Shown here: positions 1 through 64,000 of the stretch, piece by piece | Layout: each line of letters begins with the position of its first letter | How positions within the stretch are numbered: position 1 is the first letter of the stretch | From: Planctomycetota bacterium | Lineage (GTDB): Bacteria > Planctomycetota > UBA8742 > UBA2392 | DNA length: 64,000 bases | Reading direction: 5' to 3' | Assembly (NCBI GenBank): GCA_020425605.1 | Contig: JAGQRH010000018.1 | Location: 1-64,000 of the forward strand | Notes under the pieces: generated by a model | Database searches by the model: none | What the model was told of the DNA's origin: nothing | Seen by the model: only the letters and a program-made list of their open reading frames with translations | Translations under genes and position numbers: made by a program

Positions 1-1
1 T

Positions 2-1057
2 GGCAAGACCGTCGCCCCGCCGGTTGAACGAAAGAAGATCGGCACTTTGCAGGTGATGTCCGGCCGCGCAGAGCTGGTTGCGTCCGACGGTACTACCAGC
101 CGTTTCCAGGAACAGGAGCTGTTCGCCGGCGACCGCATTCGCACGCGCTACAACGCATGTGTGCGGATTAAGCTTGCGGGCGGTGACCTGACTCTCGGGC
201 GCGATACACAGGTCCTGTTGAGTTCCGACGCTGAGCTGACCCTTGAGCAGTATGACGGCAAGGAGCGGGGTCAGATCGCCCTGAACCGTGAGAAGGGCGT
301 CACCGGCGATTCCCTGCAGGTGAAGGTCGAAGACTACGCAGTTTACCTGATGCATGGTGCAGCACTCATTGAACGCAAGCGCCATGGCATGGTGGTCAGC
401 AAGACCGTTGGCTTCGCAACGGTCACGCATGACACGCTGGGCTCGGTACTGCTGGATGAGTCCAACGGCTACGAATCCGATATCGAGTTCGGCAAGGAAT
501 ACACTGAGCCCAAGGCCAAGCGCGTTTCGCTGCCGGACTGGGCCAGCAAGTCTCGCCGCCAGGACGTCATGGCTGCGCTCGCCACCGTCATTGCTGATCG
601 CAAGTATAGCAATAACGAACGCAGCTATGTCATCAACAGTCTGCCAGACAGACTTGATGATCTGCTGATTCACGCAACGACGAACGAGGCTGTGATCACT
701 CTGCTGACCACTGCCATCGGTAATGAAAAGCTGAATGGCGCGGCGCTGATTAAACTGGTTTCCGAAGTCGAGGTGGCATACTTCGACGTAGCCGAGCTTA
801 CGCCTGAAGCGATCACCGGACATGCGAACCGGGCCGCAATGGCGGCCGAGGGTTTTGACCAGTGGAAGGATTACTTCTACCGGCTCATGCGCCCACCTGT
901 TGAGCCCAAGTCCAAGCCGAGCTCAACGACGACGGAGTCATCTGATCCGACCAAGCTCAAGCGGGTAGACGATCCGCCCGTAAAGAAAGTGAAGACACCC
1001 ACCCAGAACACTGGCAGCGATCCGGCAGAAGACGGCGAGAAAGAACCTGAGAAGTAA
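2..1057 (+). CDS. FecR-domain protein, 5' end outside the window
   Basis: The reading frame is open from base 2, so the true start lies upstream; the first internal start-like codon is TTG at 47. After position 47 the first ~75 residues follow the FecR pattern: a signal made more or less sticky by G-x-x-GD-x-I-x-T, then L-A-G-G-D-x-T-L-G-x-x-T (for example AGDRIRTRYNACVRIKLAGG). FecR domains sense periplasmic signals or act as small beta scaffolds. The middle (~170-280) is helical and unassigned. The last ~50 residues are a Lys/Pro/Ser/Thr-rich tail, likely disordered. The gene ends just before a strong hairpin terminator. Its partner is not visible. Confidence 0.6.
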   Translation, partial: GKTVAPPVERKKIGTLQVMSGRAELVASDGTTSRFQEQELFAGDRIRTRYNACVRIKLAGGDLTLGRDTQVLLSSDAELTLEQYDGKERGQIALNREKGVTGDSLQVKVEDYAVYLMHGAALIERKRHGMVVSKTVGFATVTHDTLGSVLLDESNGYESDIEFGKEYTEPKAKRVSLPDWASKSRRQDVMAALATVIADRKYSNNERSYVINSLPDRLDDLLIHATTNEAVITLLTTAIGNEKLNGAALIKLVSEVEVAYFDVAELTPEAITGHANRAAMAAEGFDQWKDYFYRLMRPPVEPKSKPSSTTTESSDPTKLKRVDDPPVKKVKTPTQNTGSDPAEDGEKEPEK

Positions 1058-1118
1058 TCGGACGCAGTGCTTCGCGGCCTCGGGCTGTAGCCCCTCCGCA
1101 GCCCACACCCCTTGAGGA

Positions 1119-1150
1119 AAGAGCCGGTCTGATGACCGGCTCTTGTTTTG
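1119..1150 (+). terminator. Intrinsic terminator after the FecR-domain gene
   Basis: An 11-bp perfect stem (AAGAGCCGGTC, 1119-1129, against GACCGGCTCTT, 1134-1144) closes a TGAT loop and is followed by GTTTTG. It lies between two convergent genes and fits the plus strand best, ending the FecR-domain transcript. Confidence 0.88.
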
Positions 1151-1159
1151 TTCAGATGA

Positions 1160-3697
1160 CTACTGTTCGTCTTTGGCTTTCTGCAGCCATTGGCGAATAT
1201 GCTCCCGGACGGCCTCATAGTGGGGATCGCGGTCGAGCGCCTCTTCGAACTTCTTTTCGGCATCAGCATACTTGCCCTTGAGGAATAGCAGCCGACCCTG
1301 GAAATACGAAGTCTCGAATGACTTCGGATTGAGGTTCTGCAGCGTGCGCACGACCGGCTCCGCCTTGTCCGCTTCATCGTCTTCAATGAATGCGCGGGCA
1401 AACCGGACCTGCTTGCGGAACTCGACGAGGTCTTCGTACTCCGGCCCACGCGGGTCTCGCGGCAGATCTTGCGCCGGATTCATCTTCACGCGCACGGAAA
1501 ACTGCGGCCCCGCCTCAAGCATCTGCTGAACCGGAATGCGGATGTACTTGCCGTAGGTATGCGGCGCGGCAGACACCCATAGTTCTCCGGTCGTAACATT
1601 GGTGATGACGCTGTGGCAACAGATGCCCGCGTCGATCGCGTTTCGGTTGCCGAGTCCAATGTCCTTGTCGCCTCGTCCTTTGCGGTCACGCAGGATTTCC
1701 TGCGCGATGGTCGGGTCTATGCTGCCCAGGTGACGTTCCGTCAGCTCCTCCAGGCGCTGCCAGCGATATGTGGTAGTTGCTCTCTCGATCTGTTCCTTGT
1801 TGACCGCATCGCCGGCGAATGGCTCGGTCAGCATATGATTGGTCTGCAAGAGCAGCCCCGGCTTGTCCGCCTCACGCATTGCGCAATGGCCGGGGGACTT
1901 CTCAATCACCACGGCCCGCTTGTCCTTTCGCGTCGCAATCATGTACGTGTCGCTGACGAACACCTGCGTCTCATTGATAAGCTCGTACGCCTCATCAATG
2001 GTGCTGCATTGCGCAAGCACGCGGCGTACCAGCATCGAAACCGGCGTTCCGATGTGGCCGAAGCTGACTTCATCTGTGCGGGCGGCATTCACGTGAATGC
2101 TGAGCCCTTCCTTGTTCATGCCAGTGACAGCACCCGCCATGCCGGCCCAGGCCACGTGAACGTACGGGATTCCCTTTTCCGGCCATACGTAAAGGACTGC
2201 CTTGTCCTCGTCGAAGACCTTGCCGGCCTCAAAGTCGAAGTTGCGCCCCACGATCAGCTGGCCGTCCTTGGAAGCCTTGCCCCAGGCGGCGAAGCTGGTG
2301 CACCCGACAAACTCGCTGGTGGTGACCAGGGGGTTGTCGATGAAAATGTGGCTGATGTCGTGCGCCGCATGATAGTTGAGGATGCGGTGGTACAGCGGCG
2401 CTTCCTCCGGGTGGTGATCGATACTGCCTTCGGTGAGACCCAGAACCTCGAGTTTCTCGTCGTCACTGATGTAGTCCGGCAGATCTCGGTTGTTGATCGC
2501 GACCAGTTGCTTCACGAGCCAGTAGGAAGCCTTGTTGGGCAGGAACTCGTTGATCTTTTCGATCAGCAGCTTCTCCTGCTCTTCAGTCAGGTCCTGATTC
2601 AGTCTGGCGTTGGCGTAGCCACGCTCCCAGCGATTGCCCGTCAGTCCGATTTCATGAATCCCGTCTCGCTCGCGGCGCCAATTGAGCCCGAGCTGCTTGA
2701 CAGGCAGATCCTGTACTGTGCTGCTGATGATCTCGGTCTTGGCGAGTTCGCGGCTGCCTTCGTACATGGGCGGCTGGGCGATGCACCAGTTGCTGACATA
2801 GACGGACACGCCAACCAGCAGCGCAATCAGCAGAGCGACGAGTGCCATGCCCAGCCGGGTGACCCAGCCGTGAATTCGCGGAAAGGAAGGACGCTTGCCG
2901 CGCCGCAGCGCTGCCAGCTCTGCCTTCATCACAGAGTGCACACGCTGCTTGAGTTCGGCGGCTTGCCGCTCATCCGCCAGCCCGGTCGTCGCAATCGGAT
3001 CGAGGACCTTGATGATCGTGTCCGGATGATGAACGGCCGGGCTGCCCTTTCGGACTGTGGCACCCGTGCCGTCAATAACGACCGGGACGACCGGAACCTG
3101 GGCGTCGATGGCCAGCATGAACGCGCCATTCTTGAAGCGACGCATATTGCCGTCCGGGCTGCGAGAGCCCTCTGGAAAGACAAGGATACTCACGCCGTCC
3201 TTCAGCCAGTCGAGGGCCTTTTCAAACCCCTGAGGGCGCTCAGGATCTGCATCCTCCGCCTGCTCATCGATCTGGATGTGGCGGCAAAGCTTGTTCAGTT
3301 CGCCCATCAAGGGGTACTTGAAAGGCCAGCCCTTGATCATCCAGCGTGCGTTCACGGGCAGCATCAGGGCCATCAGGATATCGAGCGTCGACTGATGATT
3401 GCAGACGATCACACAAGGGGCTGGAAACGCCTTGCGCCGACAGTTGATGCGGCGCTGCTGGCCGAAGGGGAAGAGCCGGAAGAACCAACGAGCCAGGCCC
3501 CGCTGGCCGGAATAGAATGCGTCTCCGCGGTGCTTGGCAAAGAATCGGTCGGCGACCCAATAGGGCAATTCAAGCACGAACAGGAACAGCAGCAGTTGGA
3601 CGCCCAGCAGCCCATATGCGCAACCGGCGCGCACGACGTTCATCACCACGTTGGATGGCGGCGGAAAGCCGTATTCCGGATCGGCGGAGTCCGCCAT
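1160..3697 (-). CDS. PlsC acyltransferase - C45 (Ntn-hydrolase) acyltransferase - TPR fusion
   Basis: Starting at ATG 3697 (GAGGA six bases upstream; a TTG at 3724 is in frame) this encodes 845 aa. Residues ~1-280 are a 1-acylglycerol-3-phosphate acyltransferase domain with the HxxxxD motif (NHQSTLD, His101/Asp106) and FPEGSRS. Hydrophobic segments lie at ~24-46 and ~281-303. Residues ~350-760 are a peptidase C45 / acyl-CoA:6-aminopenicillanate acyltransferase domain: a G-x-x-x-E-x-G-Y entry motif and GCTSF with Cys466, the expected autoproteolytic nucleophile, then GRNFDFE. The last ~80 residues form a TPR-like repeat. Cleavage before Cys466 would separate the PlsC and C45 parts. The context suggests it transfers an acyl product of the adjacent ketosynthase cluster; acceptor and substrate are unknown. 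Confidence 0.82.
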   Translation of the reverse strand: MADSADPEYGFPPPSNVVMNVVRAGCAYGLLGVQLLLFLFVLELPYWVADRFFAKHRGDAFYSGQRGLARWFFRLFPFGQQRRINCRRKAFPAPCVIVCNHQSTLDILMALMLPVNARWMIKGWPFKYPLMGELNKLCRHIQIDEQAEDADPERPQGFEKALDWLKDGVSILVFPEGSRSPDGNMRRFKNGAFMLAIDAQVPVVPVVIDGTGATVRKGSPAVHHPDTIIKVLDPIATTGLADERQAAELKQRVHSVMKAELAALRRGKRPSFPRIHGWVTRLGMALVALLIALLVGVSVYVSNWCIAQPPMYEGSRELAKTEIISSTVQDLPVKQLGLNWRRERDGIHEIGLTGNRWERGYANARLNQDLTEEQEKLLIEKINEFLPNKASYWLVKQLVAINNRDLPDYISDDEKLEVLGLTEGSIDHHPEEAPLYHRILNYHAAHDISHIFIDNPLVTTSEFVGCTSFAAWGKASKDGQLIVGRNFDFEAGKVFDEDKAVLYVWPEKGIPYVHVAWAGMAGAVTGMNKEGLSIHVNAARTDEVSFGHIGTPVSMLVRRVLAQCSTIDEAYELINETQVFVSDTYMIATRKDKRAVVIEKSPGHCAMREADKPGLLLQTNHMLTEPFAGDAVNKEQIERATTTYRWQRLEELTERHLGSIDPTIAQEILRDRKGRGDKDIGLGNRNAIDAGICCHSVITNVTTGELWVSAAPHTYGKYIRIPVQQMLEAGPQFSVRVKMNPAQDLPRDPRGPEYEDLVEFRKQVRFARAFIEDDEADKAEPVVRTLQNLNPKSFETSYFQGRLLFLKGKYADAEKKFEEALDRDPHYEAVREHIRQWLQKAKDEQ

Positions 3698-3805
3698 TTC
3701 AGTCCTCAGTAGCCACTTGCGCAATCGCCCGTGGGGCTCGCAGAATAGGTATATTCAGGGGTCGCTCGAGTGCCAGATACCGCGTGAAAGCGCGGCAGTA
3801 TAAAC

Positions 3806-4048
3806 ATGACTGCAGAAACCATCCGTAAGCAAGTGGATCAAATCGTCGCCGACGAGTTCGAGCTCGATGCAGGCGCGATCAAGCCGGAAAGCGACCTCTA
3901 TGACGACCTCGGCCTCGACAGCCTGGACGCCATCGACCTTGTCGTGGCGCTGGAAAAGAACTTCGGCTTCAAGGTCGAAGAAGGCGCCGCCCGCAAGATC
4001 CGCAAGCTTGAGCAGCTATACCAGTTCGTAGCCGAACGGGTTGCGTGA
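3806..4048 (+). CDS. Acyl carrier protein
   Basis: This 80-aa acidic four-helix protein has the phosphopantetheine site GLDSLDAID; the Ser carries the arm. It has the usual ACP length. No clear Shine-Dalgarno precedes ATG 3806. It sits alone on the plus strand between the minus-strand PlsC-C45 gene and the minus-strand dehydratase, whose 3' end it faces. It is one of two ACP genes of the cluster and presumably carries the growing chain; which ketosynthase it serves cannot be told. Confidence 0.93.
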   Translation: MTAETIRKQVDQIVADEFELDAGAIKPESDLYDDLGLDSLDAIDLVVALEKNFGFKVEEGAARKIRKLEQLYQFVAERVA

Positions 4049-4076
4049 CCAGTGGCGCGGACATTTCTGCCGTGCG

Positions 4077-4427
4077 TCAAACCACGCGCAGCGTCAACTC
4101 CGCCACGTCCTTATCGCCGTCGCGCAGCACGGCCTTCACCCTGGTTCGTCCTTCCTCGACAGGCTCGGCGCCGAGCGTCAATTCCAATTCGCGCCCGGGA
4201 CCTGTCGGGTTCATGAACTTCGCACGCGAAACCTCAGCCAGCCGCACCTCACGCCCGAGCAACCGCCCTGCGAAGTGCACAGCCGCCGCAACCTGCACCA
4301 CTGCCGGCAATACCGGCCCATCCGGGAAGTGTCCCCTAAAGAATTCCTCGGAGCCACTGAAGCGCAGGAGCGCAGTGCCGTCATCGAATGACAGCGTCGC
4401 AGCTTGAAGCTCAACGGCCAGTGTCAT
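4077..4427 (-). CDS. FabZ/ApeI-like hotdog dehydratase, atypical active site
   Basis: This 116-aa hotdog protein carries FFRGHFPDGPVLPAVVQVA, matching the HFPGxPxxPG(V) signature of 3-hydroxyacyl-ACP dehydratases. The catalytic His is kept, but the Gly after PxLP is Ala, and the position of the helix Glu of FabZ appears to be Ala (PAVVQVAAAV). Similar short dehydratase-like proteins occur in aryl polyene clusters. Its ATG overlaps the stop of the upstream lipoprotein gene (ATGA, 4424-4427), so the two are translationally coupled. It would dehydrate hydroxyacyl-ACP to enoyl-ACP; catalysis without the usual Glu is uncertain. Confidence 0.75.
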   Translation of the reverse strand: MTLAVELQAATLSFDDGTALLRFSGSEEFFRGHFPDGPVLPAVVQVAAAVHFAGRLLGREVRLAEVSRAKFMNPTGPGRELELTLGAEPVEEGRTRVKAVLRDGDKDVAELTLRVV

Positions 4428-5179
4428 CCGCCCTCCTTTGGCTCGAACAGCCTGTCAGGCCATGGCTTGTCGCGTGCTGTAAACTCCGTGATCTTGATTG
4501 TCAGCTTGTAGGGCGGTCCGTCCGACTGGACGCCCGGCTCCCGCAAGACGATTGTTGAAGGTCGTTGTTCCCGCCAGTCGTACTGGTCGACTCGATATAG
4601 CGGGCGGTCACTCTGCTGGTACTCATACCAGTCGACGTGAGCAGGATCGCCGACGAGGTTTACAGACAAGTCGCCGGACTGCCCAAGGAGCTTTGCACGA
4701 GTTCCCAACTCGGTGGCCTGCAGCTGCGCCTCGTCTACTCGTAGATGGCCGAAGTCCGGCCGAGTCCTGATCCATCCCGGTTTGAACAGGGCACTGAGCA
4801 GAAAGACGCGTCGAATGTCACGCGCGATGTTAGTAATGACCTTGCCGTCAAATTCTTCGGCGGCAAACACGACCGTTTCCGTGCTTCCGTCGCCAACTAC
4901 GTCGAACAGCTTCAGGCCCTGCTCTGTCATGCCCTGAAGCCGAAAACGATCAGGACGTTGCACGACGAGGTACCCGACAAGTGTGCGCGTGGTGATGCGG
5001 AAGTCGATCGTCACTGTCTGCACACACTTGAATTGTTCCGGCCACCGCTCGTTGAACGCCGCCGTTACTGCCGCCCCCGTCAGTTCGGGTGTCGGCGCGG
5101 GTTCGAGGCGCTTGTACGGGTCCGTTTCGGCGCAGCCCACTAGCGTGAGCAGCAGCAGGATGAGGGCACTAGTCCGCAT
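4424..5179 (-). CDS. LolA/LolB-like outer-membrane lipoprotein of the cluster
   Basis: The start is placed at ATG 5179, which gives a clean lipoprotein signal (MRTSALILLLLTLVGC, lipobox LVGC) and overlaps the end of the MMPL gene by 11 bp. An in-frame start at 5212 is less likely. The mature ~235 aa resemble the LolA/LolB or DUF3261 half-barrel: repeated beta segments such as FRITTRTLVGYLVVQRPDRF and GMTEQGLKLFDVVGD. In aryl-polyene and flexirubin loci such proteins accompany an MMPL exporter and are thought to carry the lipid-like product to the outer membrane. The family assignment rests on pattern and context. Confidence 0.65.
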   Translation of the reverse strand: MRTSALILLLLTLVGCAETDPYKRLEPAPTPELTGAAVTAAFNERWPEQFKCVQTVTIDFRITTRTLVGYLVVQRPDRFRLQGMTEQGLKLFDVVGDGSTETVVFAAEEFDGKVITNIARDIRRVFLLSALFKPGWIRTRPDFGHLRVDEAQLQATELGTRAKLLGQSGDLSVNLVGDPAHVDWYEYQQSDRPLYRVDQYDWREQRPSTIVLREPGVQSDGPPYKLTIKITEFTARDKPWPDRLFEPKEGG

Positions 5180-7619
5180 GCTTTGTCTTGACCTCCAGCA
5201 ACGTCGGCACAACCGTCAATGTCAGCACCAGTGCGCTGATCACGCCAATCGCCGTCGTCACGCCGACACTGAACAGAGCCGGGTGCCTGGCCAGCGCCAT
5301 GGAACCAAACCCGAACAGCGTCGTCAGCGCCGCCACAAGTACGCCCGCACCCGCATGCTTCAGACGCTCGTCGGCTTGTTCCCGACTGTCTGACCCACGA
5401 TAGGTCTGCACGAAGAAGATGCCGTAATCAATACCGAGCCCGGCGATGAACACGGTCACCAAGGTGTTGATGATATTGAACGGGATACCGATCAACCCCA
5501 TCAGCCCCAACGTCCAGACGATTCCTCCGGCCACAGGCACCAGCGCCGTGGCCACTTCACGTAGCTTGCGGAAGGTAAGCCACAGCACCACAAGCACCAG
5601 CAGCAGGCTCAGCCCACCCATGAGTACCAAGTCGTGTCGAATGAACTCGATCATACGGCCGACGAAGGCAGCCTTGTTCAGCACGATCGCGGCGGGCTGC
5701 CGCGCCTTCAATTCACTGAGCCTGGAGACGTCAAGCTGTGTCGTAGTGCCAATGTACCAGCGCCCATCCTGCTTGCTGACGAAGTTGCCAAGCAGCAGCC
5801 AGATCGGCCGCTGCTGCAGCGCAGCTGGATTCAGCGTGGCCGGGTCTTCGGCAAGTGCCAGTTTGTCGAAGAACGCCGTGAGCGCCTTCTCACTCACTCG
5901 CATTTCACGCGAAGGGTTGTTGGGGTCGCGGGCCGCCGTCTCGCGAATCAGCTTGCGAAGACCCTCCAGCCGATCCCCGTTCCAGAAGCGCCTCCAGCGC
6001 GACACGTTGTCCAGTTGCGTCTGTGTCGCCGGAAGCACCCATGCGGCGCTCTCGTACTTCGCGCCCAGCTCGTGCAGGTCGTGCGCAGCCAGATCGTTCT
6101 GTCGCAGCGCTTCTTCCAGGTCATTGCCGCCAACAACGACCAGCGTTCGGCTGAGAGTTTCCTGCCCGAATGTCTGCGCGACCAGCTTCTCGGCCGCTCG
6201 GGTCCGCTCGCTCTTGCCGTCCAGGTTCGTGACGTCGCCGTCAAAGCCCACGCTCGGCAGAAACGCCGCCAACACCACGGTTACCAATCCAACTGTGCAT
6301 AGCACTGGCCAACGAAACCGGCGCCGCGTTCGTTGCAGAGCACCGATCGCCCCGGATAGCGCGGAAGCCGCCTGAGATTTCGGACCCATCTTTCGCAGTA
6401 GCTGTGGCCCGGCGGTGAATGCGAATACCAATGAGCCCGCAATGCCCGCAATCGCCATCTCGGCCAGTTGGTGCAGGCCGTCGAATTCCGAAAACCGAAG
6501 CACGGAAATCGCCAACACCGTTGTCAGCATCGCCACGAAGCCCGGCCTGCCGACATACCGCAACGCAAGACGGGCGCGACTTTCCCGGTCACCGTCCAGG
6601 CTGCTGTAGGTGGTCAGCAGGTGAACCGCATAGTCGACCGAGATGCCCAGCAGGACTGCGCCGAAGCCGGCAGTGATCGCGGACAGTTCGCCATGGATCC
6701 AGCCCTGTGAGCCAAGGGCGAAGCTGAAGCCAAAGCCGACACTCAACAGTGCAATCAAAATCGGCGAGACCGCCCGGAACGCGACGATGAAGAGCAAGAG
6801 TACCGCAATCACCGACGTCGCGATTGTCAGGTGCATGTCAGTCTTCAATACCTCGGCGTTGTCGACACTGCTTCGATGCGCGCCGATTACGTGCGGCGTA
6901 ACGCCGTCTGGAAGCTCCGCCAGCGCGGCATCCATGGCGGACATCAGCTCGCGACCTCTGCCGGTGTTACTCGATGGCACGTCTGACTCGAGCAGAATCA
7001 CCGCCAGCCGCCCGTCTGCGCTGAGGATTCGGCCGTCAGCGTCCGACTTGCCTGCGAATCCGGAGTTCAGCTTCTCAAAACGCCGCAACACCAGTTCGTC
7101 GAAGCCGAAAGGGTCGCTCCGAAATCTATCGACGACCTTGATACCCTCGGCCCCGGCCTGCCCATCCACATAGCGCTGAAGGGCCGCACCGTAGTAGTCG
7201 GCGTTCAGGCGTCCTTCCACCTGCCCCTGCATGGCTTCATCGAACAGCAGCGGCGCCTTGCCGATATAGAGGCTGCCTATGTCTTCCTGCGCCGATTGGT
7301 CGATTCGAGAGACGACTTCGCTGATGCCGTCGACCTTGCGTAGCGCGGCATCCGCCTGGTCCACCGCGGCCGCGAGTGTTGCCGGATCGTCACACTCCAG
7401 CGCGACTACGATGCGCTCCAGCCCGCGGTAGCGGTGCATGGCAAGCTGCGCCTCGGAGACCACGGGCTCATCGTGCGGCAGCAGGGCGAAGACGTCTTCC
7501 TGGAAGTCAATGCGAAGCGCGCCAATCAGCGACAGCACAAGCAACACAATCAGGATAGTCGGAAGCACGACCGGCTTGCGCCTGCAGAAATCAAATAGTT
7601 GCTCGAACGGTCCGCGCAT
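5169..7619 (-). CDS. MMPL/RND-family exporter
   Basis: This 816-aa protein has the MMPL (COG4258-like) plan. A first membrane helix at ~17-36 is followed by a large periplasmic domain containing FALLPHDEP, then a bundle of helices with GISVDYAVHLLTTY. A second periplasmic loop follows, and a second helix bundle with GLGIDYGIFFVQTYRG. The two G-I/L-x-x-DY motifs mark the TM4-type helices of each half. Upstream is an 85-bp gap after the FAD-enzyme gene that holds a 20-bp palindromic element. Downstream it overlaps the LolA-like lipoprotein gene. It probably moves the cluster's acyl or polyene product out of the inner membrane. Confidence 0.87.
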   Translation of the reverse strand: MRGPFEQLFDFCRRKPVVLPTILIVLLVLSLIGALRIDFQEDVFALLPHDEPVVSEAQLAMHRYRGLERIVVALECDDPATLAAAVDQADAALRKVDGISEVVSRIDQSAQEDIGSLYIGKAPLLFDEAMQGQVEGRLNADYYGAALQRYVDGQAGAEGIKVVDRFRSDPFGFDELVLRRFEKLNSGFAGKSDADGRILSADGRLAVILLESDVPSSNTGRGRELMSAMDAALAELPDGVTPHVIGAHRSSVDNAEVLKTDMHLTIATSVIAVLLLFIVAFRAVSPILIALLSVGFGFSFALGSQGWIHGELSAITAGFGAVLLGISVDYAVHLLTTYSSLDGDRESRARLALRYVGRPGFVAMLTTVLAISVLRFSEFDGLHQLAEMAIAGIAGSLVFAFTAGPQLLRKMGPKSQAASALSGAIGALQRTRRRFRWPVLCTVGLVTVVLAAFLPSVGFDGDVTNLDGKSERTRAAEKLVAQTFGQETLSRTLVVVGGNDLEEALRQNDLAAHDLHELGAKYESAAWVLPATQTQLDNVSRWRRFWNGDRLEGLRKLIRETAARDPNNPSREMRVSEKALTAFFDKLALAEDPATLNPAALQQRPIWLLLGNFVSKQDGRWYIGTTTQLDVSRLSELKARQPAAIVLNKAAFVGRMIEFIRHDLVLMGGLSLLLVLVVLWLTFRKLREVATALVPVAGGIVWTLGLMGLIGIPFNIINTLVTVFIAGLGIDYGIFFVQTYRGSDSREQADERLKHAGAGVLVAALTTLFGFGSMALARHPALFSVGVTTAIGVISALVLTLTVVPTLLEVKTKHAD

Positions 7620-7683
7620 GCGGGGTGAGTGTGCCGCTGGTCCATGAAGGCCGCCAGTGTACAGACAAGGACGACGGCGCCAC

Positions 7684-7703
7684 CTGCCGGAAAACTGGCA
7701 GTT
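7684..7703. repeat. Palindromic 20-mer also present upstream of the XPB helicase gene
   Basis: CTGCCGGAAAACTGGCAGTT contains the inverted repeat CTGCC-N8-GGCAG. It lies in the 85-bp gap between the FAD-enzyme and exporter genes. Its reverse complement occurs at 62142-62161 with one mismatch. Both copies are intergenic. It may be a regulator site or a dispersed repeat; the function is unknown. Confidence 0.5.
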
Positions 7704-7704
7704 A

Positions 7705-9255
7705 TCAGGCGGGATGTGTGGCCTCGCGGACCTCGTTGATCAGCGCATCCGTGCCAAGGATCGCACCCGCCACTCCGAAGCCGGTCACGCAAGCCCCAAA
7801 AATCCCCGGCGTACCGGTGCCTGCCCCGGTGACATATAGCCCTGCATACCGCGTACGCCGACGGACTCCGTTGCGCCCCTGTGCGCTCAGGCCGGGCTGC
7901 ATGCCGTATACGCCACCGCGAGGATAGCCGGCATAGTCGCGCAACGTGAGCGGAGTAGATGCGTCAATCACGTTGATGTGCCCTCGCAGTTGCGGGATAC
8001 GCTGCACGACCATGGCGATGATGTTTGAGGTCAGCCTGTCTTTCAGCGCCCCGTACTCCGCGTCGCGCCTGAGAGTGCGGCTGTTCTCCCACTTCTCGAA
8101 CCACTCCCAGCGCGCGCTGCCCAGGGCACTGAATAGCTGCGGGCCGGACATCGGCGGTGGCAGGTTGACGATGGCGTCGGCCGGGCCCTGGAGCTGCGGG
8201 TCGTAGAAACAGTCTGGGTCGTCTTCGCGCAGCAGGTAATGGTTGTGTCCCCCCACGTCGGTCAAGTCTGCGGCGGGATCAACCGTACCGTAGACGACGA
8301 AGGCGCCGATGCACTCTTCGGCGTTGGCCATGCGCTTGCGCAGGGCGCTGCGGTATGCGTCTTCGGGCAGCAGCTTGACCGCGACCCGCGGATGCACGGC
8401 CAGGATTACCTCTCCGGCTTCCAGAACTTCGCCATTCACAAGCTCGACGCCGGTCGTGCGGTCACCCTCTACCAGCACACGAGCGACGGGTGCCCGCACG
8501 CGCAGTTCGCCACCCAGCTCCTGCAGGCGGCTGACAAGTGGCTTCGTGATCGCGTCTCCCCCACCTTCAACATAATGGGGCCCCTCGACCGCGCTGCCCA
8601 CCACGGCCGCGTGGATGGCCAGCGGTACTTCTGCGGCACGTACCGCGTACAGAGACGACTGCGCACAGATCAGCGACCTGAGCCGCGCACTTGCGCCCAG
8701 CCCCTGAAGGTAGGCCTCCAGGCTGGTCTCAAACAGCTCGCGGTCGTAGGCACCCTCGGCATCCGGATTCAGCGAGTGCCAGTTGAGCGACGCTTCTACG
8801 CGGACCATCTTTGCTACATATAGCTCGATCTTCGCGGCTTCGGCCGGGCACTCACGCTTGAGCGCTGCCTCCACCTTATCCCACCCGACCGGCACGCAGA
8901 AATCCCCCGAGGGCAGGCTGATCCTATCAAAGCACTCTCGATCAAGCGGTACCGTCGGCACGTCCACACCCAGGTAGCGAAACAGCCGCCACATGGTCTG
9001 GCCGGGGGACAGCGACCCCACGTAATGCACGCCCGTGTCGAAGCGGCAGGCACCCTGGGGTCCGCGGCGCTGGAACATCTGCATGCAGCCGCCGGGGACA
9101 TTGTGCGCTTCCAGCACCAACGGCGTCCGCCCGTGCTTTGCCAGCACGATGGCGGCCGAAAGCCCGCTGATTCCTGAGCCGACGATAATGGTCGAGTGAG
9201 TCACCGACTCATCAGAAAGAACGGACGCCCCGAGCGCAAGCGACGGGGAAACCAC
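7705..9255 (-). CDS. FAD-dependent CrtI/phytoene-desaturase-like oxidoreductase
   Basis: Up to 516 aa from GTG 9255; another GTG at 9204 would begin directly before the nucleotide-binding strand. The Rossmann FAD motif is VGSGISGLSAAIVLAKHG, followed by PGGCMQMFQRRG and FDTGVHYVG, as in the phytoene desaturase/retinol saturase group. The C-terminal FAD contact is LYVTGAGTGTPGIFGA. Such enzymes desaturate, saturate or isomerise polyenes and are seen in flexirubin-type loci. It lies 23 bp after the ketosynthase gene on the same strand and is probably co-transcribed. The substrate is inferred to be the ACP- or membrane-bound product of the cluster. Confidence 0.85.
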   Translation of the reverse strand: MVSPSLALGASVLSDESVTHSTIIVGSGISGLSAAIVLAKHGRTPLVLEAHNVPGGCMQMFQRRGPQGACRFDTGVHYVGSLSPGQTMWRLFRYLGVDVPTVPLDRECFDRISLPSGDFCVPVGWDKVEAALKRECPAEAAKIELYVAKMVRVEASLNWHSLNPDAEGAYDRELFETSLEAYLQGLGASARLRSLICAQSSLYAVRAAEVPLAIHAAVVGSAVEGPHYVEGGGDAITKPLVSRLQELGGELRVRAPVARVLVEGDRTTGVELVNGEVLEAGEVILAVHPRVAVKLLPEDAYRSALRKRMANAEECIGAFVVYGTVDPAADLTDVGGHNHYLLREDDPDCFYDPQLQGPADAIVNLPPPMSGPQLFSALGSARWEWFEKWENSRTLRRDAEYGALKDRLTSNIIAMVVQRIPQLRGHINVIDASTPLTLRDYAGYPRGGVYGMQPGLSAQGRNGVRRRTRYAGLYVTGAGTGTPGIFGACVTGFGVAGAILGTDALINEVREATHPA

Positions 9256-9278
9256 ACGCGGTCGGAATGTCCGCGCGA

Positions 9279-10496
9279 CTAAGGCCGGGAAAGGACAACT
9301 GCCGCATTGGTTCCGCCGAAACCGAAGCTATTGACCAACGCGTGCTTGAGCGAGCGCTCGAGGGTGCCCGAAACAACGTTGATCTTCGCCGCGCCGTCTT
9401 CCTGCGTTTCAAAATTAATGTTGGGCGCGATGAAGCCGGTCTGGAGCATCAGCGCGCTGTACAGGATTTCGCTTGCGCCGCTCATCCAGCATTCATGACC
9501 GGTCATGCTCTTGGTGCTGCTGACCGGCGTCTGCTCGCCGAAGATGTCGCGGATCGCCTCGGCCTCTTTGGCGTCGCCAATCGGTGTGCTGGTGGCATGC
9601 GCGTTGATGTAGTCAATCGCACCCGGCTCAATCTCTGCGTTTCCGAGCGCCATCTGCATTGCACGACGGGCGCCGTCACCGCTCGGCAGCGTCAGATGCT
9701 CGCCGTCGCTGCTGAAGCCGTAGCCGCGCACTTCCACCAGCGGCTTGCCACCCCGGGCCTTCAGGTGGCTATCGCTTTCCAGGATCAGCGCCGCCGCGCC
9801 GCCGCTCGGGACCAGGCCGTCACGGCCGCGATCAAACGGGCGACTGGCAGCGACAGCATTGTCCGCGCGTTTGCTGAAAGTTCCCAGCGCGTCGAAGCTC
9901 GCCATCGACTCCCAGTTGATTTCCTGCATTCCGCCGGTGACCACCACGTCCTGCAAACCGGCACGGATCAGCGTAAAGCCTTGTCCCACGGCATGGGCGC
10001 CTGAGGCACAGGCCGCCGCCAACGTCCAGGCCGCGCCTTGGGTGCCGAGCAGGGCATTCAAGTTCATACTCGCCGTGCTGTTCATACACTGGAAAATGTA
10101 GCCGCTTCCGAGTTGCTGGGTCGTGCCGTCGCGCCTCACGGAATCGGCGACTTCCACGTTCGGGCCGCTGGTGCTGTCGTTACCGATGATCAATCCGGCG
10201 CGCGGGTTGCGCAGGCTTGCCGGGTCGATGCCTGCATGCTCAATCGCCTCAAGCGCCGAGAACGCACACCACTGGGCGCTTTCGTGCATGCTCTTGCGTG
10301 CCTTGCGGTCGAGGCGGGCTTTCGGGTCGAAGCCTGCAATCGCGCCGGTCAGCGCAGAACGGAAGCCGAGTTGCCTGCGCTGCTCGTCCAGCACCACTCC
10401 GCTGCGCCCGTCGCGCAACGCGGCCTCAATCTCGGCCAATGATTTACCGAGGGACGAGACGGCCGCGAGGCCCGTGATATAGACGCGTTCAGTCAT
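9279..10496 (-). CDS. Beta-ketoacyl-ACP synthase (FabF-like), catalytic
   Basis: This 405-aa thiolase-fold protein has the full Cys-His-His triad: Cys163 in AAACASGAHAVG, His in INAHATSTPIGD, and His in SMTGHECWMSG. It ends with NSFGFGGTNAAVVLSRP. Length and motifs match FabF/KAS II. It would perform decarboxylative condensation of malonyl-ACP with the growing chain. It lies 17 bp downstream of the ketoreductase gene, in the minus-strand operon. It is one of two apparently active ketosynthases in the cluster. Confidence 0.93.
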   Translation of the reverse strand: MTERVYITGLAAVSSLGKSLAEIEAALRDGRSGVVLDEQRRQLGFRSALTGAIAGFDPKARLDRKARKSMHESAQWCAFSALEAIEHAGIDPASLRNPRAGLIIGNDSTSGPNVEVADSVRRDGTTQQLGSGYIFQCMNSTASMNLNALLGTQGAAWTLAAACASGAHAVGQGFTLIRAGLQDVVVTGGMQEINWESMASFDALGTFSKRADNAVAASRPFDRGRDGLVPSGGAAALILESDSHLKARGGKPLVEVRGYGFSSDGEHLTLPSGDGARRAMQMALGNAEIEPGAIDYINAHATSTPIGDAKEAEAIRDIFGEQTPVSSTKSMTGHECWMSGASEILYSALMLQTGFIAPNINFETQEDGAAKINVVSGTLERSLKHALVNSFGFGGTNAAVVLSRP

Positions 10497-10513
10497 GGCG
10501 CGCGGAACCTGCC

Positions 10514-11239
10514 CTACATGTACATCCCGCCATTCACCCCGAGCACCTGGCCCGTGATGTAGGCGGCTTCATCTGATGCCAGGAAGCTCACTGCAGCGGC
10601 AATTTCATCCGGTGTGCCGAATCGCCCCAGCGGAATCGCCTTGGCCAGATCCTCGGCCGGCAGTTCTTTGACCATGTCGGTCTCAACGAATCCGGGCGCG
10701 ACTACGTTCACTGTGATCTTGCGACTCGCGATCTCCTTTGCCAGCGACTTGCACGCGCCAATCAAACCGGCCTTGCTTGCAGAATAATTGACCTGCCCAG
10801 CGTTGCCCGCCTGTCCGCTGACGCTACTGATAGCGATAACCCGGCCGCTGCGGCGACGTAGCATTCCGCGCAGACACGCCTTCGTCACGTGGTAGAAGCC
10901 GCCAAGATTGGTGTTGATGACGCTGTTCCATTCCTCTTCGCTGGTCATGGCGAACAGGCCGTCGCGTGTGATTCCCGCGTTGCTGACGACCACGTCCGGC
11001 GCGGCTTCAGCCTCGATCAGTGCCTCAAGTACCATCCGCACGGCCTCACCGTCCGCGACATCGAACCCAACCGGGACCGCGCTTCCGCCGGCCGCCTCGA
11101 TCTCGCTGCACAGGCTTTCGGCGTCGGCCTGGTTGCGGCCATAGTTTGCCCACACGCGATATCCGTCGCTTGCCAACCGCTTTGCGACTGCACGGCCGAT
11201 ACCACGCGATGCTCCTGTGACCAGTGCGATTTTGGACAA
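10514..11239 (-). CDS. 3-oxoacyl-ACP reductase (FabG-like SDR)
   Basis: This 241-aa short-chain dehydrogenase has the cofactor motif TGASRGIGRAVA and N-A-G at ~90. The active-site Ser and YSASKAG are present, and the C-terminus is GQVLGVNGGMYM. The predicted start is TTG 11239, preceded by GGAG eight bases upstream; no better ATG is in frame. It is the first gene of the minus-strand arm and reads away from the shared 120-bp divergent region. It would reduce ketoacyl-ACP to hydroxyacyl-ACP before the dehydratase step. Confidence 0.92.
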   Translation of the reverse strand: MSKIALVTGASRGIGRAVAKRLASDGYRVWANYGRNQADAESLCSEIEAAGGSAVPVGFDVADGEAVRMVLEALIEAEAAPDVVVSNAGITRDGLFAMTSEEEWNSVINTNLGGFYHVTKACLRGMLRRRSGRVIAISSVSGQAGNAGQVNYSASKAGLIGACKSLAKEIASRKITVNVVAPGFVETDMVKELPAEDLAKAIPLGRFGTPDEIAAAVSFLASDEAAYITGQVLGVNGGMYM

Positions 11240-11262
11240 GCCGAGTCTCCTGATGCGGGCGC

Positions 11263-11292
11263 TTTACACTGCGCGAGCGGACTGCGTATATT
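11263..11292 (+). promoter_or_regulatory. Sigma-70-like promoter of the plus-strand ACP/KS/CLF arm
   Basis: TTTACA (11263-11268) and TATATT (11287-11292) are separated by 18 bp, each matching five of six consensus positions. Transcription would begin near 11299, about 60 bases before the GTG start of the ACP gene. It lies in the divergent region shared with the FabG-like gene. Confidence 0.6.
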
Positions 11293-11302
11293 AGCTGCTA
11301 AG

Positions 11303-11326
11303 CCGCGCGTCGAGTAGGTCGCGCGG
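11303..11326 (+). promoter_or_regulatory. Leader hairpin before the second ACP gene
   Basis: CCGCGCG (11303-11309) can pair with CGCGCGG (11320-11326) around a 10-nt loop. It would form at the very 5' end of the transcript from the promoter at 11263-11292, about 34 bases before the start codon. A role in mRNA stability or control is possible but unproven. Confidence 0.4.
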
Positions 11327-11359
11327 TGGTGGGGCGGCAGCACTCAAGGAATTGCAATC

Positions 11360-11617
11360 GTGGAAGCACTGGTAGACGAACTCAAGACACTCATCATCGA
11401 GCACCTGAACCTCGAGGACGTTGACGCAGCCAAGGTTGACCCGAACGCGCCCCTGTTCGGTGAAGGCCTCGGGCTGGACAGCGTTGACGCACTCGAGCTG
11501 GTGATGCTGATGGAAACCACTTACGGCGCGCGCATCGAGTCGTCCGAAGTCGGCAAGAAGGCCTTTGCCACGCTAAGCTCACTTGCACAATTCGTGCAGG
11601 AAAACCGCAAGAACTAG
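11360..11617 (+). CDS. Acyl carrier protein, first gene of the plus-strand arm
   Basis: This 85-aa acidic protein has the phosphopantetheine motif GLGLDSVDALEL. The start is GTG 11360, with AAGGA about nine bases upstream. Seven bases separate its stop from the start of the following ketosynthase. Its place at the head of the ACP-KS-GxxExxY-CLF operon suggests it is the carrier for that KS/CLF pair, while the ACP at 3806 may serve another step. Confidence 0.93.
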   Translation: MEALVDELKTLIIEHLNLEDVDAAKVDPNAPLFGEGLGLDSVDALELVMLMETTYGARIESSEVGKKAFATLSSLAQFVQENRKN

Positions 11618-11624
11618 CGCATAC

Positions 11625-12863
11625 ATGCCCCATACGAGTCCCCCGCAGCCTGTTGCGATCACCGGCATGGGCGTCATCGGCGCCTTCGGACGCGGCGTGC
11701 CCGCGCTTGATCGTGCGCTGGCAGAGGGCCGTGAGGGCGTCGCCCCACTCACGCTCTGGGAATCGAGCATTCGGGACTTCCCCGTGGGGCAGTATCCGGA
11801 TCGACTTGAAAACGCCCTGCACGAGGTACCCGGGCTTTCCGTCCGCGCGCACCGCAGGCTCTCGCGCTCGGACGCGCTCGCACTCGTTGCCGCCGCGGAG
11901 GCCGTGAAACAGTCAGGGCTCACGAATCTGGCAACCGCGGGGGCCTACATTGGCCAAAGCGTCTGCGGAACGCTGACCAGCGAAGAACTCTACATTGAGG
12001 CACGACGCCGCGGCCAGGCAGGCGAGAGCACGAGACTCGACCTGAGTGGCGCCTTTGTGCACGAGGGTGCGAACACGCTTGACCGCCTGGCGGATGTGTT
12101 CCAGTTGCAGGGCCCAACGCTCAGCTTCATGACAGCATGCAGCAGCGCAGCCAATGCAATCGGGCTTGCGGCCGACGCTATCCGGGCCGGTCGCTGCAAC
12201 GTGATGCTGGCGGGAGGAGCTGACAGCCTCTCAAGGATCGCGTTCAACGGCTTCTGTAGCCTTAAGGTTGTCAGCCCTGACGGGCCAAGGCCATTTGATC
12301 GCGACCGCCAGGGAATGATGGTTGGCGAAGGCGCAGGCTTGCTGGTGCTGGAATCTTTAGAGCATGCGAACGCACGTGGAGCGAACGTACTCGCACTGCT
12401 GACAGGCTACGGCCATTCCTGCGATGCGCACCATCTGACAGCACCTCACCCGGAAGGCAAAGGTGCCATCGCCGCGATGCGCGAAGCGCTGACGATGGCC
12501 GGCCTGCAACCCGGCGACATCGGCTACATCAATGCCCATGGCACGGCCACTCTCGACAATGACCGAACAGAGGCACGCGCGATCAACGCCGTGTTCGGTG
12601 AGGACAGCGTTCCAGTAAGCAGCACCAAACGCTTTGTTGGGCACACTCTGGCGGCTGCAGGCGGCGTTGAGGCCGTCGTTTCGATACGTGCGCTGCAACA
12701 GAAGAAGCTGCCTCCGAACCTCGGACTGCGCGTACCGCTTGACGACGCGAAGCTTGACCTGGTGGTGGCAACGCGTGATACGCCAAGCCTGCGCCATGTG
12801 CTGTCCAACAGCTTCGGATTCGGCGGCAACAACGCAGCACTGCTTTTTGCGGAGGCGAACTGA
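11625..12863 (+). CDS. Beta-ketoacyl-ACP synthase, likely KS partner of the CLF-like protein
   Basis: From ATG 11625 it is 412 aa. The triad is complete: Cys in FMTACSSAANAIG, His in INAHGTATLDND, and His in KRFVGHTLAAAGG; GFGGNNAALLF lies at the end. An earlier in-frame ATG at 11583 overlaps the ACP gene and is rejected. The stop overlaps the ATG of the next gene (TGATG). The order KS, small protein, non-catalytic KS resembles the heterodimeric KS-CLF units of aryl polyene and type II polyketide systems, in which this would be the condensing subunit. Confidence 0.92.
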   Translation: MPHTSPPQPVAITGMGVIGAFGRGVPALDRALAEGREGVAPLTLWESSIRDFPVGQYPDRLENALHEVPGLSVRAHRRLSRSDALALVAAAEAVKQSGLTNLATAGAYIGQSVCGTLTSEELYIEARRRGQAGESTRLDLSGAFVHEGANTLDRLADVFQLQGPTLSFMTACSSAANAIGLAADAIRAGRCNVMLAGGADSLSRIAFNGFCSLKVVSPDGPRPFDRDRQGMMVGEGAGLLVLESLEHANARGANVLALLTGYGHSCDAHHLTAPHPEGKGAIAAMREALTMAGLQPGDIGYINAHGTATLDNDRTEARAINAVFGEDSVPVSSTKRFVGHTLAAAGGVEAVVSIRALQQKKLPPNLGLRVPLDDAKLDLVVATRDTPSLRHVLSNSFGFGGNNAALLFAEAN

Positions 12864-13267
12864 TGGATCCCCAGCGCCAGCAGCAATTGAACGGAGTCTT
12901 CGAGCGGATCTTCATCGCATCCAGTGCAGTGCACGAAGCGCTGGGCCGTGGATTGCCCGCCACGACCTATCGAAGTTGCCTCGCGTACGAACTTGGGCAG
13001 ATGGGCCACAAAGTCCAATGCGATGTAGCTGTGCCGATCATTTTTCGTGAGCACCGGGTGGATGCAGGCGTACGCATCGACTTGATCGTCGACGGACTGG
13101 TCTGCGTTCGAGTGCATAGCATCGAGAACCTGACAAACTTCTACGACCAGGAGATGCAGTCCTTGCTTCGCATTTCAGGCCTGCCACTTGGAATTGTCGT
13201 GAACTTCAGCGTACCAAGCGTGCGCGGGGCCATGCACCGGATCATGAACCCGGCGCCGAGAGTGTGA
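12863..13267 (+). CDS. GxxExxY-family PD-(D/E)xK-fold protein with lost active site
   Basis: This 134-aa protein aligns by eye with the GxxExxY family: [20 protein letters not shown], then HRVDAGVRIDLIVDG and LPLGIVVNF. The family's Glu in G-x-x-E-x-x-Y is Ala (GLPATTY). The E-x-K of the nuclease core is R-x-H (CVRVHSIEN). Only the Asp of RIDLIV remains, so nuclease activity is unlikely. It is fused by TGATG overlaps to the ketosynthase before it and the CLF-like gene after it, which implies tight co-translation. A structural or assembly role in the KS/CLF complex is inference. Confidence 0.72.
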   Translation: MDPQRQQQLNGVFERIFIASSAVHEALGRGLPATTYRSCLAYELGQMGHKVQCDVAVPIIFREHRVDAGVRIDLIVDGLVCVRVHSIENLTNFYDQEMQSLLRISGLPLGIVVNFSVPSVRGAMHRIMNPAPRV

Positions 13268-14379
13268 TGGGTGTAGTAGTAACTGGAATCGGAGTTGTGA
13301 GCGCGCTCGGTGCGAACCCGGCAGCGTTCCGGCGTGCACTGGTAGACGGCACCAGCGCCTGCACCATGCATGACTTCGTGCGCTTCGACGGCAGCGTGGT
13401 GCGCGCGCCGGCGTACCTGGCCGTGCCCGCCGAGCCTGAAGGCCTGATCGAGCCTCGCAAGCTGCGCCGCATGTTCCGGCTGGCGCGCATGAGCGCCGTG
13501 GCCGCGCGGCAGGCCCTGAAGCACGCCGAGCTTGACCCAGCGGCGATGGACTCCTCACGGCTCGGCATCTGCTTTGGCACCAGCTTCGGCGCAATGGAGC
13601 CGACCCAGAAGTTCATGGATTCATGGATTGAAAACGGGGAGGCTTCCGCCAGCCCGCTCCAGTTCATGAACAGCGTTCACGGGATTCTCGCCAGCCAGAT
13701 CGCGCTCGATATCAACGCGACCGGCGTCAACCTGACGACCGCGCAGCGCGACATCTGCTTCGAGGCGGCGCTGGACACAGCAGTCGGCCTGCTGGAAACC
13801 CGGCGCGCGGATGTACTGCTCGTGGGCGGCGCTGACGAGGTTACAGCGATGCTGCATGAGTTCGGCTCGCACACGGGCCAGCTTGTACTCGATGAAGTGC
13901 CCGGCCTCGATCCGTGGGGATCGCGCAGAGGCGTAGTACCGGGCGACGGAGCAGCGGTGTTCGTCCTTGAACGGGATGACAGTCCACGGCGTGCTTTGGC
14001 TCGCGTCACTGGTACGCGTATCGGTCGTTGCGACCACAGCGGCCCCAACGTCGCGGCTGAAGTGCTAAGCGCTGACGGGACGAAGCCTGACCTGGTGACC
14101 AGCAATCGAGATGGCGGCAGCCGCATAGGCAAACTGAACAACGCACAGGATAGAGCGCTTGGCGTAGACAGCGTCAGCCACCGGGGCAACTTTGGCACCT
14201 GGCCGGCTGCGGGCGCGATGCAGTTCGCGGCAAACGTCCTGATGCTGAGCAACGGCGAATATTACGAACCACTCGCGAACGGCAGGCCCAGCGGCCGCCG
14301 GGGGGCCGCGCCAGGGACGATCCTGCACAACGCCCCAAGTATCAGCGGCAGTCATGCCGCCTACGTGCTGACAGCATAG
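13267..14379 (+). CDS. Non-catalytic ketosynthase-like protein (chain-length-factor type)
   Basis: From ATG 13267 it is 370 aa and keeps the thiolase fold: a GVVVTGIGVVSALG start, G-x-C-F-G-T-S-F-G, and VLLVGGADEV. All three catalytic positions are changed. The Cys region reads NLTTAQRDICFEAALD with no TACSS, the first His region is VTSNRDGGS, and the second GH is GT (NFGTWPAAGA). This is the pattern of a chain-length factor that pairs with an active KS. It is coupled by a 1-bp TGATG overlap to the gene before it. The single Cys (~164) does not align with the nucleophile. Confidence 0.8.
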   Translation: MGVVVTGIGVVSALGANPAAFRRALVDGTSACTMHDFVRFDGSVVRAPAYLAVPAEPEGLIEPRKLRRMFRLARMSAVAARQALKHAELDPAAMDSSRLGICFGTSFGAMEPTQKFMDSWIENGEASASPLQFMNSVHGILASQIALDINATGVNLTTAQRDICFEAALDTAVGLLETRRADVLLVGGADEVTAMLHEFGSHTGQLVLDEVPGLDPWGSRRGVVPGDGAAVFVLERDDSPRRALARVTGTRIGRCDHSGPNVAAEVLSADGTKPDLVTSNRDGGSRIGKLNNAQDRALGVDSVSHRGNFGTWPAAGAMQFAANVLMLSNGEYYEPLANGRPSGRRGAAPGTILHNAPSISGSHAAYVLTA

Positions 14380-14403
14380 GCGTTTGGTTGCTTTACTGTC
14401 GCC

Positions 14404-17102
<2,699 letters not shown>

Positions 17103-17144
17103 CGATCGCTCATGAAGTAGTTAACGAAGCAACGGAGTTAAGCT

Positions 17145-17525
17145 ATGGCAGGCAGCCCCCCACAAGGATATCCGCCACAAGGCGGGCAGCAGCAGGACGG
17201 CCAATACGCGCCTCCCCCCGGATCATATCCGCCGCCAACGGGTCAGCCTGGTGCCCCGTACGGCGTGCATCCGAACGGCATTCCATACTCTGACAAGCAG
17301 CGTCAGCTAACTGGGATGCTGCAATTGGTCGGCTTCCTCGGAATCGGCGGTATCGGCCGGTTCTACTCAGGCCAAATCGGACTGGGCGTGGCTCAGCTTG
17401 TCGTTGGCTGGGTCACTTGCGGTCTTGGCCTATGGTGGTCGATCATCGAAGGCATCTTGATGTTGGTCGACAAGGACACCGGCAATTATACAGACGCAGA
17501 CGGTCGACCGCTTCGCCCGAACTAG
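17145..17525 (+). CDS. TM2-domain membrane protein between atpD and atpC
   Basis: The 126-aa protein has a Gly/Pro/Gln-rich cytosolic head (~1-45, repeats of YPPQGG and PPPGSYPPP), then a TM2 domain: a helix at ~56-75 with GFLGIGGIGRFYSGQ, and a second with GVAQLVVGWVTCGLG and WWSIIEGILML. The G-x-G-R-F-Y-x-G core is characteristic. The gene starts 43 bp after atpD and stops 7 bp before atpC, so it is likely in the same transcript. The function of TM2 proteins is poorly known. A role with the ATPase is only suggested by position. Confidence 0.85.
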   Translation: MAGSPPQGYPPQGGQQQDGQYAPPPGSYPPPTGQPGAPYGVHPNGIPYSDKQRQLTGMLQLVGFLGIGGIGRFYSGQIGLGVAQLVVGWVTCGLGLWWSIIEGILMLVDKDTGNYTDADGRPLRPN

Positions 17526-17532
17526 AGACACC

Positions 17533-17952
17533 ATGAGCGAAAAGAACACTCTGCACGTCGATATCATCAGCCCCGAAAAGCCCGTCTATTCCGGGGACGC
17601 TCTGTCAATTACCGCAAAGGCATGGGATGGCGAAGTCGGCATCCGGCCCGGCCATGCGCCGATGGTGGCAAAGCTCGGAATCGGCGAAGTGCGCGTCACT
17701 CGTGGCACGTTGGCCGACCTCGTGGTTGACCGCTTTGCGATCAAGCAAGGCTATCTCGAAGTCAGTCATAACAAGGTCGTCATCCTGAGCGAAGACGCGC
17801 ACGCCATCGCTGATCTGAAGGGCGTGAACCCGGAAGACATCGAGCGTCTGGTCAAGCAGATCGCCGAAGAGTCCGACCCGCAGCGCAAGTCCGAGCTGCA
17901 GGCGGATCTCGAATGGCTCAAGTCGTGCGACAAGCTTCTCAAGGGCGTCTAA
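17533..17952 (+). CDS. atpC: F1 ATP synthase subunit epsilon
   Basis: This 139-aa protein starts at ATG 17533. It has the beta-sandwich signature ISPEKPVYSGDALSITAKAWDGEVGIRPGHAPMV and a helical C-terminus, normal for AtpC. It couples the rotor to F1 and can inhibit it. It is followed at once by a strong terminator, so the unit atpD - TM2 gene - atpC ends here. Confidence 0.95.
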   Translation: MSEKNTLHVDIISPEKPVYSGDALSITAKAWDGEVGIRPGHAPMVAKLGIGEVRVTRGTLADLVVDRFAIKQGYLEVSHNKVVILSEDAHAIADLKGVNPEDIERLVKQIAEESDPQRKSELQADLEWLKSCDKLLKGV

Positions 17953-17968
17953 TCTCAATGAGCCTTCT

Positions 17969-17998
17969 CGGCCGGTCCTGTGGGGCCGGCCGTTCTTA
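17969..17998 (+). terminator. Terminator after atpC
   Basis: A 10-bp stem with one G-T pair (CGGCCGGTCC, 17969-17978, against GGGCCGGCCG, 17983-17992) closes TGTG and is followed by TTCTTATT. It lies between convergent atpC and the DinB-like gene. Confidence 0.85.
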
Positions 17999-18466
17999 TT
18001 TGCGAGCGGCCGCCATCGTTCGCTTTACCTGCTTGATGTGCGCCTCGATGTGCATGGCCATGAATGCAGCGAGGTCGGCCGCCGTCACGTCATGGCCCTC
18101 ACTGTGGCGGCCCTTTCGCGCCATTCCCTCTGGCGTCAGCTTTTCGATTAGGCCGGTGGTCAATGCGCTGTTCGCGCTCAGCGCATCCAGCGCGAGCCCC
18201 GTGTCGAGCCGCGAGCGTCGGTAGAGCTTCACAGAGGCCTGCGTATCGATCCCTGCCAGTTGCGGATAATTCTCGCCAAGAATACGACGCAAGCGCAGGC
18301 CCAGCATCGAATCGACGTCGGCCACGTGGAAGCAGATATCTCGCGGTGACCAGGATTCCTTCGTGTCCTGGAAGTCCATACCGTCGCCGGGGACCTTGCG
18401 AACGCACTCAATGAAGCCGTCTACCGCAGCCATATAGCGCTCAGCAAGCAGTTCGGGATCAGGCAT
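17996..18466 (-). CDS. DinB-like four-helix metal-binding protein
   Basis: From ATG 18466 it is 156 aa. The DinB/YfiT-type fold is suggested by W-S-P-R-D-I-x-x-H-V-A-D-V-D and the late HIEAHIKQV, giving His residues placed for a metal site. Members include thiol-dependent transferases and proteins of unknown role. An in-frame start at 18511 overlaps the RND gene and is less likely. It is the last gene of a minus-strand run after the RND pump, 10 bp apart. Confidence 0.75.
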   Translation of the reverse strand: MPDPELLAERYMAAVDGFIECVRKVPGDGMDFQDTKESWSPRDICFHVADVDSMLGLRLRRILGENYPQLAGIDTQASVKLYRRSRLDTGLALDALSANSALTTGLIEKLTPEGMARKGRHSEGHDVTAADLAAFMAMHIEAHIKQVKRTMAAARK

Positions 18467-18476
18467 GGTCTCGGGC

Positions 18477-21400
18477 CTACTCGTCTTCCTTGGCGATCTT
18501 TGACCGCCCACGCAGGGTATTGATCCACGCCCACAAAGTCGGGATCACGACCAGCGTCAGCACGGTACTCAGCGTGAGCCCGGCGATCACGGTGATTGCC
18601 AGCGGTTTGCGTACTTCGGCGCCTTCGCCGCCGCCGATCAGGAAGCCGATTCCCTTGACCAGCGAATACGTGTGCGCCGTGCCCGGGATTGTCTTGCCTC
18701 CCATCTGGGTCGCCGCGCTGGTAATCGTGAGCGCATCTCCACCCGTCATGGCCCCGAGCAGGCTGTCGATGCCGCCGGCGGCATGCTGGATGACAGGGAT
18801 GAACGGGTCCAGCCACCCGGTCATCGGCAGCAGGCCCAGCAGTGTGGTCAATGTTGTAATCGCAATGGGCCTTAGGCGGATGCGACTGGCGTTGAGTGCG
18901 GCTTCGTTCGCGCTCTGACCGCGGGCACGCAGCTGGTTTGCGTAATTGACCAGCACGATCGCGTTGTTCACTACGATGCCCGCCAGGACGATGCTGCCAA
19001 GCAGAACCATCACGCTGACCGGCAACCCGAACAACCACAGCGCAATGATCACACCGACGCCCGCGAACGGCACACTGATCATGATGATCAACGGGTCTAC
19101 GAGGCTTTCAAACTGCACGGCCATGACGACATAGACCAGGAATACAGCCAGCGCAAGCGCGAGGATCAGGCTGGTGATGCTGGACTCCATTTCTTCGACC
19201 TGCCCGCTGAAGCCTACCTGTGCGTCCTCGAGATCTACGCCTCCACCCGCCAGCATGTCCTCGACCGCCCCGCGGGCAGTGCTGAGAGCAACTTCGTTCG
19301 GCTCGCAGGCGATGACCACGGCCCGTTCATTGCCGACCCGGCGAATTTCGCTGGGGCCCTCGGTCACACGCAGGCCCTGGCCGGACTGCACCAGTACATC
19401 CCGCAGACGCACGCCCTTGGCGATCTCCAGATCGCGCACTTTCTCAAGTGATTCCTTGTCGGCACTCAACAGCTCAACGAACACCTCGAGGTCTTCGCCG
19501 CCGCTGCTGAACTGTGTGCTGACCGTGCCGCCGATCTTGTTGCGGACCTCGTTGGTCACCCCGTCTGCGCTGAGCCCGAAACGCTGCAGTTGCTGCCGAT
19601 CATAGTTGAGCTGCACCTGCGGTCGTCCGGCCTGCAGGCTGCTGCGAACGTCGCTCAGCAGAGGCTCGCCGTCTTCACGGGTCAGCGACCTGAGAGCCTT
19701 GACCATGGCTTCTGCGACGCGACCAAGCCGGTCGTAGTTGTCGCCGCGGACTTCGATCGCCAGCCCGCTCTCAACTTTCACTAGCGCCGGTGCACTAAAT
19801 TCCGCGCTGCCCTGAAACAGGGTGCTGTCGTCCGCAACTTCACGGAGGCGCTCTTCGGCATAGGGCGCGGCGTCTCGCGCCTCCGCGCCCTTCTTGATTG
19901 CCACGACGAAATGCACGCGGTGGCTACCGACCGCGCGGGAGTCCCCGGCCTGTTCTTCGCCCCCGACCTCGTAGGTCACCCGGCTGATGTCCGCCTTGAA
20001 CTGCTCGTCCTCGAAGGCGCGCTTGACCAACTCGGCTGCTTCCCTGTCCGTGTCCGCAATCTGCGTGCCCTCGGGTGCGGCAACATCCGCGTAGAGTTCG
20101 TCCTGCTGGAATCGCGGCAGCAATTCGGTATCGAGATTGCCGGCCAGCATGAACGCAATCACGGCCGCAACGACTGTCGTTGCCACCACAACCATCGGCT
20201 GGGCCAGCGCCATGCGAAGCAGCAGCGGGTAGGTGTTTTCGATCGCCTTCCAGACCAGCTCAAAGGCCCAGCCGAACGGCTTGAAGACGAAGGCAAAGAC
20301 GAACGTCAGGCCTTTGAAGGCCCAGCGCATCAGCCAGACGCTTGAGTCAATCAGCGCGACCATCACAAGCACAACAATCCAGGCCGGCAGCTGGAAGAAA
20401 CGATTCACGAAGAAACCGACTTTGCGAAGTTTGCCAACGCCTGTCGGCAGCTTCATGTAGCCGATGACTTCTCGCGTAACGACGTACTTGCCAAGCTGCT
20501 TTGCGCCGCCAAGGCCGATGCCAAAAAGTGCGGGTACCACGAATTGCGCGACGATCAGGCTGGCCAGCAGGCTGAACACGACGGTCAGGCTGAGGTCGCG
20601 GAAGATCTGCCCCGCAACGCCCTCCACAAAGACGATCGGAAAGAACACGGCAACGGTCGTCATGGTGCTGGCGAAAATCGCGCCACCGACTTCGCTGATG
20701 CCGCGCACGGCCGCCTCAAGCGGCGGGTCACCTTCTTCACGGCAACGGGCAATGCTCTCGATCACGACCACGCTGTTGTCCACCAGCATGCCGACGCCAA
20801 GCGCAAGACCACCCAGCGACATCAGGTTCAACGTCACGTTGGAAAGCTGCATCGGGATAAACGTGGTGACGATCGACAACGGAATCGAAGCGGCAATCAG
20901 CAGCGTCGCCTTCACGCTGCGCAGAAAGAAGAACAACACGAGCACTGCCAACAGCGCACCAAGAATGGCGCTGGCCGTCACGTCGTCGACAGCATCTTCG
21001 ATAAAGTAACTCTGGTCAGAAACCACTTTCAGCCCAAAGCCGTCAGGCAACTGGTCTACGAGCGATTTCTTGCCGGGAGTGAAGCCTCCTCCGCCGCCAC
21101 GCATGCCGCCCCGGCGGAAGCCGCTGCGACCGCTGCCCCCTTTGGCATCGGTCTCGCCGCCTTTGGCTTCTTCGGCGCTGACTTCACCACGCTTGTCCCG
21201 GATTTCTTCGTACTTGGTTTCTCCGTACAACGCGACCCAGACACGCTTGGCGACATCCACAATGTTTGCGTCGCCCTCTTTCAAAATCTCGAGAAGCACG
21301 CCTTCTCGTGCGTCGAACTGGGTTTCGGGCCCGCCGAAACGGGTAATGGTCTCCCGCTCTTTGGGTACTTGCTCGATCTTCGCGATTTCGGACAGCGTCA

Positions 21401-22253
21401 CGCGCCCTTCGGCGCCAGCGCTCAGTTCAAGGTCCTGAAGTACCTGCATCGACTCGTAGGTGCTGACCACGCGCAGAATCACGTCACGCCCGGCCAGTTC
21501 AATCACACCGGCCGAAACGTCCACCCGCGCGGCCTTGATGCGGTTCTTCACCTGCTCAGCCGTCAGGCCGTACTGGTTTAGCTTGGCCTCGATCAGGCTG
21601 ATGCGGATCTGGCGTTCTTCGCCACCGCTGACGCGCACGGCCGCGACGCCCTCAATCTTGGACAATTCGGGCTTCAGGATGTCTTCCGCGAACGCGCGCA
21701 GGTCCAGCAGGTCGACTTCCTTGTTCGTGGCGAACAGGATCATGCGCATGGTCGGGTCCTGCGCGGGGTCGTAGCGCAGAATCTGGGGGCGTTCGACTTC
21801 GTCGTCGTCAAAGCCGATACGGTCAAGCCGGTCACGAACGTCGGCCGTGGCTTCCAGCATGTCCGTGCCCCAGGAGAATTTCAGGATCACGTCACTGGAT
21901 TCAGCCCGGCTGATGCTGCTGCGATCAACCAAGCCGCCGACGTTGCCGAGGCGTTCCTCGATGCGCTGGCTGACCTTTTCCTCGACCTCGCTGGGCGCCG
22001 CGGCCGGATAGCCGGTGCGGATCGTCAGCTGCGGGTACTCCAAATCGGGCATCAGGGTGGTCTGCAGCTTGGTGAGCGCCACGCCTCCGAACACAATGAA
22101 CGCCGCAACGACACAAAGCACGGCCACGGGCCGTGTCGTCACTATCTGAAAGAACCGGCTCGGCCGGGGTTTTGAGGGCGTGTCGGGCAATGCTTTCTCC
22201 GCCACTGTTTTACGCACCGGAAGGCGGTTTCGGGAGTAGTAAAGCTCATTCAA
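18477..22253 (-). CDS. RND-family (AcrB/HAE1-like) efflux protein, enlarged
   Basis: This 1258-aa protein (AcrB is ~1050) has the RND signature at the first helix, TLMPDLEYPQLTIRT, and the TM4 relay GMLVDNSVVVIES. The second half has GIVVNNAIVLVNYANQLR. A Gly/Arg-rich stretch at ~390-410 (GGMRGGGGGFTPGKK) interrupts the first periplasmic domain. Extra hydrophobic segments lie between TM6 and TM7 (~660-720), and an insertion near the last helices (~1160-1205). No adaptor (MFP) or outer-membrane channel gene adjoins. The predicted start is TTG 22253, which is uncertain. The substrate is unknown. Confidence 0.88.
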   Translation of the reverse strand: MNELYYSRNRLPVRKTVAEKALPDTPSKPRPSRFFQIVTTRPVAVLCVVAAFIVFGGVALTKLQTTLMPDLEYPQLTIRTGYPAAAPSEVEEKVSQRIEERLGNVGGLVDRSSISRAESSDVILKFSWGTDMLEATADVRDRLDRIGFDDDEVERPQILRYDPAQDPTMRMILFATNKEVDLLDLRAFAEDILKPELSKIEGVAAVRVSGGEERQIRISLIEAKLNQYGLTAEQVKNRIKAARVDVSAGVIELAGRDVILRVVSTYESMQVLQDLELSAGAEGRVTLSEIAKIEQVPKERETITRFGGPETQFDAREGVLLEILKEGDANIVDVAKRVWVALYGETKYEEIRDKRGEVSAEEAKGGETDAKGGSGRSGFRRGGMRGGGGGFTPGKKSLVDQLPDGFGLKVVSDQSYFIEDAVDDVTASAILGALLAVLVLFFFLRSVKATLLIAASIPLSIVTTFIPMQLSNVTLNLMSLGGLALGVGMLVDNSVVVIESIARCREEGDPPLEAAVRGISEVGGAIFASTMTTVAVFFPIVFVEGVAGQIFRDLSLTVVFSLLASLIVAQFVVPALFGIGLGGAKQLGKYVVTREVIGYMKLPTGVGKLRKVGFFVNRFFQLPAWIVVLVMVALIDSSVWLMRWAFKGLTFVFAFVFKPFGWAFELVWKAIENTYPLLLRMALAQPMVVVATTVVAAVIAFMLAGNLDTELLPRFQQDELYADVAAPEGTQIADTDREAAELVKRAFEDEQFKADISRVTYEVGGEEQAGDSRAVGSHRVHFVVAIKKGAEARDAAPYAEERLREVADDSTLFQGSAEFSAPALVKVESGLAIEVRGDNYDRLGRVAEAMVKALRSLTREDGEPLLSDVRSSLQAGRPQVQLNYDRQQLQRFGLSADGVTNEVRNKIGGTVSTQFSSGGEDLEVFVELLSADKESLEKVRDLEIAKGVRLRDVLVQSGQGLRVTEGPSEIRRVGNERAVVIACEPNEVALSTARGAVEDMLAGGGVDLEDAQVGFSGQVEEMESSITSLILALALAVFLVYVVMAVQFESLVDPLIIMISVPFAGVGVIIALWLFGLPVSVMVLLGSIVLAGIVVNNAIVLVNYANQLRARGQSANEAALNASRIRLRPIAITTLTTLLGLLPMTGWLDPFIPVIQHAAGGIDSLLGAMTGGDALTITSAATQMGGKTIPGTAHTYSLVKGIGFLIGGGEGAEVRKPLAITVIAGLTLSTVLTLVVIPTLWAWINTLRGRSKIAKEDE

Positions 22254-22271
22254 GAACCATCGGCGCGTGCT

Positions 22272-22595
22272 TCATCCGTCACGAGGCAATCTGGGGACGA
22301 CAAACAACCAGAACAGGGCGGTGTGCATCAGTCCCGGGATCGAGCCCCAGTCAAGAAGGAGAGGAATCCACGCCCACATCCACAGGCCGCCAATTGGCAC
22401 CACGATGAAGGCAATCGCGCCGGCAACTCCACCGATCAACGGAATCCAGGACGGTGCCTTCTGCTTCAGAACGAAGGCGCGGAATGCAATCGACCCGTTC
22501 CCGAGCGCAAGAAGCACGAACAGCGCTGCCAATAGTCCGGCTACAGTCCAGCGAACGGCGATCAATGCGTTGAGCCTCCATCTGAATGACCACAA
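22272..22595 (-). CDS. Small multi-pass membrane protein
   Basis: This 107-aa frame from TTG 22595 holds about three hydrophobic helices: AVRWTVAGLLAALFVLLALG, PLIGGVAGAIAFIVVPIGG, and HTALFWLFVVPRLP. It starts with a weak site and stops 18 bp before the RND gene on the same strand. No family was recognised. Hydrophobicity over the whole length argues for a real gene, but the non-ATG start leaves doubt. Confidence 0.5.
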   Translation of the reverse strand: MWSFRWRLNALIAVRWTVAGLLAALFVLLALGNGSIAFRAFVLKQKAPSWIPLIGGVAGAIAFIVVPIGGLWMWAWIPLLLDWGSIPGLMHTALFWLFVVPRLPRDG

Positions 22596-22722
22596 TCGTC
22601 ACATCCACCCCGGCCCCCCATGCTACGGGCGCAATAGAGGCTAAAACATGGTACCCGCTTCACTTGTGCGGGTCCGCATATTCAGGTAAATAGCGCCCTG
22701 TTAGCGGAGTGACGAGGAATTC

Positions 22723-24528
22723 ATGTCAGAAGCACCGCTGGTCAACATCACGATCGACGGCAAACAATACCAGGCGCCGAAAGGTGCCAACTTGTTGCTG
22801 ACCTGCCTTCAGCTCGGCGAAGGCACCGACGGCTCGTACCCGGATCAAAACGAGGGCGGCGAGCACTATGTGCCGCACTTCTGCTATCACCCCGGCCTGA
22901 CCGTCAGCGGCAACTGCCGCATGTGCTTCGTGAAGACCCGCCAAATGGTCAAGCGCGGCGACCAGATGGTCCCCATGGAAATGATGACCACCTCGTGCAC
23001 AAACGTGGTGGCCGAAGGCCTCGAAGTATTCACCAAGACGCCCGACGTGCAGAAGGTCCGCGCGGGCATCATGGACCTTGAGTTGATCAACCACCCGCTG
23101 GACTGCCCCGAGTGCGACAAGGCCGGCGAATGCAGCCTGCAGGACTACGCTTTTGACCACGGGCATGCGGCCAGCAAGTTCGACTTCGAGAAGGTCGCCG
23201 CGCACATCAAGCCTCTAGGCGACAAGATCACGATCTGGGGTACGCGCTGCATCCAGTGCTCGCGCTGCATTCGCGTTGCCGATGAGGTTAGCGGCACCAG
23301 CGAATTGTGCTTCGTAAACCGCGGCGACCGCACTGTTATCGACGTATTCCCAGGCAAGCCGATCGACAACCCGCTTGCGGTCAACACCGTGGAAGTCTGC
23401 CCGGTCGGAGCGCTGAAGAACCGCGACTTCCTGTACACAGCGCGCGTCTGGAACCTGGACGAAATGCCCGGCACCTGCGGGCTGTGCGCCAAGGGATGCA
23501 GCACGCGCGTGGACAGCCTGAAGGGCAAGGTCACCCGCGTCATGGCCCGTGAGAACCCGAACGTCAACGACTTCTGGCTCTGCGATCGTGGTCGGCTTGA
23601 TTACAAGTGGATCAACAGCCCCAAGCGAATCGACCTGCCGCATACAAAGAGTGGCACCGTTGGCTGGCAGAAGGGCTATGAGCTTGCGGCCGAGGGCCTC
23701 AAGGCGGCGGCGGCCAACCCCGGCAAGTCATGGGCCATCGCCAACGCAGCGATGACCAATGAAGAACTGTTCCTGTTCAAGAAGCTGGTCGACAAGCTCG
23801 GTGTAAGCAACGTGGTCGTAATGAGCGAGCCTGATGTTGCGCCGCTCGACTTCCCCGGCTTCAAGGCCCCCGCGGACGGCAACGCCAACCGCGGCGGCGT
23901 AGCAATCCTGCTGGGCGTCAGCGACTGCGCGGCAACGGTCCAGCAGTTCGCCGAGGCGTGCGCCAAGGGTGACGCAGAGAACGTCTTCGTGTGGGCCGGT
24001 CTTCCGCACGGCACGCCGGAGGACGTCACACGCGCCCTGGGCGGCCAGGCCGTCAAGAACATTGTCGCTGTAGACTTCCAGCGCAGCATGCTCTCCGAGC
24101 TTGCGAATGTAACGCTACCGAGCACGACGTACGTCGAGACCGCGGGCAGCTGGATCAACAGCGAGCTTCATCTGCAGGCGTTCCGCGCCGCCATGCGCCA
24201 CCCGATCGAGGGGCGCGTCGGCACGGAGTTGTTGCAGGAACTGCTGTATGTGCTGGATGAAGCCGAAACCGAAGGCGAAGACAGTACGCGGGGCACGCCT
24301 CAAGGAGTCGGCACTGACGACCCGCTCGGCGCGCCTATAACACAGCGTGGCTGGGAAGGCGCTTCAACGATTCCAGTGTTTGCCGGCAGCGGCGAGGTGG
24401 CGGTCAAGTCGCGCAAGACCATCGTGGGCGCGGCGGCCGTTTTCGCCCAAATGGCCGAAGAGGTGCCCCAGTTCGGCGGGCACACGCACCTGTCACTGAT
24501 CAAGTCCCACGGCGCAAAGCTGGTCTAG
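22723..24528 (+). CDS. nuoG: NADH-quinone oxidoreductase subunit G-like iron-sulfur protein, orphan
   Basis: The 601-aa protein has the NuoG/Nqo3 cluster set. Cys54, Cys65, Cys68 and Cys92 fit the [2Fe-2S] site, and HPLDC-x2-C-x5-C (His124, Cys128, 131, 137) the His-Cys3 [4Fe-4S]. CIQCSRC at 176-182 with a later CP fits a further [4Fe-4S], and CGLCAKGC plus WLCDRGR the N7-type cluster. The molybdopterin-fold part after ~290 is shorter than in typical NuoG. An extra acidic loop (~33-50) interrupts the first ferredoxin domain. No other nuo gene is adjacent. ATG 22723 follows GAGGAATTC. A 6-bp inverted repeat (ACCCGC/GCGGGT, 22653-22673) lies upstream. Confidence 0.9.
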   Translation: MSEAPLVNITIDGKQYQAPKGANLLLTCLQLGEGTDGSYPDQNEGGEHYVPHFCYHPGLTVSGNCRMCFVKTRQMVKRGDQMVPMEMMTTSCTNVVAEGLEVFTKTPDVQKVRAGIMDLELINHPLDCPECDKAGECSLQDYAFDHGHAASKFDFEKVAAHIKPLGDKITIWGTRCIQCSRCIRVADEVSGTSELCFVNRGDRTVIDVFPGKPIDNPLAVNTVEVCPVGALKNRDFLYTARVWNLDEMPGTCGLCAKGCSTRVDSLKGKVTRVMARENPNVNDFWLCDRGRLDYKWINSPKRIDLPHTKSGTVGWQKGYELAAEGLKAAAANPGKSWAIANAAMTNEELFLFKKLVDKLGVSNVVVMSEPDVAPLDFPGFKAPADGNANRGGVAILLGVSDCAATVQQFAEACAKGDAENVFVWAGLPHGTPEDVTRALGGQAVKNIVAVDFQRSMLSELANVTLPSTTYVETAGSWINSELHLQAFRAAMRHPIEGRVGTELLQELLYVLDEAETEGEDSTRGTPQGVGTDDPLGAPITQRGWEGASTIPVFAGSGEVAVKSRKTIVGAAAVFAQMAEEVPQFGGHTHLSLIKSHGAKLV

Positions 24529-24533
24529 GCCGC

Positions 24534-25136
24534 TTATTCGTCTTCACGCTCGAAGAATTTTGCCAGCTTTTCTTTCAGCGTGTTCCTCGCGCGTGAAGTC
24601 AGGCTTTTGACAGCCGCGACTGTTGTGCCCAGGATCTCGGCCACTTCTTCATAGCTCTTGTCTTCGTAGCGACTCAGGATCAGCGCCATGCGCTGGTTTT
24701 CGGGCAGCTCTGCAATCGCCTCGCGCACCACGCGAGTGCGTTCTTCCTGGTCGATTGCGTCATGTTCTGGCTCGTAGTCCTGCGCCAGCTGACTCATCGG
24801 ATCGCCGCCGTCTTCGTCGCGGCTGCTTACGAGCCGCAGTCGGTTGCGGGCCCGGTCGCGCTTGTAGTTCAGGCACAGGTTCGTAACGACCGTGTAGAGC
24901 CAGGTGCTGAACTTGGCTGTAGGTACGTACTTGGGCGCTGCACGGTAAACCCGCAGGAATGCTTCCTGCACAAGGTCTTCAGCCTCACTCTGCACCCCGA
25001 GTTGACGATAAATTACCGCATAGGCCAAGCGGTAGTGGCGTTCAAACAACGTGCGAAAAGCCGCGTCGTCTCCCTTCGCGACGCGCTTCATCAACTCGTT
25101 GTCCGGCTCGATGATTTTGCCAGGGTTTTTGGCCAT
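24534..25136 (-). CDS. ECF-type RNA polymerase sigma factor
   Basis: This 200-aa sigma-70 family protein has region 2 (LFERHYRLAYAVIYRQL, EDLVQEAFLRVYRA, FSTWLYTVVTNLCLNYKR) and region 4 (LPENQRMALILSRYEDKSYEEVAEIL, KSLTSRARNTLKEKL). It lacks regions 1 and 3, as ECF factors do. It is the last of four same-strand genes (purC, purE, membrane/TPR protein, sigma), 34 bp after the membrane protein. It resembles RpoE-type factors. The likely anti-sigma factor, if any, is the preceding membrane protein; this is inference. Confidence 0.93.
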   Translation of the reverse strand: MAKNPGKIIEPDNELMKRVAKGDDAAFRTLFERHYRLAYAVIYRQLGVQSEAEDLVQEAFLRVYRAAPKYVPTAKFSTWLYTVVTNLCLNYKRDRARNRLRLVSSRDEDGGDPMSQLAQDYEPEHDAIDQEERTRVVREAIAELPENQRMALILSRYEDKSYEEVAEILGTTVAAVKSLTSRARNTLKEKLAKFFEREDE

Positions 25137-25170
25137 CGCTCGGGACGCGCGCGTCCTGCCCTCCTGCGGA

Positions 25171-27333
25171 CTACTCGCCGTAGCGTTTCAGCAAAGACTC
25201 GACGAAGCTGTCACTCTCGCCGCGCGCTCGCCAGCTGGTTGCAAGCTCCCGGGCACGGCTCGACAAACCGTTCACGGATAGTTCGCAGATCAGGTCCAGG
25301 CGTTGCAGCGATGGCTCGCCGCCCGCTATGTCTGCATGATCAGCGAGCCGCCTCAGTCCCCAATCCGTCCGTCCGAGGGAGATGCACTGCAGCACGGCGT
25401 TCTGCAGATCGACCGCATCATAGTCGGCACTCGCGCACACTTCGTCCAGCACGGAGAGTGCCAACAGGTCATCACCCTGGCTCGCGGCGGCTTGGGCGAA
25501 CGTGCGCATGAAGCCAGTCGAGCGTTCACCGCGTGCATAGGCCTCACGGCAAAGGTCAAATCGGCCGACGCCGCTCTTTCGCGATAGCAAACGAACTACC
25601 GGCCGAGGATCGTTGGGCTGCTCCTGCATGGCGCGAACAAACCACTTGTCTGCCTCCGTTGGCTTGTCCTGGCTGACCAGCAGGTCTCCTACGACCAGCG
25701 GCAAGGGCTCGCCATCCAACAACGCGCCCGGCTTCGCCCTATCGCCGAGCACGAGCAATGCCCGGTTCGCGCGGTCTGAATCGCCGGCGGCCTCTGCCAG
25801 CCGGTAGACGTTCAGCGCTTCGTCGGCGTCGCCGCCCGCGACCGGCTTCAACAGCGTCTCGCAAACGACCGGCTGGAGGCGCTCAGCTATGTCGTGTACC
25901 AGCCTCGCATGTTCGTCGGCCTCCGCGCCGGGCTCCGGAAGCCAGGCAGGACTCAGGTCGCGGAGCGCGGCGCGGGCCTGGTCAATCGTGAACAGCACCG
26001 AGTGCTGCTCGATCATGGCGCTACATAGGCAGCGTCCTTCCGCAGTATCCATCGTCTGGCGCAGTCGCGTTGACAGCTCAACCAGCATTTCCGCCAGCAG
26101 CAACACCGGCTGTCGCCCTTCGCGCAGCCCGAATGACTCACCGTTGAATGTGTGCACGCCGTCGGCCAGGTTGTCTGCCAGAAGTGGCCGAGCAAAGCCA
26201 TTTGGGGCAATCAGTCGCGTAGAAGCGCCGCAGCTCTGAGCGAGCACCTGGAACGTCACTACAAGGGAAAGCCTGCCCCCGCCCACGGAATAGAGCACAT
26301 CGGACACCAGCAGCTTGTTCTGCGCACTGTCTTCAGGGTAGAGCGCCAACTGAAGTTCCTTGCGGACGTGTTCCACAAAGGCATCGAGCATCGGCTTGCG
26401 CTCTTCGCGCCAAGACGGCTCGGCTGCAACTGCGCTTGCCGCGAACTTCTCAAGGCGGCGGGCTGTCTCGTCGGGCGAGAATGCGAGGCGCTTGGGCTCA
26501 AGGATCTGGATCAGTTGCTCGACACCGAGCATGACGCGGGCCAACTCACCGGGAGTCAGGTTCTCGGGCTCTACTTCGAGGGGATTTACAGCTGCTTCAA
26601 TCGGGACGGTTGTCAGCGGCGCCCCGTAGCCGGCGGCATCGGCATCGAACGGTGAATTGTCTGGCCCTACCGGCGTACTGTCTGCGGGGGAGTTGCCCTT
26701 CGGGCTCCTGTTTGCGTCGGCCACTTCGTTGGAGTTGTAGACGTGCACCGGTGTGCCGGACCACGGACCGGCAAGATACCCAGTCAGCAGCGCGACGGCC
26801 GCCAGTGCGCCAATCAACACAATGGCGATTAGGGGGCGGCGCAGGCGCTGGGGACGCGAGCCTGACTTCGGCGCATCCGGCAATGCTGACGGGCCGGTCA
26901 TCAACGCATACGCCGCAGACGGCGTCTGCTGTGGCGGCTCGACCAGCAACTCCTCGTCGGTAAATCGCACCTTGCCGAGCTCATCGGTCAGCGTGAGCGG
27001 ACCCTCGCCGTGGATCATCAACTGGTTGAGTGCGCTGCGTGCGCGCTTTGAGAGCTTCTCGACGTACTTGGCGATCATCGCCGCGTCGAGCCCCTTGGTC
27101 GACGTCAGGAAGTCGCGCACCTGCCCCGCAAGTTTTTCGTCCAGATACTCGAAACTGAAGACGAACGCCTTCTCGAGGTCTTTCCGAGCTTCCTTGAAGT
27201 CTGCAACCAGCCCCGCCGGGACCTGGCCGCTTTCACGCACGAGTTTCCGCGCGAAATTGAGCACAGTGTCCATGCGCCGCAACGGCTCACGCAGGGCAAC
27301 GATATGCTCAAGTCCCGGCGATTCCTCGCCCAT
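25171..27333 (-). CDS. Single-pass membrane protein with cytosolic head and long repeat region
   Basis: Placed at ATG 27333 (GGAAGG upstream), 720 aa; a longer frame begins at 27381. Residues ~1-165 are a helical, charged head. One membrane helix follows at ~172-192 (LIAIVLIGALAAVALLTGYL). The remaining ~520 residues are mostly helical with TPR-like character (for example WFVRAMQEQPNDPRPVVRLL). No zinc-binding anti-sigma motif (HxxxCxxC) was seen. No family was recognised. Its position directly before an ECF sigma gene makes it a candidate membrane regulator of that factor. Confidence 0.65.
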   Translation of the reverse strand: MGEESPGLEHIVALREPLRRMDTVLNFARKLVRESGQVPAGLVADFKEARKDLEKAFVFSFEYLDEKLAGQVRDFLTSTKGLDAAMIAKYVEKLSKRARSALNQLMIHGEGPLTLTDELGKVRFTDEELLVEPPQQTPSAAYALMTGPSALPDAPKSGSRPQRLRRPLIAIVLIGALAAVALLTGYLAGPWSGTPVHVYNSNEVADANRSPKGNSPADSTPVGPDNSPFDADAAGYGAPLTTVPIEAAVNPLEVEPENLTPGELARVMLGVEQLIQILEPKRLAFSPDETARRLEKFAASAVAAEPSWREERKPMLDAFVEHVRKELQLALYPEDSAQNKLLVSDVLYSVGGGRLSLVVTFQVLAQSCGASTRLIAPNGFARPLLADNLADGVHTFNGESFGLREGRQPVLLLAEMLVELSTRLRQTMDTAEGRCLCSAMIEQHSVLFTIDQARAALRDLSPAWLPEPGAEADEHARLVHDIAERLQPVVCETLLKPVAGGDADEALNVYRLAEAAGDSDRANRALLVLGDRAKPGALLDGEPLPLVVGDLLVSQDKPTEADKWFVRAMQEQPNDPRPVVRLLSRKSGVGRFDLCREAYARGERSTGFMRTFAQAAASQGDDLLALSVLDEVCASADYDAVDLQNAVLQCISLGRTDWGLRRLADHADIAGGEPSLQRLDLICELSVNGLSSRARELATSWRARGESDSFVESLLKRYGE

Positions 27334-27380
27334 GGCAAACCTTCCCGGGGGTGCCGTGCAGCCCGGGGGAGGGGCTGCCA

Positions 27381-27875
27381 TCAGCCTTTCAGCTTCTCCT
27401 GCAGGCGCTTGTCCTTTTCAAGGACCTTTGCCGTCTGGCTGGCGCGCCACTCTACAACTTTTTTCGCTACGCTCTCGTCACCGGTACCGATGATTTGGGC
27501 CGCCAGGACGGCCGCATTGACTGCACCGTCAATGCCAACCGTAGCTACCGGCACGCCCGGCGGCATCTGGGCCGTGCTGAGCAACGCGTCCAGCCCATTC
27601 AGCGCCCCCGAAGCTACCGGGATTCCGATCACCGGCCGTGAGCTATGAGCCGCCACGGCGCCCGCAAGGTGCGCCGCCATGCCGGCCGCGCAGATGAATA
27701 CTTTTACGCCAGCGGCTTCCGAGTTCTGCACGAATTCCCGCGCCTGCTCGGGCGTACGGTGGGCGGAGAGTACGCGCCCCGCCACGGAAATGCCCAGTTC
27801 TGCAAGCACCTTGAAGCCCGCCTCGAGCTTGGGGTAATCGCTGTCGCTGCCCATCATCCAGGCTACCTGTGTCAT
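27381..27875 (-). CDS. purE: N5-carboxyaminoimidazole ribonucleotide mutase
   Basis: This 164-aa protein has the class I PurE signatures: [27 protein letters not shown], and [25 protein letters not shown] 27875 follows GGGGAG. It moves the carboxylate of N5-CAIR to give CAIR in purine synthesis. It lies 10 bp after purC. PurK is not in the window. Confidence 0.96.
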
Positions 27876-27885
27876 GATGTCTCCC

Positions 27886-28764
27886 CTACCCCTTCAAGCG
27901 ATCAATGACTTCGCGGTACTTTGCCGCGGTCTTGTTGATGATTTCGTCAGGCACTTCGGGCGGCGGCGGCTGCTTGTTCCAGGGCTGGGTTTCAAGCCAG
28001 TCGCGCACGATCTGTTTGTCGAAGCTGTCCGGGTTCTTGCCGACCTCGTGCGTCTTGGCGTCCCAGAAGCGGCTGCTGTCCGGGCTGAGCATCTCGTCGC
28101 AGATTGCGAGTTCGCCATCGATCATGCCGAATTCGAACTTGGTGTCGGCGATGATGATGCCTTTTTCGCGGGCAAAGTCGGCTGCGCGCGTGTACAGGTC
28201 GAGCGTCAGATCGCGCAGGCGGGTTGCCATTTCCAGTCCGACAATCGAGGCTGCACGGTCGAAATCAATGTTCTCGTCATGCTCGCCCTGGTCCGCCTTG
28301 GTGGCGGGAGTGAACAGCGGCTCATCGAGCTTCTGGGCGAGTTGCAGGCCGGCTGGCAGCTTGTGGCCGCAGACGGCGCCCGTCTTCTGGTAGTCCTTCC
28401 AGCCGCTGCCGACAATGTAGCCGCGCGCCACGCACTCGACTTTCAGCATCTCGGCGCGCTTCACGTACATGGTCCGGCCCTCGAGCTGGTCGCGGTACTT
28501 GCGAACCGGCTCGGGCATTTCGTCCACGTCGGCCGTGATTAGGTGGCTGCCGATGGTGTCCTTGAAGTATTCGAACCAGAACAGACTGATCTCGGTCAAC
28601 ATCTTGCCGCGGTCAGGCACGCCTTTAGACATCACCACGTCGAAGGCCGACAGTCGGTCCGTCGAGATCATCAGCAGGTTGCCTTCGACCTCGTAAATAT
28701 CGCGCACTTTCCCACTGTAGATGCGGTTGAGATCTGGCATGTCGGTTTTGGTCAGAGCTGGCAT
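27886..28764 (-). CDS. purC: SAICAR synthetase
   Basis: This 292-aa protein has the SAICAR synthetase signatures IYSGKVRDIYEV, STDRLSAFDVVM, GKMLTEISLFWFEY, GYIVGSGWKDYQKTG and KFEFGMIDGELAICDE. It is of the longer, yeast-like type that contains an extra C-terminal segment. It joins CAIR to aspartate, the step after PurE. It is the first gene of a four-gene minus-strand run, with a good promoter at 28806-28834. The ATG has no strong Shine-Dalgarno. Confidence 0.95.
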   Translation of the reverse strand: MPALTKTDMPDLNRIYSGKVRDIYEVEGNLLMISTDRLSAFDVVMSKGVPDRGKMLTEISLFWFEYFKDTIGSHLITADVDEMPEPVRKYRDQLEGRTMYVKRAEMLKVECVARGYIVGSGWKDYQKTGAVCGHKLPAGLQLAQKLDEPLFTPATKADQGEHDENIDFDRAASIVGLEMATRLRDLTLDLYTRAADFAREKGIIIADTKFEFGMIDGELAICDEMLSPDSSRFWDAKTHEVGKNPDSFDKQIVRDWLETQPWNKQPPPPEVPDEIINKTAAKYREVIDRLKG

Positions 28765-28805
28765 AGTTTGAACCCACTACTTTCAGTCGCCCGGTATGTG
28801 CCTGC

Positions 28806-28834
28806 TTTATTGGCGAGGAAACGCTCCGCGTCAA
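28806..28834 (-). promoter_or_regulatory. Promoter of the purC-purE run
   Basis: On the minus strand TTGACG (28834-28829) and AATAAA (28811-28806) are 17 bp apart, matching five and four of six consensus bases. Transcription would begin near 28798, giving a leader of about 35 bases before purC. No purine riboswitch-like structure was evident in the leader. Confidence 0.5.
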
Positions 28835-28872
28835 GCGGATTCGCGGCTCTCCATTCGCCTCAGAACGCCGAG

Positions 28873-29607
28873 TTAGCGGGCTCGCGCGACGACGACCTGT
28901 CGGCGCGATGTGGAATCTTCAAAGGGACTTCCGTCGAGATCGCCGAATCTGGCCGTCGGCTCAAGGCCGGCCTGTGTTAGGAACTCGTCCAGCTCAGCGG
29001 GCTTGAAGAGGCGTACACTTTCGGTCCAATGCCGCGGAGGCAGCCCGTCCGGCGTGTACTCGACGTCCTTGATTACTCGCCTGCCCTTTGGGTCGTAGCG
29101 GCGACGCTGCACGAGCGTCAGTCCATCACGTTGCTCAGTGGATTCAGGCTCAAGATTGGCAATCGTAACTTCGGCGTTCATGTGGTCGATTACCAGGGTC
29201 CCGCCCGCCTTCAATACGCGTCTCACCTCCTGCAATACGCGGTGGTGGGCTCCATCATCGGGGAAGTAGCCGAATGAAGAAAACAGGTTGGTGACGACGT
29301 CGAACCGGCCCGACGCATACGGAATCGCGCGCGCATCGGCACGCACGGCCGCACCTTCCAGCTTGCCTGCCACCAGCAACGGCATAGACAAGTCCAGTCC
29401 CACAGCATCCAGGCCCGACGCTCGCATAGGCAGCAGGTGGCGCCCCGCGCCACAGCACAGGTCCAGTACACGCCCGCGGGAAGGCAACAGCCCAGCGCCA
29501 AGGAGCTGATTCACCTGTTGCTGCCCCTGCACCGGTGAGCGGTGCCGGTAGACTTCCAGATACTCGCGTGCAAACGCGCGAACAAACCAGGGTTGACTCT
29601 CGTCCAT
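28873..29607 (-). CDS. SAM-dependent class I methyltransferase
   Basis: This 244-aa protein has motif I VLDLCCGAGRHLLPM, followed by DAVGLDLS, FDVVTNLFSSFGYF (motif IV region) and VRRVLKAGGTLVIDHMN. Such proteins methylate small molecules or cofactors; the substrate is not evident. It starts divergently from the lipoprotein gene at 29676 and reads towards the purC promoter region. Confidence 0.88.
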   Translation of the reverse strand: MDESQPWFVRAFAREYLEVYRHRSPVQGQQQVNQLLGAGLLPSRGRVLDLCCGAGRHLLPMRASGLDAVGLDLSMPLLVAGKLEGAAVRADARAIPYASGRFDVVTNLFSSFGYFPDDGAHHRVLQEVRRVLKAGGTLVIDHMNAEVTIANLEPESTEQRDGLTLVQRRRYDPKGRRVIKDVEYTPDGLPPRHWTESVRLFKPAELDEFLTQAGLEPTARFGDLDGSPFEDSTSRRQVVVARAR

Positions 29608-29675
29608 TCCGCAAGTCTAACGACGGTCGCATCGGTTGCGAGCACGCGGTATCGCCACACCCGCTGCATGCTACG

Positions 29676-30077
29676 ATGAAATCCACCGGAGACGCCGTGT
29701 CCCGACTGCTCTACAAGACCGGACTTCCACTCGCGTTCTGCGCCGCGTTAATCTTGACGCTGCCCGCCTGCAGCGGCGGCCCCGAAGAAATCTGGCAACC
29801 CGAGGCGCTCGTTGAGGAAACGCCCGTTGAGGCGATGCACTTCAACGAGAGTGTGAGCTCAGGGAAATTGACGCTGACGGCGAGCCAGAAGGTCGTCGCA
29901 CGGGAAACGCCCATTGAGCGCCTGACATTGCTCTACACCGACAGTCACATTGAGTTCGACTGGGAGAGCTTCGGGTTTACGTTCTTCGCCATTCTTGGCG
30001 GCATCGTTTCCGTCGGGCTCTACTTTGTTGTCGCCTACGTCCTTTACGACCCGAACAAAGATGACAAGAACAAGTAG
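29676..30077 (+). CDS. Lipoprotein with C-terminal membrane helix
   Basis: Chosen start ATG 29676 (133 aa); GTG 29697 would give a shorter signal. The N-terminus GLPLAFCAALILTLPACSGG is a lipoprotein signal with lipobox LPAC. Near the end a second hydrophobic helix (FAILGGIVSVGLYFVVAYVLY) precedes DPNKDDKNK, so the protein may be anchored at both ends. The centre is ~60 residues with no recognised domain. It overlaps the next lipoprotein gene by 17 bp. Confidence 0.6.
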   Translation: MKSTGDAVSRLLYKTGLPLAFCAALILTLPACSGGPEEIWQPEALVEETPVEAMHFNESVSSGKLTLTASQKVVARETPIERLTLLYTDSHIEFDWESFGFTFFAILGGIVSVGLYFVVAYVLYDPNKDDKNK

Positions 30078-30576
30078 CCTGCTGCTGATCCTGCTGCTGG
30101 CAGGCTGCACAACGCGCACCTGGACTGAGACCACCGAAACCACCCGTCCGGTAGGCCCCACGACTGAGTCCGTCAAGACGATGCCGGTCGCGGACGAATT
30201 CGTGCAACTTCGCACGGACACCGAAAAAGACTCATTCACCGTCCGCGAAGATTTCACCACAAATGCGGACGGCAAACTCGAGATCGAGCTGCTTACCCCG
30301 GCGCTGCAATGCCTCATGTATGGGCACGACATCACGATGCAGTTGTGGTCCTACACGCAGGAAAAGGTGATCTACTCACGAAACCTGAACGAAGCGGACG
30401 CTGTCGACGTAGTAAGGGAATGGAGCGTGCAGGCAAGGCTGGGAACGGAAGTGCCTTTACGCGGACGCGTCGCCAAGATCCTTGATGAGTTGATTGAGAA
30501 GACTGAAGACAAGGCAGTGCGGGATCAACTGGACGCAATCCGCACAAAGGTCCGCATCCGGCTTGAGTGGGAGTAA
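30061..30576 (+). CDS. Lipoprotein of unknown function
   Basis: From ATG 30061 it is 171 aa with a short lipoprotein signal, MTRTSSLLLILLLAGC. The frame is open further upstream to 29950 but that part lacks a signal peptide and overlaps the preceding gene. The mature part is mixed alpha/beta and acidic, with no recognised domain. It overlaps the preceding lipoprotein gene by 17 bp, so the two are probably translated together. Confidence 0.6.
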   Translation: MTRTSSLLLILLLAGCTTRTWTETTETTRPVGPTTESVKTMPVADEFVQLRTDTEKDSFTVREDFTTNADGKLEIELLTPALQCLMYGHDITMQLWSYTQEKVIYSRNLNEADAVDVVREWSVQARLGTEVPLRGRVAKILDELIEKTEDKAVRDQLDAIRTKVRIRLEWE

Positions 30577-30603
30577 ACTGAAACAGAGCCACGTTAGCAC
30601 GCT

Positions 30604-31056
30604 ATGGAGCTGTATTTCGCATACGGATCGAACCTCTGGACCGGCCAGATGCGCAGGCGCTGCCCGTCAACGAAGGTCGAGTCCATTGCAACCCTGAAAC
30701 GCCATCGTCTGTGGTTCCCTCTGCGTTCAAAGCGCTGGGGGGCCGGGGTCGCCAGCGTCCAGCCGGACCCCATGGGACTTGTTGAGGGCGCACTTTACAG
30801 CATTAGTTGGGACGACCTGCTGGCGATGGACGGCTTTGAAGGCGTCCGTGTCGGCATGTACCGGCGAGAGGAAGTCGAAGTCGTGGCCGGGGACGAAACT
30901 CGTCGCGCCTGGACATATATCGGCCGCGTGGAGCAGGGCGCCCCGTTTCCCACATCTTTGGCCTACATCGCCACGATCCTCAAGGGAGCGCACGAGCATA
31001 GGCTCAGCCCGGACTGGATTCGGTTCCTCCAGGATTTCCCTGTAGAACACGCCTGA
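30604..31056 (+). CDS. Gamma-glutamylcyclotransferase-like protein
   Basis: This 150-aa protein begins MELYFAYGSNLWTGQM, the YGSNL substrate loop of the GGCT/AIG2 fold. The catalytic Glu is expected in MDGFEGVRVGMYRR, where the family has D-x-x-E-G-x-x-x-x-x-Y. Members release 5-oxoproline from gamma-glutamyl compounds. It follows the lipoprotein gene by 27 bp. A short inverted repeat (GTGCC-GACT-GGCAC, 31069-31082) lies just after the stop. Confidence 0.88.
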   Translation: MELYFAYGSNLWTGQMRRRCPSTKVESIATLKRHRLWFPLRSKRWGAGVASVQPDPMGLVEGALYSISWDDLLAMDGFEGVRVGMYRREEVEVVAGDETRRAWTYIGRVEQGAPFPTSLAYIATILKGAHEHRLSPDWIRFLQDFPVEHA

Positions 31057-31150
31057 TTCAGTCTCCAAGTGCCGACTGGCACACCTGCTCAATCTTTGGT
31101 TTACCCGTGCAGTTATCGGACGTTTTTGCCGATCAAGGGGCCGGAGCAAT

Positions 31151-32305
31151 ATGGGCGGGAATCTCGAAATCGAAGTTGTATCTAACCCACGTGCCGGCAA
31201 GGACTTCATCGAGCTGCCGTGGCGCGTAAACGCCGGTGACACAGACTGGGCGCCGCCGCTTCGTATGGCCTTGAGCAAATTGCTCAATCGGTCGAAGTAC
31301 CCGTTCTTCAATCACGGCGACGCCGCGTTCTATGTCGCCCGACGCGATGGTGAGGCCGTCGGCCGTATTGCCGCCATCGACAACAAGTTGCATGCAAAGA
31401 CCTACAACGATGGCGTGGGTTTTTTCGGCTTCTTCGAGTGCGACGACGACCCTGTCGTGTGCAAAGAACTCCTCAGCCGCGCCGCCACCTGGGTGCGAGA
31501 TCGCGGCTACAGCCGTGTGCGCGGGCCACTGAACTACTCTGTGAACGATGAAAACCCGGGCGTCCTGTTTGAGGGTTTCAATGGGGTGCCGTGCATCCTG
31601 ATGGCTCACAACCCGCGGTACTACGACCGCCTGCTTGCAGATTGCGGTATGGGAAAGGCGAAAGATCTGTACGCCTACCTGGTCACGCGCGCGACGATGG
31701 CGGACGATCGGTTCCAGCGGGTCATGAAAGCGGTGCGTCGGCGTGCCCCCAAACTGGACATTCGCGAAGTACGCCTCGACGGTAAGGGCTTCCGGCAGGA
31801 CATCGAGACCATGCTGAAGATCTTCAACCAGGCCTGGTCCGCCAACTGGGGCTTCCTGGACGTCACGCCGCCTGAAGTGGATGCGATCGCCGAAGACCTG
31901 AAACCGATCGTCGACAAACGCATCACCGCCATCGCCGAGTTTGAGGGCAAGCCCGTCGGCATGATGGTCTGCGTTCCCAACGTAAACGAGATCCTGCGCA
32001 AGATCCCTGACGGGCGACTGTTCCCGACCGGCTGGTACAAGCTGCTGACCGGCCTGAAACGTATTCGCGGCTTCCGCACCATGCTCATGGGCGTCGTGCC
32101 CGAGTACCGCAACCGGGGCGTGGACGCGCTGATGATCGACAAAGTCATCCAGGATGGCGCGGTCGCCGGCTACCAGTACTGCGAGCTCAGCTGGGTGCTC
32201 GAAGACAACGAAGCAATGGTCTCGCTGGCGGACAAAGCCGGCGGCCATCTCTACCGCAAGTACCGCATTTATGAGGCTGACACCGATGCAATCATTCTCC
32301 CGTAG
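31151..32305 (+). CDS. GNAT-fold protein, YghO-like
   Basis: This 384-aa protein has two acyltransferase-like halves. The first covers VARRDGEAVGRIAAIDNK and GPLNYSVNDENPGVLFEGF. The second covers AEFEGKPVGMMVCVPNVNE and MGVVPEYRNRGVDALMIDKVIQDG, the acetyl-CoA-binding R-x-x-G-x-x-A pattern. It resembles E. coli YghO-type proteins, some of which lie in sphingolipid loci. ATG 31151 follows GGAGCA. It overlaps the next gene by 20 bp and heads a three-gene unit with dacB and a VanZ-like gene. Confidence 0.78.
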   Translation: MGGNLEIEVVSNPRAGKDFIELPWRVNAGDTDWAPPLRMALSKLLNRSKYPFFNHGDAAFYVARRDGEAVGRIAAIDNKLHAKTYNDGVGFFGFFECDDDPVVCKELLSRAATWVRDRGYSRVRGPLNYSVNDENPGVLFEGFNGVPCILMAHNPRYYDRLLADCGMGKAKDLYAYLVTRATMADDRFQRVMKAVRRRAPKLDIREVRLDGKGFRQDIETMLKIFNQAWSANWGFLDVTPPEVDAIAEDLKPIVDKRITAIAEFEGKPVGMMVCVPNVNEILRKIPDGRLFPTGWYKLLTGLKRIRGFRTMLMGVVPEYRNRGVDALMIDKVIQDGAVAGYQYCELSWVLEDNEAMVSLADKAGGHLYRKYRIYEADTDAIILP

Positions 32306-33755
32306 GTTCTCCTTCTTCTGCTTGGTCTCGCTGCTGCTCGTGACGACGGTCAAGCACGTAAACTCTGCGCCGGCAGGCCTCGACTCGGCCACTCGCTCAG
32401 CGATCTCTGCCAAGCTGGACAAGGCCGAGGGGAAACGCGGCACGGCCGGCTGCGTGATCGTAGACCTCGACACTGGCGAGACGCTTCTGAGCCGCAACGC
32501 GGACAATGCCCTGACTCCGGCCAGCAACATGAAACTGGTGACGACGATCACCGCGTTGTCGCAACTGGGGAGTGACTTCGAATTCACGACTCGCATCTTT
32601 GGAAACGGAAACGTCGAAGGCGGGGCACTCAAGGGCAGCCTTTGCATCATCGGCGGCGGCGACCCGAACATCAGTGGTCGGTTTCAAAACGACGACCCTC
32701 TCGCCCTCTTCAAGGACTGGGCCGCGCAGCTTAAGAAGGCCGGCATCACGAACGTAACCGGCGACCTCGAGTACGACAGCACATTGTTCGGCGGAGAGGC
32801 ATTCTGCGACGGCTGGCCGCAGGATTCGCAGTATATCCAGTGGTACTGCGCCGAAGTCAGCGCACTGGCGTTCAACGACAACTGCATTGGAATCCGCGTA
32901 GTGCCGACCAGCGCAGGCAAGCCTGCGAAGATCGAGGTCACCCCGGAGACCAGCTACGTCACAATCGTGAACGAAACAACGACCGCGCCGGGCAAGAAAG
33001 GCGCCGAAATTGGAATCGTGCGCCCACGCGACGGCAACACAATCACCGTGAAGGGCAAGGTCTACGAACAGGCAACCTGGGGCTACTTCACCGACGTCAC
33101 GATCCATGACCCGGCCGCCTATGCGGCAACAGTCCTGAAGGAAACACTCGCGAGGGAAGGCGTCAGCGTCCAGGGCACGATCAAACCCGTCACGTTGACC
33201 AACGAAGACGTGAAGCAACGGAAGCTGCTGGTTGAGCACAAGGCGCCGCTGCTGGAGGCACTCAAGCCGATCCTCACCAACAGCCAGAACCTGCACGCCG
33301 AGATGCTGTTCCGCCAGCTTGGACTGCGCTATTCGGGCAAAGGCACGTTCAAGACAGGCCGTGCCGCCGTGGAAGCATTCCTGAGCGAGCAGAAGCTGCT
33401 GACGGAAGGCATCCACATTGAAGACGGCAGCGGCCTCGCCCGCGACAACCGGATTACATGCAATCTGCTCGTGAAGCTGCTCAAGCGCGTAGCGGCCGGC
33501 GACCACTTCGATGCATTCCAGGCTGCACTGGCCGTCGGCGGCGAGACGGGGACGCTTGAAAAGCGGCTGACAGACTCAAGCGTACAGGGCAAGGTCTTCG
33601 CCAAGACCGGCTACATCAACGGTGTGAGGTCGCTCAGCGGTTTCCTGTTCACCGGCAAGCGTCGCTATGCATTCAGCATGCTGATGAACAACTGCGTCTA
33701 CACCAAGCAAATGCAGGATGAGATCATCGAGACGCTGGCCAAGGCGGCAGAATGA
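32286..33755 (+). CDS. dacB: D-alanyl-D-alanine carboxypeptidase/endopeptidase (PBP4 type)
   Basis: From ATG 32286 it is 489 aa with a signal peptide (RRFSFFCLVSLLLVTTV). The serine penicillin-binding motifs are SNMK (Ser80-Lys83), SQN in TNSQNLHAEML, and KTG in FAKTGYING. The large insertion between SxxK and SxN is typical of class C PBP4. It trims or cuts cross-links in periplasmic peptidoglycan, which shows that the organism makes peptidoglycan. Its stop overlaps the VanZ-like start (ATGA). Confidence 0.94.
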   Translation: MQSFSRRFSFFCLVSLLLVTTVKHVNSAPAGLDSATRSAISAKLDKAEGKRGTAGCVIVDLDTGETLLSRNADNALTPASNMKLVTTITALSQLGSDFEFTTRIFGNGNVEGGALKGSLCIIGGGDPNISGRFQNDDPLALFKDWAAQLKKAGITNVTGDLEYDSTLFGGEAFCDGWPQDSQYIQWYCAEVSALAFNDNCIGIRVVPTSAGKPAKIEVTPETSYVTIVNETTTAPGKKGAEIGIVRPRDGNTITVKGKVYEQATWGYFTDVTIHDPAAYAATVLKETLAREGVSVQGTIKPVTLTNEDVKQRKLLVEHKAPLLEALKPILTNSQNLHAEMLFRQLGLRYSGKGTFKTGRAAVEAFLSEQKLLTEGIHIEDGSGLARDNRITCNLLVKLLKRVAAGDHFDAFQAALAVGGETGTLEKRLTDSSVQGKVFAKTGYINGVRSLSGFLFTGKRRYAFSMLMNNCVYTKQMQDEIIETLAKAAE

Positions 33756-34207
33756 CTCTGGCGCGCCGGTGGCTGACAGAAGGCCGGCCGCGCCTGGGGA
33801 TCGCACTGTTGGCGCTGGCGGCAGTCAGTATCGCCATGCTCCTGGTTGAGGGCTCACGCCCTGCCGCCGCGGCGGGCATCAATCCGTTCCCCCACTTCGA
33901 CAAGGTTCTCCACCTCGGCGCCCATGGCTGGTCGGCCGGCCTGCTGTTTTGGGGTGGTGTACTGTTGGGGCATCCTGCACCCGTTCGACGCAGAATCCGA
34001 GTCTGGGGACTGCTCGTAATTGCAGTCGACAGCATGTCCGGCATAGCCGTGGAATTCGTTCAACTGTGGCTTGGCAGCAACAACGGCCGGCAGTTCGACT
34101 GGAAAGACGTTGTCGCGAACATCCTCGGCGCGCTGATCGCAATCGGAATCAGCGCGCCCGTGGCTCTCCGGGTCGTCCGACCCGACGAATCTACTGCTGA
34201 ACTGTAG
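33752..34207 (+). CDS. VanZ-family membrane protein
   Basis: This 151-aa protein has about four hydrophobic helices and the VanZ pattern: HFDKVLHLGAHGWSAGLLF, then VEFVQLWLGSNNGRQFDWKDVVANILGALIA (Glu-Phe-x-Gln and Asp-x-x-Ala-Asn). VanZ proteins affect cell-envelope antibiotic tolerance in some bacteria; the biochemical role is unknown. It is coupled to dacB by ATGA. Confidence 0.85.
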   Translation: MTLARRWLTEGRPRLGIALLALAAVSIAMLLVEGSRPAAAAGINPFPHFDKVLHLGAHGWSAGLLFWGGVLLGHPAPVRRRIRVWGLLVIAVDSMSGIAVEFVQLWLGSNNGRQFDWKDVVANILGALIAIGISAPVALRVVRPDESTAEL

Positions 34208-34270
34208 CGGAAATCAGGTACGCTACAGGTCCGCTCTCCGTACTAAGTACAGAGCACGGCAGGAGATGGA

Positions 34271-37200
34271 ATGCGACGTCTGAGTGTGGTTGCGGTATTC
34301 GTGGTGTTGGCAGGACTGAGCACGTCTGCGCAGATCTTCCCCCGTTATTCGCAGCCGAAGGCAGACCCGAACGCGTTCAAGATTTCCACCCAGGCCAATC
34401 TCGAAGAAGCCCTTACTCGCATCGGCAGGCTCAAGTCGCAACTGGCCCAGACCAAAGAAGCCGACGAACGCGAGTTCCTGATCAACCGGATCCTGGAGCT
34501 CTGCCAGGAACAGTTGAATGAAGACAACAATGACTCCGGCGTCATCATCGTAGAGCGCACGGACATGATCTTTCCCCAGCCCGATGCCGATGAATCGGTC
34601 TACGATGTCCCGATCCGCTGGCAGGGCGCTTTCAGCGCCGTTGAGGAAGAGCTGCGCTCGCTCGGCGAAGAAGGTCTTACCCAGTACGAGAAAGTCTACG
34701 GCGCACGCGCATCCTTGCTGCTGAAGCAGGCCGTTGAGACCCGGCAGCGTGAGCGCATGCAATACCTCAACCGCCGCTTCGGACTGACCAAGGCCGGTGT
34801 GCGTGCCGGAGCCCTGCTTGCCAACATGTGGTTTGAAGAAGGCGAAGTCAGCAAGTCTGCCCGTTGCCTGGAGCGGGTCCTGTCTATCCCCGAGTTACTC
34901 ACGGTCGACCAGCGAGCCATGTACAGCGTCTGGCTCGGGCACTGCTATCGAGACCTTGGCGAGCGCGCGAACCTGTTGAAGCTAATCGAACAGACCGTCA
35001 CCATCCGCGACCGCAAGGTTGACGTCGGTGGTGAACAGCTGGCCGTAGGCGCAGTCCTGCAGCAGCGACTGATGGAGGCTCGCGACGCGACGACGGATAC
35101 AGTCGACGCACTCGGCGTGGAATGGCCCGGCGGCAACTACACAAATACCGGGCTGCACGAGAAGCCGAGCGACTACCGCCAAATCGCGTGGACCAAGACC
35201 CTCCCGAGGCTCGGCGCGACGCCGAACTACTCGCGCTTCATGAACTATCGCTCGTCCATTGTGCCGCCATTCCTGCCGTTGTTTGACGGGAACAGCTTCT
35301 ATGTGAACACGGGTGACCGGCTGGTCGCGTATGATCTGGCAGGCAGCAAGGGAGACGATCCGACCTGGTCGTGCATTCCGTTTCCGGCCTTCAGCAACAA
35401 CTGGCGCACGACCGAGCCCGACCCCGGGCTGATCATGCCGGTCAGCGCCTATCGTGGCACGCTGTTCGCCGCGATCGAGAATCCGCTGTCCACGGTCTAT
35501 CACGACCCGAACCCCGACCAGAATTACCGCCTGTACAGCCACTATCCCAAGGTTCGCCGCGCACTGTGCGCCGTGGACAGCAGCACCGGCCGCCTGATGT
35601 GGAAGCTGGGCGGCCAGTACGAAGGGCTGAAGGAAGACCAGACCAACTTCCTTTCATCCGTGGTCTATGAGGGTACGCTCTATGCCATAGCCAGCCGCGT
35701 ACCCAGCATGGCTGAGATTTTCCTCTATGCGATCAATCCGGATACCGGCGACGTGCTCTGGAACCTGCGCCTGTGCTACGGCCAGCAGGAGACCACCATG
35801 TTCGGCCGCCCGGCCCGCGAGCCGCACCCGAGCCTGCCCTGCATCACCGGCGGCACGCTGTATCTGTGCACGAACATCGGCGGCGTAGTGTCGGTCGACC
35901 TGGCAACTCGCAGCCTGCGCTGGATTTCGCGCTACGAGTACATCCCCCGGCCGATCACCAAGTACACCGAGACGTTCTATCGCGAAGTCACCTGGTACAA
36001 CTCGCCGACCATTTACACCGAGTCAAAGGGCAAGCCGTACGTGATTGTCGCCCCCACCGACGCGGACAAGATGTTCGCGCTCGACGCTCGCTCAGGCAAA
36101 GTTGTCTGGGACATCGCCCAGGACAGCCAGCCACTGTACGGCGGCCGCGCCCTGGTTGGGGTACGTGATGGCAAGGTAATCGTTGCCGGCGACGGCGGCA
36201 GTCGCGGCGGCGGGGCAAGCCGGCTGCACATCATCGACATAGACAATCCACGTGCAATCGAAAGCATCAAGGTCACCCCCGTCGATAGGGGCAACCTTCT
36301 GTCCCTCGCTGGGCGGCCCTGCATGTCTGACAACAGCGTGATCTGGCCGGGCCAGGAGTGGTCTGACAACGGCTGCACGCTGGCGCAGATCGACCTGGAC
36401 AAGAAGAAGGTCGTGAATTCGGCGTATGTTTCAGGGACCTATGCCGGCTGGGGATACAGCGTCTTCACGCAGCACGGTGTCGTCTACACGGTATCCGGCA
36501 ACGACTACAGCCGCGGGAACAACCAGCTGGCTGCACGCTTCAACGCGCAGGCGCTGCTTGACGCCGCGAGGGCCGAATACAAAGAGAACCCTGACGACGC
36601 CGACTGCGCCGTACGCTACGGATTGCTTTCGCTGCGCATGGGCGACCGCACCGAGGCAATGACGGCCCTCAAGCGCGCGTTTGAACTGGCCAGCCGGGCG
36701 CCTCTGGACCCGCGCATACGCGACCAGGCGGGACGCGCGCTCGTCGGCGGTTATCTTGAGCTGGCAGACAAGGCGCTCGAGGCCCGCAAGTACACCGAGG
36801 CACTCGGCTTCGTGCAGAACGCCCGGGAGTATGCGGTAGGACGTGCGCAGCTTTCCGACTGCTTCGTGCGCGAAGAACGCGCGCTGTTGGCTGAAGGTCG
36901 CGGTGCAGACATCGAAGAATTTTATCGCGGCATCATCAAGTTGGACCCGGACTTCGGCGTGGGCGACAACCCCGAGATACCCGTTGGGCTGTATTCAAGC
37001 ATCCGACTGGCAGAGCGGCTGGAGGTGACCAAGCGCGACGCGGAGGCCGTCGAATTGTGGCAGGATGTCCAGGGCAACCCGGACCGCTATACGTTCGCTG
37101 GAGAGGCACCCCGCGCGCTTGCGCTGGGCCGCATCCGGGCCGCAATCAGGCGCTCCGGGCGATCCGTGTATTCGACGCAGGACGCAGCCGCCGACAACCT

Positions 37201-38809
37201 GATCGACGAGAAGAGCCCCGACGCGTGGCGCAAGGTGCTTAGACTGTACCCGCTCTCAATGGCTGCAGACACGGCCGCGCTGGAACTGGCCGAATCCCGC
37301 CGCGCCAACTGGGCGCCGAACGAAGGGGCCGAGATTCTGCGGACCGCTCTGGAGGAGAACCCTGAACGAAAGCGTGGACCGGAACTGCAGGCGCTGTTGG
37401 CACTCTGCTACAAGGACGCCGGTGAGAGGCTGCGGGCGCGCCTTCTTGCGCTACGTGTCCTGCGTGAGTCCCCGAATGGCGAACTGAACGTCAACGGAAG
37501 GACCACTCCCTTCCGCGATTTCCTGAAGCAGATGACCGAGGGCGCGGCCGACGAAGCCTCGACGCAAGCCCTTCCGCAGATGCCGAAGCAGGTCGCCCAG
37601 CTGTGGGCGCGACCCTGGGAAATGGGTGCATTCACTCGCCTGCCGGGCCAGCCAGTATCCATGCCATCCGCACGCTTTCACGTTGGCGAAACGGGGATGA
37701 ACGGGCCGCAACTCGTTGCGCTGGACGCGGCTACCGGCAAACCTGCATGGACCCGTCAGCTGAACGTTTCCGTGACGGGCATTCACCGAACGAGCCGCGG
37801 CGTGCTGTTCGTGCAGGGCAACGGATTCTCGCTGTTTGACGACGAAGGCAATGAGCAGTGGTCAACGCCGTCAGGCGGCACGCCGGACCCAGTCAGCCTC
37901 CAGGGCGGCATGCTGGTTTACGCCACGCGCTTCCTGAACACGCGCACCCGCAAGAACATGGTGCGCATCACCGCGCGCGATGTCGACTCGGGCGGGCTGG
38001 TGTGGCCTGAGCCGAACGTTGACTGTGAGCTTGAGGGCAATTCGGTCCGTTGGATCGGCCAATGCCCCACCGGCATCGTAGTCATGGCACAGGGCAACGA
38101 AACGACACTCAGCCTGCTGAACGCCGAAAACGGCGAGGTGATTGCCACCCGTGTGCTGGATTCACAGGGACGCATTACTGTCCACCCGATCCTGCTGGAC
38201 GATCGCCTGCTGATCATCGACCGAGACGGAAAGGTGCAGAGACTTGACATTGACACCCTGCGCCCCGCCGGCGAATTCGAGACCAAGTTGCGCTACCCCA
38301 CGATGTTCGAGGCGGTCGACGGGCAATGCCTGATCGTGGGCCTTACCAGCGTCGGTCGATTTGACGTCAACGACGGCCATGCCATCTGGCGCCGCGACTA
38401 CGGCGACAACGAGATGATGACTGCACAGGTCATGCTGAAGGACTCGATCGCCATTGCCACACGCTCTCCCAGTGCAGCAGGCCATGTAACCGCCTATGCG
38501 CTGAAAGACGGCAAGCCGAAGTTCACCTACGACGTACCGCGCACCAACCAGACCGATCGCGTCGACCTGCAGAACGCGGCCGGATTTGACGGCGGCGTGG
38601 TCGTCGTGTTCGCCGACAACCGAATCATTGACGGACGGATGCAGCTTTGGGGATTCCGCATGCTCGTCCTTGAAACAGACGGCACCGAGCGCTTTGTGTG
38701 GGAACACCACGCTGAGGACAGCCCCCTGTTCATCCAGCTTGCGCTGACGGACAACTACATCGCGCTCACCTGCGACAAGACCACGTTCGGTTTCGGTCGC
38801 AAGGAATAG
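34271..38809 (+). CDS. Exported PQQ-type double beta-propeller with TPR centre
   Basis: The 1512-aa protein has a signal peptide (RRLSVVAVFVVLAGLSTSAQ). Residues ~30-290 are helical. A first propeller at ~300-760 has repeats such as LCAVDSSTGRLMWKLGG, FALDARSGKVVWDIAQ and YAINPDTGDVLWNL. TPR-like repeats follow at ~770-1090. A second propeller at ~1110-1500 has VALDAATGKPAWTRQL and SLLNAENGEVIATRVL. The W of each A-x-d-x-x-x-G-x-x-x-W blade motif is mostly kept. Such proteins act as periplasmic scaffolds or dehydrogenase relatives. The gene has AGGAG before ATG 34271. Just upstream is the imperfect inverted repeat CTCCGTAC/GTACAGAG (~34235-34255). Confidence 0.82.
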   Translation: MRRLSVVAVFVVLAGLSTSAQIFPRYSQPKADPNAFKISTQANLEEALTRIGRLKSQLAQTKEADEREFLINRILELCQEQLNEDNNDSGVIIVERTDMIFPQPDADESVYDVPIRWQGAFSAVEEELRSLGEEGLTQYEKVYGARASLLLKQAVETRQRERMQYLNRRFGLTKAGVRAGALLANMWFEEGEVSKSARCLERVLSIPELLTVDQRAMYSVWLGHCYRDLGERANLLKLIEQTVTIRDRKVDVGGEQLAVGAVLQQRLMEARDATTDTVDALGVEWPGGNYTNTGLHEKPSDYRQIAWTKTLPRLGATPNYSRFMNYRSSIVPPFLPLFDGNSFYVNTGDRLVAYDLAGSKGDDPTWSCIPFPAFSNNWRTTEPDPGLIMPVSAYRGTLFAAIENPLSTVYHDPNPDQNYRLYSHYPKVRRALCAVDSSTGRLMWKLGGQYEGLKEDQTNFLSSVVYEGTLYAIASRVPSMAEIFLYAINPDTGDVLWNLRLCYGQQETTMFGRPAREPHPSLPCITGGTLYLCTNIGGVVSVDLATRSLRWISRYEYIPRPITKYTETFYREVTWYNSPTIYTESKGKPYVIVAPTDADKMFALDARSGKVVWDIAQDSQPLYGGRALVGVRDGKVIVAGDGGSRGGGASRLHIIDIDNPRAIESIKVTPVDRGNLLSLAGRPCMSDNSVIWPGQEWSDNGCTLAQIDLDKKKVVNSAYVSGTYAGWGYSVFTQHGVVYTVSGNDYSRGNNQLAARFNAQALLDAARAEYKENPDDADCAVRYGLLSLRMGDRTEAMTALKRAFELASRAPLDPRIRDQAGRALVGGYLELADKALEARKYTEALGFVQNAREYAVGRAQLSDCFVREERALLAEGRGADIEEFYRGIIKLDPDFGVGDNPEIPVGLYSSIRLAERLEVTKRDAEAVELWQDVQGNPDRYTFAGEAPRALALGRIRAAIRRSGRSVYSTQDAAADNLIDEKSPDAWRKVLRLYPLSMAADTAALELAESRRANWAPNEGAEILRTALEENPERKRGPELQALLALCYKDAGERLRARLLALRVLRESPNGELNVNGRTTPFRDFLKQMTEGAADEASTQALPQMPKQVAQLWARPWEMGAFTRLPGQPVSMPSARFHVGETGMNGPQLVALDAATGKPAWTRQLNVSVTGIHRTSRGVLFVQGNGFSLFDDEGNEQWSTPSGGTPDPVSLQGGMLVYATRFLNTRTRKNMVRITARDVDSGGLVWPEPNVDCELEGNSVRWIGQCPTGIVVMAQGNETTLSLLNAENGEVIATRVLDSQGRITVHPILLDDRLLIIDRDGKVQRLDIDTLRPAGEFETKLRYPTMFEAVDGQCLIVGLTSVGRFDVNDGHAIWRRDYGDNEMMTAQVMLKDSIAIATRSPSAAGHVTAYALKDGKPKFTYDVPRTNQTDRVDLQNAAGFDGGVVVVFADNRIIDGRMQLWGFRMLVLETDGTERFVWEHHAEDSPLFIQLALTDNYIALTCDKTTFGFGRKE

Positions 38810-38860
38810 CACCACCCGACTTTCGTGGCACGGGCGCTGGCGCTCCGGTATAAGAGAGTC

Positions 38861-39817
38861 ATGTCGGATATCCGTGAATTCGGAAAATCAGTGCTCAAAC
38901 AAGAGGCAGATGGCGTTGCGCGCCTCGCCGGCTTGCTTGACGACAGCTTCGACCGCGCAGTCGACTCTATGCTCAAGTGTACCGGCCACGTCGTGGTTAC
39001 CGGCGTCGGCAAACCCTGGATGATCGGGCAGAAGATCAGCGCCACGCTGGCCAGCACCGGCACGCCCAGCTTTGCGCTGCACCCCAGTGAAGCCATGCAC
39101 GGCGACCTCGGCCGCCTTCGAAAACATGATGTCGTGCTGGCACTGTCCAACAGCGGCACCAGCGAAGAGATCACCCGCGTTTTGCCGGTCGTGAAGCGTC
39201 TTGGATGTGTGTGTATCGGGATGACATCCAGGTTGGATTCCGCACTGGCCGACAACAGCGACATAGTGCTCAACATGGGCAAGATCAGCGAAGCCTGCCC
39301 CATCGGCATGGCCCCCAGCGTCAGCACGACCGTCATGCTCGCGCTGGGTGATGCGTTGGCGCTGGCCGTCATGAAGGCCCGCGACTTCACGCGCGAAGAC
39401 TACGCCCGCTTTCACCCGGGCGGCGCGCTCGGGCGAAGCCTGATGAAGGTTGCTGAGATCATGCGCCCAATCGAGGAGACGGCCGTTGTCGGTGTGACTG
39501 CCACGGTGGCCGATGCCCTCCACGCGATCACGCTGCACAAGACCGGCGCGGCATTCATCGTGGACAAGGGCGTGGTCAAGGGCGTATTCACCGACGGCGA
39601 CCTGCGACGCCATGTGGACGATGAGAACCTGTTCAGCCAGCCGATCGTCGGCCTGATGACAAGCCCCTGCCGCAGCATCCGCGAAGACAAGCTGGCGCCT
39701 GAGGCGGTGCTGATCATTCAGGAAACCCGGATCGGTGAGCTACCGGTTGTAGATACGTCTGGAAAGATTCGCGGGCATGTGGCGCTGAAGGATCTTGTCA
39801 CGATGCACTTCGTCTAG
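38861..39817 (+). CDS. kdsD: Arabinose-5-phosphate isomerase (KpsF/GutQ/KdsD)
   Basis: From ATG 38861 it is 318 aa: a SIS domain (VVVTGVGKPWMIGQKISATLASTG, HGDLGRLRKHDVVLALSNSGTSEE) followed by two CBS domains after FHPGGALGRSLMKVAEIMR. It converts ribulose-5-phosphate to arabinose-5-phosphate for Kdo, so it points to a lipopolysaccharide outer membrane. An in-frame start at 38825 is upstream and less likely. It lies 51 bp after the propeller gene and 20 bp before the cyclase gene. Confidence 0.93.
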   Translation: MSDIREFGKSVLKQEADGVARLAGLLDDSFDRAVDSMLKCTGHVVVTGVGKPWMIGQKISATLASTGTPSFALHPSEAMHGDLGRLRKHDVVLALSNSGTSEEITRVLPVVKRLGCVCIGMTSRLDSALADNSDIVLNMGKISEACPIGMAPSVSTTVMLALGDALALAVMKARDFTREDYARFHPGGALGRSLMKVAEIMRPIEETAVVGVTATVADALHAITLHKTGAAFIVDKGVVKGVFTDGDLRRHVDDENLFSQPIVGLMTSPCRSIREDKLAPEAVLIIQETRIGELPVVDTSGKIRGHVALKDLVTMHFV

Positions 39818-39837
39818 GCGGCTAGGCTCCAGCTTCG

Positions 39838-41709
39838 ATGGCCGACTCATTTTCCTTCGACATAGACTTTGACGCCCCGATCTCCGAGGTTTGGCGGGTC
39901 GTTTCCGATACGGACATGATCGATGGCGCCGCAGGCATGCCCGCCATCGACTATCGCGACGAGCCACAGCCGGACGGAACTTCGCGGCGGTTCGCCAGCT
40001 ACAAGATGCACGGCTTCACGTTCGCATACGAAGAGCTGCCGTTCACCTGGATTCATGAGCAGCGCTACTCCGTGCGGCGCGTCTACAGCAAAGGCGCGTT
40101 CAGAACGTTCGTCCACACCTGCGAGGTGATCCCGAAGGACCCAGACCGCCCGGAGGCCGGCTGCACTGTCCGAACAACATTCGAATGGGAAAGGGCCAGG
40201 GGATTCCTGGGTCTGTTCGCCGCGTCGGGCACGCGGAACAACGGCCTAATCCCCTACACGAAGCTGTTCAATGAAGTCGCCGAACGATTGAAGAGCCGCC
40301 CTGCCAACTCGAAACAACACAGCGTAATCCTGAGACGCCCGGTCGAGGTTGATCGAGTAGACAAGCAGTCCGAACCTGCCAACCGCGACAGCGTCACCCA
40401 ATTCATCAAGCGCACCCGTGTGCTGTTTGATTCGCCGCTGGCCGATCGACTCGAAGAAGCCATCCTCACCCTGCCGGCCGAGAAACTGCGACGGATGCAG
40501 CCGTACGCATTCGCCCGTCGCTGGAGTGCCGATCGGCAGAAGACTCTGAACCAGTTTCTTGCGGCCACCCGCGCCGGGCTACTGAAAATGCGCTGGGACA
40601 TCATCTGCCCCCACTGCCGCGGCGATAAAATGAACTTGTCGACACTGGGAGAGGTGAGAGAAACAGCTTTCTGCCCGAGCTGTAACATCGACTTCGACGT
40701 CGACCTCGACCGCAGCCTGGAAGCCGTCTTCATGCCGCACCCTCAGGTGCGAGAAGTGCCGGATGCCCAGTACTGCCTCGGCGGCCCCGGCACAACCCCT
40801 CACATCGTCTACCAGCACCAGCTTGCGCCCGGTACTGAGCACTCGTTCACCTTCCGGTTAGCGGCCGGGCGTTATCGGGTCCGGGCGACGGGCGAAAAGG
40901 CCTATCGCTGGATTGAAGTCAGCGACGGCGGCCCAGTTGGCGACATCACATTCACGATTCGCGACGAAGCCATCGACGGAGAAGACGCAACGGCCGTTGA
41001 GAGCGCGCCGATCAGCCTCAAATTCATCAACGCTTCGGGCCGATCCGCCGTGGTGGTGGTCGAGAGCGTTGAGTGGGCTCGGGATGCGCTCAGCGCCGGT
41101 GAACTGGTTGCGGACCAGCGCTTTCGCGACCTGTTCAGCAGCGAGGTTCTTGCGCCGGGTATCAGCCTTGCCGTGGAGGATTCGACGATCTTGTTCACCG
41201 ACGTCGTCGGCAGTACCGCGATGTACAACAACCTCGGTGACGCCAAGGCTTTCAGTCTCGTTCGTACGCACTTTGACGTGCTGCATGAGATCGTCGAGCG
41301 CCACCGGGGAGCCATCGTCAAGACCATCGGAGACGCGATCATGGCCGTCTTCACCAAGCCTGATAACGCGCTGCGCGCCGCGGACGAGTTGCACGGGCGC
41401 GTCGACGAGTATGTGCGACAGCGTGGGCACGATGAAGGCGTGCAGTTGAAAGTCGGCCTGCATGCAGGACCATGCATCGCAGTGACGCTGAATGAGCGGC
41501 TCGACTACTTCGGGACGACTGTCAATCTCGCTGCAAGAGTGCAGGGGCTCAGCGAAGGCGGCGACATCATGGCCACCAAGCTGCTCGCGGACCGCAGCAA
41601 CGACTGCGAGCCACTGAGAGAGTCCGGCTGGCAAAGCAAGCCGGAGCAGGCATACGCAAAAGGCTTCGCCGAGCCCGTACCAGTCCTCCGCTTCACGCGC
41701 AGTGACTGA
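39838..41709 (+). CDS. Class III nucleotide cyclase with DUF5939-type N-terminal region
   Basis: This 623-aa protein starts with a START/SRPBCC-like domain (~1-155), then a helical stretch and a zinc-ribbon-like segment with two CxxC pairs (CPHCRGDK and CPSCNIDF, ~255-285). A beta-rich region follows (~300-430). A class III cyclase domain ends the protein: ILFTDVVGSTAMYNN (metal Asp), VKTIGDAIMAVF (Lys and second metal Asp) and DYFGTTVNLAAR. The set matches DUF5939-adenylate/guanylate cyclases. The catalytic residues look complete, and a single cyclase domain would act as a homodimer. The signal sensed by the START-like head is unknown. Confidence 0.9.
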   Translation: MADSFSFDIDFDAPISEVWRVVSDTDMIDGAAGMPAIDYRDEPQPDGTSRRFASYKMHGFTFAYEELPFTWIHEQRYSVRRVYSKGAFRTFVHTCEVIPKDPDRPEAGCTVRTTFEWERARGFLGLFAASGTRNNGLIPYTKLFNEVAERLKSRPANSKQHSVILRRPVEVDRVDKQSEPANRDSVTQFIKRTRVLFDSPLADRLEEAILTLPAEKLRRMQPYAFARRWSADRQKTLNQFLAATRAGLLKMRWDIICPHCRGDKMNLSTLGEVRETAFCPSCNIDFDVDLDRSLEAVFMPHPQVREVPDAQYCLGGPGTTPHIVYQHQLAPGTEHSFTFRLAAGRYRVRATGEKAYRWIEVSDGGPVGDITFTIRDEAIDGEDATAVESAPISLKFINASGRSAVVVVESVEWARDALSAGELVADQRFRDLFSSEVLAPGISLAVEDSTILFTDVVGSTAMYNNLGDAKAFSLVRTHFDVLHEIVERHRGAIVKTIGDAIMAVFTKPDNALRAADELHGRVDEYVRQRGHDEGVQLKVGLHAGPCIAVTLNERLDYFGTTVNLAARVQGLSEGGDIMATKLLADRSNDCEPLRESGWQSKPEQAYAKGFAEPVPVLRFTRSD

Positions 41710-42792
41710 TCACTTGCCCGGGTCATTCGCCGCCCAGCGGATCGCGTTCTTCCAGAACTTGTAGAAGTAGTAATCCCCGACAAATTCGCGCCAGTAGTGG
41801 AAATCGTCAGTTCCCAAGTAAAGCACTCGTCCCTTGCCATACTCTTTGGTGACCACCAACGGCTCTCCTTCAGCGACCAACCCACCCTCGCGTACGACGC
41901 GGGCCAGCACCGTGGCTCCCTCCGCCGCTCCGCCAGTCACTTGATACCAGTACAAGCCGTGCAATGCTCCCGGCCGGAATCTCCCTTCGACCTCTCTGCC
42001 AAGCAATTCATCCCGCCGGGACTCATCGCTGGCCAGGTTGAACAGTTCGTGATCGCGTCCCTGTGGCGTGCGGGCCAGGTGTTTGACGATGTTCGAGTTG
42101 ACAGCGCTTTCGTAGCCAGCAGGGAAATCGAGGCTGATCGGACAGAGCTTGCGAAAGGACTCGTAGTTGACGTAGTCCCGCGGGTTGTGCGCGCTGCCGG
42201 ATATCAAGATCAGACCGCCGCCCTGTTTGACCCAGGCTTCAAGCCAGTCCCAGTATTCAGGATGCCAGAGGAATGAATCGGGTTCGACATCTCCGACAAT
42301 GACAACGTCGTAGTCCAGTTGAATCAGATCGCCCTTCTTGCTGACCATCAGTTCATGCTCGGAATCATAAAAGGGTGCGGTGAGCGGCTTGATTCGATGC
42401 TTGACTTCATCCGACCAGACCGAAGTCGGCTGCGACCAACCATCCTGCGCGTCAAGGAAATATCCCTGATAGGCGAGCCCCTTGTCGCGCTTCAGCGCCT
42501 CATTGAGGACTCGCGCTTCCCACCGGAAACGCTGCTCGACGAAAAACACCTTCAACTCGCGCGAGTAACCAGACGGCATTGGCAGGGCACCACTCGCCGG
42601 CGAGGCGCCTTTGCCAGCCACGTCAGGTTCCGCTTTGGCGGTTGCAACCGGTTCGCTGTTCGTGATTGACGGATTGCATGTCGGCACGGGAGCTGATTCT
42701 CTCGAGCCCGCCGGGTCCGGAGACTCTGGCCCCTGCGGCCCGCACGCAACCAGCAGGACTGCAATGACCAACAATGCGGAAGCGGTCTTCAT
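41710..42792 (-). CDS. Lipoprotein with glutamine-amidotransferase-like fold
   Basis: From ATG 42792 (MKTASALLVIAVLLVACG) it is 360 aa; ATG 42813, also in frame, would overlap the upstream gene. The lipobox is LVAC. The body has an amidotransferase/BPL-N-like pattern found in Planctomycetes: ELKVFFVEQRFRWEARVLNEAL, DVVIVGDVEPDSFL, and LEAWVKQGGGLILISGSAHNP. It then ends with LYLGTDDFHYWREFVGDYYFYKFWKNAIRW. The catalytic Cys is not evident, so it is probably a non-enzymatic relative. It is third in a run of three lipoprotein genes. Confidence 0.62.
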   Translation of the reverse strand: MKTASALLVIAVLLVACGPQGPESPDPAGSRESAPVPTCNPSITNSEPVATAKAEPDVAGKGASPASGALPMPSGYSRELKVFFVEQRFRWEARVLNEALKRDKGLAYQGYFLDAQDGWSQPTSVWSDEVKHRIKPLTAPFYDSEHELMVSKKGDLIQLDYDVVIVGDVEPDSFLWHPEYWDWLEAWVKQGGGLILISGSAHNPRDYVNYESFRKLCPISLDFPAGYESAVNSNIVKHLARTPQGRDHELFNLASDESRRDELLGREVEGRFRPGALHGLYWYQVTGGAAEGATVLARVVREGGLVAEGEPLVVTKEYGKGRVLYLGTDDFHYWREFVGDYYFYKFWKNAIRWAANDPGK

Positions 42793-42805
42793 ACGCGCAA
42801 GTCTA

Positions 42806-43600
42806 TCAGTCATCCGAAGACCGCAGGCGCACAAATAGCAGCCGGATGCGTGTCCCATCGTCGTGCGCGGAGCGGCTGAGCTGAAACACTGCCGTTTCGC
42901 CGGGTAGGATCGTTTCTGTGGCCACTCTCTGCACCACAACCAGCTCGGGTACCTGGATCTTCACTCCTTTCCCAGGCACCAGCTCGACAGCAACATCCGC
43001 GACCGGCTGCACTACCTGGGACGATGCGAAGTCGGCCTTGATACTGACGCCATCGCCGGCCTTGGAGAAGGTCAGTTTTCCGTCCACCCCTTCCGTCAAC
43101 TCGTCAAACAATGGCGACAGGTCGCCGTCCCGGCTGGCATGCCAGTCCTGAAGGTAGATCAACTCACGCTTCCATACATAGGGCGTCTCAGAGCCGAACT
43201 CCACGTCCACGCGCGGGCGATCCAACAGGGTCCCGTGGCCCCAGGATGCATTCACTGCCGCGATTTCCCCCATAGCGGAACTGAAACTTCGGGGTGCGAT
43301 GTCGGTCGGTCCCAGGATTCCCATCAGCTGCTCGGCCGTGTCTGAATCCAGGTCCAGCAGCGTGATGTCGGCGACCTCGCCCGCTCCAGCCCCGGGCTTG
43401 AAGTTGCTCGGGCGCGTCGTCACATACTTCAGCCCATTGCCATCCCATAGCGGGTAGCCGTCGTCGAGCCGCGCGTCTTCGCCCCCCGTGGCTGCAGTGT
43501 TGCCTGTCGTGGCGCAACCGGCGAAGGCCAGCAGCATGATCAAGCACAGCTCGTACAGTGAACGCGCCACAACAACGCGCAGCGTCTCAAGGACACGCAT
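42806..43600 (-). CDS. Lipoprotein, secretin-like beta segment at C-terminus
   Basis: The 264-aa protein has a hydrophobic signal ending in FAGC. The C-terminal ~90 residues (GVSIKADFASSQVV, KIQVPELVVVQRVATETILPGETAVFQL) show alternating beta segments and a T-x-x-x-x-G turn reminiscent of secretin domains. It resembles the neighbouring lipoprotein at 43636-44436 in plan. The similarity is weak and by eye only. It lies 35 bp after that gene on the same strand. Confidence 0.5.
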   Translation of the reverse strand: MRVLETLRVVVARSLYELCLIMLLAFAGCATTGNTAATGGEDARLDDGYPLWDGNGLKYVTTRPSNFKPGAGAGEVADITLLDLDSDTAEQLMGILGPTDIAPRSFSSAMGEIAAVNASWGHGTLLDRPRVDVEFGSETPYVWKRELIYLQDWHASRDGDLSPLFDELTEGVDGKLTFSKAGDGVSIKADFASSQVVQPVADVAVELVPGKGVKIQVPELVVVQRVATETILPGETAVFQLSRSAHDDGTRIRLLFVRLRSSDD

Positions 43601-43635
43601 GGTGGAACTCCGCAGGGGATTGGCGGGGCTTGTGG

Positions 43636-44436
43636 CTACTTTTCTTCAGGATCGTCCGGTGTTGCTTCAGGCGTTGCAGGCTTCTCGGACAAGTCCATGC
43701 GGTTGCCAGTGATCAGCACGACATAAACTCCGTCTTCGCGATCGGCCATGCCGGTCAGCACCAAAACCTTGCTCTCGGCAACCTTGCCCTGCCCCTTCAT
43801 CCGTTGGGTGAAGACCACAGGCGTCTGGATCGTCACCGGCGCGCCCCCAAGCGAGATTTCCTGCGTCTGAATTGGCTTCACCAGGTCGACAAGCGCCAGG
43901 TCGAGCGAAAGATCCATACGATTCTCGTCCGACGACTGTGCACGCAGGCCCAACACGATGCCTTCCTGCATCACATCGATGACTGGATCTGCAATCCTCG
44001 TGCTCTCTTTGCCGCTGAGGTCGAAGCCGCTGATGTACGCAACCTGGTTCAGGATAGTGATCGTGCCCGACTGCCCTTCCATCACGCTCAAGCGGGGCGC
44101 GGATATCAGGTTCAGCCCGGCGATGCGCCGGCCGGCCAGTTCTGCCTCGTCCATCGTCCACGCGCCGATGCTGCGTGCACGTGCCCCAAAGACATCTTCA
44201 GCTTGGGCCGAATCACATCGAATGATCCTGACTTCCAGCATGTAGGCGGTGTCAGATTTCGCCTCCGGCTGGGTGTACTCGGGCAATTCTGTATTCAAGT
44301 TTCTGTTCAGGCCCCCGCTGTAGGCGACGCTGAAGTCGGGCAGAACTTCCAGCTTGACGGGTTCAGTCTTCTGTTGTGTGGCGCAACCACAGGCCAACAG
44401 GACCACGGCCGCCAGAATTGCGGAAACGGTTCGCAT
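43636..44436 (-). CDS. Lipoprotein with secretin-type beta domain pattern
   Basis: The 266-aa protein starts with a lipoprotein signal (AAVVLLACGC). Its C-terminal half reads like the secretin (GspD/PilQ) core: GIVLGLRAQSSDENRMDLSL, QTPVVFTQRMKGQGKVAES, KVLVLTGMADREDG. The preceding part has G-x-x-x-x-x-N-Q-V-x-Y-I. A membrane channel role is not claimed, because the protein is too short. It heads the three-gene minus-strand run and diverges from prfB across 147 bp. Confidence 0.55.
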   Translation of the reverse strand: MRTVSAILAAVVLLACGCATQQKTEPVKLEVLPDFSVAYSGGLNRNLNTELPEYTQPEAKSDTAYMLEVRIIRCDSAQAEDVFGARARSIGAWTMDEAELAGRRIAGLNLISAPRLSVMEGQSGTITILNQVAYISGFDLSGKESTRIADPVIDVMQEGIVLGLRAQSSDENRMDLSLDLALVDLVKPIQTQEISLGGAPVTIQTPVVFTQRMKGQGKVAESKVLVLTGMADREDGVYVVLITGNRMDLSEKPATPEATPDDPEEK

Positions 44437-44583
44437 GTAGAACTTTCTATCGGGGTATGTGCGGGGTTCGCGGCATCATGCTAGTAGCGGCCGGGAAGCA
44501 ATCCAGCACTTTTCTCCCCGGTGACACGGCCGCCCCCAGCGCTACACTGACGCTTGATCGAATGACCTACCGGAAATGGCGAC

Positions 44584-45715
44584 ATGCGCGAAGACCTGTT
44601 TGAGAAGACCAGCCACCTGAGAGAGCGAACCACCAATCTCCAGGTGTCGCTTTGACTACGATTCACTCGCGCGCAAACTAGCTGAACTTCAGAAGAAGAT
44701 GGCAGCTGACGGCTTCTGGGATGTCCAGGAGTCTGCCCAGAAGGTCGTTGCCGAGGTGCGCCGTATTCGCACCCAGACTGAGCCCATCGACGCCTTGCTC
44801 GGCAAACTCGACGACATCCAGGCTATGCTCGACCTGGCCGACGAAGTCGGTGACGAAGCCACATTCACAGAAGCCGAAAGCGACATCGCAGCGGCCGAGC
44901 AGATCTACGACAAGATTGAAACCCAGGCGCTGCTCAATGAGCCGGGCGATGAAGGCAACTGCTTTCTTTCTGTGCAGGCGGGAACCGGCGGTACAGACGC
45001 CTGCGACTGGGCGCAAAAGCTGTTCGAGATGTACATGCGCTGGGCCGGCAAGCAGGGCTACGACATAGAGCAGATTGACTACCAGGAGGATGAAGTGGCC
45101 GGCATCCGCAGTGCCGCGGCGCTGATCAAGGGTCCGTTCGCGGCCGGCATGCTGCGCGGCGAGGTCGGCACGCATAGGCTTGTGCGGATTTCACCCTTCA
45201 ACGCGGCCGGCAAGCGCCAGACTGCATTCGCCAGCGTGGACGTGGTGCCTGAAGCGATGTCCGACGAGATTGACATCGAGATCAACGAAAACGACCTGGA
45301 CCTGAACTTCAGCCGCGCCGGTGGAAAGGGCGGCCAAAACGTCAACAAGGTCGAAAGCGCCGTTCGCATGACGCACATTCCAACGGGGGTGGTCGTCAGT
45401 TGCCGCAGCGAGCGTAGTCAGCACCAGAATCGCGCCATCGCCATGGAAATGCTACGCGCAAAGCTCTACCAGATGGAGCGTGCCAAGCGCGATGAAGAGC
45501 TCGCCAAGTTGTACGGCGCCAAGGGCGAAGTCGGATTCGGCCACCAGATCAGGAACTACGTGCTCAATCCGTACACCATGGTGAAAGACGCCCGCACCGG
45601 CGTCGAGACCAGCCACGTAGAGAACGTGTTGGCAGGCGAAATCGACCCCTTCATCGAAGCCTATCTAAAGTGGCATCACGCAAAGAAAACCCAAGCCGCC
45701 AAAGCGGCCGAATAA
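44584..45715 (+). CDS. prfB: Peptide chain release factor 2 (programmed +1 frameshift)
   Basis: The gene reads ATG 44584 to CTT 44652, then TGA. Skipping T44653 continues in the +1 frame with GAC TAC GAT. The joined product is 376 aa, normal for RF2, and the junction LQVSL/DYDSLA matches the family's L-D-Y-D. The 3' frame alone would start at ATG 44699 and lack the N-terminus. SPF (RISPFNAAGKRQ), which selects UGA and UAA, and the GGQ motif (GGKGGQNVNKVE), which triggers hydrolysis, are present. The start region lacks a strong Shine-Dalgarno apart from GGAAAT. Confidence 0.95.
44642..44656 (+). promoter_or_regulatory. RF2 programmed frameshift site
   Basis: AGGTG (44642-44646), three spacer bases, then CTT TGA C (44650-44656). 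The layout matches the known site of AGGGGG, three bases and CUU UGA C, with a weaker internal Shine-Dalgarno. Low RF2 lets ribosomes slip on CUU, so the protein controls its own synthesis. Confidence 0.9.
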
Positions 45716-45736
45716 CCCAACTGGCATCAAATTGCA

Positions 45737-45766
45737 TTGGCGGCAACCAGCCCTTCCACGTATTAG
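45737..45766 (+). promoter_or_regulatory. Possible promoter of the oligopeptide transport genes
   Basis: TTGGCG (45737-45742) and TATTAG (45761-45766) are 18 bp apart in the 138-bp gap after prfB, each matching four of six consensus bases. A short hairpin GGCCAC-ATGG-GTGGCC follows at 45770-45785. Confidence 0.35.
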
Positions 45767-45853
45767 AAAGGCCACATGGGTGGCCAGACCAAGGTGGAAT
45801 GAGGCGGGGGTTCGGGTATGATCCCGGGTCCCTTGATGAATGCTGGAGGCGTG

Positions 45854-47626
45854 ATGCTGCGGCGGGCTGCGCTGTCATTGGTCGCGATTGCGGGCATTCT
45901 TGCCATGCAAATGGCGTCCGTCGCTCAGGTTGCTCCCGCACCGGTGCCTGTACCCGCGCCGGCACCTGTTCCGTCCGAGGACGAAGGCACCGCGCTGCGG
46001 ATTGCCTACCCCTCCAACGAGTCACCATCACTGGACCCGCACGCCATCCGCGACCCGCTGAGTTTCCGCATCGTCGCCACGATCTACGAAACGCTCTACA
46101 TGTATGTGCCGGGCGACAAGCCACGATTGGCGCCGTGCCTCGCGAAGGACTTCCCAAAAATCTCTGAAGACGGGCTGACCGTCACCATCAAGATCGACAC
46201 AACTGCGAAATTCCACCCCAGTACGTGCTTCGGCGATGAGCGCACGCGAACGATCAAGGCCAGCGATGTCGTCCACAGCTTCAAGCGCCTGGCCGTCTAT
46301 GGTGACAACGGCATGTACTGGATGGCCGTCGGGCTGATCAAGGGCCTCGACGAGTACGCCAGCAAGGCGCGCTACAACATGGAGTACGAAACCACTGATA
46401 CCGAAGTGGAAGGCCTCAGGGCCGTGGACTCCGAAACGCTTGAACTGAGGCTGACACGCCCGTGCGCGCCGCTGATTTCGCTGCTGGCACACCCCAGCTT
46501 TTCGATCATCCCGCGCGAAGCTATCGACACGTACGCTGGCGATCTGCGCACACGAGCCGTAGGCACCGGCCCATATCGCCTGAACGCCGTGGCAGACGAA
46601 CAGCTGTACGTTCTCAAGCGCTGGGCCGATTTCCGCGGCGACAAGCCCGCCTTTGAGCGTGTCACGTTCACCGTACGCAGCTTCTGGAACGAATTCCTTC
46701 AGGGCTACAAGGGTGGCGAGCTTCATGAGATGCCGCTCTGGCCTGCCTACTACGATAAGGTCGCCAAGGATGGCAAGCCGGCCGGCGACCTCGCTGACAC
46801 CCAGACCGAGATCATTTCAGAAGATGAGCAGGGCTACTACTTCCTGTCGTTCAACATGGATGACCCGGTCTGGGGTGCCCTGGATGATGACGGCCGTGCT
46901 CTTCGCCGTGCGGTATCGTTGTGCATGAATCGAACCGACCTGCTGGTCAACGCCGGCTGGGACACCAAGTGGGCATCCGCCCAGCAGGACGTTTACCCCA
47001 CGGGCATGGAGTTCGAGAACACGGGGCGCGAGCTGGAGTTCGGCAAGTATGACGCCAAGCTTGCGAAGAAGACGCTCGACGGCTGCAAGTACAAGGGTGG
47101 GCTCGACCCGACAACCGGCAAGTCTCTGAAGCTGACGTTTCTGACCACCGACGCAAGCTTCTACGATCAGATCGTCAACAACCTCCGCGACGGGCTGAAG
47201 CAGCTGGGTATCAAGCTCGACGTCCAGTACGTGGACGGAAACGACTACCGCGAAAAGGTGAACACTTCGAAAGAGCAGATGTTCACGGCCGGCTGGTTCC
47301 TCGATTACCCCGACCCGGAGAATTTTCTGCAGCTGTTCTGGAGCGGCAACGCGGCCAACGGGCTGGAGTTCAACAACACTGCACGCTACAAATCGGATGA
47401 ATTCGACAAGCTGTTCATGGAGTACGAGAATCTGACACCGAACGATCAGAATCAGCTTCGCCGCAGCGAGCTCACGGCGGCCATGGCACGTGAGATTGCC
47501 AAAGACCAGCCGATCATTCCGCTCGTGCGTCGCCGCGAAGCGCGCGTGCGCACGACGAAAGTTGAGTGGCCGAGCATGCCGCGCCAGACGTACAACGACA
47601 TCCGCTTCGTGAAGGGGAAGAAGTGA
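45854..47626 (+). CDS. Oligopeptide-type ABC substrate-binding protein 1
   Basis: From ATG 45854, preceded by GGAGG at 45845-45849, it is 590 aa; ATG 45818 and 45836 are in frame but less well placed. A signal peptide is followed by a Pro/Ala/Val-rich linker. The DppA/OppA family is shown by ESPSLDPHAIRDPLSFRI, YETLYMYVPGDKPRLAPCLA, HPSFSIIPREAI, and AGWFLDYPDPENFLQLFWSG. It binds peptides or similar solutes in the periplasm. It heads a unit with a second binding protein and two permeases. The stop overlaps the GTG of the next gene. Confidence 0.92.
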   Translation: MLRRAALSLVAIAGILAMQMASVAQVAPAPVPVPAPAPVPSEDEGTALRIAYPSNESPSLDPHAIRDPLSFRIVATIYETLYMYVPGDKPRLAPCLAKDFPKISEDGLTVTIKIDTTAKFHPSTCFGDERTRTIKASDVVHSFKRLAVYGDNGMYWMAVGLIKGLDEYASKARYNMEYETTDTEVEGLRAVDSETLELRLTRPCAPLISLLAHPSFSIIPREAIDTYAGDLRTRAVGTGPYRLNAVADEQLYVLKRWADFRGDKPAFERVTFTVRSFWNEFLQGYKGGELHEMPLWPAYYDKVAKDGKPAGDLADTQTEIISEDEQGYYFLSFNMDDPVWGALDDDGRALRRAVSLCMNRTDLLVNAGWDTKWASAQQDVYPTGMEFENTGRELEFGKYDAKLAKKTLDGCKYKGGLDPTTGKSLKLTFLTTDASFYDQIVNNLRDGLKQLGIKLDVQYVDGNDYREKVNTSKEQMFTAGWFLDYPDPENFLQLFWSGNAANGLEFNNTARYKSDEFDKLFMEYENLTPNDQNQLRRSELTAAMAREIAKDQPIIPLVRRREARVRTTKVEWPSMPRQTYNDIRFVKGKK

Positions 47627-49686
47627 AGTGGATGAAGTACACGCTCACGCGGGCGCCCATTGCGGCCATCGCTGCCTTGCTGATTACAACCAGCATCACG
47701 CCAGGCTGCGGCAGCACCGCCGCCAGCAACGCCGCTGAGGACAAAGGCCTGATTGTCGTCCGCCGCGATGAAACCGGCGACCCGCGCAGCATGGACCCGC
47801 ACAAGGCCGGCGACGTCGTCAGCAGCCGGCATTGCGGTATGACCTATGAATGCCTGTTCCAGTACGACTACCTTGAGCGGCCTGCAAAGCTGATTCCTGC
47901 ACTCGCAGCCAAGATGCCGGACTACGACGCGAACACGCTGACCTACACCGTCACGCTGCGCGACGACGTCGTGTTTCAGGACGACCGTTGTTTCAGCTCC
48001 GATGCGGCCGGAAAGCACTACCGCGACAGCGACGAGGGTGAGGATCGGCAGGACGACAAGGGAAGAGGCCGCAAGCTGGTTGCAGAGGACATCGCCTATT
48101 CGCTGAAGCGCCTGGCGGCATTGCCCGACAGCGGCGGCTTCTGGGTGATCGAAGGCCAGATCAAGGGGCTCGACGAATTCCGCAATGAGGCTTTGAAGCT
48201 CTCGAAAGAAGGCCCGCCCGACGACCCGGACCAGAAGTGGCGGGAGCACCTGAATAACGCAAAGGTCGAGGGTCTTGAAGTCGTCGACGATCTGCACATC
48301 AAGCTGAAGCTGAACCAGCCTTATCCGCAATTCCTGTATGCGATCACGCTGTCCTATGGCGCAGCAGTGGCGCGCGAGGCCGCGGAGTACTACGGCGAAG
48401 ACCTGTTCCGCAAACCGGTAGGCACCGGGCCTTTCACGCTCAAGAGCTGGAAGTCGAACTGGGAGATCGTCTGGGAACGCAACCCGACCTTCCATGAGGA
48501 GTACTTTCCGGTTTCAGACCGCGAAGAAGACAAGGAATTCAAACACCTAATGGGAAAACGGCTGCCAATCGCCGACCGTATCGACTTCCGTATTATCAAG
48601 GAGTCTCAGGCCAGCTTCCTGAATTTCAAGGCAGGCAATCTGGACACTTCAGGTCTCGACAAAGACCAGTTCCAGGCCGCGATCACGCCGCAAAAGGAAG
48701 TCACCCCCGACATGGCCAAGAAAGGCATCAAGCTGCAGAAGTACGAAGAGCCAACAATCCACTACATCAGCTTCAACATGAACGACACCACTGTGGGCAC
48801 ACCGGCCGGGGAAAAGGGCCGCGCTGTACGGCGAGCGCTCTCATTTTGTGTCAATCGCGACGACTATATCGATCGATACATGAACGGGCGTGGCAGCCCC
48901 GCTCGCCAGCTGGTGCCACCCAGCGTAACGGGCTACCAGAAGGTGAACACGCTAGCCAGCCAGCAGTTCGATCCAGAGGCAGGGCGCAAAGTCCTTCAGG
49001 AAGCGGGCTTTGAAGTGAAGCGGAAGGGCACTCGGTACGAGGCCGTGGATCCTTCCACGGGCGACGTAGTAACCGTCACCGTCAGCTACCGCAGCCAGTC
49101 GGAATCCACCAAACAGTACGCGAACTTCCTGGGCAGCCAGGCAGCACAGGTCGGGATTACCCTGCAGTCAGAACTACTTACGTTCTCCGAATTCCTGAAG
49201 CGTCAGGATGACGGCAAGGGCCAGGCGTATGACGCTGGCTGGGTCATGGACTACCCTGACGCGCAGAACATGCTGCAGCTGCTGTATGGGCCAAACAAGC
49301 CGCCCGGCATCAATAGCGCCGGCTACGTCTCGGCTGAGTATGACCGGCTCTACGAGGAAATGGCGAAGCTCGATGACAACGTGGACGGCGAGAAAGACAA
49401 CAAACTCGACCTGATCAAGCAGATGCATGACCAGATCGATCACGACGTTCCGTGGGTGCTGATGGAGTTCAGGGTCATCTTTGCCCTGTACCACGACTGG
49501 TACCTGCCGGCCAAGCCGAACCCGTTCGCCTATACGTACTTCAAATTCGCGTACTCGGATTCAGAGCGGCGCGCGGAGAAGGCCCAGGAATGGACGGATT
49601 CTCCGTTCTGGCCGGGGTTCATCATGTTCGTTGTGTTCCTGATTCCCGTCAGTCTGGCGGGCTACAAGGTTTACCAGCAAAGGTAG
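47623..49686 (+). CDS. Oligopeptide-type ABC substrate-binding lipoprotein 2 with C-terminal helix
   Basis: The GTG at 47623 overlaps the previous stop (GTGA) and has GGGG upstream; ATG 47632 is an alternative. It is 687 aa. The signal ends in a lipobox-like TPGC. Family motifs are DPRSMDPHKAGDVVSS, YECLFQYDYLERPAKLIPALA, and YDAGWVMDYPDAQNMLQLLYG. The final ~30 residues form a membrane helix (FIMFVVFLIPVSLAGYKVY), unusual for a binding protein, so it may be anchored at both ends. It precedes the two permease genes, 9 bp apart. Confidence 0.88.
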   Translation: MKWMKYTLTRAPIAAIAALLITTSITPGCGSTAASNAAEDKGLIVVRRDETGDPRSMDPHKAGDVVSSRHCGMTYECLFQYDYLERPAKLIPALAAKMPDYDANTLTYTVTLRDDVVFQDDRCFSSDAAGKHYRDSDEGEDRQDDKGRGRKLVAEDIAYSLKRLAALPDSGGFWVIEGQIKGLDEFRNEALKLSKEGPPDDPDQKWREHLNNAKVEGLEVVDDLHIKLKLNQPYPQFLYAITLSYGAAVAREAAEYYGEDLFRKPVGTGPFTLKSWKSNWEIVWERNPTFHEEYFPVSDREEDKEFKHLMGKRLPIADRIDFRIIKESQASFLNFKAGNLDTSGLDKDQFQAAITPQKEVTPDMAKKGIKLQKYEEPTIHYISFNMNDTTVGTPAGEKGRAVRRALSFCVNRDDYIDRYMNGRGSPARQLVPPSVTGYQKVNTLASQQFDPEAGRKVLQEAGFEVKRKGTRYEAVDPSTGDVVTVTVSYRSQSESTKQYANFLGSQAAQVGITLQSELLTFSEFLKRQDDGKGQAYDAGWVMDYPDAQNMLQLLYGPNKPPGINSAGYVSAEYDRLYEEMAKLDDNVDGEKDNKLDLIKQMHDQIDHDVPWVLMEFRVIFALYHDWYLPAKPNPFAYTYFKFAYSDSERRAEKAQEWTDSPFWPGFIMFVVFLIPVSLAGYKVYQQR

Positions 49687-49695
49687 TTTCAGCTG

Positions 49696-51321
49696 ATGTT
49701 CGCATACGTGCTGCGAAAACTGATGTACATGCCGTTCATCCTGCTGGGTGTCATCTTCATTACGTTCGTGCTGTTCCAGATGTCCACGACGCCGGAATCG
49801 CTGGCCAAAATCCAACTCGGTGAGAAAGCCAGCGCACGCCAGACATACGAATACCTGGAGTCCAAGGGACAGGTCTCGTGGACCGACACAGGCGAGGCCA
49901 AGCGGGACAAGCTCAGTGCCGGCCTGCTCGACAACAAACGCACCCAGTTCTTCGTTGCAGGCAAACTGGACGAGTTGGCAGACAAGCGCGATGACCTACG
50001 TGAGCGAATCATTGAACTTCAGCGTGACGTCGCCGAACGTGAAGAAGAAGAACGCACAGATCACGCAGAACGCATAAGTGGCGACAAGGACAAGCCGTTC
50101 CGCCAGTCGGAGAGCCTGAAGGAGCTAAAGCAGGAACTCGGCCGGGTGCAAAAGCGCCAGCTTGAGAACCGCATCCAGATGTCGCTGATGTTGCGCGACG
50201 CCCGACGCATCGAAGAGACGTTGCTGCTTCGCGCGGAGCTTGAGAAATCCGGCATAAAGGGCCAGGAACTCAAGAACACCGTCACTGAGCGCGTAAACGA
50301 CGTGCAACGAGTGGATATCCCGCAGATCGAGCTCGGTGTGCTCGAAGACGACCTCGCCATCCTTGAAGAAGTCGGCCACGACGGGCTGAAAGAAGAAATC
50401 GAAGCCGCCAAGGCCGCTCTGGCAAAGGGCAAAGCCGCCATCAACGCCACTATCAAGCGCCTGGAAGGCGAAGGCAACCCCAACGTCGGCGCCGACTGGA
50501 CCACGTGCGCCGAGGTTCGCAAGAAGCTCGCAAGAGTCGAGGACATTGAGCCTGACCTGACTTATACGTGGTGGGTCGTCAACTTCGTGTACTACCTGCG
50601 CGACATCGTGACCCTCGACTTCGGCGACACCAACAACCACCGCCCGGTAATGGACGTGATCAAGGAAGGCGCAGGACCCAGCCTTGCGTTGGCCATTCCC
50701 GGCTTCTTCCTGGCCGAAGTCATTGCGGTGTTCTTTGGCTTGTTTGCGGCAATGTACCGCCAGACGCGGATCGACCACGTCATCGTCATCAGCTCAATTC
50801 TGCTGATGAGCATCAACGCCATCGCGCTGATCATGTATGGCCAGAAATTCCTGGCTGCTGATTGGAACTACTTCCCGATCACTGGCTACGCATCCGGCTT
50901 CGGGGCCATGCGCTTCCTGATGTTGCCGTTCCTGCTGTACGTGATCATCAGCTTCGGCGACCGCGTGCGATTCAACCGCATCGTGATGCTGGACGAGACC
51001 AATCAGGACTACGTCCGCACGGCCCGCGCCAAAGGCCTCAGTGAAAACACGGTGATCTTCAAACATATCTTCCGAAACACCCTGATTCCGCTAATCACGC
51101 GCTGGGTGGTGGTGATCCCGAACTTGTATCTTGGCTCGCTGGTGCTCGAGACCTTCTTCTCGATCCCTGGACTTGGCTACCTGACCGTAGAAGCAATCGG
51201 CAACAGTGACGCAAACGTGATTCGTGCAGTGGTGGTGTTCGGCTCAGTCAGCTTCATGTTGGCGACGCTGGCATCTGACATCCTGTATGCCGTGGTGGAC
51301 CCACGTGTGAAGCTCAGCTAG
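49696..51321 (+). CDS. DppB-like ABC permease with ~250-aa coiled-coil insertion
   Basis: This 541-aa protein is much longer than the usual ~310-340. After the first helix (~9-28) comes a ~250-residue charged insert, rich in Glu, Lys, Arg and Ala and clearly coiled-coil (RDDLRERIIELQRDVAERE; EIEAAKAALAKGKAAINA). Normal DppB features resume at YYLRDIVTLDFGDT, with helices and the EAA-like motif NQDYVRTARAKGLSE, then VLETFFSIPGLGYLTVEA. The inserted region should face the periplasm. ATP-binding subunits are not in the window. Confidence 0.9.
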   Translation: MFAYVLRKLMYMPFILLGVIFITFVLFQMSTTPESLAKIQLGEKASARQTYEYLESKGQVSWTDTGEAKRDKLSAGLLDNKRTQFFVAGKLDELADKRDDLRERIIELQRDVAEREEEERTDHAERISGDKDKPFRQSESLKELKQELGRVQKRQLENRIQMSLMLRDARRIEETLLLRAELEKSGIKGQELKNTVTERVNDVQRVDIPQIELGVLEDDLAILEEVGHDGLKEEIEAAKAALAKGKAAINATIKRLEGEGNPNVGADWTTCAEVRKKLARVEDIEPDLTYTWWVVNFVYYLRDIVTLDFGDTNNHRPVMDVIKEGAGPSLALAIPGFFLAEVIAVFFGLFAAMYRQTRIDHVIVISSILLMSINAIALIMYGQKFLAADWNYFPITGYASGFGAMRFLMLPFLLYVIISFGDRVRFNRIVMLDETNQDYVRTARAKGLSENTVIFKHIFRNTLIPLITRWVVVIPNLYLGSLVLETFFSIPGLGYLTVEAIGNSDANVIRAVVVFGSVSFMLATLASDILYAVVDPRVKLS

Positions 51322-51333
51322 GAACAACGCACT

Positions 51334-52506
51334 ATGCCCTGGAAGGAAGTCATCCGACTGCTCATGAAGCGCAAGCTGGCCGTGGCCTGCTTCGTGGTCG
51401 TGGTGATTTGTGCCTTCGTGGCGCTGTTCGCCCAGGTTTTTGTGCCGGATTCAGACCTGGAAGCAAACCCCGGCGTCGACACCGCGGAACACGTCATCGA
51501 GCGCGAAACGCTGTTGCGCACTCAGGAACTGCTCGACGACGACCCTGACCTGTCCGAGGCCGAAGCGCAGAAGCAGGCAGAAGAAGAAGTCGCCGCCGAC
51601 CACGACGGCGAAGACATCGTCGTCACCGATCTCAAGCGGACCTATCACCCGCCCACCTGGGTGCTGGCCCTGGACTCAGAGCATCCTCACTGGAAAGAAA
51701 CCGGCGGCGAACCAACCCCTGAGCAAAATCGTGACTGGGGCTTCTTCAGTGCCAAGGCGTGGCGATTCCCGATGGGTTGTGACGTTGAGGGTGTCAGCAT
51801 CCTGGCCAAGCTGATCCGCGGGCTGCAGCTGGCTTTCATCATCGGCATCGTCCCGACCGTGATCAGCAGCATCATCGCGGTCTTCATGGGCCTGCTGTCC
51901 GGCTACTTCGGCAAGCTGCTCGACGACGTCATCGTGTTCATTATCTCGACGATCGCCAGCATTCCGCTGCTTCTGCTCCTGATTGCATTCATCCAGGCCG
52001 TCCGCAACAGCGAGGCAATCACGCAGAAGTTTGAATATTTCGGACTTGGCGAAGACCAGAAGCATTGGCGCAACCTGATACTGGTGTTGATCGTGATCGG
52101 GCTTACGACTTGGATCGGCCTTTCGCGCCTCGTTCGCGCCGAGGTCATGAAGCACAAGAACCGTGAATACATCGACGCTGCCCGAGCACTGGGCTACGGC
52201 ACTTGGCGCATCCTGTTCAAGCACGTGCTTCCGAACGTCTTTCACATCGTGATCATCACTTTCACGATTGGCTTCATCGGCGCAGTGGGACTCGAGGTCT
52301 TCCTCAGCTACGTCGGCATCGGCGTTGAGGCCAAGCTGCCCACCTGGGGCCAGATGATCAGCGGCGGGCGGCAGGAGTTGCAGCGCGACCCATCCGTCTG
52401 GTGGCCGCTGACCTTCGCGACGCTGTTCCTGTTCATCCTGTCACTTGCCTTCAGCCTGTTTGGCGACGCGCTTCGCGATGCGCTTGATCCGAAGTTGCGC
52501 ACCTAG
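51334..52506 (+). CDS. DppC-like ABC permease with acidic insertion
   Basis: This 390-aa permease has a first helix (~14-34), an insert rich in Asp and Glu (~40-130, including DDDPDLSEAEAQ), then the DppC core: GCDVEGVSILAKLIRGLQLAFIIG. The EAA loop is REYIDAARALGYGTWRILFKHVLPN, and the end LSYVGIGVEAKLPTWGQMIS. A typical DppC has a shorter first loop. It is 12 bp after the DppB-like gene and is the fourth gene of the transporter unit. It pairs with that permease. Confidence 0.91.
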   Translation: MPWKEVIRLLMKRKLAVACFVVVVICAFVALFAQVFVPDSDLEANPGVDTAEHVIERETLLRTQELLDDDPDLSEAEAQKQAEEEVAADHDGEDIVVTDLKRTYHPPTWVLALDSEHPHWKETGGEPTPEQNRDWGFFSAKAWRFPMGCDVEGVSILAKLIRGLQLAFIIGIVPTVISSIIAVFMGLLSGYFGKLLDDVIVFIISTIASIPLLLLLIAFIQAVRNSEAITQKFEYFGLGEDQKHWRNLILVLIVIGLTTWIGLSRLVRAEVMKHKNREYIDAARALGYGTWRILFKHVLPNVFHIVIITFTIGFIGAVGLEVFLSYVGIGVEAKLPTWGQMISGGRQELQRDPSVWWPLTFATLFLFILSLAFSLFGDALRDALDPKLRT

Positions 52507-52527
52507 TAGCGTCACGCCCGAGGCCCT

Positions 52528-53259
52528 ATGCGTACAGGCATCTTCATCACGGGTACCGATACCGGCGTCGGCAAGACGATCGTTGCCGCCGGGCTTGTGC
52601 TTGCCCTCAAACAGCGCGGGCTCAACGTCGGCTACATGAAGCCGGTTGAAAGCGGCTGCCCCGTTCTCGACGGCGAGGTCGTGCCGCAGGACGTCCGCTT
52701 CGTGCGCGAAGTAACGGGCATTCGCGACGACATCGACCTGGTCTGTCCCTACCGCCTGAAGGCCGCCGCGGCCCCCAGCATCGCCAGCCGACTCGAAGAC
52801 GTCCACATCGACATTGCGTACATCGTTGACCAGTACTTCCAGCTGTCTTTGATGCACGAGATCGTCGTGGTTGAGGGCGTCGGGGGGCTGATGGTGCCCC
52901 TGAACAACAATGATCTGGTGACCGACCTCGTGTTGCAGCTGGGGCTCGACATGCTGGTAGTTTCCCGGCCTGGGCTTGGCACCATCAACCATTCGCTGCT
53001 GACCATCAACATGGCCAAGATGATGGGGATTCCGCTCAGCGGCGTCATCATCAACGGCTTCGGGCGAGAGGCGATCGGCCTGCCGGAACGCACCAACCCC
53101 GATGAGATCGAGCATTTCGGCAACGAGCCCGTGCTCGGCATCCTGCCGTGGATGAAGGATCTCGACTTCCAGACCTGCAAGCCCGGCTCGCTTCTCAGCG
53201 AGTTCATGGAGCGGATCAACATCGAACCGCTTCTGCAGGACACTGACAACTCATTCTAG
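52528..53259 (+). CDS. bioD: Dethiobiotin synthetase
   Basis: This 243-aa protein has GTDTGVGKTIVAAGL (P-loop), KPVESGC (substrate Lys) and VVVEGVGGLMVPL, as in BioD. It closes the ureido ring of DAPA to give dethiobiotin, using ATP and CO2. It lies 21 bp after the DppC-like gene. No other bio gene is in the window. A hairpin follows at 53271-53296. Confidence 0.95.
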   Translation: MRTGIFITGTDTGVGKTIVAAGLVLALKQRGLNVGYMKPVESGCPVLDGEVVPQDVRFVREVTGIRDDIDLVCPYRLKAAAAPSIASRLEDVHIDIAYIVDQYFQLSLMHEIVVVEGVGGLMVPLNNNDLVTDLVLQLGLDMLVVSRPGLGTINHSLLTINMAKMMGIPLSGVIINGFGREAIGLPERTNPDEIEHFGNEPVLGILPWMKDLDFQTCKPGSLLSEFMERINIEPLLQDTDNSF

Positions 53260-53270
53260 AGACCAACATA

Positions 53271-53296
53271 AAACCCCGACCAACCGGCCGGGGTTT
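53271..53296. terminator. Bidirectional terminator between bioD and the squalene-repeat gene
   Basis: AAACCCCG (53271-53278) pairs with CGGGGTTT (53289-53296) around a 10-nt loop. On the minus strand the stem is followed by a T-rich tail, which suits the squalene-repeat gene best. The plus strand has only TTT within the stem. Confidence 0.75.
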
Positions 53297-53312
53297 GAGT
53301 GCTGCGGACCGG

Positions 53313-55193
53313 CTATTTCTCGCTGGTAACGGGCCTGCGTGAAGGGATCGTTCCCTTCTTCAGGAACAACAAGGCAAAGCAGGTGTCGGGCATGGTGCCC
53401 CAACTGCCATCACTGTTTTGGGTAGTGACCAGCACAGAAGCGCCTTCCGAATACCAGTCATGTACGCCAAGCCGCCGAACCTGGCCGAGCATCATTACAC
53501 GCTCAAGCCCGTACATGTAGTAGAGGTACCATGTCCGGCCGTGGTTAGGGTTCCGGGTGATCGTGAACCAGTACTCCAGCCAGCACATGCCGTCTTCAAG
53601 GCTCTCAGTCGCCGCCTTCTTCCACTTTTCGTAGGCCTGCTGACTGCCGAACTCTTCCTTGAGCTGGGCGGCATCCATCTGGTCAACGATGTCGAGCCCC
53701 ACAAGCAGGCACGTCAGCCCGGCCGTGGTCATTGAGCCATAGGAATCCGTGGTCTCCGCATAACGATCCCATTTGGCCTTGGTCGCGTAGGCCCAACCGC
53801 GTGCTTCGGTTGGTTTGCCGGCGTAGGTACTGCGACCGTCATCTTTGCGACTGTTGCCCTTGGGGGGCTTGTAGCCGACGACCCGTTTCACTTTGGGGCC
53901 GTCCGGCTGCTGGAAGGTCACAACCTCTTCAACCAGCTTCCCAACGACGCCCGTTGGGATCTTGATCTCGCAACGCAGCGCCGATGCCAGGCCCAGCAGC
54001 GCGTACTGGGTGTTCGAGAAATCGAAGCGAGATGTATCCGGCGCAATGTTGTAGTTCCAGAACGGGTTCTTGGTCTGGTTCTGGTTGGCGACCAGCCAGT
54101 CGACCAGTGACTGCATCGCCTTGCGGTCTTCATCGCTGAGCTCACGCTTGAAGTCGGGGAATTTGTCGTCTCCCTCACTGAGGTAGGCGCGGCGCTCAAC
54201 GTCTGTGATGTATCTGGCCTCGTAGGCCATCAGCGACAGGGCGACCGAATAGGTCTCTTCGAACTCCATGCCCTTCATTGCCTCGAAGCCCCTTATGACG
54301 GCCGGATCATCGGCCGGAACGTCGCAGGTCAACAGAGTCAGAAGGGCGAGTGCAGTCCCGCCGCGGGCGCGTGATCCGTAGGGCCATGCGCTGTCACCAT
54401 TCTGCATGAGCTTCACGCGCTCAGCACCCTTGGAAATCGCCGTCACTACCTTGTCGTTCAGGTAGCGCCCGGCCGTGCTGTCGAAGTCCTCGCTGAACTC
54501 GAAGCGAACGCTCCAATGGTAGTCGATGCGGGCCGCGGCAACTTTGGTGGCTTTCGCCCGCCAGCGCGCGGCATGGATCACGACGTCGGAGGCCTGAAGC
54601 CTGCCCTGCTCGACATTGAACCAGGCGGTTGTCTCCGCGTGAAAGCCGAACCAGCGCGCGGCCCCATCGGCAGGCTCTTTGTCCGGCAAGATGAAGTCAT
54701 GAAAGCCACTGATCTGGACACAGTCGGCATCGCCGCACCTGTCCGATCCGTCGATAGTGTAGACGCTTACGAGCTCAAGCCCGGGCATGTCGTACAAGCG
54801 AGGCAGCTTCCACTTGCGGTCCCAGTTGAATCCGGCCGTGCACTTCTTCTTCTCAGGGATCTGCATACCCAGCTGTATGAGCACGTCTTCCATCACGAAG
54901 GGTGCGTGAATGTCGTGCAGTGTACCGGTGTCATCGAACTCATGGCCCATAAAGTGGGCGTATGACAGGCTGGGCTCGCTGTCGATCGCACCCGCAGGCA
55001 GAGGCTCCAGCGGGTCCACTTTGGCCTGGCTTGCAACTTTGTAATTGAGGTAGGTCGTTGGCGGCGTTTTCCATTCCAGCTCAAATCGCTGGTTGCCCCT
55101 CTGATGGGGTACAGGAACGTCCGCAACAACCGAGCTTGAGAATCCAGTCAGCATGGCAAGCATGCCGACCGCCGCACCTATCATCCGTCGCAT
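53313..55193 (-). CDS. Exported squalene-cyclase-repeat protein 1
   Basis: The 626-aa protein has a signal peptide (GAAVGMLAMLTGFSSSVVA), an N-terminal beta-rich part (~30-250), then alpha/alpha-toroid repeats. QW-like motifs include MQNGDSAWPYGSRARGG and TTQNSDGSWGTMPDTCFALLF. It lacks DxDD and DCTAE, so cyclase activity is not expected. It shares length, order and motifs with the neighbour at 55332-57194. The 138-bp gap upstream is AT-rich and holds GGGGAGGGGGG just before ATG, a strong ribosome site. The function is unknown. Confidence 0.78.
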   Translation of the reverse strand: MRRMIGAAVGMLAMLTGFSSSVVADVPVPHQRGNQRFELEWKTPPTTYLNYKVASQAKVDPLEPLPAGAIDSEPSLSYAHFMGHEFDDTGTLHDIHAPFVMEDVLIQLGMQIPEKKKCTAGFNWDRKWKLPRLYDMPGLELVSVYTIDGSDRCGDADCVQISGFHDFILPDKEPADGAARWFGFHAETTAWFNVEQGRLQASDVVIHAARWRAKATKVAAARIDYHWSVRFEFSEDFDSTAGRYLNDKVVTAISKGAERVKLMQNGDSAWPYGSRARGGTALALLTLLTCDVPADDPAVIRGFEAMKGMEFEETYSVALSLMAYEARYITDVERRAYLSEGDDKFPDFKRELSDEDRKAMQSLVDWLVANQNQTKNPFWNYNIAPDTSRFDFSNTQYALLGLASALRCEIKIPTGVVGKLVEEVVTFQQPDGPKVKRVVGYKPPKGNSRKDDGRSTYAGKPTEARGWAYATKAKWDRYAETTDSYGSMTTAGLTCLLVGLDIVDQMDAAQLKEEFGSQQAYEKWKKAATESLEDGMCWLEYWFTITRNPNHGRTWYLYYMYGLERVMMLGQVRRLGVHDWYSEGASVLVTTQNSDGSWGTMPDTCFALLFLKKGTIPSRRPVTSEK

Positions 55194-55331
55194 GTCCCCC
55201 TCCCGTGGGCTTGCTGTACCGGTGACTGGGAGAAGAGTACGGACTAAGAATGCGAATCGCTATTTTAGGTCTAAAACACTATCGCAAATTAGTGATTGCA
55301 GGCCGGCGGCCTTGCCACAGAGGGAGTCTGA

Positions 55332-57194
55332 CTACTCTTTGGGGCCGCCGGTGTAGACGGGCTTGTTCGTGCGGACTGTGCCGCGCTTCAGGAACAGAAG
55401 GGCAAACGCCGTGTCGACAGCACCGCCCCAGCCTCCATCATCGCCCTGAAGCGTAATCAACGCCGAGGCACCTTCGAAGTACCAGTCGTGCGTGCCCAGG
55501 TAGCGCACGTCGCTGAGCATGCAGATGCGCTCAAGCCCATACAGGTAGTAGTAGTACCACGCGCGAGCGTGATTGGGGTTTCGGGTGACGCTGAACCAGT
55601 ACTCCATCCAGGTCATACCCCAATCGAGTGCCTGCTGGGTATCTCGCTCCCAGTTCTTGTACTGGGCATTGTTGTCGAACTCTTTGATGCGTGCCTTGTC
55701 TTCCATGTTGGCGGCGATGTCCAACCCCGCAATCAGCGTCGTGATGCCGGCACTGGTCATCGAGCCATACGCGCTGGTCGCGCCCGTGTCAGGCACGTAG
55801 GTCGCCGCGTAGGTGTAGGCCCAGCCACGCGCCTTGACGTTCTTCGTGGACAGCGTGACCTTGTCGTCGCCCTTCTTGCCGTTCTTCTTCTTGCCTGGCT
55901 TGTAGTCAACTACGCGCTTGAACTCGGGGCCATCGGGGGCCTGCAAGGACCGCACAAACTCCACCAGCTTTCTAATGTAGCCGGTGGGAATGACTACACC
56001 GCAGCGCATGGCCGAACCAAGTCCGAGGAGTGCGTATTGCGTAACCGAGAAGTCGTAGCGCGCTGGTGAGTCCTCGTCGCGTGAGTAATTCCACATGACG
56101 TTCGGCTCGTTGCGATTCTGGATTAGCCAGTCCGTCAGCCGCTGCACTTCCGCGAGATCCTGCTGGCTTAGCTTGCGTTCCTGTTTCCCGTCATTTCCGC
56201 CCTTGAGAAACGCTTCGCGCTCAGTCTTGCTGATGTACTTGGCCTCATATGCCATGATGGAAATTGCGACATCGTAGGTCGTGTTCAACTCGGACTCCTG
56301 CATCAGGCGGAAGCTCTCCACCATTCGAACGTCCGCAGGATCTTCGCCGCACATCAGCAGCGCCAGCAGCGCCAACGCCGTTCCGCCACGGACATTCGTG
56401 CCGTAAGGCCAGGTACCCTCCTTGTTGCGCAGGGCCCACAGGCGTTCAACGCCATTGAAAATGGCAATGTCGACCTTCTTCTTCACGTAGTCGGTATCAG
56501 TCGAATCTACCGTGCGGGTGAGTTTCCACTCCGCATCCCAAGCATAGTTCTTTGCCGCGGGCGGATCATCGACGGTTGCACCGCTCTCCATCTTTGAGCC
56601 GCGCATACTGATTCTGATGCCCTGAAGACACCCAATTGCAGGGTCAAAGTAGGAATCCGTTGTCAGCTCAAACTTCGTCCATCGCGGCAGGACTGTGTCT
56701 GCCTGCGCACTCTTGAGCTTGTGCGTACCGACAACGTGCGCGCACTCCTGCTTTTCATAGGTCGTAAGCTCAGTAAAGGTGTAGCTCGAAATGGCATTGA
56801 GCGCCTGAGTGCCGGAAACACGATCGAAGTTCCACTCGTGCTCCCACTCGTCGCCTTCGCGCGCCGTGGCAGCCGGCACGAACGCGGCCATCTGAAACAG
56901 CAGTTCCTCGAACTCCCATGGCGTGGTCAGCGCGGGCATCTGGCCGTCGGTGCCGATCTCATAGCCTAGAAGATGTATGTAGCGCAGATTCGGCTTTGGG
57001 TCGCCGTCATCGCCCATCGCGGTCTGCGAACTGACGCCGTAGTGAAGGTAGAGGCTATCCTCGACCGTCCAGGCGAGTTCTGCCTTGCCGCGAGCCAATG
57101 CCGTGGCCGGGTATGCATCCGCAAGCACCAGAGGCAGAGCCGCAAGCACCAAAGCGCCCAGGCGCAGTGTTGTGGTTGGCAGTCTTCGCACCAT
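55332..57194 (-). CDS. Exported squalene-cyclase-repeat protein 2 (paralogue)
   Basis: The 620-aa protein has a signal peptide (LRLGALVLAALPLVLADA), an N-terminal beta part, and repeats with RNKEGTWPYGTNVRGGTALALLALL and ITLQGDDGGWGGAVDTAFALLF. The central NPNHARAWYYYYLYGLERI parallels NPNHGRTWYLYYMYGLERV in protein 1, so the two are tandem duplicates that have diverged. It lies 6 bp after the coiled-coil gene, in the block led by the beta-barrel gene. Catalytic DxDD is absent. A scaffold role is inference. Confidence 0.78.
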   Translation of the reverse strand: MVRRLPTTTLRLGALVLAALPLVLADAYPATALARGKAELAWTVEDSLYLHYGVSSQTAMGDDGDPKPNLRYIHLLGYEIGTDGQMPALTTPWEFEELLFQMAAFVPAATAREGDEWEHEWNFDRVSGTQALNAISSYTFTELTTYEKQECAHVVGTHKLKSAQADTVLPRWTKFELTTDSYFDPAIGCLQGIRISMRGSKMESGATVDDPPAAKNYAWDAEWKLTRTVDSTDTDYVKKKVDIAIFNGVERLWALRNKEGTWPYGTNVRGGTALALLALLMCGEDPADVRMVESFRLMQESELNTTYDVAISIMAYEAKYISKTEREAFLKGGNDGKQERKLSQQDLAEVQRLTDWLIQNRNEPNVMWNYSRDEDSPARYDFSVTQYALLGLGSAMRCGVVIPTGYIRKLVEFVRSLQAPDGPEFKRVVDYKPGKKKNGKKGDDKVTLSTKNVKARGWAYTYAATYVPDTGATSAYGSMTSAGITTLIAGLDIAANMEDKARIKEFDNNAQYKNWERDTQQALDWGMTWMEYWFSVTRNPNHARAWYYYYLYGLERICMLSDVRYLGTHDWYFEGASALITLQGDDGGWGGAVDTAFALLFLKRGTVRTNKPVYTGGPKE

Positions 57195-57200
57195 AAGTTG

Positions 57201-57956
57201 CTACTTCAGGTCGTCACGACGCGACTTAACAATCGTCCGCAACTCCCCCACTTGTATGCCCTGCTCTTCCAGATGCTTCTTCAGGTCCTTGGCAGATTGG
57301 ACCAGCGCGGGACCACCCTTGGCAGCCTTCAGCTGGTTCTCAGCATCCAGGATCTTCTGTACCTGGTCGAGCTCAGTCTTCACGCGCTTTGCTTCAGCCA
57401 CCGCCCACGTGTCGAAGTCATCCAGCTGCGCACGCACCTGTTTTGCCGCCGCAGCCTTTTCCAGCGGGTCCACAATTGCAGCAACCTTGGTCGTCTCTGG
57501 CACATCCGGCAACGTACCGATGGCATCGTCCCAGTCGTCGACCGCGGTCTTTGCTTCGGCAACCCGGGCATCAAGGTTGCCGCTCCCGTTTATTTGCGAT
57601 ACCGCATACTTGGCTGCAGCAGCCCGCAGCTCGCCGTGCTTGTCGGCCAACGACCGCTGGGCATCCAGACGTTTCTTGTTGGCTTTGTCCGCATCGTTCG
57701 ATAGGGCCTTGGCGTCCTTCTTCAGGTCGGCCAGTTCCGCGCCGGTGGCCTTGGCCTGGGCCTTGCGATTGTCTTCGACCTTCTGGTTCGCGTCGCGCTC
57801 GGCCTTCAGGGCATCGCGCAGTCCGTCTTCCAGCTTGGTGATGTCCTTCTTGATTGCCTTGTATTCGGGCTCAGCCAAAACAACGCCTGACGCGGCCAGC
57901 GCGAGCAGGCTGATGAGCAACAAACTGCCCAACCTATGAAGGCTTCTTGAGGCCAT
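57201..57956 (-). CDS. Exported coiled-coil protein
   Basis: The 251-aa protein has a signal peptide (LGSLLLISLLALAASGVVLA) and then an Ala/Lys/Asp/Glu-rich helical body with long heptads (for example EDGLRDALKAERDANQKVE). No family was recognised. Its ATG (57956) lies inside the end of the NtrC-type gene, overlapping by 23 bp, and it stops 6 bp before the squalene-repeat gene 2. It is probably a periplasmic spacer or adaptor for its neighbours. Confidence 0.72.
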   Translation of the reverse strand: MASRSLHRLGSLLLISLLALAASGVVLAEPEYKAIKKDITKLEDGLRDALKAERDANQKVEDNRKAQAKATGAELADLKKDAKALSNDADKANKKRLDAQRSLADKHGELRAAAAKYAVSQINGSGNLDARVAEAKTAVDDWDDAIGTLPDVPETTKVAAIVDPLEKAAAAKQVRAQLDDFDTWAVAEAKRVKTELDQVQKILDAENQLKAAKGGPALVQSAKDLKKHLEEQGIQVGELRTIVKSRRDDLK

Positions 57957-59277
57957 ACTTCTTCATCTTGTATTGCAAAGCCGTCCGGCCCACACCCAGT
58001 ATGCGCGCGGCGCGGGATACATTCCACGCTGTTTCCTCGAGCGCGTTGAGCAGGGTGTTGCGTTCAATGCGTTCGAGATCACCTACCAGTCCTTGCGGCG
58101 CATCTTCGCCCGGCGGCAGGCGCGTAGCTTCCAGCATTTCAGCCGGTAGGTCCTCGACACGCATGGCCTCGCCTGTTGAGAGTGCGATGCATCGGCGAAT
58201 CACGTTTTCCAACTCCCGCACGTTGCCGGGCCAGTGGTAGGCCTGCAGCCGCGCCATGACGTCTTCAGGAACGGCCAGCTTGCTGCCTTCTTTCTTGAGG
58301 AAGTGCTCGACCAGCTTGCCGATATCGCCAGCCCGCTCGCGCAGCGGCGGCATCGTGACTGTCACGACATTCACGCGGTAGAAAAGGTCTTCCCGGAAGC
58401 CGCCTTCTTTCACCATCTCGCGAAGGTTGCGGTTGGTTGCGCACACGAGACGCACATCCGTGCGCAATTGCGCCGACCCGCCGACACGCTCAAATGTCTT
58501 GTCCTGAAGCACTCGCAGCAACTTCACTTGTGTGGTCTGAGGGATCTCGCCAAGTTCATCCAGGAACAGGCTGCCGCCGTCGGCAGTCTCGAAGCGGCCC
58601 TTGCGCTGGGAATCCGCGCCCGTGAATGCCCCCTTCTCGTGTCCGAACAATTCGCTTTCCAGAACTCCCGGTGCGAGCGCGCCTGCATGCACGGCCACGA
58701 AATTCTGCTCGCTGCGCGGCGAAAGCTCGTGTACGGCGCGGGCTACGAGTTCCTTCCCGGTTCCGCTCTCACCCAGAATCAGCACGGGCACCGTACTCCG
58801 TGCGGCGCGCTTCACAATGTCGGCGATTTCAAGCAATTGCGGGGATGAGCCGATCAGGCCCGGCAGAGCTTCTTCGCCGGAGGCTTTGGGTGGTGCGCCA
58901 CCACTGCGGCCCTCCTCAAGCGCACGTTCGACCTTGAATTCGAACTCCGCCAGCTCGAACGGCTTTTCCATGAAGTCAGCCGCGCCCAGCGACATGGCCT
59001 CCACTGCGTCCTTCACGCTGCCATGCGCGGTGATCATGATAAACGGCGGCGGCTCGCCCTTTTCGCTCAGCGCACGCAGCAGCCCCAGGCCATCCAGCTT
59101 GGGCATCTTCAGGTCGCTGACGATTGCGTCGTACGCAGTCGCGCTGGCAAGCTCCAGTGCCTTCTGCCCGTTCTCGGCCTGGGTCACTGCCATGCCCTTG
59201 GCAGTCAAGGCCATCGCCAGCATGTCCCGCATGCTTGCCTTGTCGTCCACTACGAGTACGTTTGGCTTGTCCGCCAC
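57934..59277 (-). CDS. NtrC-family sigma-54-dependent response regulator
   Basis: This 447-aa protein starts with GTG 59277, a 1-bp overlap with the kinase stop. The receiver has VVDDKASMRD and the phospho-Asp in VSDLKMP. The AAA+ domain has GESGTGKE (Walker A), the GAFTGAD loop that contacts sigma-54 and SLFLDELGE (Walker B). The C-terminal Fis helix-turn-helix is WNVSRAARILGVGRTALQYK. Such regulators oligomerise at upstream sites and open sigma-54 promoters. A candidate promoter and palindromes lie upstream of its own operon. Confidence 0.96.
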   Translation of the reverse strand: MADKPNVLVVDDKASMRDMLAMALTAKGMAVTQAENGQKALELASATAYDAIVSDLKMPKLDGLGLLRALSEKGEPPPFIMITAHGSVKDAVEAMSLGAADFMEKPFELAEFEFKVERALEEGRSGGAPPKASGEEALPGLIGSSPQLLEIADIVKRAARSTVPVLILGESGTGKELVARAVHELSPRSEQNFVAVHAGALAPGVLESELFGHEKGAFTGADSQRKGRFETADGGSLFLDELGEIPQTTQVKLLRVLQDKTFERVGGSAQLRTDVRLVCATNRNLREMVKEGGFREDLFYRVNVVTVTMPPLRERAGDIGKLVEHFLKKEGSKLAVPEDVMARLQAYHWPGNVRELENVIRRCIALSTGEAMRVEDLPAEMLEATRLPPGEDAPQGLVGDLERIERNTLLNALEETAWNVSRAARILGVGRTALQYKMKKYGLKKPS

Positions 59278-60587
59278 TAATCTGCCTCTTTCACAAATGT
59301 CGCGCGAAACATGGTACCTGCTGAATCGCTGCGGACCATTTCCAAGTCGCCGCCAAGATCGCGGAGCAACCGCCGTGCGATCGGCAATCCCAGCCCTGTA
59401 CCGTCTGCCTTACCTGTCACGAACGGCTCAAACAATTTGCTGCGCACGTCTGCCCCAATTCCGGGACCGGTGTCCTGAATCTCGATCGTCATCAGGCGCC
59501 CATTTCCCAAAACCCTGAAACTCAGCCGGCCGCCTTCCTCCCGCATTGCCTCGGCCGCGTTCACGGCCACGTTGGAAAGAGCTTCCCGCAACGCGGTCGA
59601 ATCAACCTCAAGCTCAATCCCCGGCAGCTCCGGCGTCTCGACTTCTACGTTTTCGCCACCGGCCGAGCGCGCTGACTCAACGACGGGACGCAGAACCGCC
59701 TCAAGCGACAGCCTCTCCACGGACCCATGCGCGCCGCGGCTGAACTGAAGGAAGTCTCGCACAATACGGTCGAGCGCGCCAATCTCGCTGACCAACTTGT
59801 CCGCGATCTGCTTCTGCATCGGGTCATTGAGGCCTCGGGCCAGCAGCTCAACGTATCCGCGCAGCGCCGCCAGCGGGTTCTTGATCTGGTGGGCCATGCC
59901 GGCACTGAATTGGGCCTGCTCGGCCAGCCGGGTCTGGCGGGCCAGGTCGCTGTGCAATCCGCGCCACGCGCGCGAAAGCGCCAGCGCGGATCCGGCTGTT
60001 ACAACGAACACGCTCAGAACCGTCAGGGCCATTGTCCAGGCGACAGCATTCAGGTTGTCTGTGTAGTCCGCTTCAAGCTCAACAGCGACGGCGTAGTCGC
60101 TAACCACGCCATCGGAGTCGCGCACGGGCGCGAAGCCATTGCGGTATAGCCTGCCCTGCTCGTCTTCATAGGTGATGGTCGCGATAGGGCCCGATATAAA
60201 GCTCTTTTCAAGCTCGTTGGCGTCACCGGCGAAACTGTAGTCGCGACTGCCCGGCTCGTGGCCTTCAGTGTCCACCACCAGCGTACCGTCGCGACGCAGA
60301 ATGGCCGCGCGGCGTACACCGCTGTTTTCCTGCAGCGCCTTGAGGCGCCCGCGATACAGCACGGCCAGGTCGTCGTTCGATCGCTGAACCAGATCCAATG
60401 CCCCCGGGCTGATCCCTATGGCCGACGTCGCCGCGTAGCTTTTGAGTCTGCGCTCAAGCTGCTCTTCGTATCCCGTACTGATGAACTGGTAGGCAACGAG
60501 CGCGCCTACTAGCAGCGCGCCCGCCATGATCATCGTGAATGCCCAGCCAAACAGAAAGCCGGAGCCTTTGCCGGGCTTGGTCGCCAT
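59277..60587 (-). CDS. Sensor histidine kinase, partner of the NtrC-type regulator
   Basis: The 436-aa protein has membrane helices at ~13-35 and ~183-205 enclosing a periplasmic domain of ~145 residues. The kinase core has the H-box FSAGMAHQIKNPLAALRGY with the phosphorylated His, the N-box REALSNVAVNAAEAMR, and the G boxes IQDTGPGIG and GTGLGLPIARRLL. It has no obvious HAMP domain. Its ATG overlaps the beta-barrel stop by 1 bp (TAATG). The periplasmic signal is unknown; with the barrel gene upstream, an envelope cue is likely. Confidence 0.95.
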   Translation of the reverse strand: MATKPGKGSGFLFGWAFTMIMAGALLVGALVAYQFISTGYEEQLERRLKSYAATSAIGISPGALDLVQRSNDDLAVLYRGRLKALQENSGVRRAAILRRDGTLVVDTEGHEPGSRDYSFAGDANELEKSFISGPIATITYEDEQGRLYRNGFAPVRDSDGVVSDYAVAVELEADYTDNLNAVAWTMALTVLSVFVVTAGSALALSRAWRGLHSDLARQTRLAEQAQFSAGMAHQIKNPLAALRGYVELLARGLNDPMQKQIADKLVSEIGALDRIVRDFLQFSRGAHGSVERLSLEAVLRPVVESARSAGGENVEVETPELPGIELEVDSTALREALSNVAVNAAEAMREEGGRLSFRVLGNGRLMTIEIQDTGPGIGADVRSKLFEPFVTGKADGTGLGLPIARRLLRDLGGDLEMVRSDSAGTMFRATFVKEAD

Positions 60588-61798
60588 TACCAGGCAATCT
60601 CCAGAAAGATCGACGCGTCGTGGGCTGCGTAGCCTGCGTTGTCAATGTCGCTGGTGCGACGCGTGTAGGTGTAGCGCGCCCCTACGGCCATGAACTCCCA
60701 GAAGTTCCAGGCGACTTCCACCCACACCTGCAGATAGCGTTCGTGCACTGTGCGCTGGCCATCCGCTCCGACGTTGTCGACGTCGATCAAGTCATCGTAT
60801 TCCCGGGTCCAGAAGTGCCCACCAAGCGTCAGGCGCACGTCACCGACGAGGTTCAGGTCAGCGGCCCCCTTGATGCCGTACTGCCAGTATCGATCGTGGC
60901 CCGCGGCGGAGTCATCCTGCCGCACGCTGTACACTCGGCCCTGAGCCTCGATGAACGGCAGGTTCAGCTTGAAGTCCGCGCCGTAGTTGAACTTCAGCAA
61001 CTGCAGCTTGTCCTCGGTGCTGAGCGGCGTTCCGTCGTCCTGTACGTCAACCTGGTCGCGGAACCACTCGTAGTCGAAGGCCACATATGGGTGCAACTCG
61101 AGGAAATCGAAGATCTTGAAGTAGATGCTGAAGTCAGCGCCGATGGTCCATGAGTCGAGGCTGGGCACATCGCGCTCTTCGGTAAAGTCGGTGGTTTGCC
61201 CCGTAAATCCAAGCTCGAAGATCACGAAGCTGACCTGGTAGCCGACATAGGCCCGGGCGATGGCACCGCTGGCACGCAAGTCGTCCTGGCGGGTCAGGGG
61301 CCCGGTGATCTCATAGGCATGCAGCTGGTGATACAGCACGTCTGCGCTTACCCCGACGCCGAAGCCGCCGTTGTACGGAAGCTTGAAGAACGCGCCGAGC
61401 TTCAGGTCCCACATGTCCGCATCGGCCTCACCGAAGTAGAGCCGGCCGGCGATGTGCCCTCGCGCGCCCAGGCTGACGACGCCCAGATTGGCGCCGACGT
61501 AGGCGTACGCCATGGCATCGCCATAGAGGCCAGTGTCGTCGTCCTTGTCTTCCAGGAAGATATTGCTGTCCCAGCCGAAAGACGCACGGGCTCGCAGGCC
61601 AAGCCCGGTGCGGTCGCGCCCGAGAGTCAGCGGCAGGTACTCGCCATCCTGCACGCCGCCGACGTCAAAGTCCTGCCACGGATCGACTTCATCTTCGTCG
61701 CCGCCAGGTTGCGTTGAACTTGGAGATGTGTTGCCGCCGTCCTGTGCGAACAGAGGCGAGCCCATCAGTATTGCCAGCAAGACGAGCCATTTGCCCAT
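60587..61798 (-). CDS. Outer-membrane beta-barrel protein
   Basis: The 403-aa protein has a signal peptide (KWLVLLAILMGSPLFA) and an acidic linker (~25-50, DEDEVDPWQDF). Amphipathic strands with aromatic girdles follow, for example GYQVSFVIFELGFTGQ and LHPYVAFDYEWFRDQ. It ends in an aromatic residue (IFLEIAW), as barrel proteins do. ATG 61798 has GGAG upstream. It is the first gene of the kinase-regulator block. Two candidate promoters lie upstream, one sigma-70-like and one sigma-54-like. Confidence 0.82.
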   Translation of the reverse strand: MGKWLVLLAILMGSPLFAQDGGNTSPSSTQPGGDEDEVDPWQDFDVGGVQDGEYLPLTLGRDRTGLGLRARASFGWDSNIFLEDKDDDTGLYGDAMAYAYVGANLGVVSLGARGHIAGRLYFGEADADMWDLKLGAFFKLPYNGGFGVGVSADVLYHQLHAYEITGPLTRQDDLRASGAIARAYVGYQVSFVIFELGFTGQTTDFTEERDVPSLDSWTIGADFSIYFKIFDFLELHPYVAFDYEWFRDQVDVQDDGTPLSTEDKLQLLKFNYGADFKLNLPFIEAQGRVYSVRQDDSAAGHDRYWQYGIKGAADLNLVGDVRLTLGGHFWTREYDDLIDVDNVGADGQRTVHERYLQVWVEVAWNFWEFMAVGARYTYTRRTSDIDNAGYAAHDASIFLEIAW

Positions 61799-61860
61799 CG
61801 GTACTTCTCCAGCGGGGGTGCAGGGGTTGCGCGGCCGCTTTCCGAATCGACCACGGCAAC

Positions 61861-61889
61861 AGGTTACGGGTGTGTCAGTGAAGTGACAA
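61861..61889 (-). promoter_or_regulatory. Sigma-70-like promoter of the beta-barrel operon
   Basis: On the minus strand TTGTCA (61889-61884) and TAACCT (61866-61861) are 17 bp apart. The -35 is good (five of six) and the -10 weak. TGTCA-GTGAAG-TGACA (61873-61877 and 61884-61888) overlaps the -35, a possible operator. Confidence 0.35.
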
Positions 61890-61919
61890 GCTTCGCCCGC
61901 AAAGCCCTGGAATGAGTGC

Positions 61920-61954
61920 GGCAGCCGGTCGGTGGGGCCATACCGCCGGCTGCC
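61920..61954. promoter_or_regulatory. Long hairpin in the leader of the beta-barrel operon
   Basis: GGCAGCCGG (61920-61928) pairs with CCGGCTGCC (61946-61954), and inside it CGGT (61930-61933) pairs with ACCG (61942-61945), leaving one bulged T and the loop GGGGCCAT. It lacks a T-tract, so it is not a simple terminator. If transcription begins at the sigma-54-like site it lies in the leader. Confidence 0.5.
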
Positions 61955-61999
61955 TTACTCATTTGCCTGAGAACCCAATTCCCAGACGTGATTGCATAA

Positions 62000-62016
62000 A
62001 GCACCCGGCGTGCCAA
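62000..62016 (-). promoter_or_regulatory. Sigma-54-like promoter of the beta-barrel/two-component operon
   Basis: The minus strand reads TTGGCACGCCGGGTGCT. It matches the sigma-54 consensus TGGCACG-N4-TTGC with one change (GTGC). The spacing GG-N10-GC is kept. Transcription would begin near 61990, about 190 bases before the barrel gene. The third gene of the same operon is an NtrC-type activator, which is the class that needs such promoters. Confidence 0.6.
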
Positions 62017-62134
62017 TTGGTTCGCGGCACGTGCCGACGCCCGCAACTCCGCCACGGTGGCCGCTTCACGAGCAATTGCGATCTATGGCCCGATTTAGAC
62101 AAAAGTGGAAAGCGCCGGGTCTCAGTCGATTTCA

Positions 62135-62185
62135 CTGGCAGAACTGCCAGATTTCCGGCAGTCCCCTGCCATGCTAGACTGCCGG
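62135..62185. promoter_or_regulatory. Paired palindromes, candidate activator-binding sites
   Basis: CTGGCAG-AA-CTGCCAG (62135-62150) is followed by CCGGCAGT (62155-62162) and its complement ACTGCCGG (62178-62185). They lie ~120-185 bp upstream of the sigma-54-like promoter on the minus strand, the usual place for enhancer sites. They overlap the 20-mer shared with 7684-7703. They are also ~30-80 bp upstream of the helicase start. Confidence 0.5.
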
Positions 62186-62216
62186 GTTCTGGCCCGTTGG
62201 GCCTTGGAGGCAATTT

Positions 62217-63941
62217 GTGAACGCGCGTGGCCCCGCAATTGTGCAGGCAGACCTCACGATCCTGCTGGAGGTCGATCACCCCGACTACGGGCCCGCGCGC
62301 GATTCCATGGCCGTGTTCAGCGAACTGGTCAAAAGCCCCGAGCACATCCATACCTACCGCATCACCCCGCTGAGCCTTTGGAATGCAGCAGCCTCTGGCG
62401 TCACGGCCGCCCAGGTACTCGACGCGCTTGAGAAGTACTCGCGCTATGACGTGCCTGAGCTGGTGCGCACCGAAGTCGTTGAATACATCAGCCGCTACGG
62501 CCGGCTTGTGCTGGACCTGCACGATGGTCGTTACGTGCTTCGCAGCGACGACAACGTGCTGCTACAGATGCTCAGCAAGCAAAAGGGCGTTGCGCAGTAC
62601 TTCGAAGGCTTCCTAGACGACAACACTGCATTCATCGGCCAGTCCGCACGGGGCTATCTGAAACAGGCGTTGGTGAAGGTTGGCTTCCCGGTTGAGGATC
62701 TCGCCGGCTATACACCTGGAACGCCGCTGGATGTGCACCTGCTGGAACAAACCGAGCATGGCAAGCCATTCGGCCTGCGGCGCTATCAGAAGGAAGCGTC
62801 CGAAGTGTTCTATGCCGGCGGCGGCGTCCGCGGCGGCAGTGGTGTTGTCGTTCTGCCTTGCGGTGCAGGCAAGACCATCGTCGCGCTCGGCGCGATGGCG
62901 CAGGTGAAAGCGCATACGCTGATCCTGACCGCGAATGTTGTGGCCGTGCGGCAGTGGATCCGCGAGGCGCTGGACAAGACCAACCTGAAGGAAGACCAGA
63001 TCGCCGAATACACGGGCGACAGCAAGAACATCGCGCCGGTAACCGTCGCGACCTACCAGATCGTGACCTACCGCAAGCGCAAGACCGAGGAGTTCCCCCA
63101 CTTCGAGATCTTCAACAAGGCGGACTGGGGCCTCATCATTTACGACGAAGTACACCTGTTGCCGGCGCCGGTCTTCCGGGCCACCGCCGCCATCCAGTCG
63201 CGCCGCCGACTGGGACTTACGGCAACGCTGGTGCGCGAAGACGGGCTGGAAGAAGACGTGTTCAGCCTGGTCGGCCCAAAACGCTACGACGTTCCGTGGC
63301 GTGAACTCGAGAAACAGGGCTGGATCGCAACCGCCGATTGCACCGAAGTACGCGTTGATCTGCCAAGCCCGCAGCGCATGCCGTATGCCCTGGCCGGACA
63401 GCGCGACCAATACAGGATCGCGGCCGAGAATCCCGGCAAGATGGATGTGCTTGCCGCGCTTCTTGAGCTGCACAAGGACGATCGCGTACTCGTGATCGCG
63501 CAATACCTTGACCAGCTGCACGAGCTTGCAGGCCGCTTTAAGTTGCCTTTGATCGAAGGCAAGACGCCAAGCAAGAAGCGCGACGAGTTGTACGAACAGT
63601 TCCGTAGCGGCGAGATCAGCACGCTGGTGGTCAGCAAAGTCGGCAACTTCGCCGTTGATCTACCCGACGCAAGCGTGATGGTGCAGCTCAGCGGAACATT
63701 CGGCAGCCGACAGGAAGAGGCCCAACGTCTGGGTCGCATTCTGCGCCCCAAGGATGACGGCACGCTGGCCCACTTCTACACCATCGTGACACGCGAAACG
63801 CGCGATCAGGAATTCGGCGCAAACCGCCAGCTGTTTCTGGTCGAGCAAGGCTATCGATACCGCATTATTGACGCTGCCGAAGTACTGGCCGGCGAGTTCA
63901 AGCCGGTCGAGCCCGAGCCAACGGAAGAGGTGGTAAAGTGA
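62217..63941 (+). CDS. XPB/Ssl2-type superfamily 2 DNA helicase
   Basis: The 574-aa protein starts at GTG 62217, six bases after GGAGG. Residues ~1-180 form an XPB N-terminal-like region. The motor has LPCGAGKTIVAL (motif I), IIYDEVHLLPAP (DEVH, II), GLTATLVREDGLEED (III plus the RED motif of XPB) and QEEAQRLGRILRPKDDG (VI). Bacterial XPB proteins unwind DNA, probably in repair. It overlaps the next gene by GTGA. Regulation through the upstream palindromes is possible. Confidence 0.93.
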   Translation: MNARGPAIVQADLTILLEVDHPDYGPARDSMAVFSELVKSPEHIHTYRITPLSLWNAAASGVTAAQVLDALEKYSRYDVPELVRTEVVEYISRYGRLVLDLHDGRYVLRSDDNVLLQMLSKQKGVAQYFEGFLDDNTAFIGQSARGYLKQALVKVGFPVEDLAGYTPGTPLDVHLLEQTEHGKPFGLRRYQKEASEVFYAGGGVRGGSGVVVLPCGAGKTIVALGAMAQVKAHTLILTANVVAVRQWIREALDKTNLKEDQIAEYTGDSKNIAPVTVATYQIVTYRKRKTEEFPHFEIFNKADWGLIIYDEVHLLPAPVFRATAAIQSRRRLGLTATLVREDGLEEDVFSLVGPKRYDVPWRELEKQGWIATADCTEVRVDLPSPQRMPYALAGQRDQYRIAAENPGKMDVLAALLELHKDDRVLVIAQYLDQLHELAGRFKLPLIEGKTPSKKRDELYEQFRSGEISTLVVSKVGNFAVDLPDASVMVQLSGTFGSRQEEAQRLGRILRPKDDGTLAHFYTIVTRETRDQEFGANRQLFLVEQGYRYRIIDAAEVLAGEFKPVEPEPTEEVVK

Positions 63942-64000
63942 AGCTGCACCTCCATGTGGGCGTCGTTGAGACGGCCGATGAGATCACCCTGAATGAGGCG
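63938..64000 (+). CDS. Start of a gene coupled to the XPB helicase, cut by the window edge
   Basis: A GTG at 63938 overlaps the helicase stop (GTGA) and opens a frame of 21 codons to the end: VKLHLHVGVVETADEITLNEA. The overlap and lack of a stop suggest a real downstream gene, but the visible part is too short to identify. Confidence 0.45.
   Translation, partial: MKLHLHVGVVETADEITLNEA

Follow-up and report, generated by a model that had tools for sequence, protein, structure and literature searches.

A conserved PlsC-C45 fusion protein in an aryl-polyene/flexirubin-like gene cluster of a Planctomycetota family

The window (the whole stretch of 64,000 nucleotides from a Planctomycetota bacterium that was analysed) encodes a protein that joins a PlsC domain to a C45 Ntn acyltransferase/hydrolase domain, and this fusion is real and conserved. 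It is encoded without internal stops in all 16 searched genomes of the window's Planctomycetota family, six of them from the same genus, the window's own among them; in 15 it is complete in one frame, the copy in family genome G008 being split over two contig ends, and the relatives within the family are 50-77% identical. Because all 16 family genomes carry it, a frameshift or an assembly join between two genes, which the earlier note had named as the danger to its reading, is ruled out, as is chance. An internal start yielding a separate C45 protein is unlikely, no Met across the helix region being conserved in all fusions. PlsC and C45 are already known as separate parts of such pathways; no report of their fusion in one chain was found in the literature on these clusters.

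Domains and motifs of the fusion protein

The 845-aa ORF runs on the minus strand from an ATG at 3697 to a stop at 1160-1162; a start at TTG 3724 is less likely, because the alignment of relatives begins at the ATG. The following features were assigned:

1160..3697, minus strand: PlsC-TM-C45-TPR fusion protein, 845 aa (ORF; Pfam and NCBIfam; family genomes)
3572..3628, minus strand: N-terminal hydrophobic segment, residues ~24-42 (Kyte-Doolittle scan)
3074..3427, minus strand: PlsC/LPLAT domain, residues 91-208 (PF01553; TmPlsC 5kym; motif conservation)
2795..2851, minus strand: transmembrane helix, residues ~283-301, basic on the PlsC side (hydropathy; alignment to the anchor helix at the N-terminus of separate C45 proteins)
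1607..2638, minus strand: C45 Ntn acyltransferase/hydrolase domain, residues 354-697 (NF040521; alignments; R485, D488, N537 and N620 conserved)
2300..2302, minus strand: codon of Cys466, predicted nucleophile, with predicted self-cleavage between G465 and C466 (aligned C45 sequences)
1217..1402, minus strand: C-terminal TPR, residues 766-827, one to two repeats (Pfam below cut-off; TPR chains)

PF01553 covers residues 91-208 with an E value of 3e-23 (82 bits against a cut-off of 23), the TmPlsC structure 5kym matches the PlsC part (E 5e-18), and both motifs are intact, namely NHQSTLD (residues 100-106, the NHxxxxD or HX4D box) and FPEGSRS (174-180, EGTRS-type), with the key residues invariant in 15 aligned fusions from the window's family. 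By motifs and score the domain belongs to the PlsC/LPLAT family, and acylation of a lysophospholipid is predicted.

The second half matches the C45 proenzyme family NF040521 over residues 354-697 (182 bits against a cut-off of 85) and PF03417 over 477-674 (E 2e-19). It carries Cys466 in a VGCTSF motif, and C466, R485, D488, N537 and N620 are conserved in an alignment of 33 C45 sequences, residues of catalytic type being kept from Planctomycetota to Bacteroidota. As in Ntn enzymes generally, we take C466 and the Arg/Asp/Asn set to play the corresponding active-site roles. The literature gave no assigned function, reported activity or product for the C45 proteins of these clusters, which would suit a non-catalytic C45 with a structural or regulatory part and PlsC as the sole working enzyme, but the conservation of nucleophile and active-site residues across both phyla speaks against this reading and makes it highly improbable. 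Among solved structures the best match of the C45 part is the beta subunit of NAAA (6dy3), a weak one (E 2e-4) in which the Cys and GRNxD align. An AlphaFold2 model of the fusion from a six-sequence alignment (pLDDT 46, pTM 0.34) was too poor for fold or subunit packing. The chain of domains described in the earlier note, PlsC with NHxxxxD, membrane helix, C45 with GCTSF and TPR, is confirmed by Pfam/NCBIfam and the motifs, with weak TPR matches at 766-827 that stay under the Pfam cut-off.

Membrane topology and predicted self-cleavage

One strong internal hydrophobic helix (residues ~283-301) lies between PlsC and C45. Over the 15 residues that precede it, the fusions carry a net charge of roughly +1 to +4 (one has 0), and the charge on the following side is -2 to +2. 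Each of the 18 scanned separate C45 proteins starts with a hydrophobic helix, whose N side is basic in nearly all. Since the window helix aligns with this N-terminal helix, a PP motif following in most, it is probably the old C45 anchor retained at the junction. Hydropathy and charge predict a cytoplasmic PlsC and make a periplasmic C45 likely; the suggestion of the earlier note that C45 is placed across the membrane from PlsC is thus upheld as a prediction, both by the charge around the helix and by the signal-anchor-like helix of the separate relatives.

Cys466 is invariant in the 33 aligned C45 sequences and Gly465 is present in 32, and as the C45 profile starts at residue 354, with homology to separate C45 proteins from ~320-337, Cys466 lies inside the C45 domain. 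The predicted cut would yield residues 1-465 (PlsC, helix and the alpha part of C45) and 466-845 (the beta part of C45 with the TPR), the first part of C45 (~337-465) with the conserved E375, E417, R438 and Y442 lying N-terminal of it. With the cut inside the domain, cleavage should lead to an anchored alpha/beta C45 enzyme and not to two freed enzymes. Isopenicillin N acyltransferase (IAT, penDE), which shares with the window C45 the Pfam family named for its activity (PF03417), is cleaved at Gly102-Cys103 into alpha and beta subunits, whose attachment differs between fungal species (PMC7183595); unlike the window protein, it acts on a beta-lactam in fungal peroxisomes and has no PlsC, helix or TPR.

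According to the earlier note, self-cleavage, if it occurs before Cys466, would release PlsC and C45 as separate subunits; in the rival reading built on this, the two enzymes part and act independently and the fusion only ensures equal expression. The Gly-Cys site is indeed present, and the alpha subunit of Penicillium chrysogenum IAT comes off easily during purification (PMC7183595); however, PlsC would keep the N-terminal portion of C45 attached to it after the cut, and the subunits of related human Ntn enzymes remain joined once cleaved (PMC9140057), which makes the release of two free enzymes unlikely and a mere expression device very improbable. The domain chain, the intact motifs and the topology of the note's reading are supported and subunit release is not; the aryl-polyene/flexirubin-type locus had no place in it.

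The gene cluster and its relatives

At higher positions than the fusion gene, the window carries these genes:

3806..4048, plus strand: acyl carrier protein (PF00550, E 7e-13)
4077..4427, minus strand: ApeI/FabZ-like dehydratase (PF22818, E 3e-8)
4424..5212, minus strand: weak candidate for a LolB/DUF3261-like lipoprotein (PF11659, E 0.006; NF053540 LolB2_flexi, E 0.003; both under cut-off)
5169..7619, minus strand: MMPL/RND lipid exporter with no attached PlsC (PF03176, E 1e-29)
7705..9255, minus strand: CrtI/CrtD-like FAD oxidoreductase (Pfam/NCBIfam; homologous to the flexirubin-locus FAD oxidoreductase)
9279..10496, minus strand: ketosynthase
10514..11239, minus strand: ketoreductase, FabG-like
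11360..11617, plus strand: second acyl carrier protein (ORF; resembles ACP genes of related loci)
11631..12863, plus strand: ketosynthase
13264..14379, plus strand: chain-length-factor-like (CLF) ketosynthase (N-terminal KS profile only)

The cluster holds the set of ketosynthase (KS), CLF, ketoreductase (KR), dehydratase, ACPs, RND exporter and Lol-like factor, the LolB-like match being weak. A PDDEXK_3 gene (PF13366, E 3e-21; 12863-13267, plus strand) lies between the KS and CLF-like genes, as it does in related genomes (loci L028, L029, L080 and L082).

The window cluster and the equivalent regions of genomes G002 and G006 showed no gene for an AMP ligase, ammonia lyase, glycosyltransferase, HtrB, LolA or thioesterase. 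The search for an AMP ligase homologue returned none in six family genomes and also missed one in G030. Each genome has one aromatic lyase, which lies outside the cluster and which by inspection may be an ordinary HutH; homologues of the glycosyltransferase and HtrB occur at other loci of the family genomes. As the aromatic-starter genes were not found, the cluster is filed, by its gene content, only as aryl-polyene/flexirubin-like, and the lack of an AMP ligase together with the probable HutH means that it may make something other than an aryl polyene. The titles and abstracts on aryl polyenes in Planctomycetes gave general cluster surveys only. Genomes of the window's family also have another locus (L125 at G000:C66:101557-102789, L126 and L127) with a homologue of the DUF2062-type glycosyltransferase and, in some of them, HtrB-like or KS-like genes nearby; the rest of the pathway may be encoded there.

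A strong C45 match was present in 35 of 392 Planctomycetota genomes, 16 being the family genomes with the fusion and 19 others having a separate C45. Separate C45 proteins measure ~550-600 aa, and the 19 non-family open frames (555-676 aa) are too short to include PlsC too; these relatives are 30-47% identical, and every one has an N-terminal helix of its own. In other Planctomycetota, on the Bacteroidota plasmids and on one Oligoflexia contig, nearly all C45 relatives with readable flanks sit in aryl-polyene/flexirubin-type type II PKS loci, whose neighbour sets vary among KS, KR, ACP, CrtI-like oxidoreductase, MMPL, HtrB, DUF2062 glycosyltransferase, polysaccharide deacetylase, LolA and thioesterase; the C45 loci L068 and L077 gave no neighbour match and hence no support for the cluster context. 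That the fusion is a component of an aryl-polyene/flexirubin-type pathway appears very probable.

Beyond Planctomycetota, the searches covered plasmids, phage records and a single scan of genome contigs, so PlsC-C45 fusions may also occur elsewhere; viral contig scans returned nothing. Separate C45 genes were found on one Oligoflexia contig and on two Bacteroidota plasmids; the plasmids of Persicobacter psychrovividus (L063, NZ_AP025298.1) and Aureispira anguillae (L062, NZ_AP026868.1) carry flexirubin-type clusters or part of one. A C45 fragment is also present in L129 (MT837971.1), a GenBank 'Bacteriophage sp.' record from human faeces, and since it adjoins a flexirubin-type AMP ligase, this is probably bacterial DNA despite the phage label. 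The flexirubin-type C45 proteins of Persicobacter (pPP6, AABK40_RS21930) and Aureispira (pAUEa, AsAng_RS29270) resemble that of the window in domain, conserved residues, N-terminal helix and neighbourhood, but are encoded by separate genes without PlsC and are 31-35% identical to it. In the APE cluster of Flavobacterium johnsoniae, an acyl-CoA:6-APA acyltransferase and a phospholipid/glycerol acyltransferase are listed as separate genes, the likeness of its C45 to that of the window being drawn from this published gene listing and not from sequence (PMC5932025). FlxW, a ligase-like enzyme, was proposed to link polyene and dialkylresorcinol (PMC3992019), and by analogy with the gene order in Persicobacter (MMPL-PlsC-methyltransferase, FAD oxidoreductase, C45, AMP ligase), an identity of FlxW with the C45 protein would fit.

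In related loci the PlsC is often found on another partner. It is attached to the MMPL exporter in G030, G108, G283, Persicobacter and Aureispira, with a methyltransferase behind MMPL-PlsC in G030 and Persicobacter (Pfam), and the NCBI annotation of the Aureispira protein is trifunctional MMPL/LPLAT/methyltransferase. These proteins (WP_264793640 in Aureispira, WP_338399298 in Persicobacter) bear the cluster's PlsC as the window fusion does, but on exporter and methyltransferase, whereas in the window family PlsC sits on C45 and the window MMPL stands alone, falling outside the trifunctional class because no PlsC lies C-terminal of the exporter (Pfam). In the trees, the PlsC domains of the fusions form one clade that groups with cluster PlsCs, away from housekeeping PlsC (92/94), and their C45 domains form one clade nested within separate C45s (support 100/99). 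PlsC on MMPL in the one and on C45 in the other points to a PlsC that swapped partner within a single pathway, from one of its components to another or the reverse. The PlsC-C45 fusion is most simply read as having arisen once, at the base of the window family. A further partner for such a PlsC is seen in another planctomycete, G038 (L020:52-2664), where it is fused to a family 2 glycosyltransferase.

Proposed function and significance

The joining of PlsC and C45 hints at a shared lipid substrate, reached by the two enzymes from opposite faces of the inner membrane. We propose a two-sided lipid-tailoring enzyme of an aryl-polyene/flexirubin-type locus (type II fatty-acid-like PKS), a model to which, taken as a whole with all its steps, we give an even chance. 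PlsC at the cytoplasmic face would load an ACP- or CoA-bound polyene or acyl chain onto a lyso-lipid anchor, and the MMPL exporter would carry the lipid outward. C45, anchored on the periplasmic side through its own helix, would cut itself at Gly465/Cys466 and remain joined as an alpha/beta enzyme; with Cys466 as nucleophile it would then hand the exported lipid's acyl chain on to a final acceptor, without ATP or CoA, the main alternative for this step being the trimming of a chain off the exported lipid. The LolB-like factor would bring the product to the outer membrane, and the fusion would couple the first acylation to the periplasmic step. In E. coli, ApeD and ApeJ, likewise acyltransferases near an RND exporter and LolA/LolB-like proteins, were proposed to join the polyene to an anchor that is exported by ApeM with Lol-like proteins and that is still unknown according to the paper; unlike the window, that cluster has no C45 gene in its gene table (PMC8253772).

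Whether C45 transfers or hydrolyses is not told by the conserved residues here, and we put acyl transfer rather than hydrolysis at slightly under an even chance. The nearest solved relative by sequence, NAAA, shares the Cys and GRNxD and is a lipid amidase, not a transferase, which, weak as the match is, counts against the transfer model; NAAA and acid ceramidase differ from the window C45 as lysosomal amidases of very low identity and other domain order. C45 might instead be an NAAA- or acid-ceramidase-like periplasmic amidase or esterase that deacylates the lipid made by PlsC, the fusion then combining one acylation with one deacylation. Enzymes of related fold hydrolyse lipid amides (PMC9140057), and neither CoA nor ATP is expected in the periplasm; on the other side, the AAT family includes true acyltransferases, and we regard this hydrolytic reading as possible but rather doubtful.

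The proposed tailoring model can be narrowed to a transmembrane acyl relay in a single chain, in which PlsC loads the lipid and, after export, the self-activated C45 half passes the chain on to a new acceptor. We put this relay forward tentatively, as a rather unlikely reading; if true, polyene-lipid synthesis would include an acyltransferase that works beyond the inner membrane without needing CoA or ATP, and the C45 of flexirubin clusters would thereby gain a function. Together, the PlsC-C45 fusion and the alternative PlsC-exporter fusion are natural evidence pointing to acyl loading, export and the C45 step acting on one lipid, and because the fusion ties C45 to lipid acylation, the function of C45 becomes directly testable.
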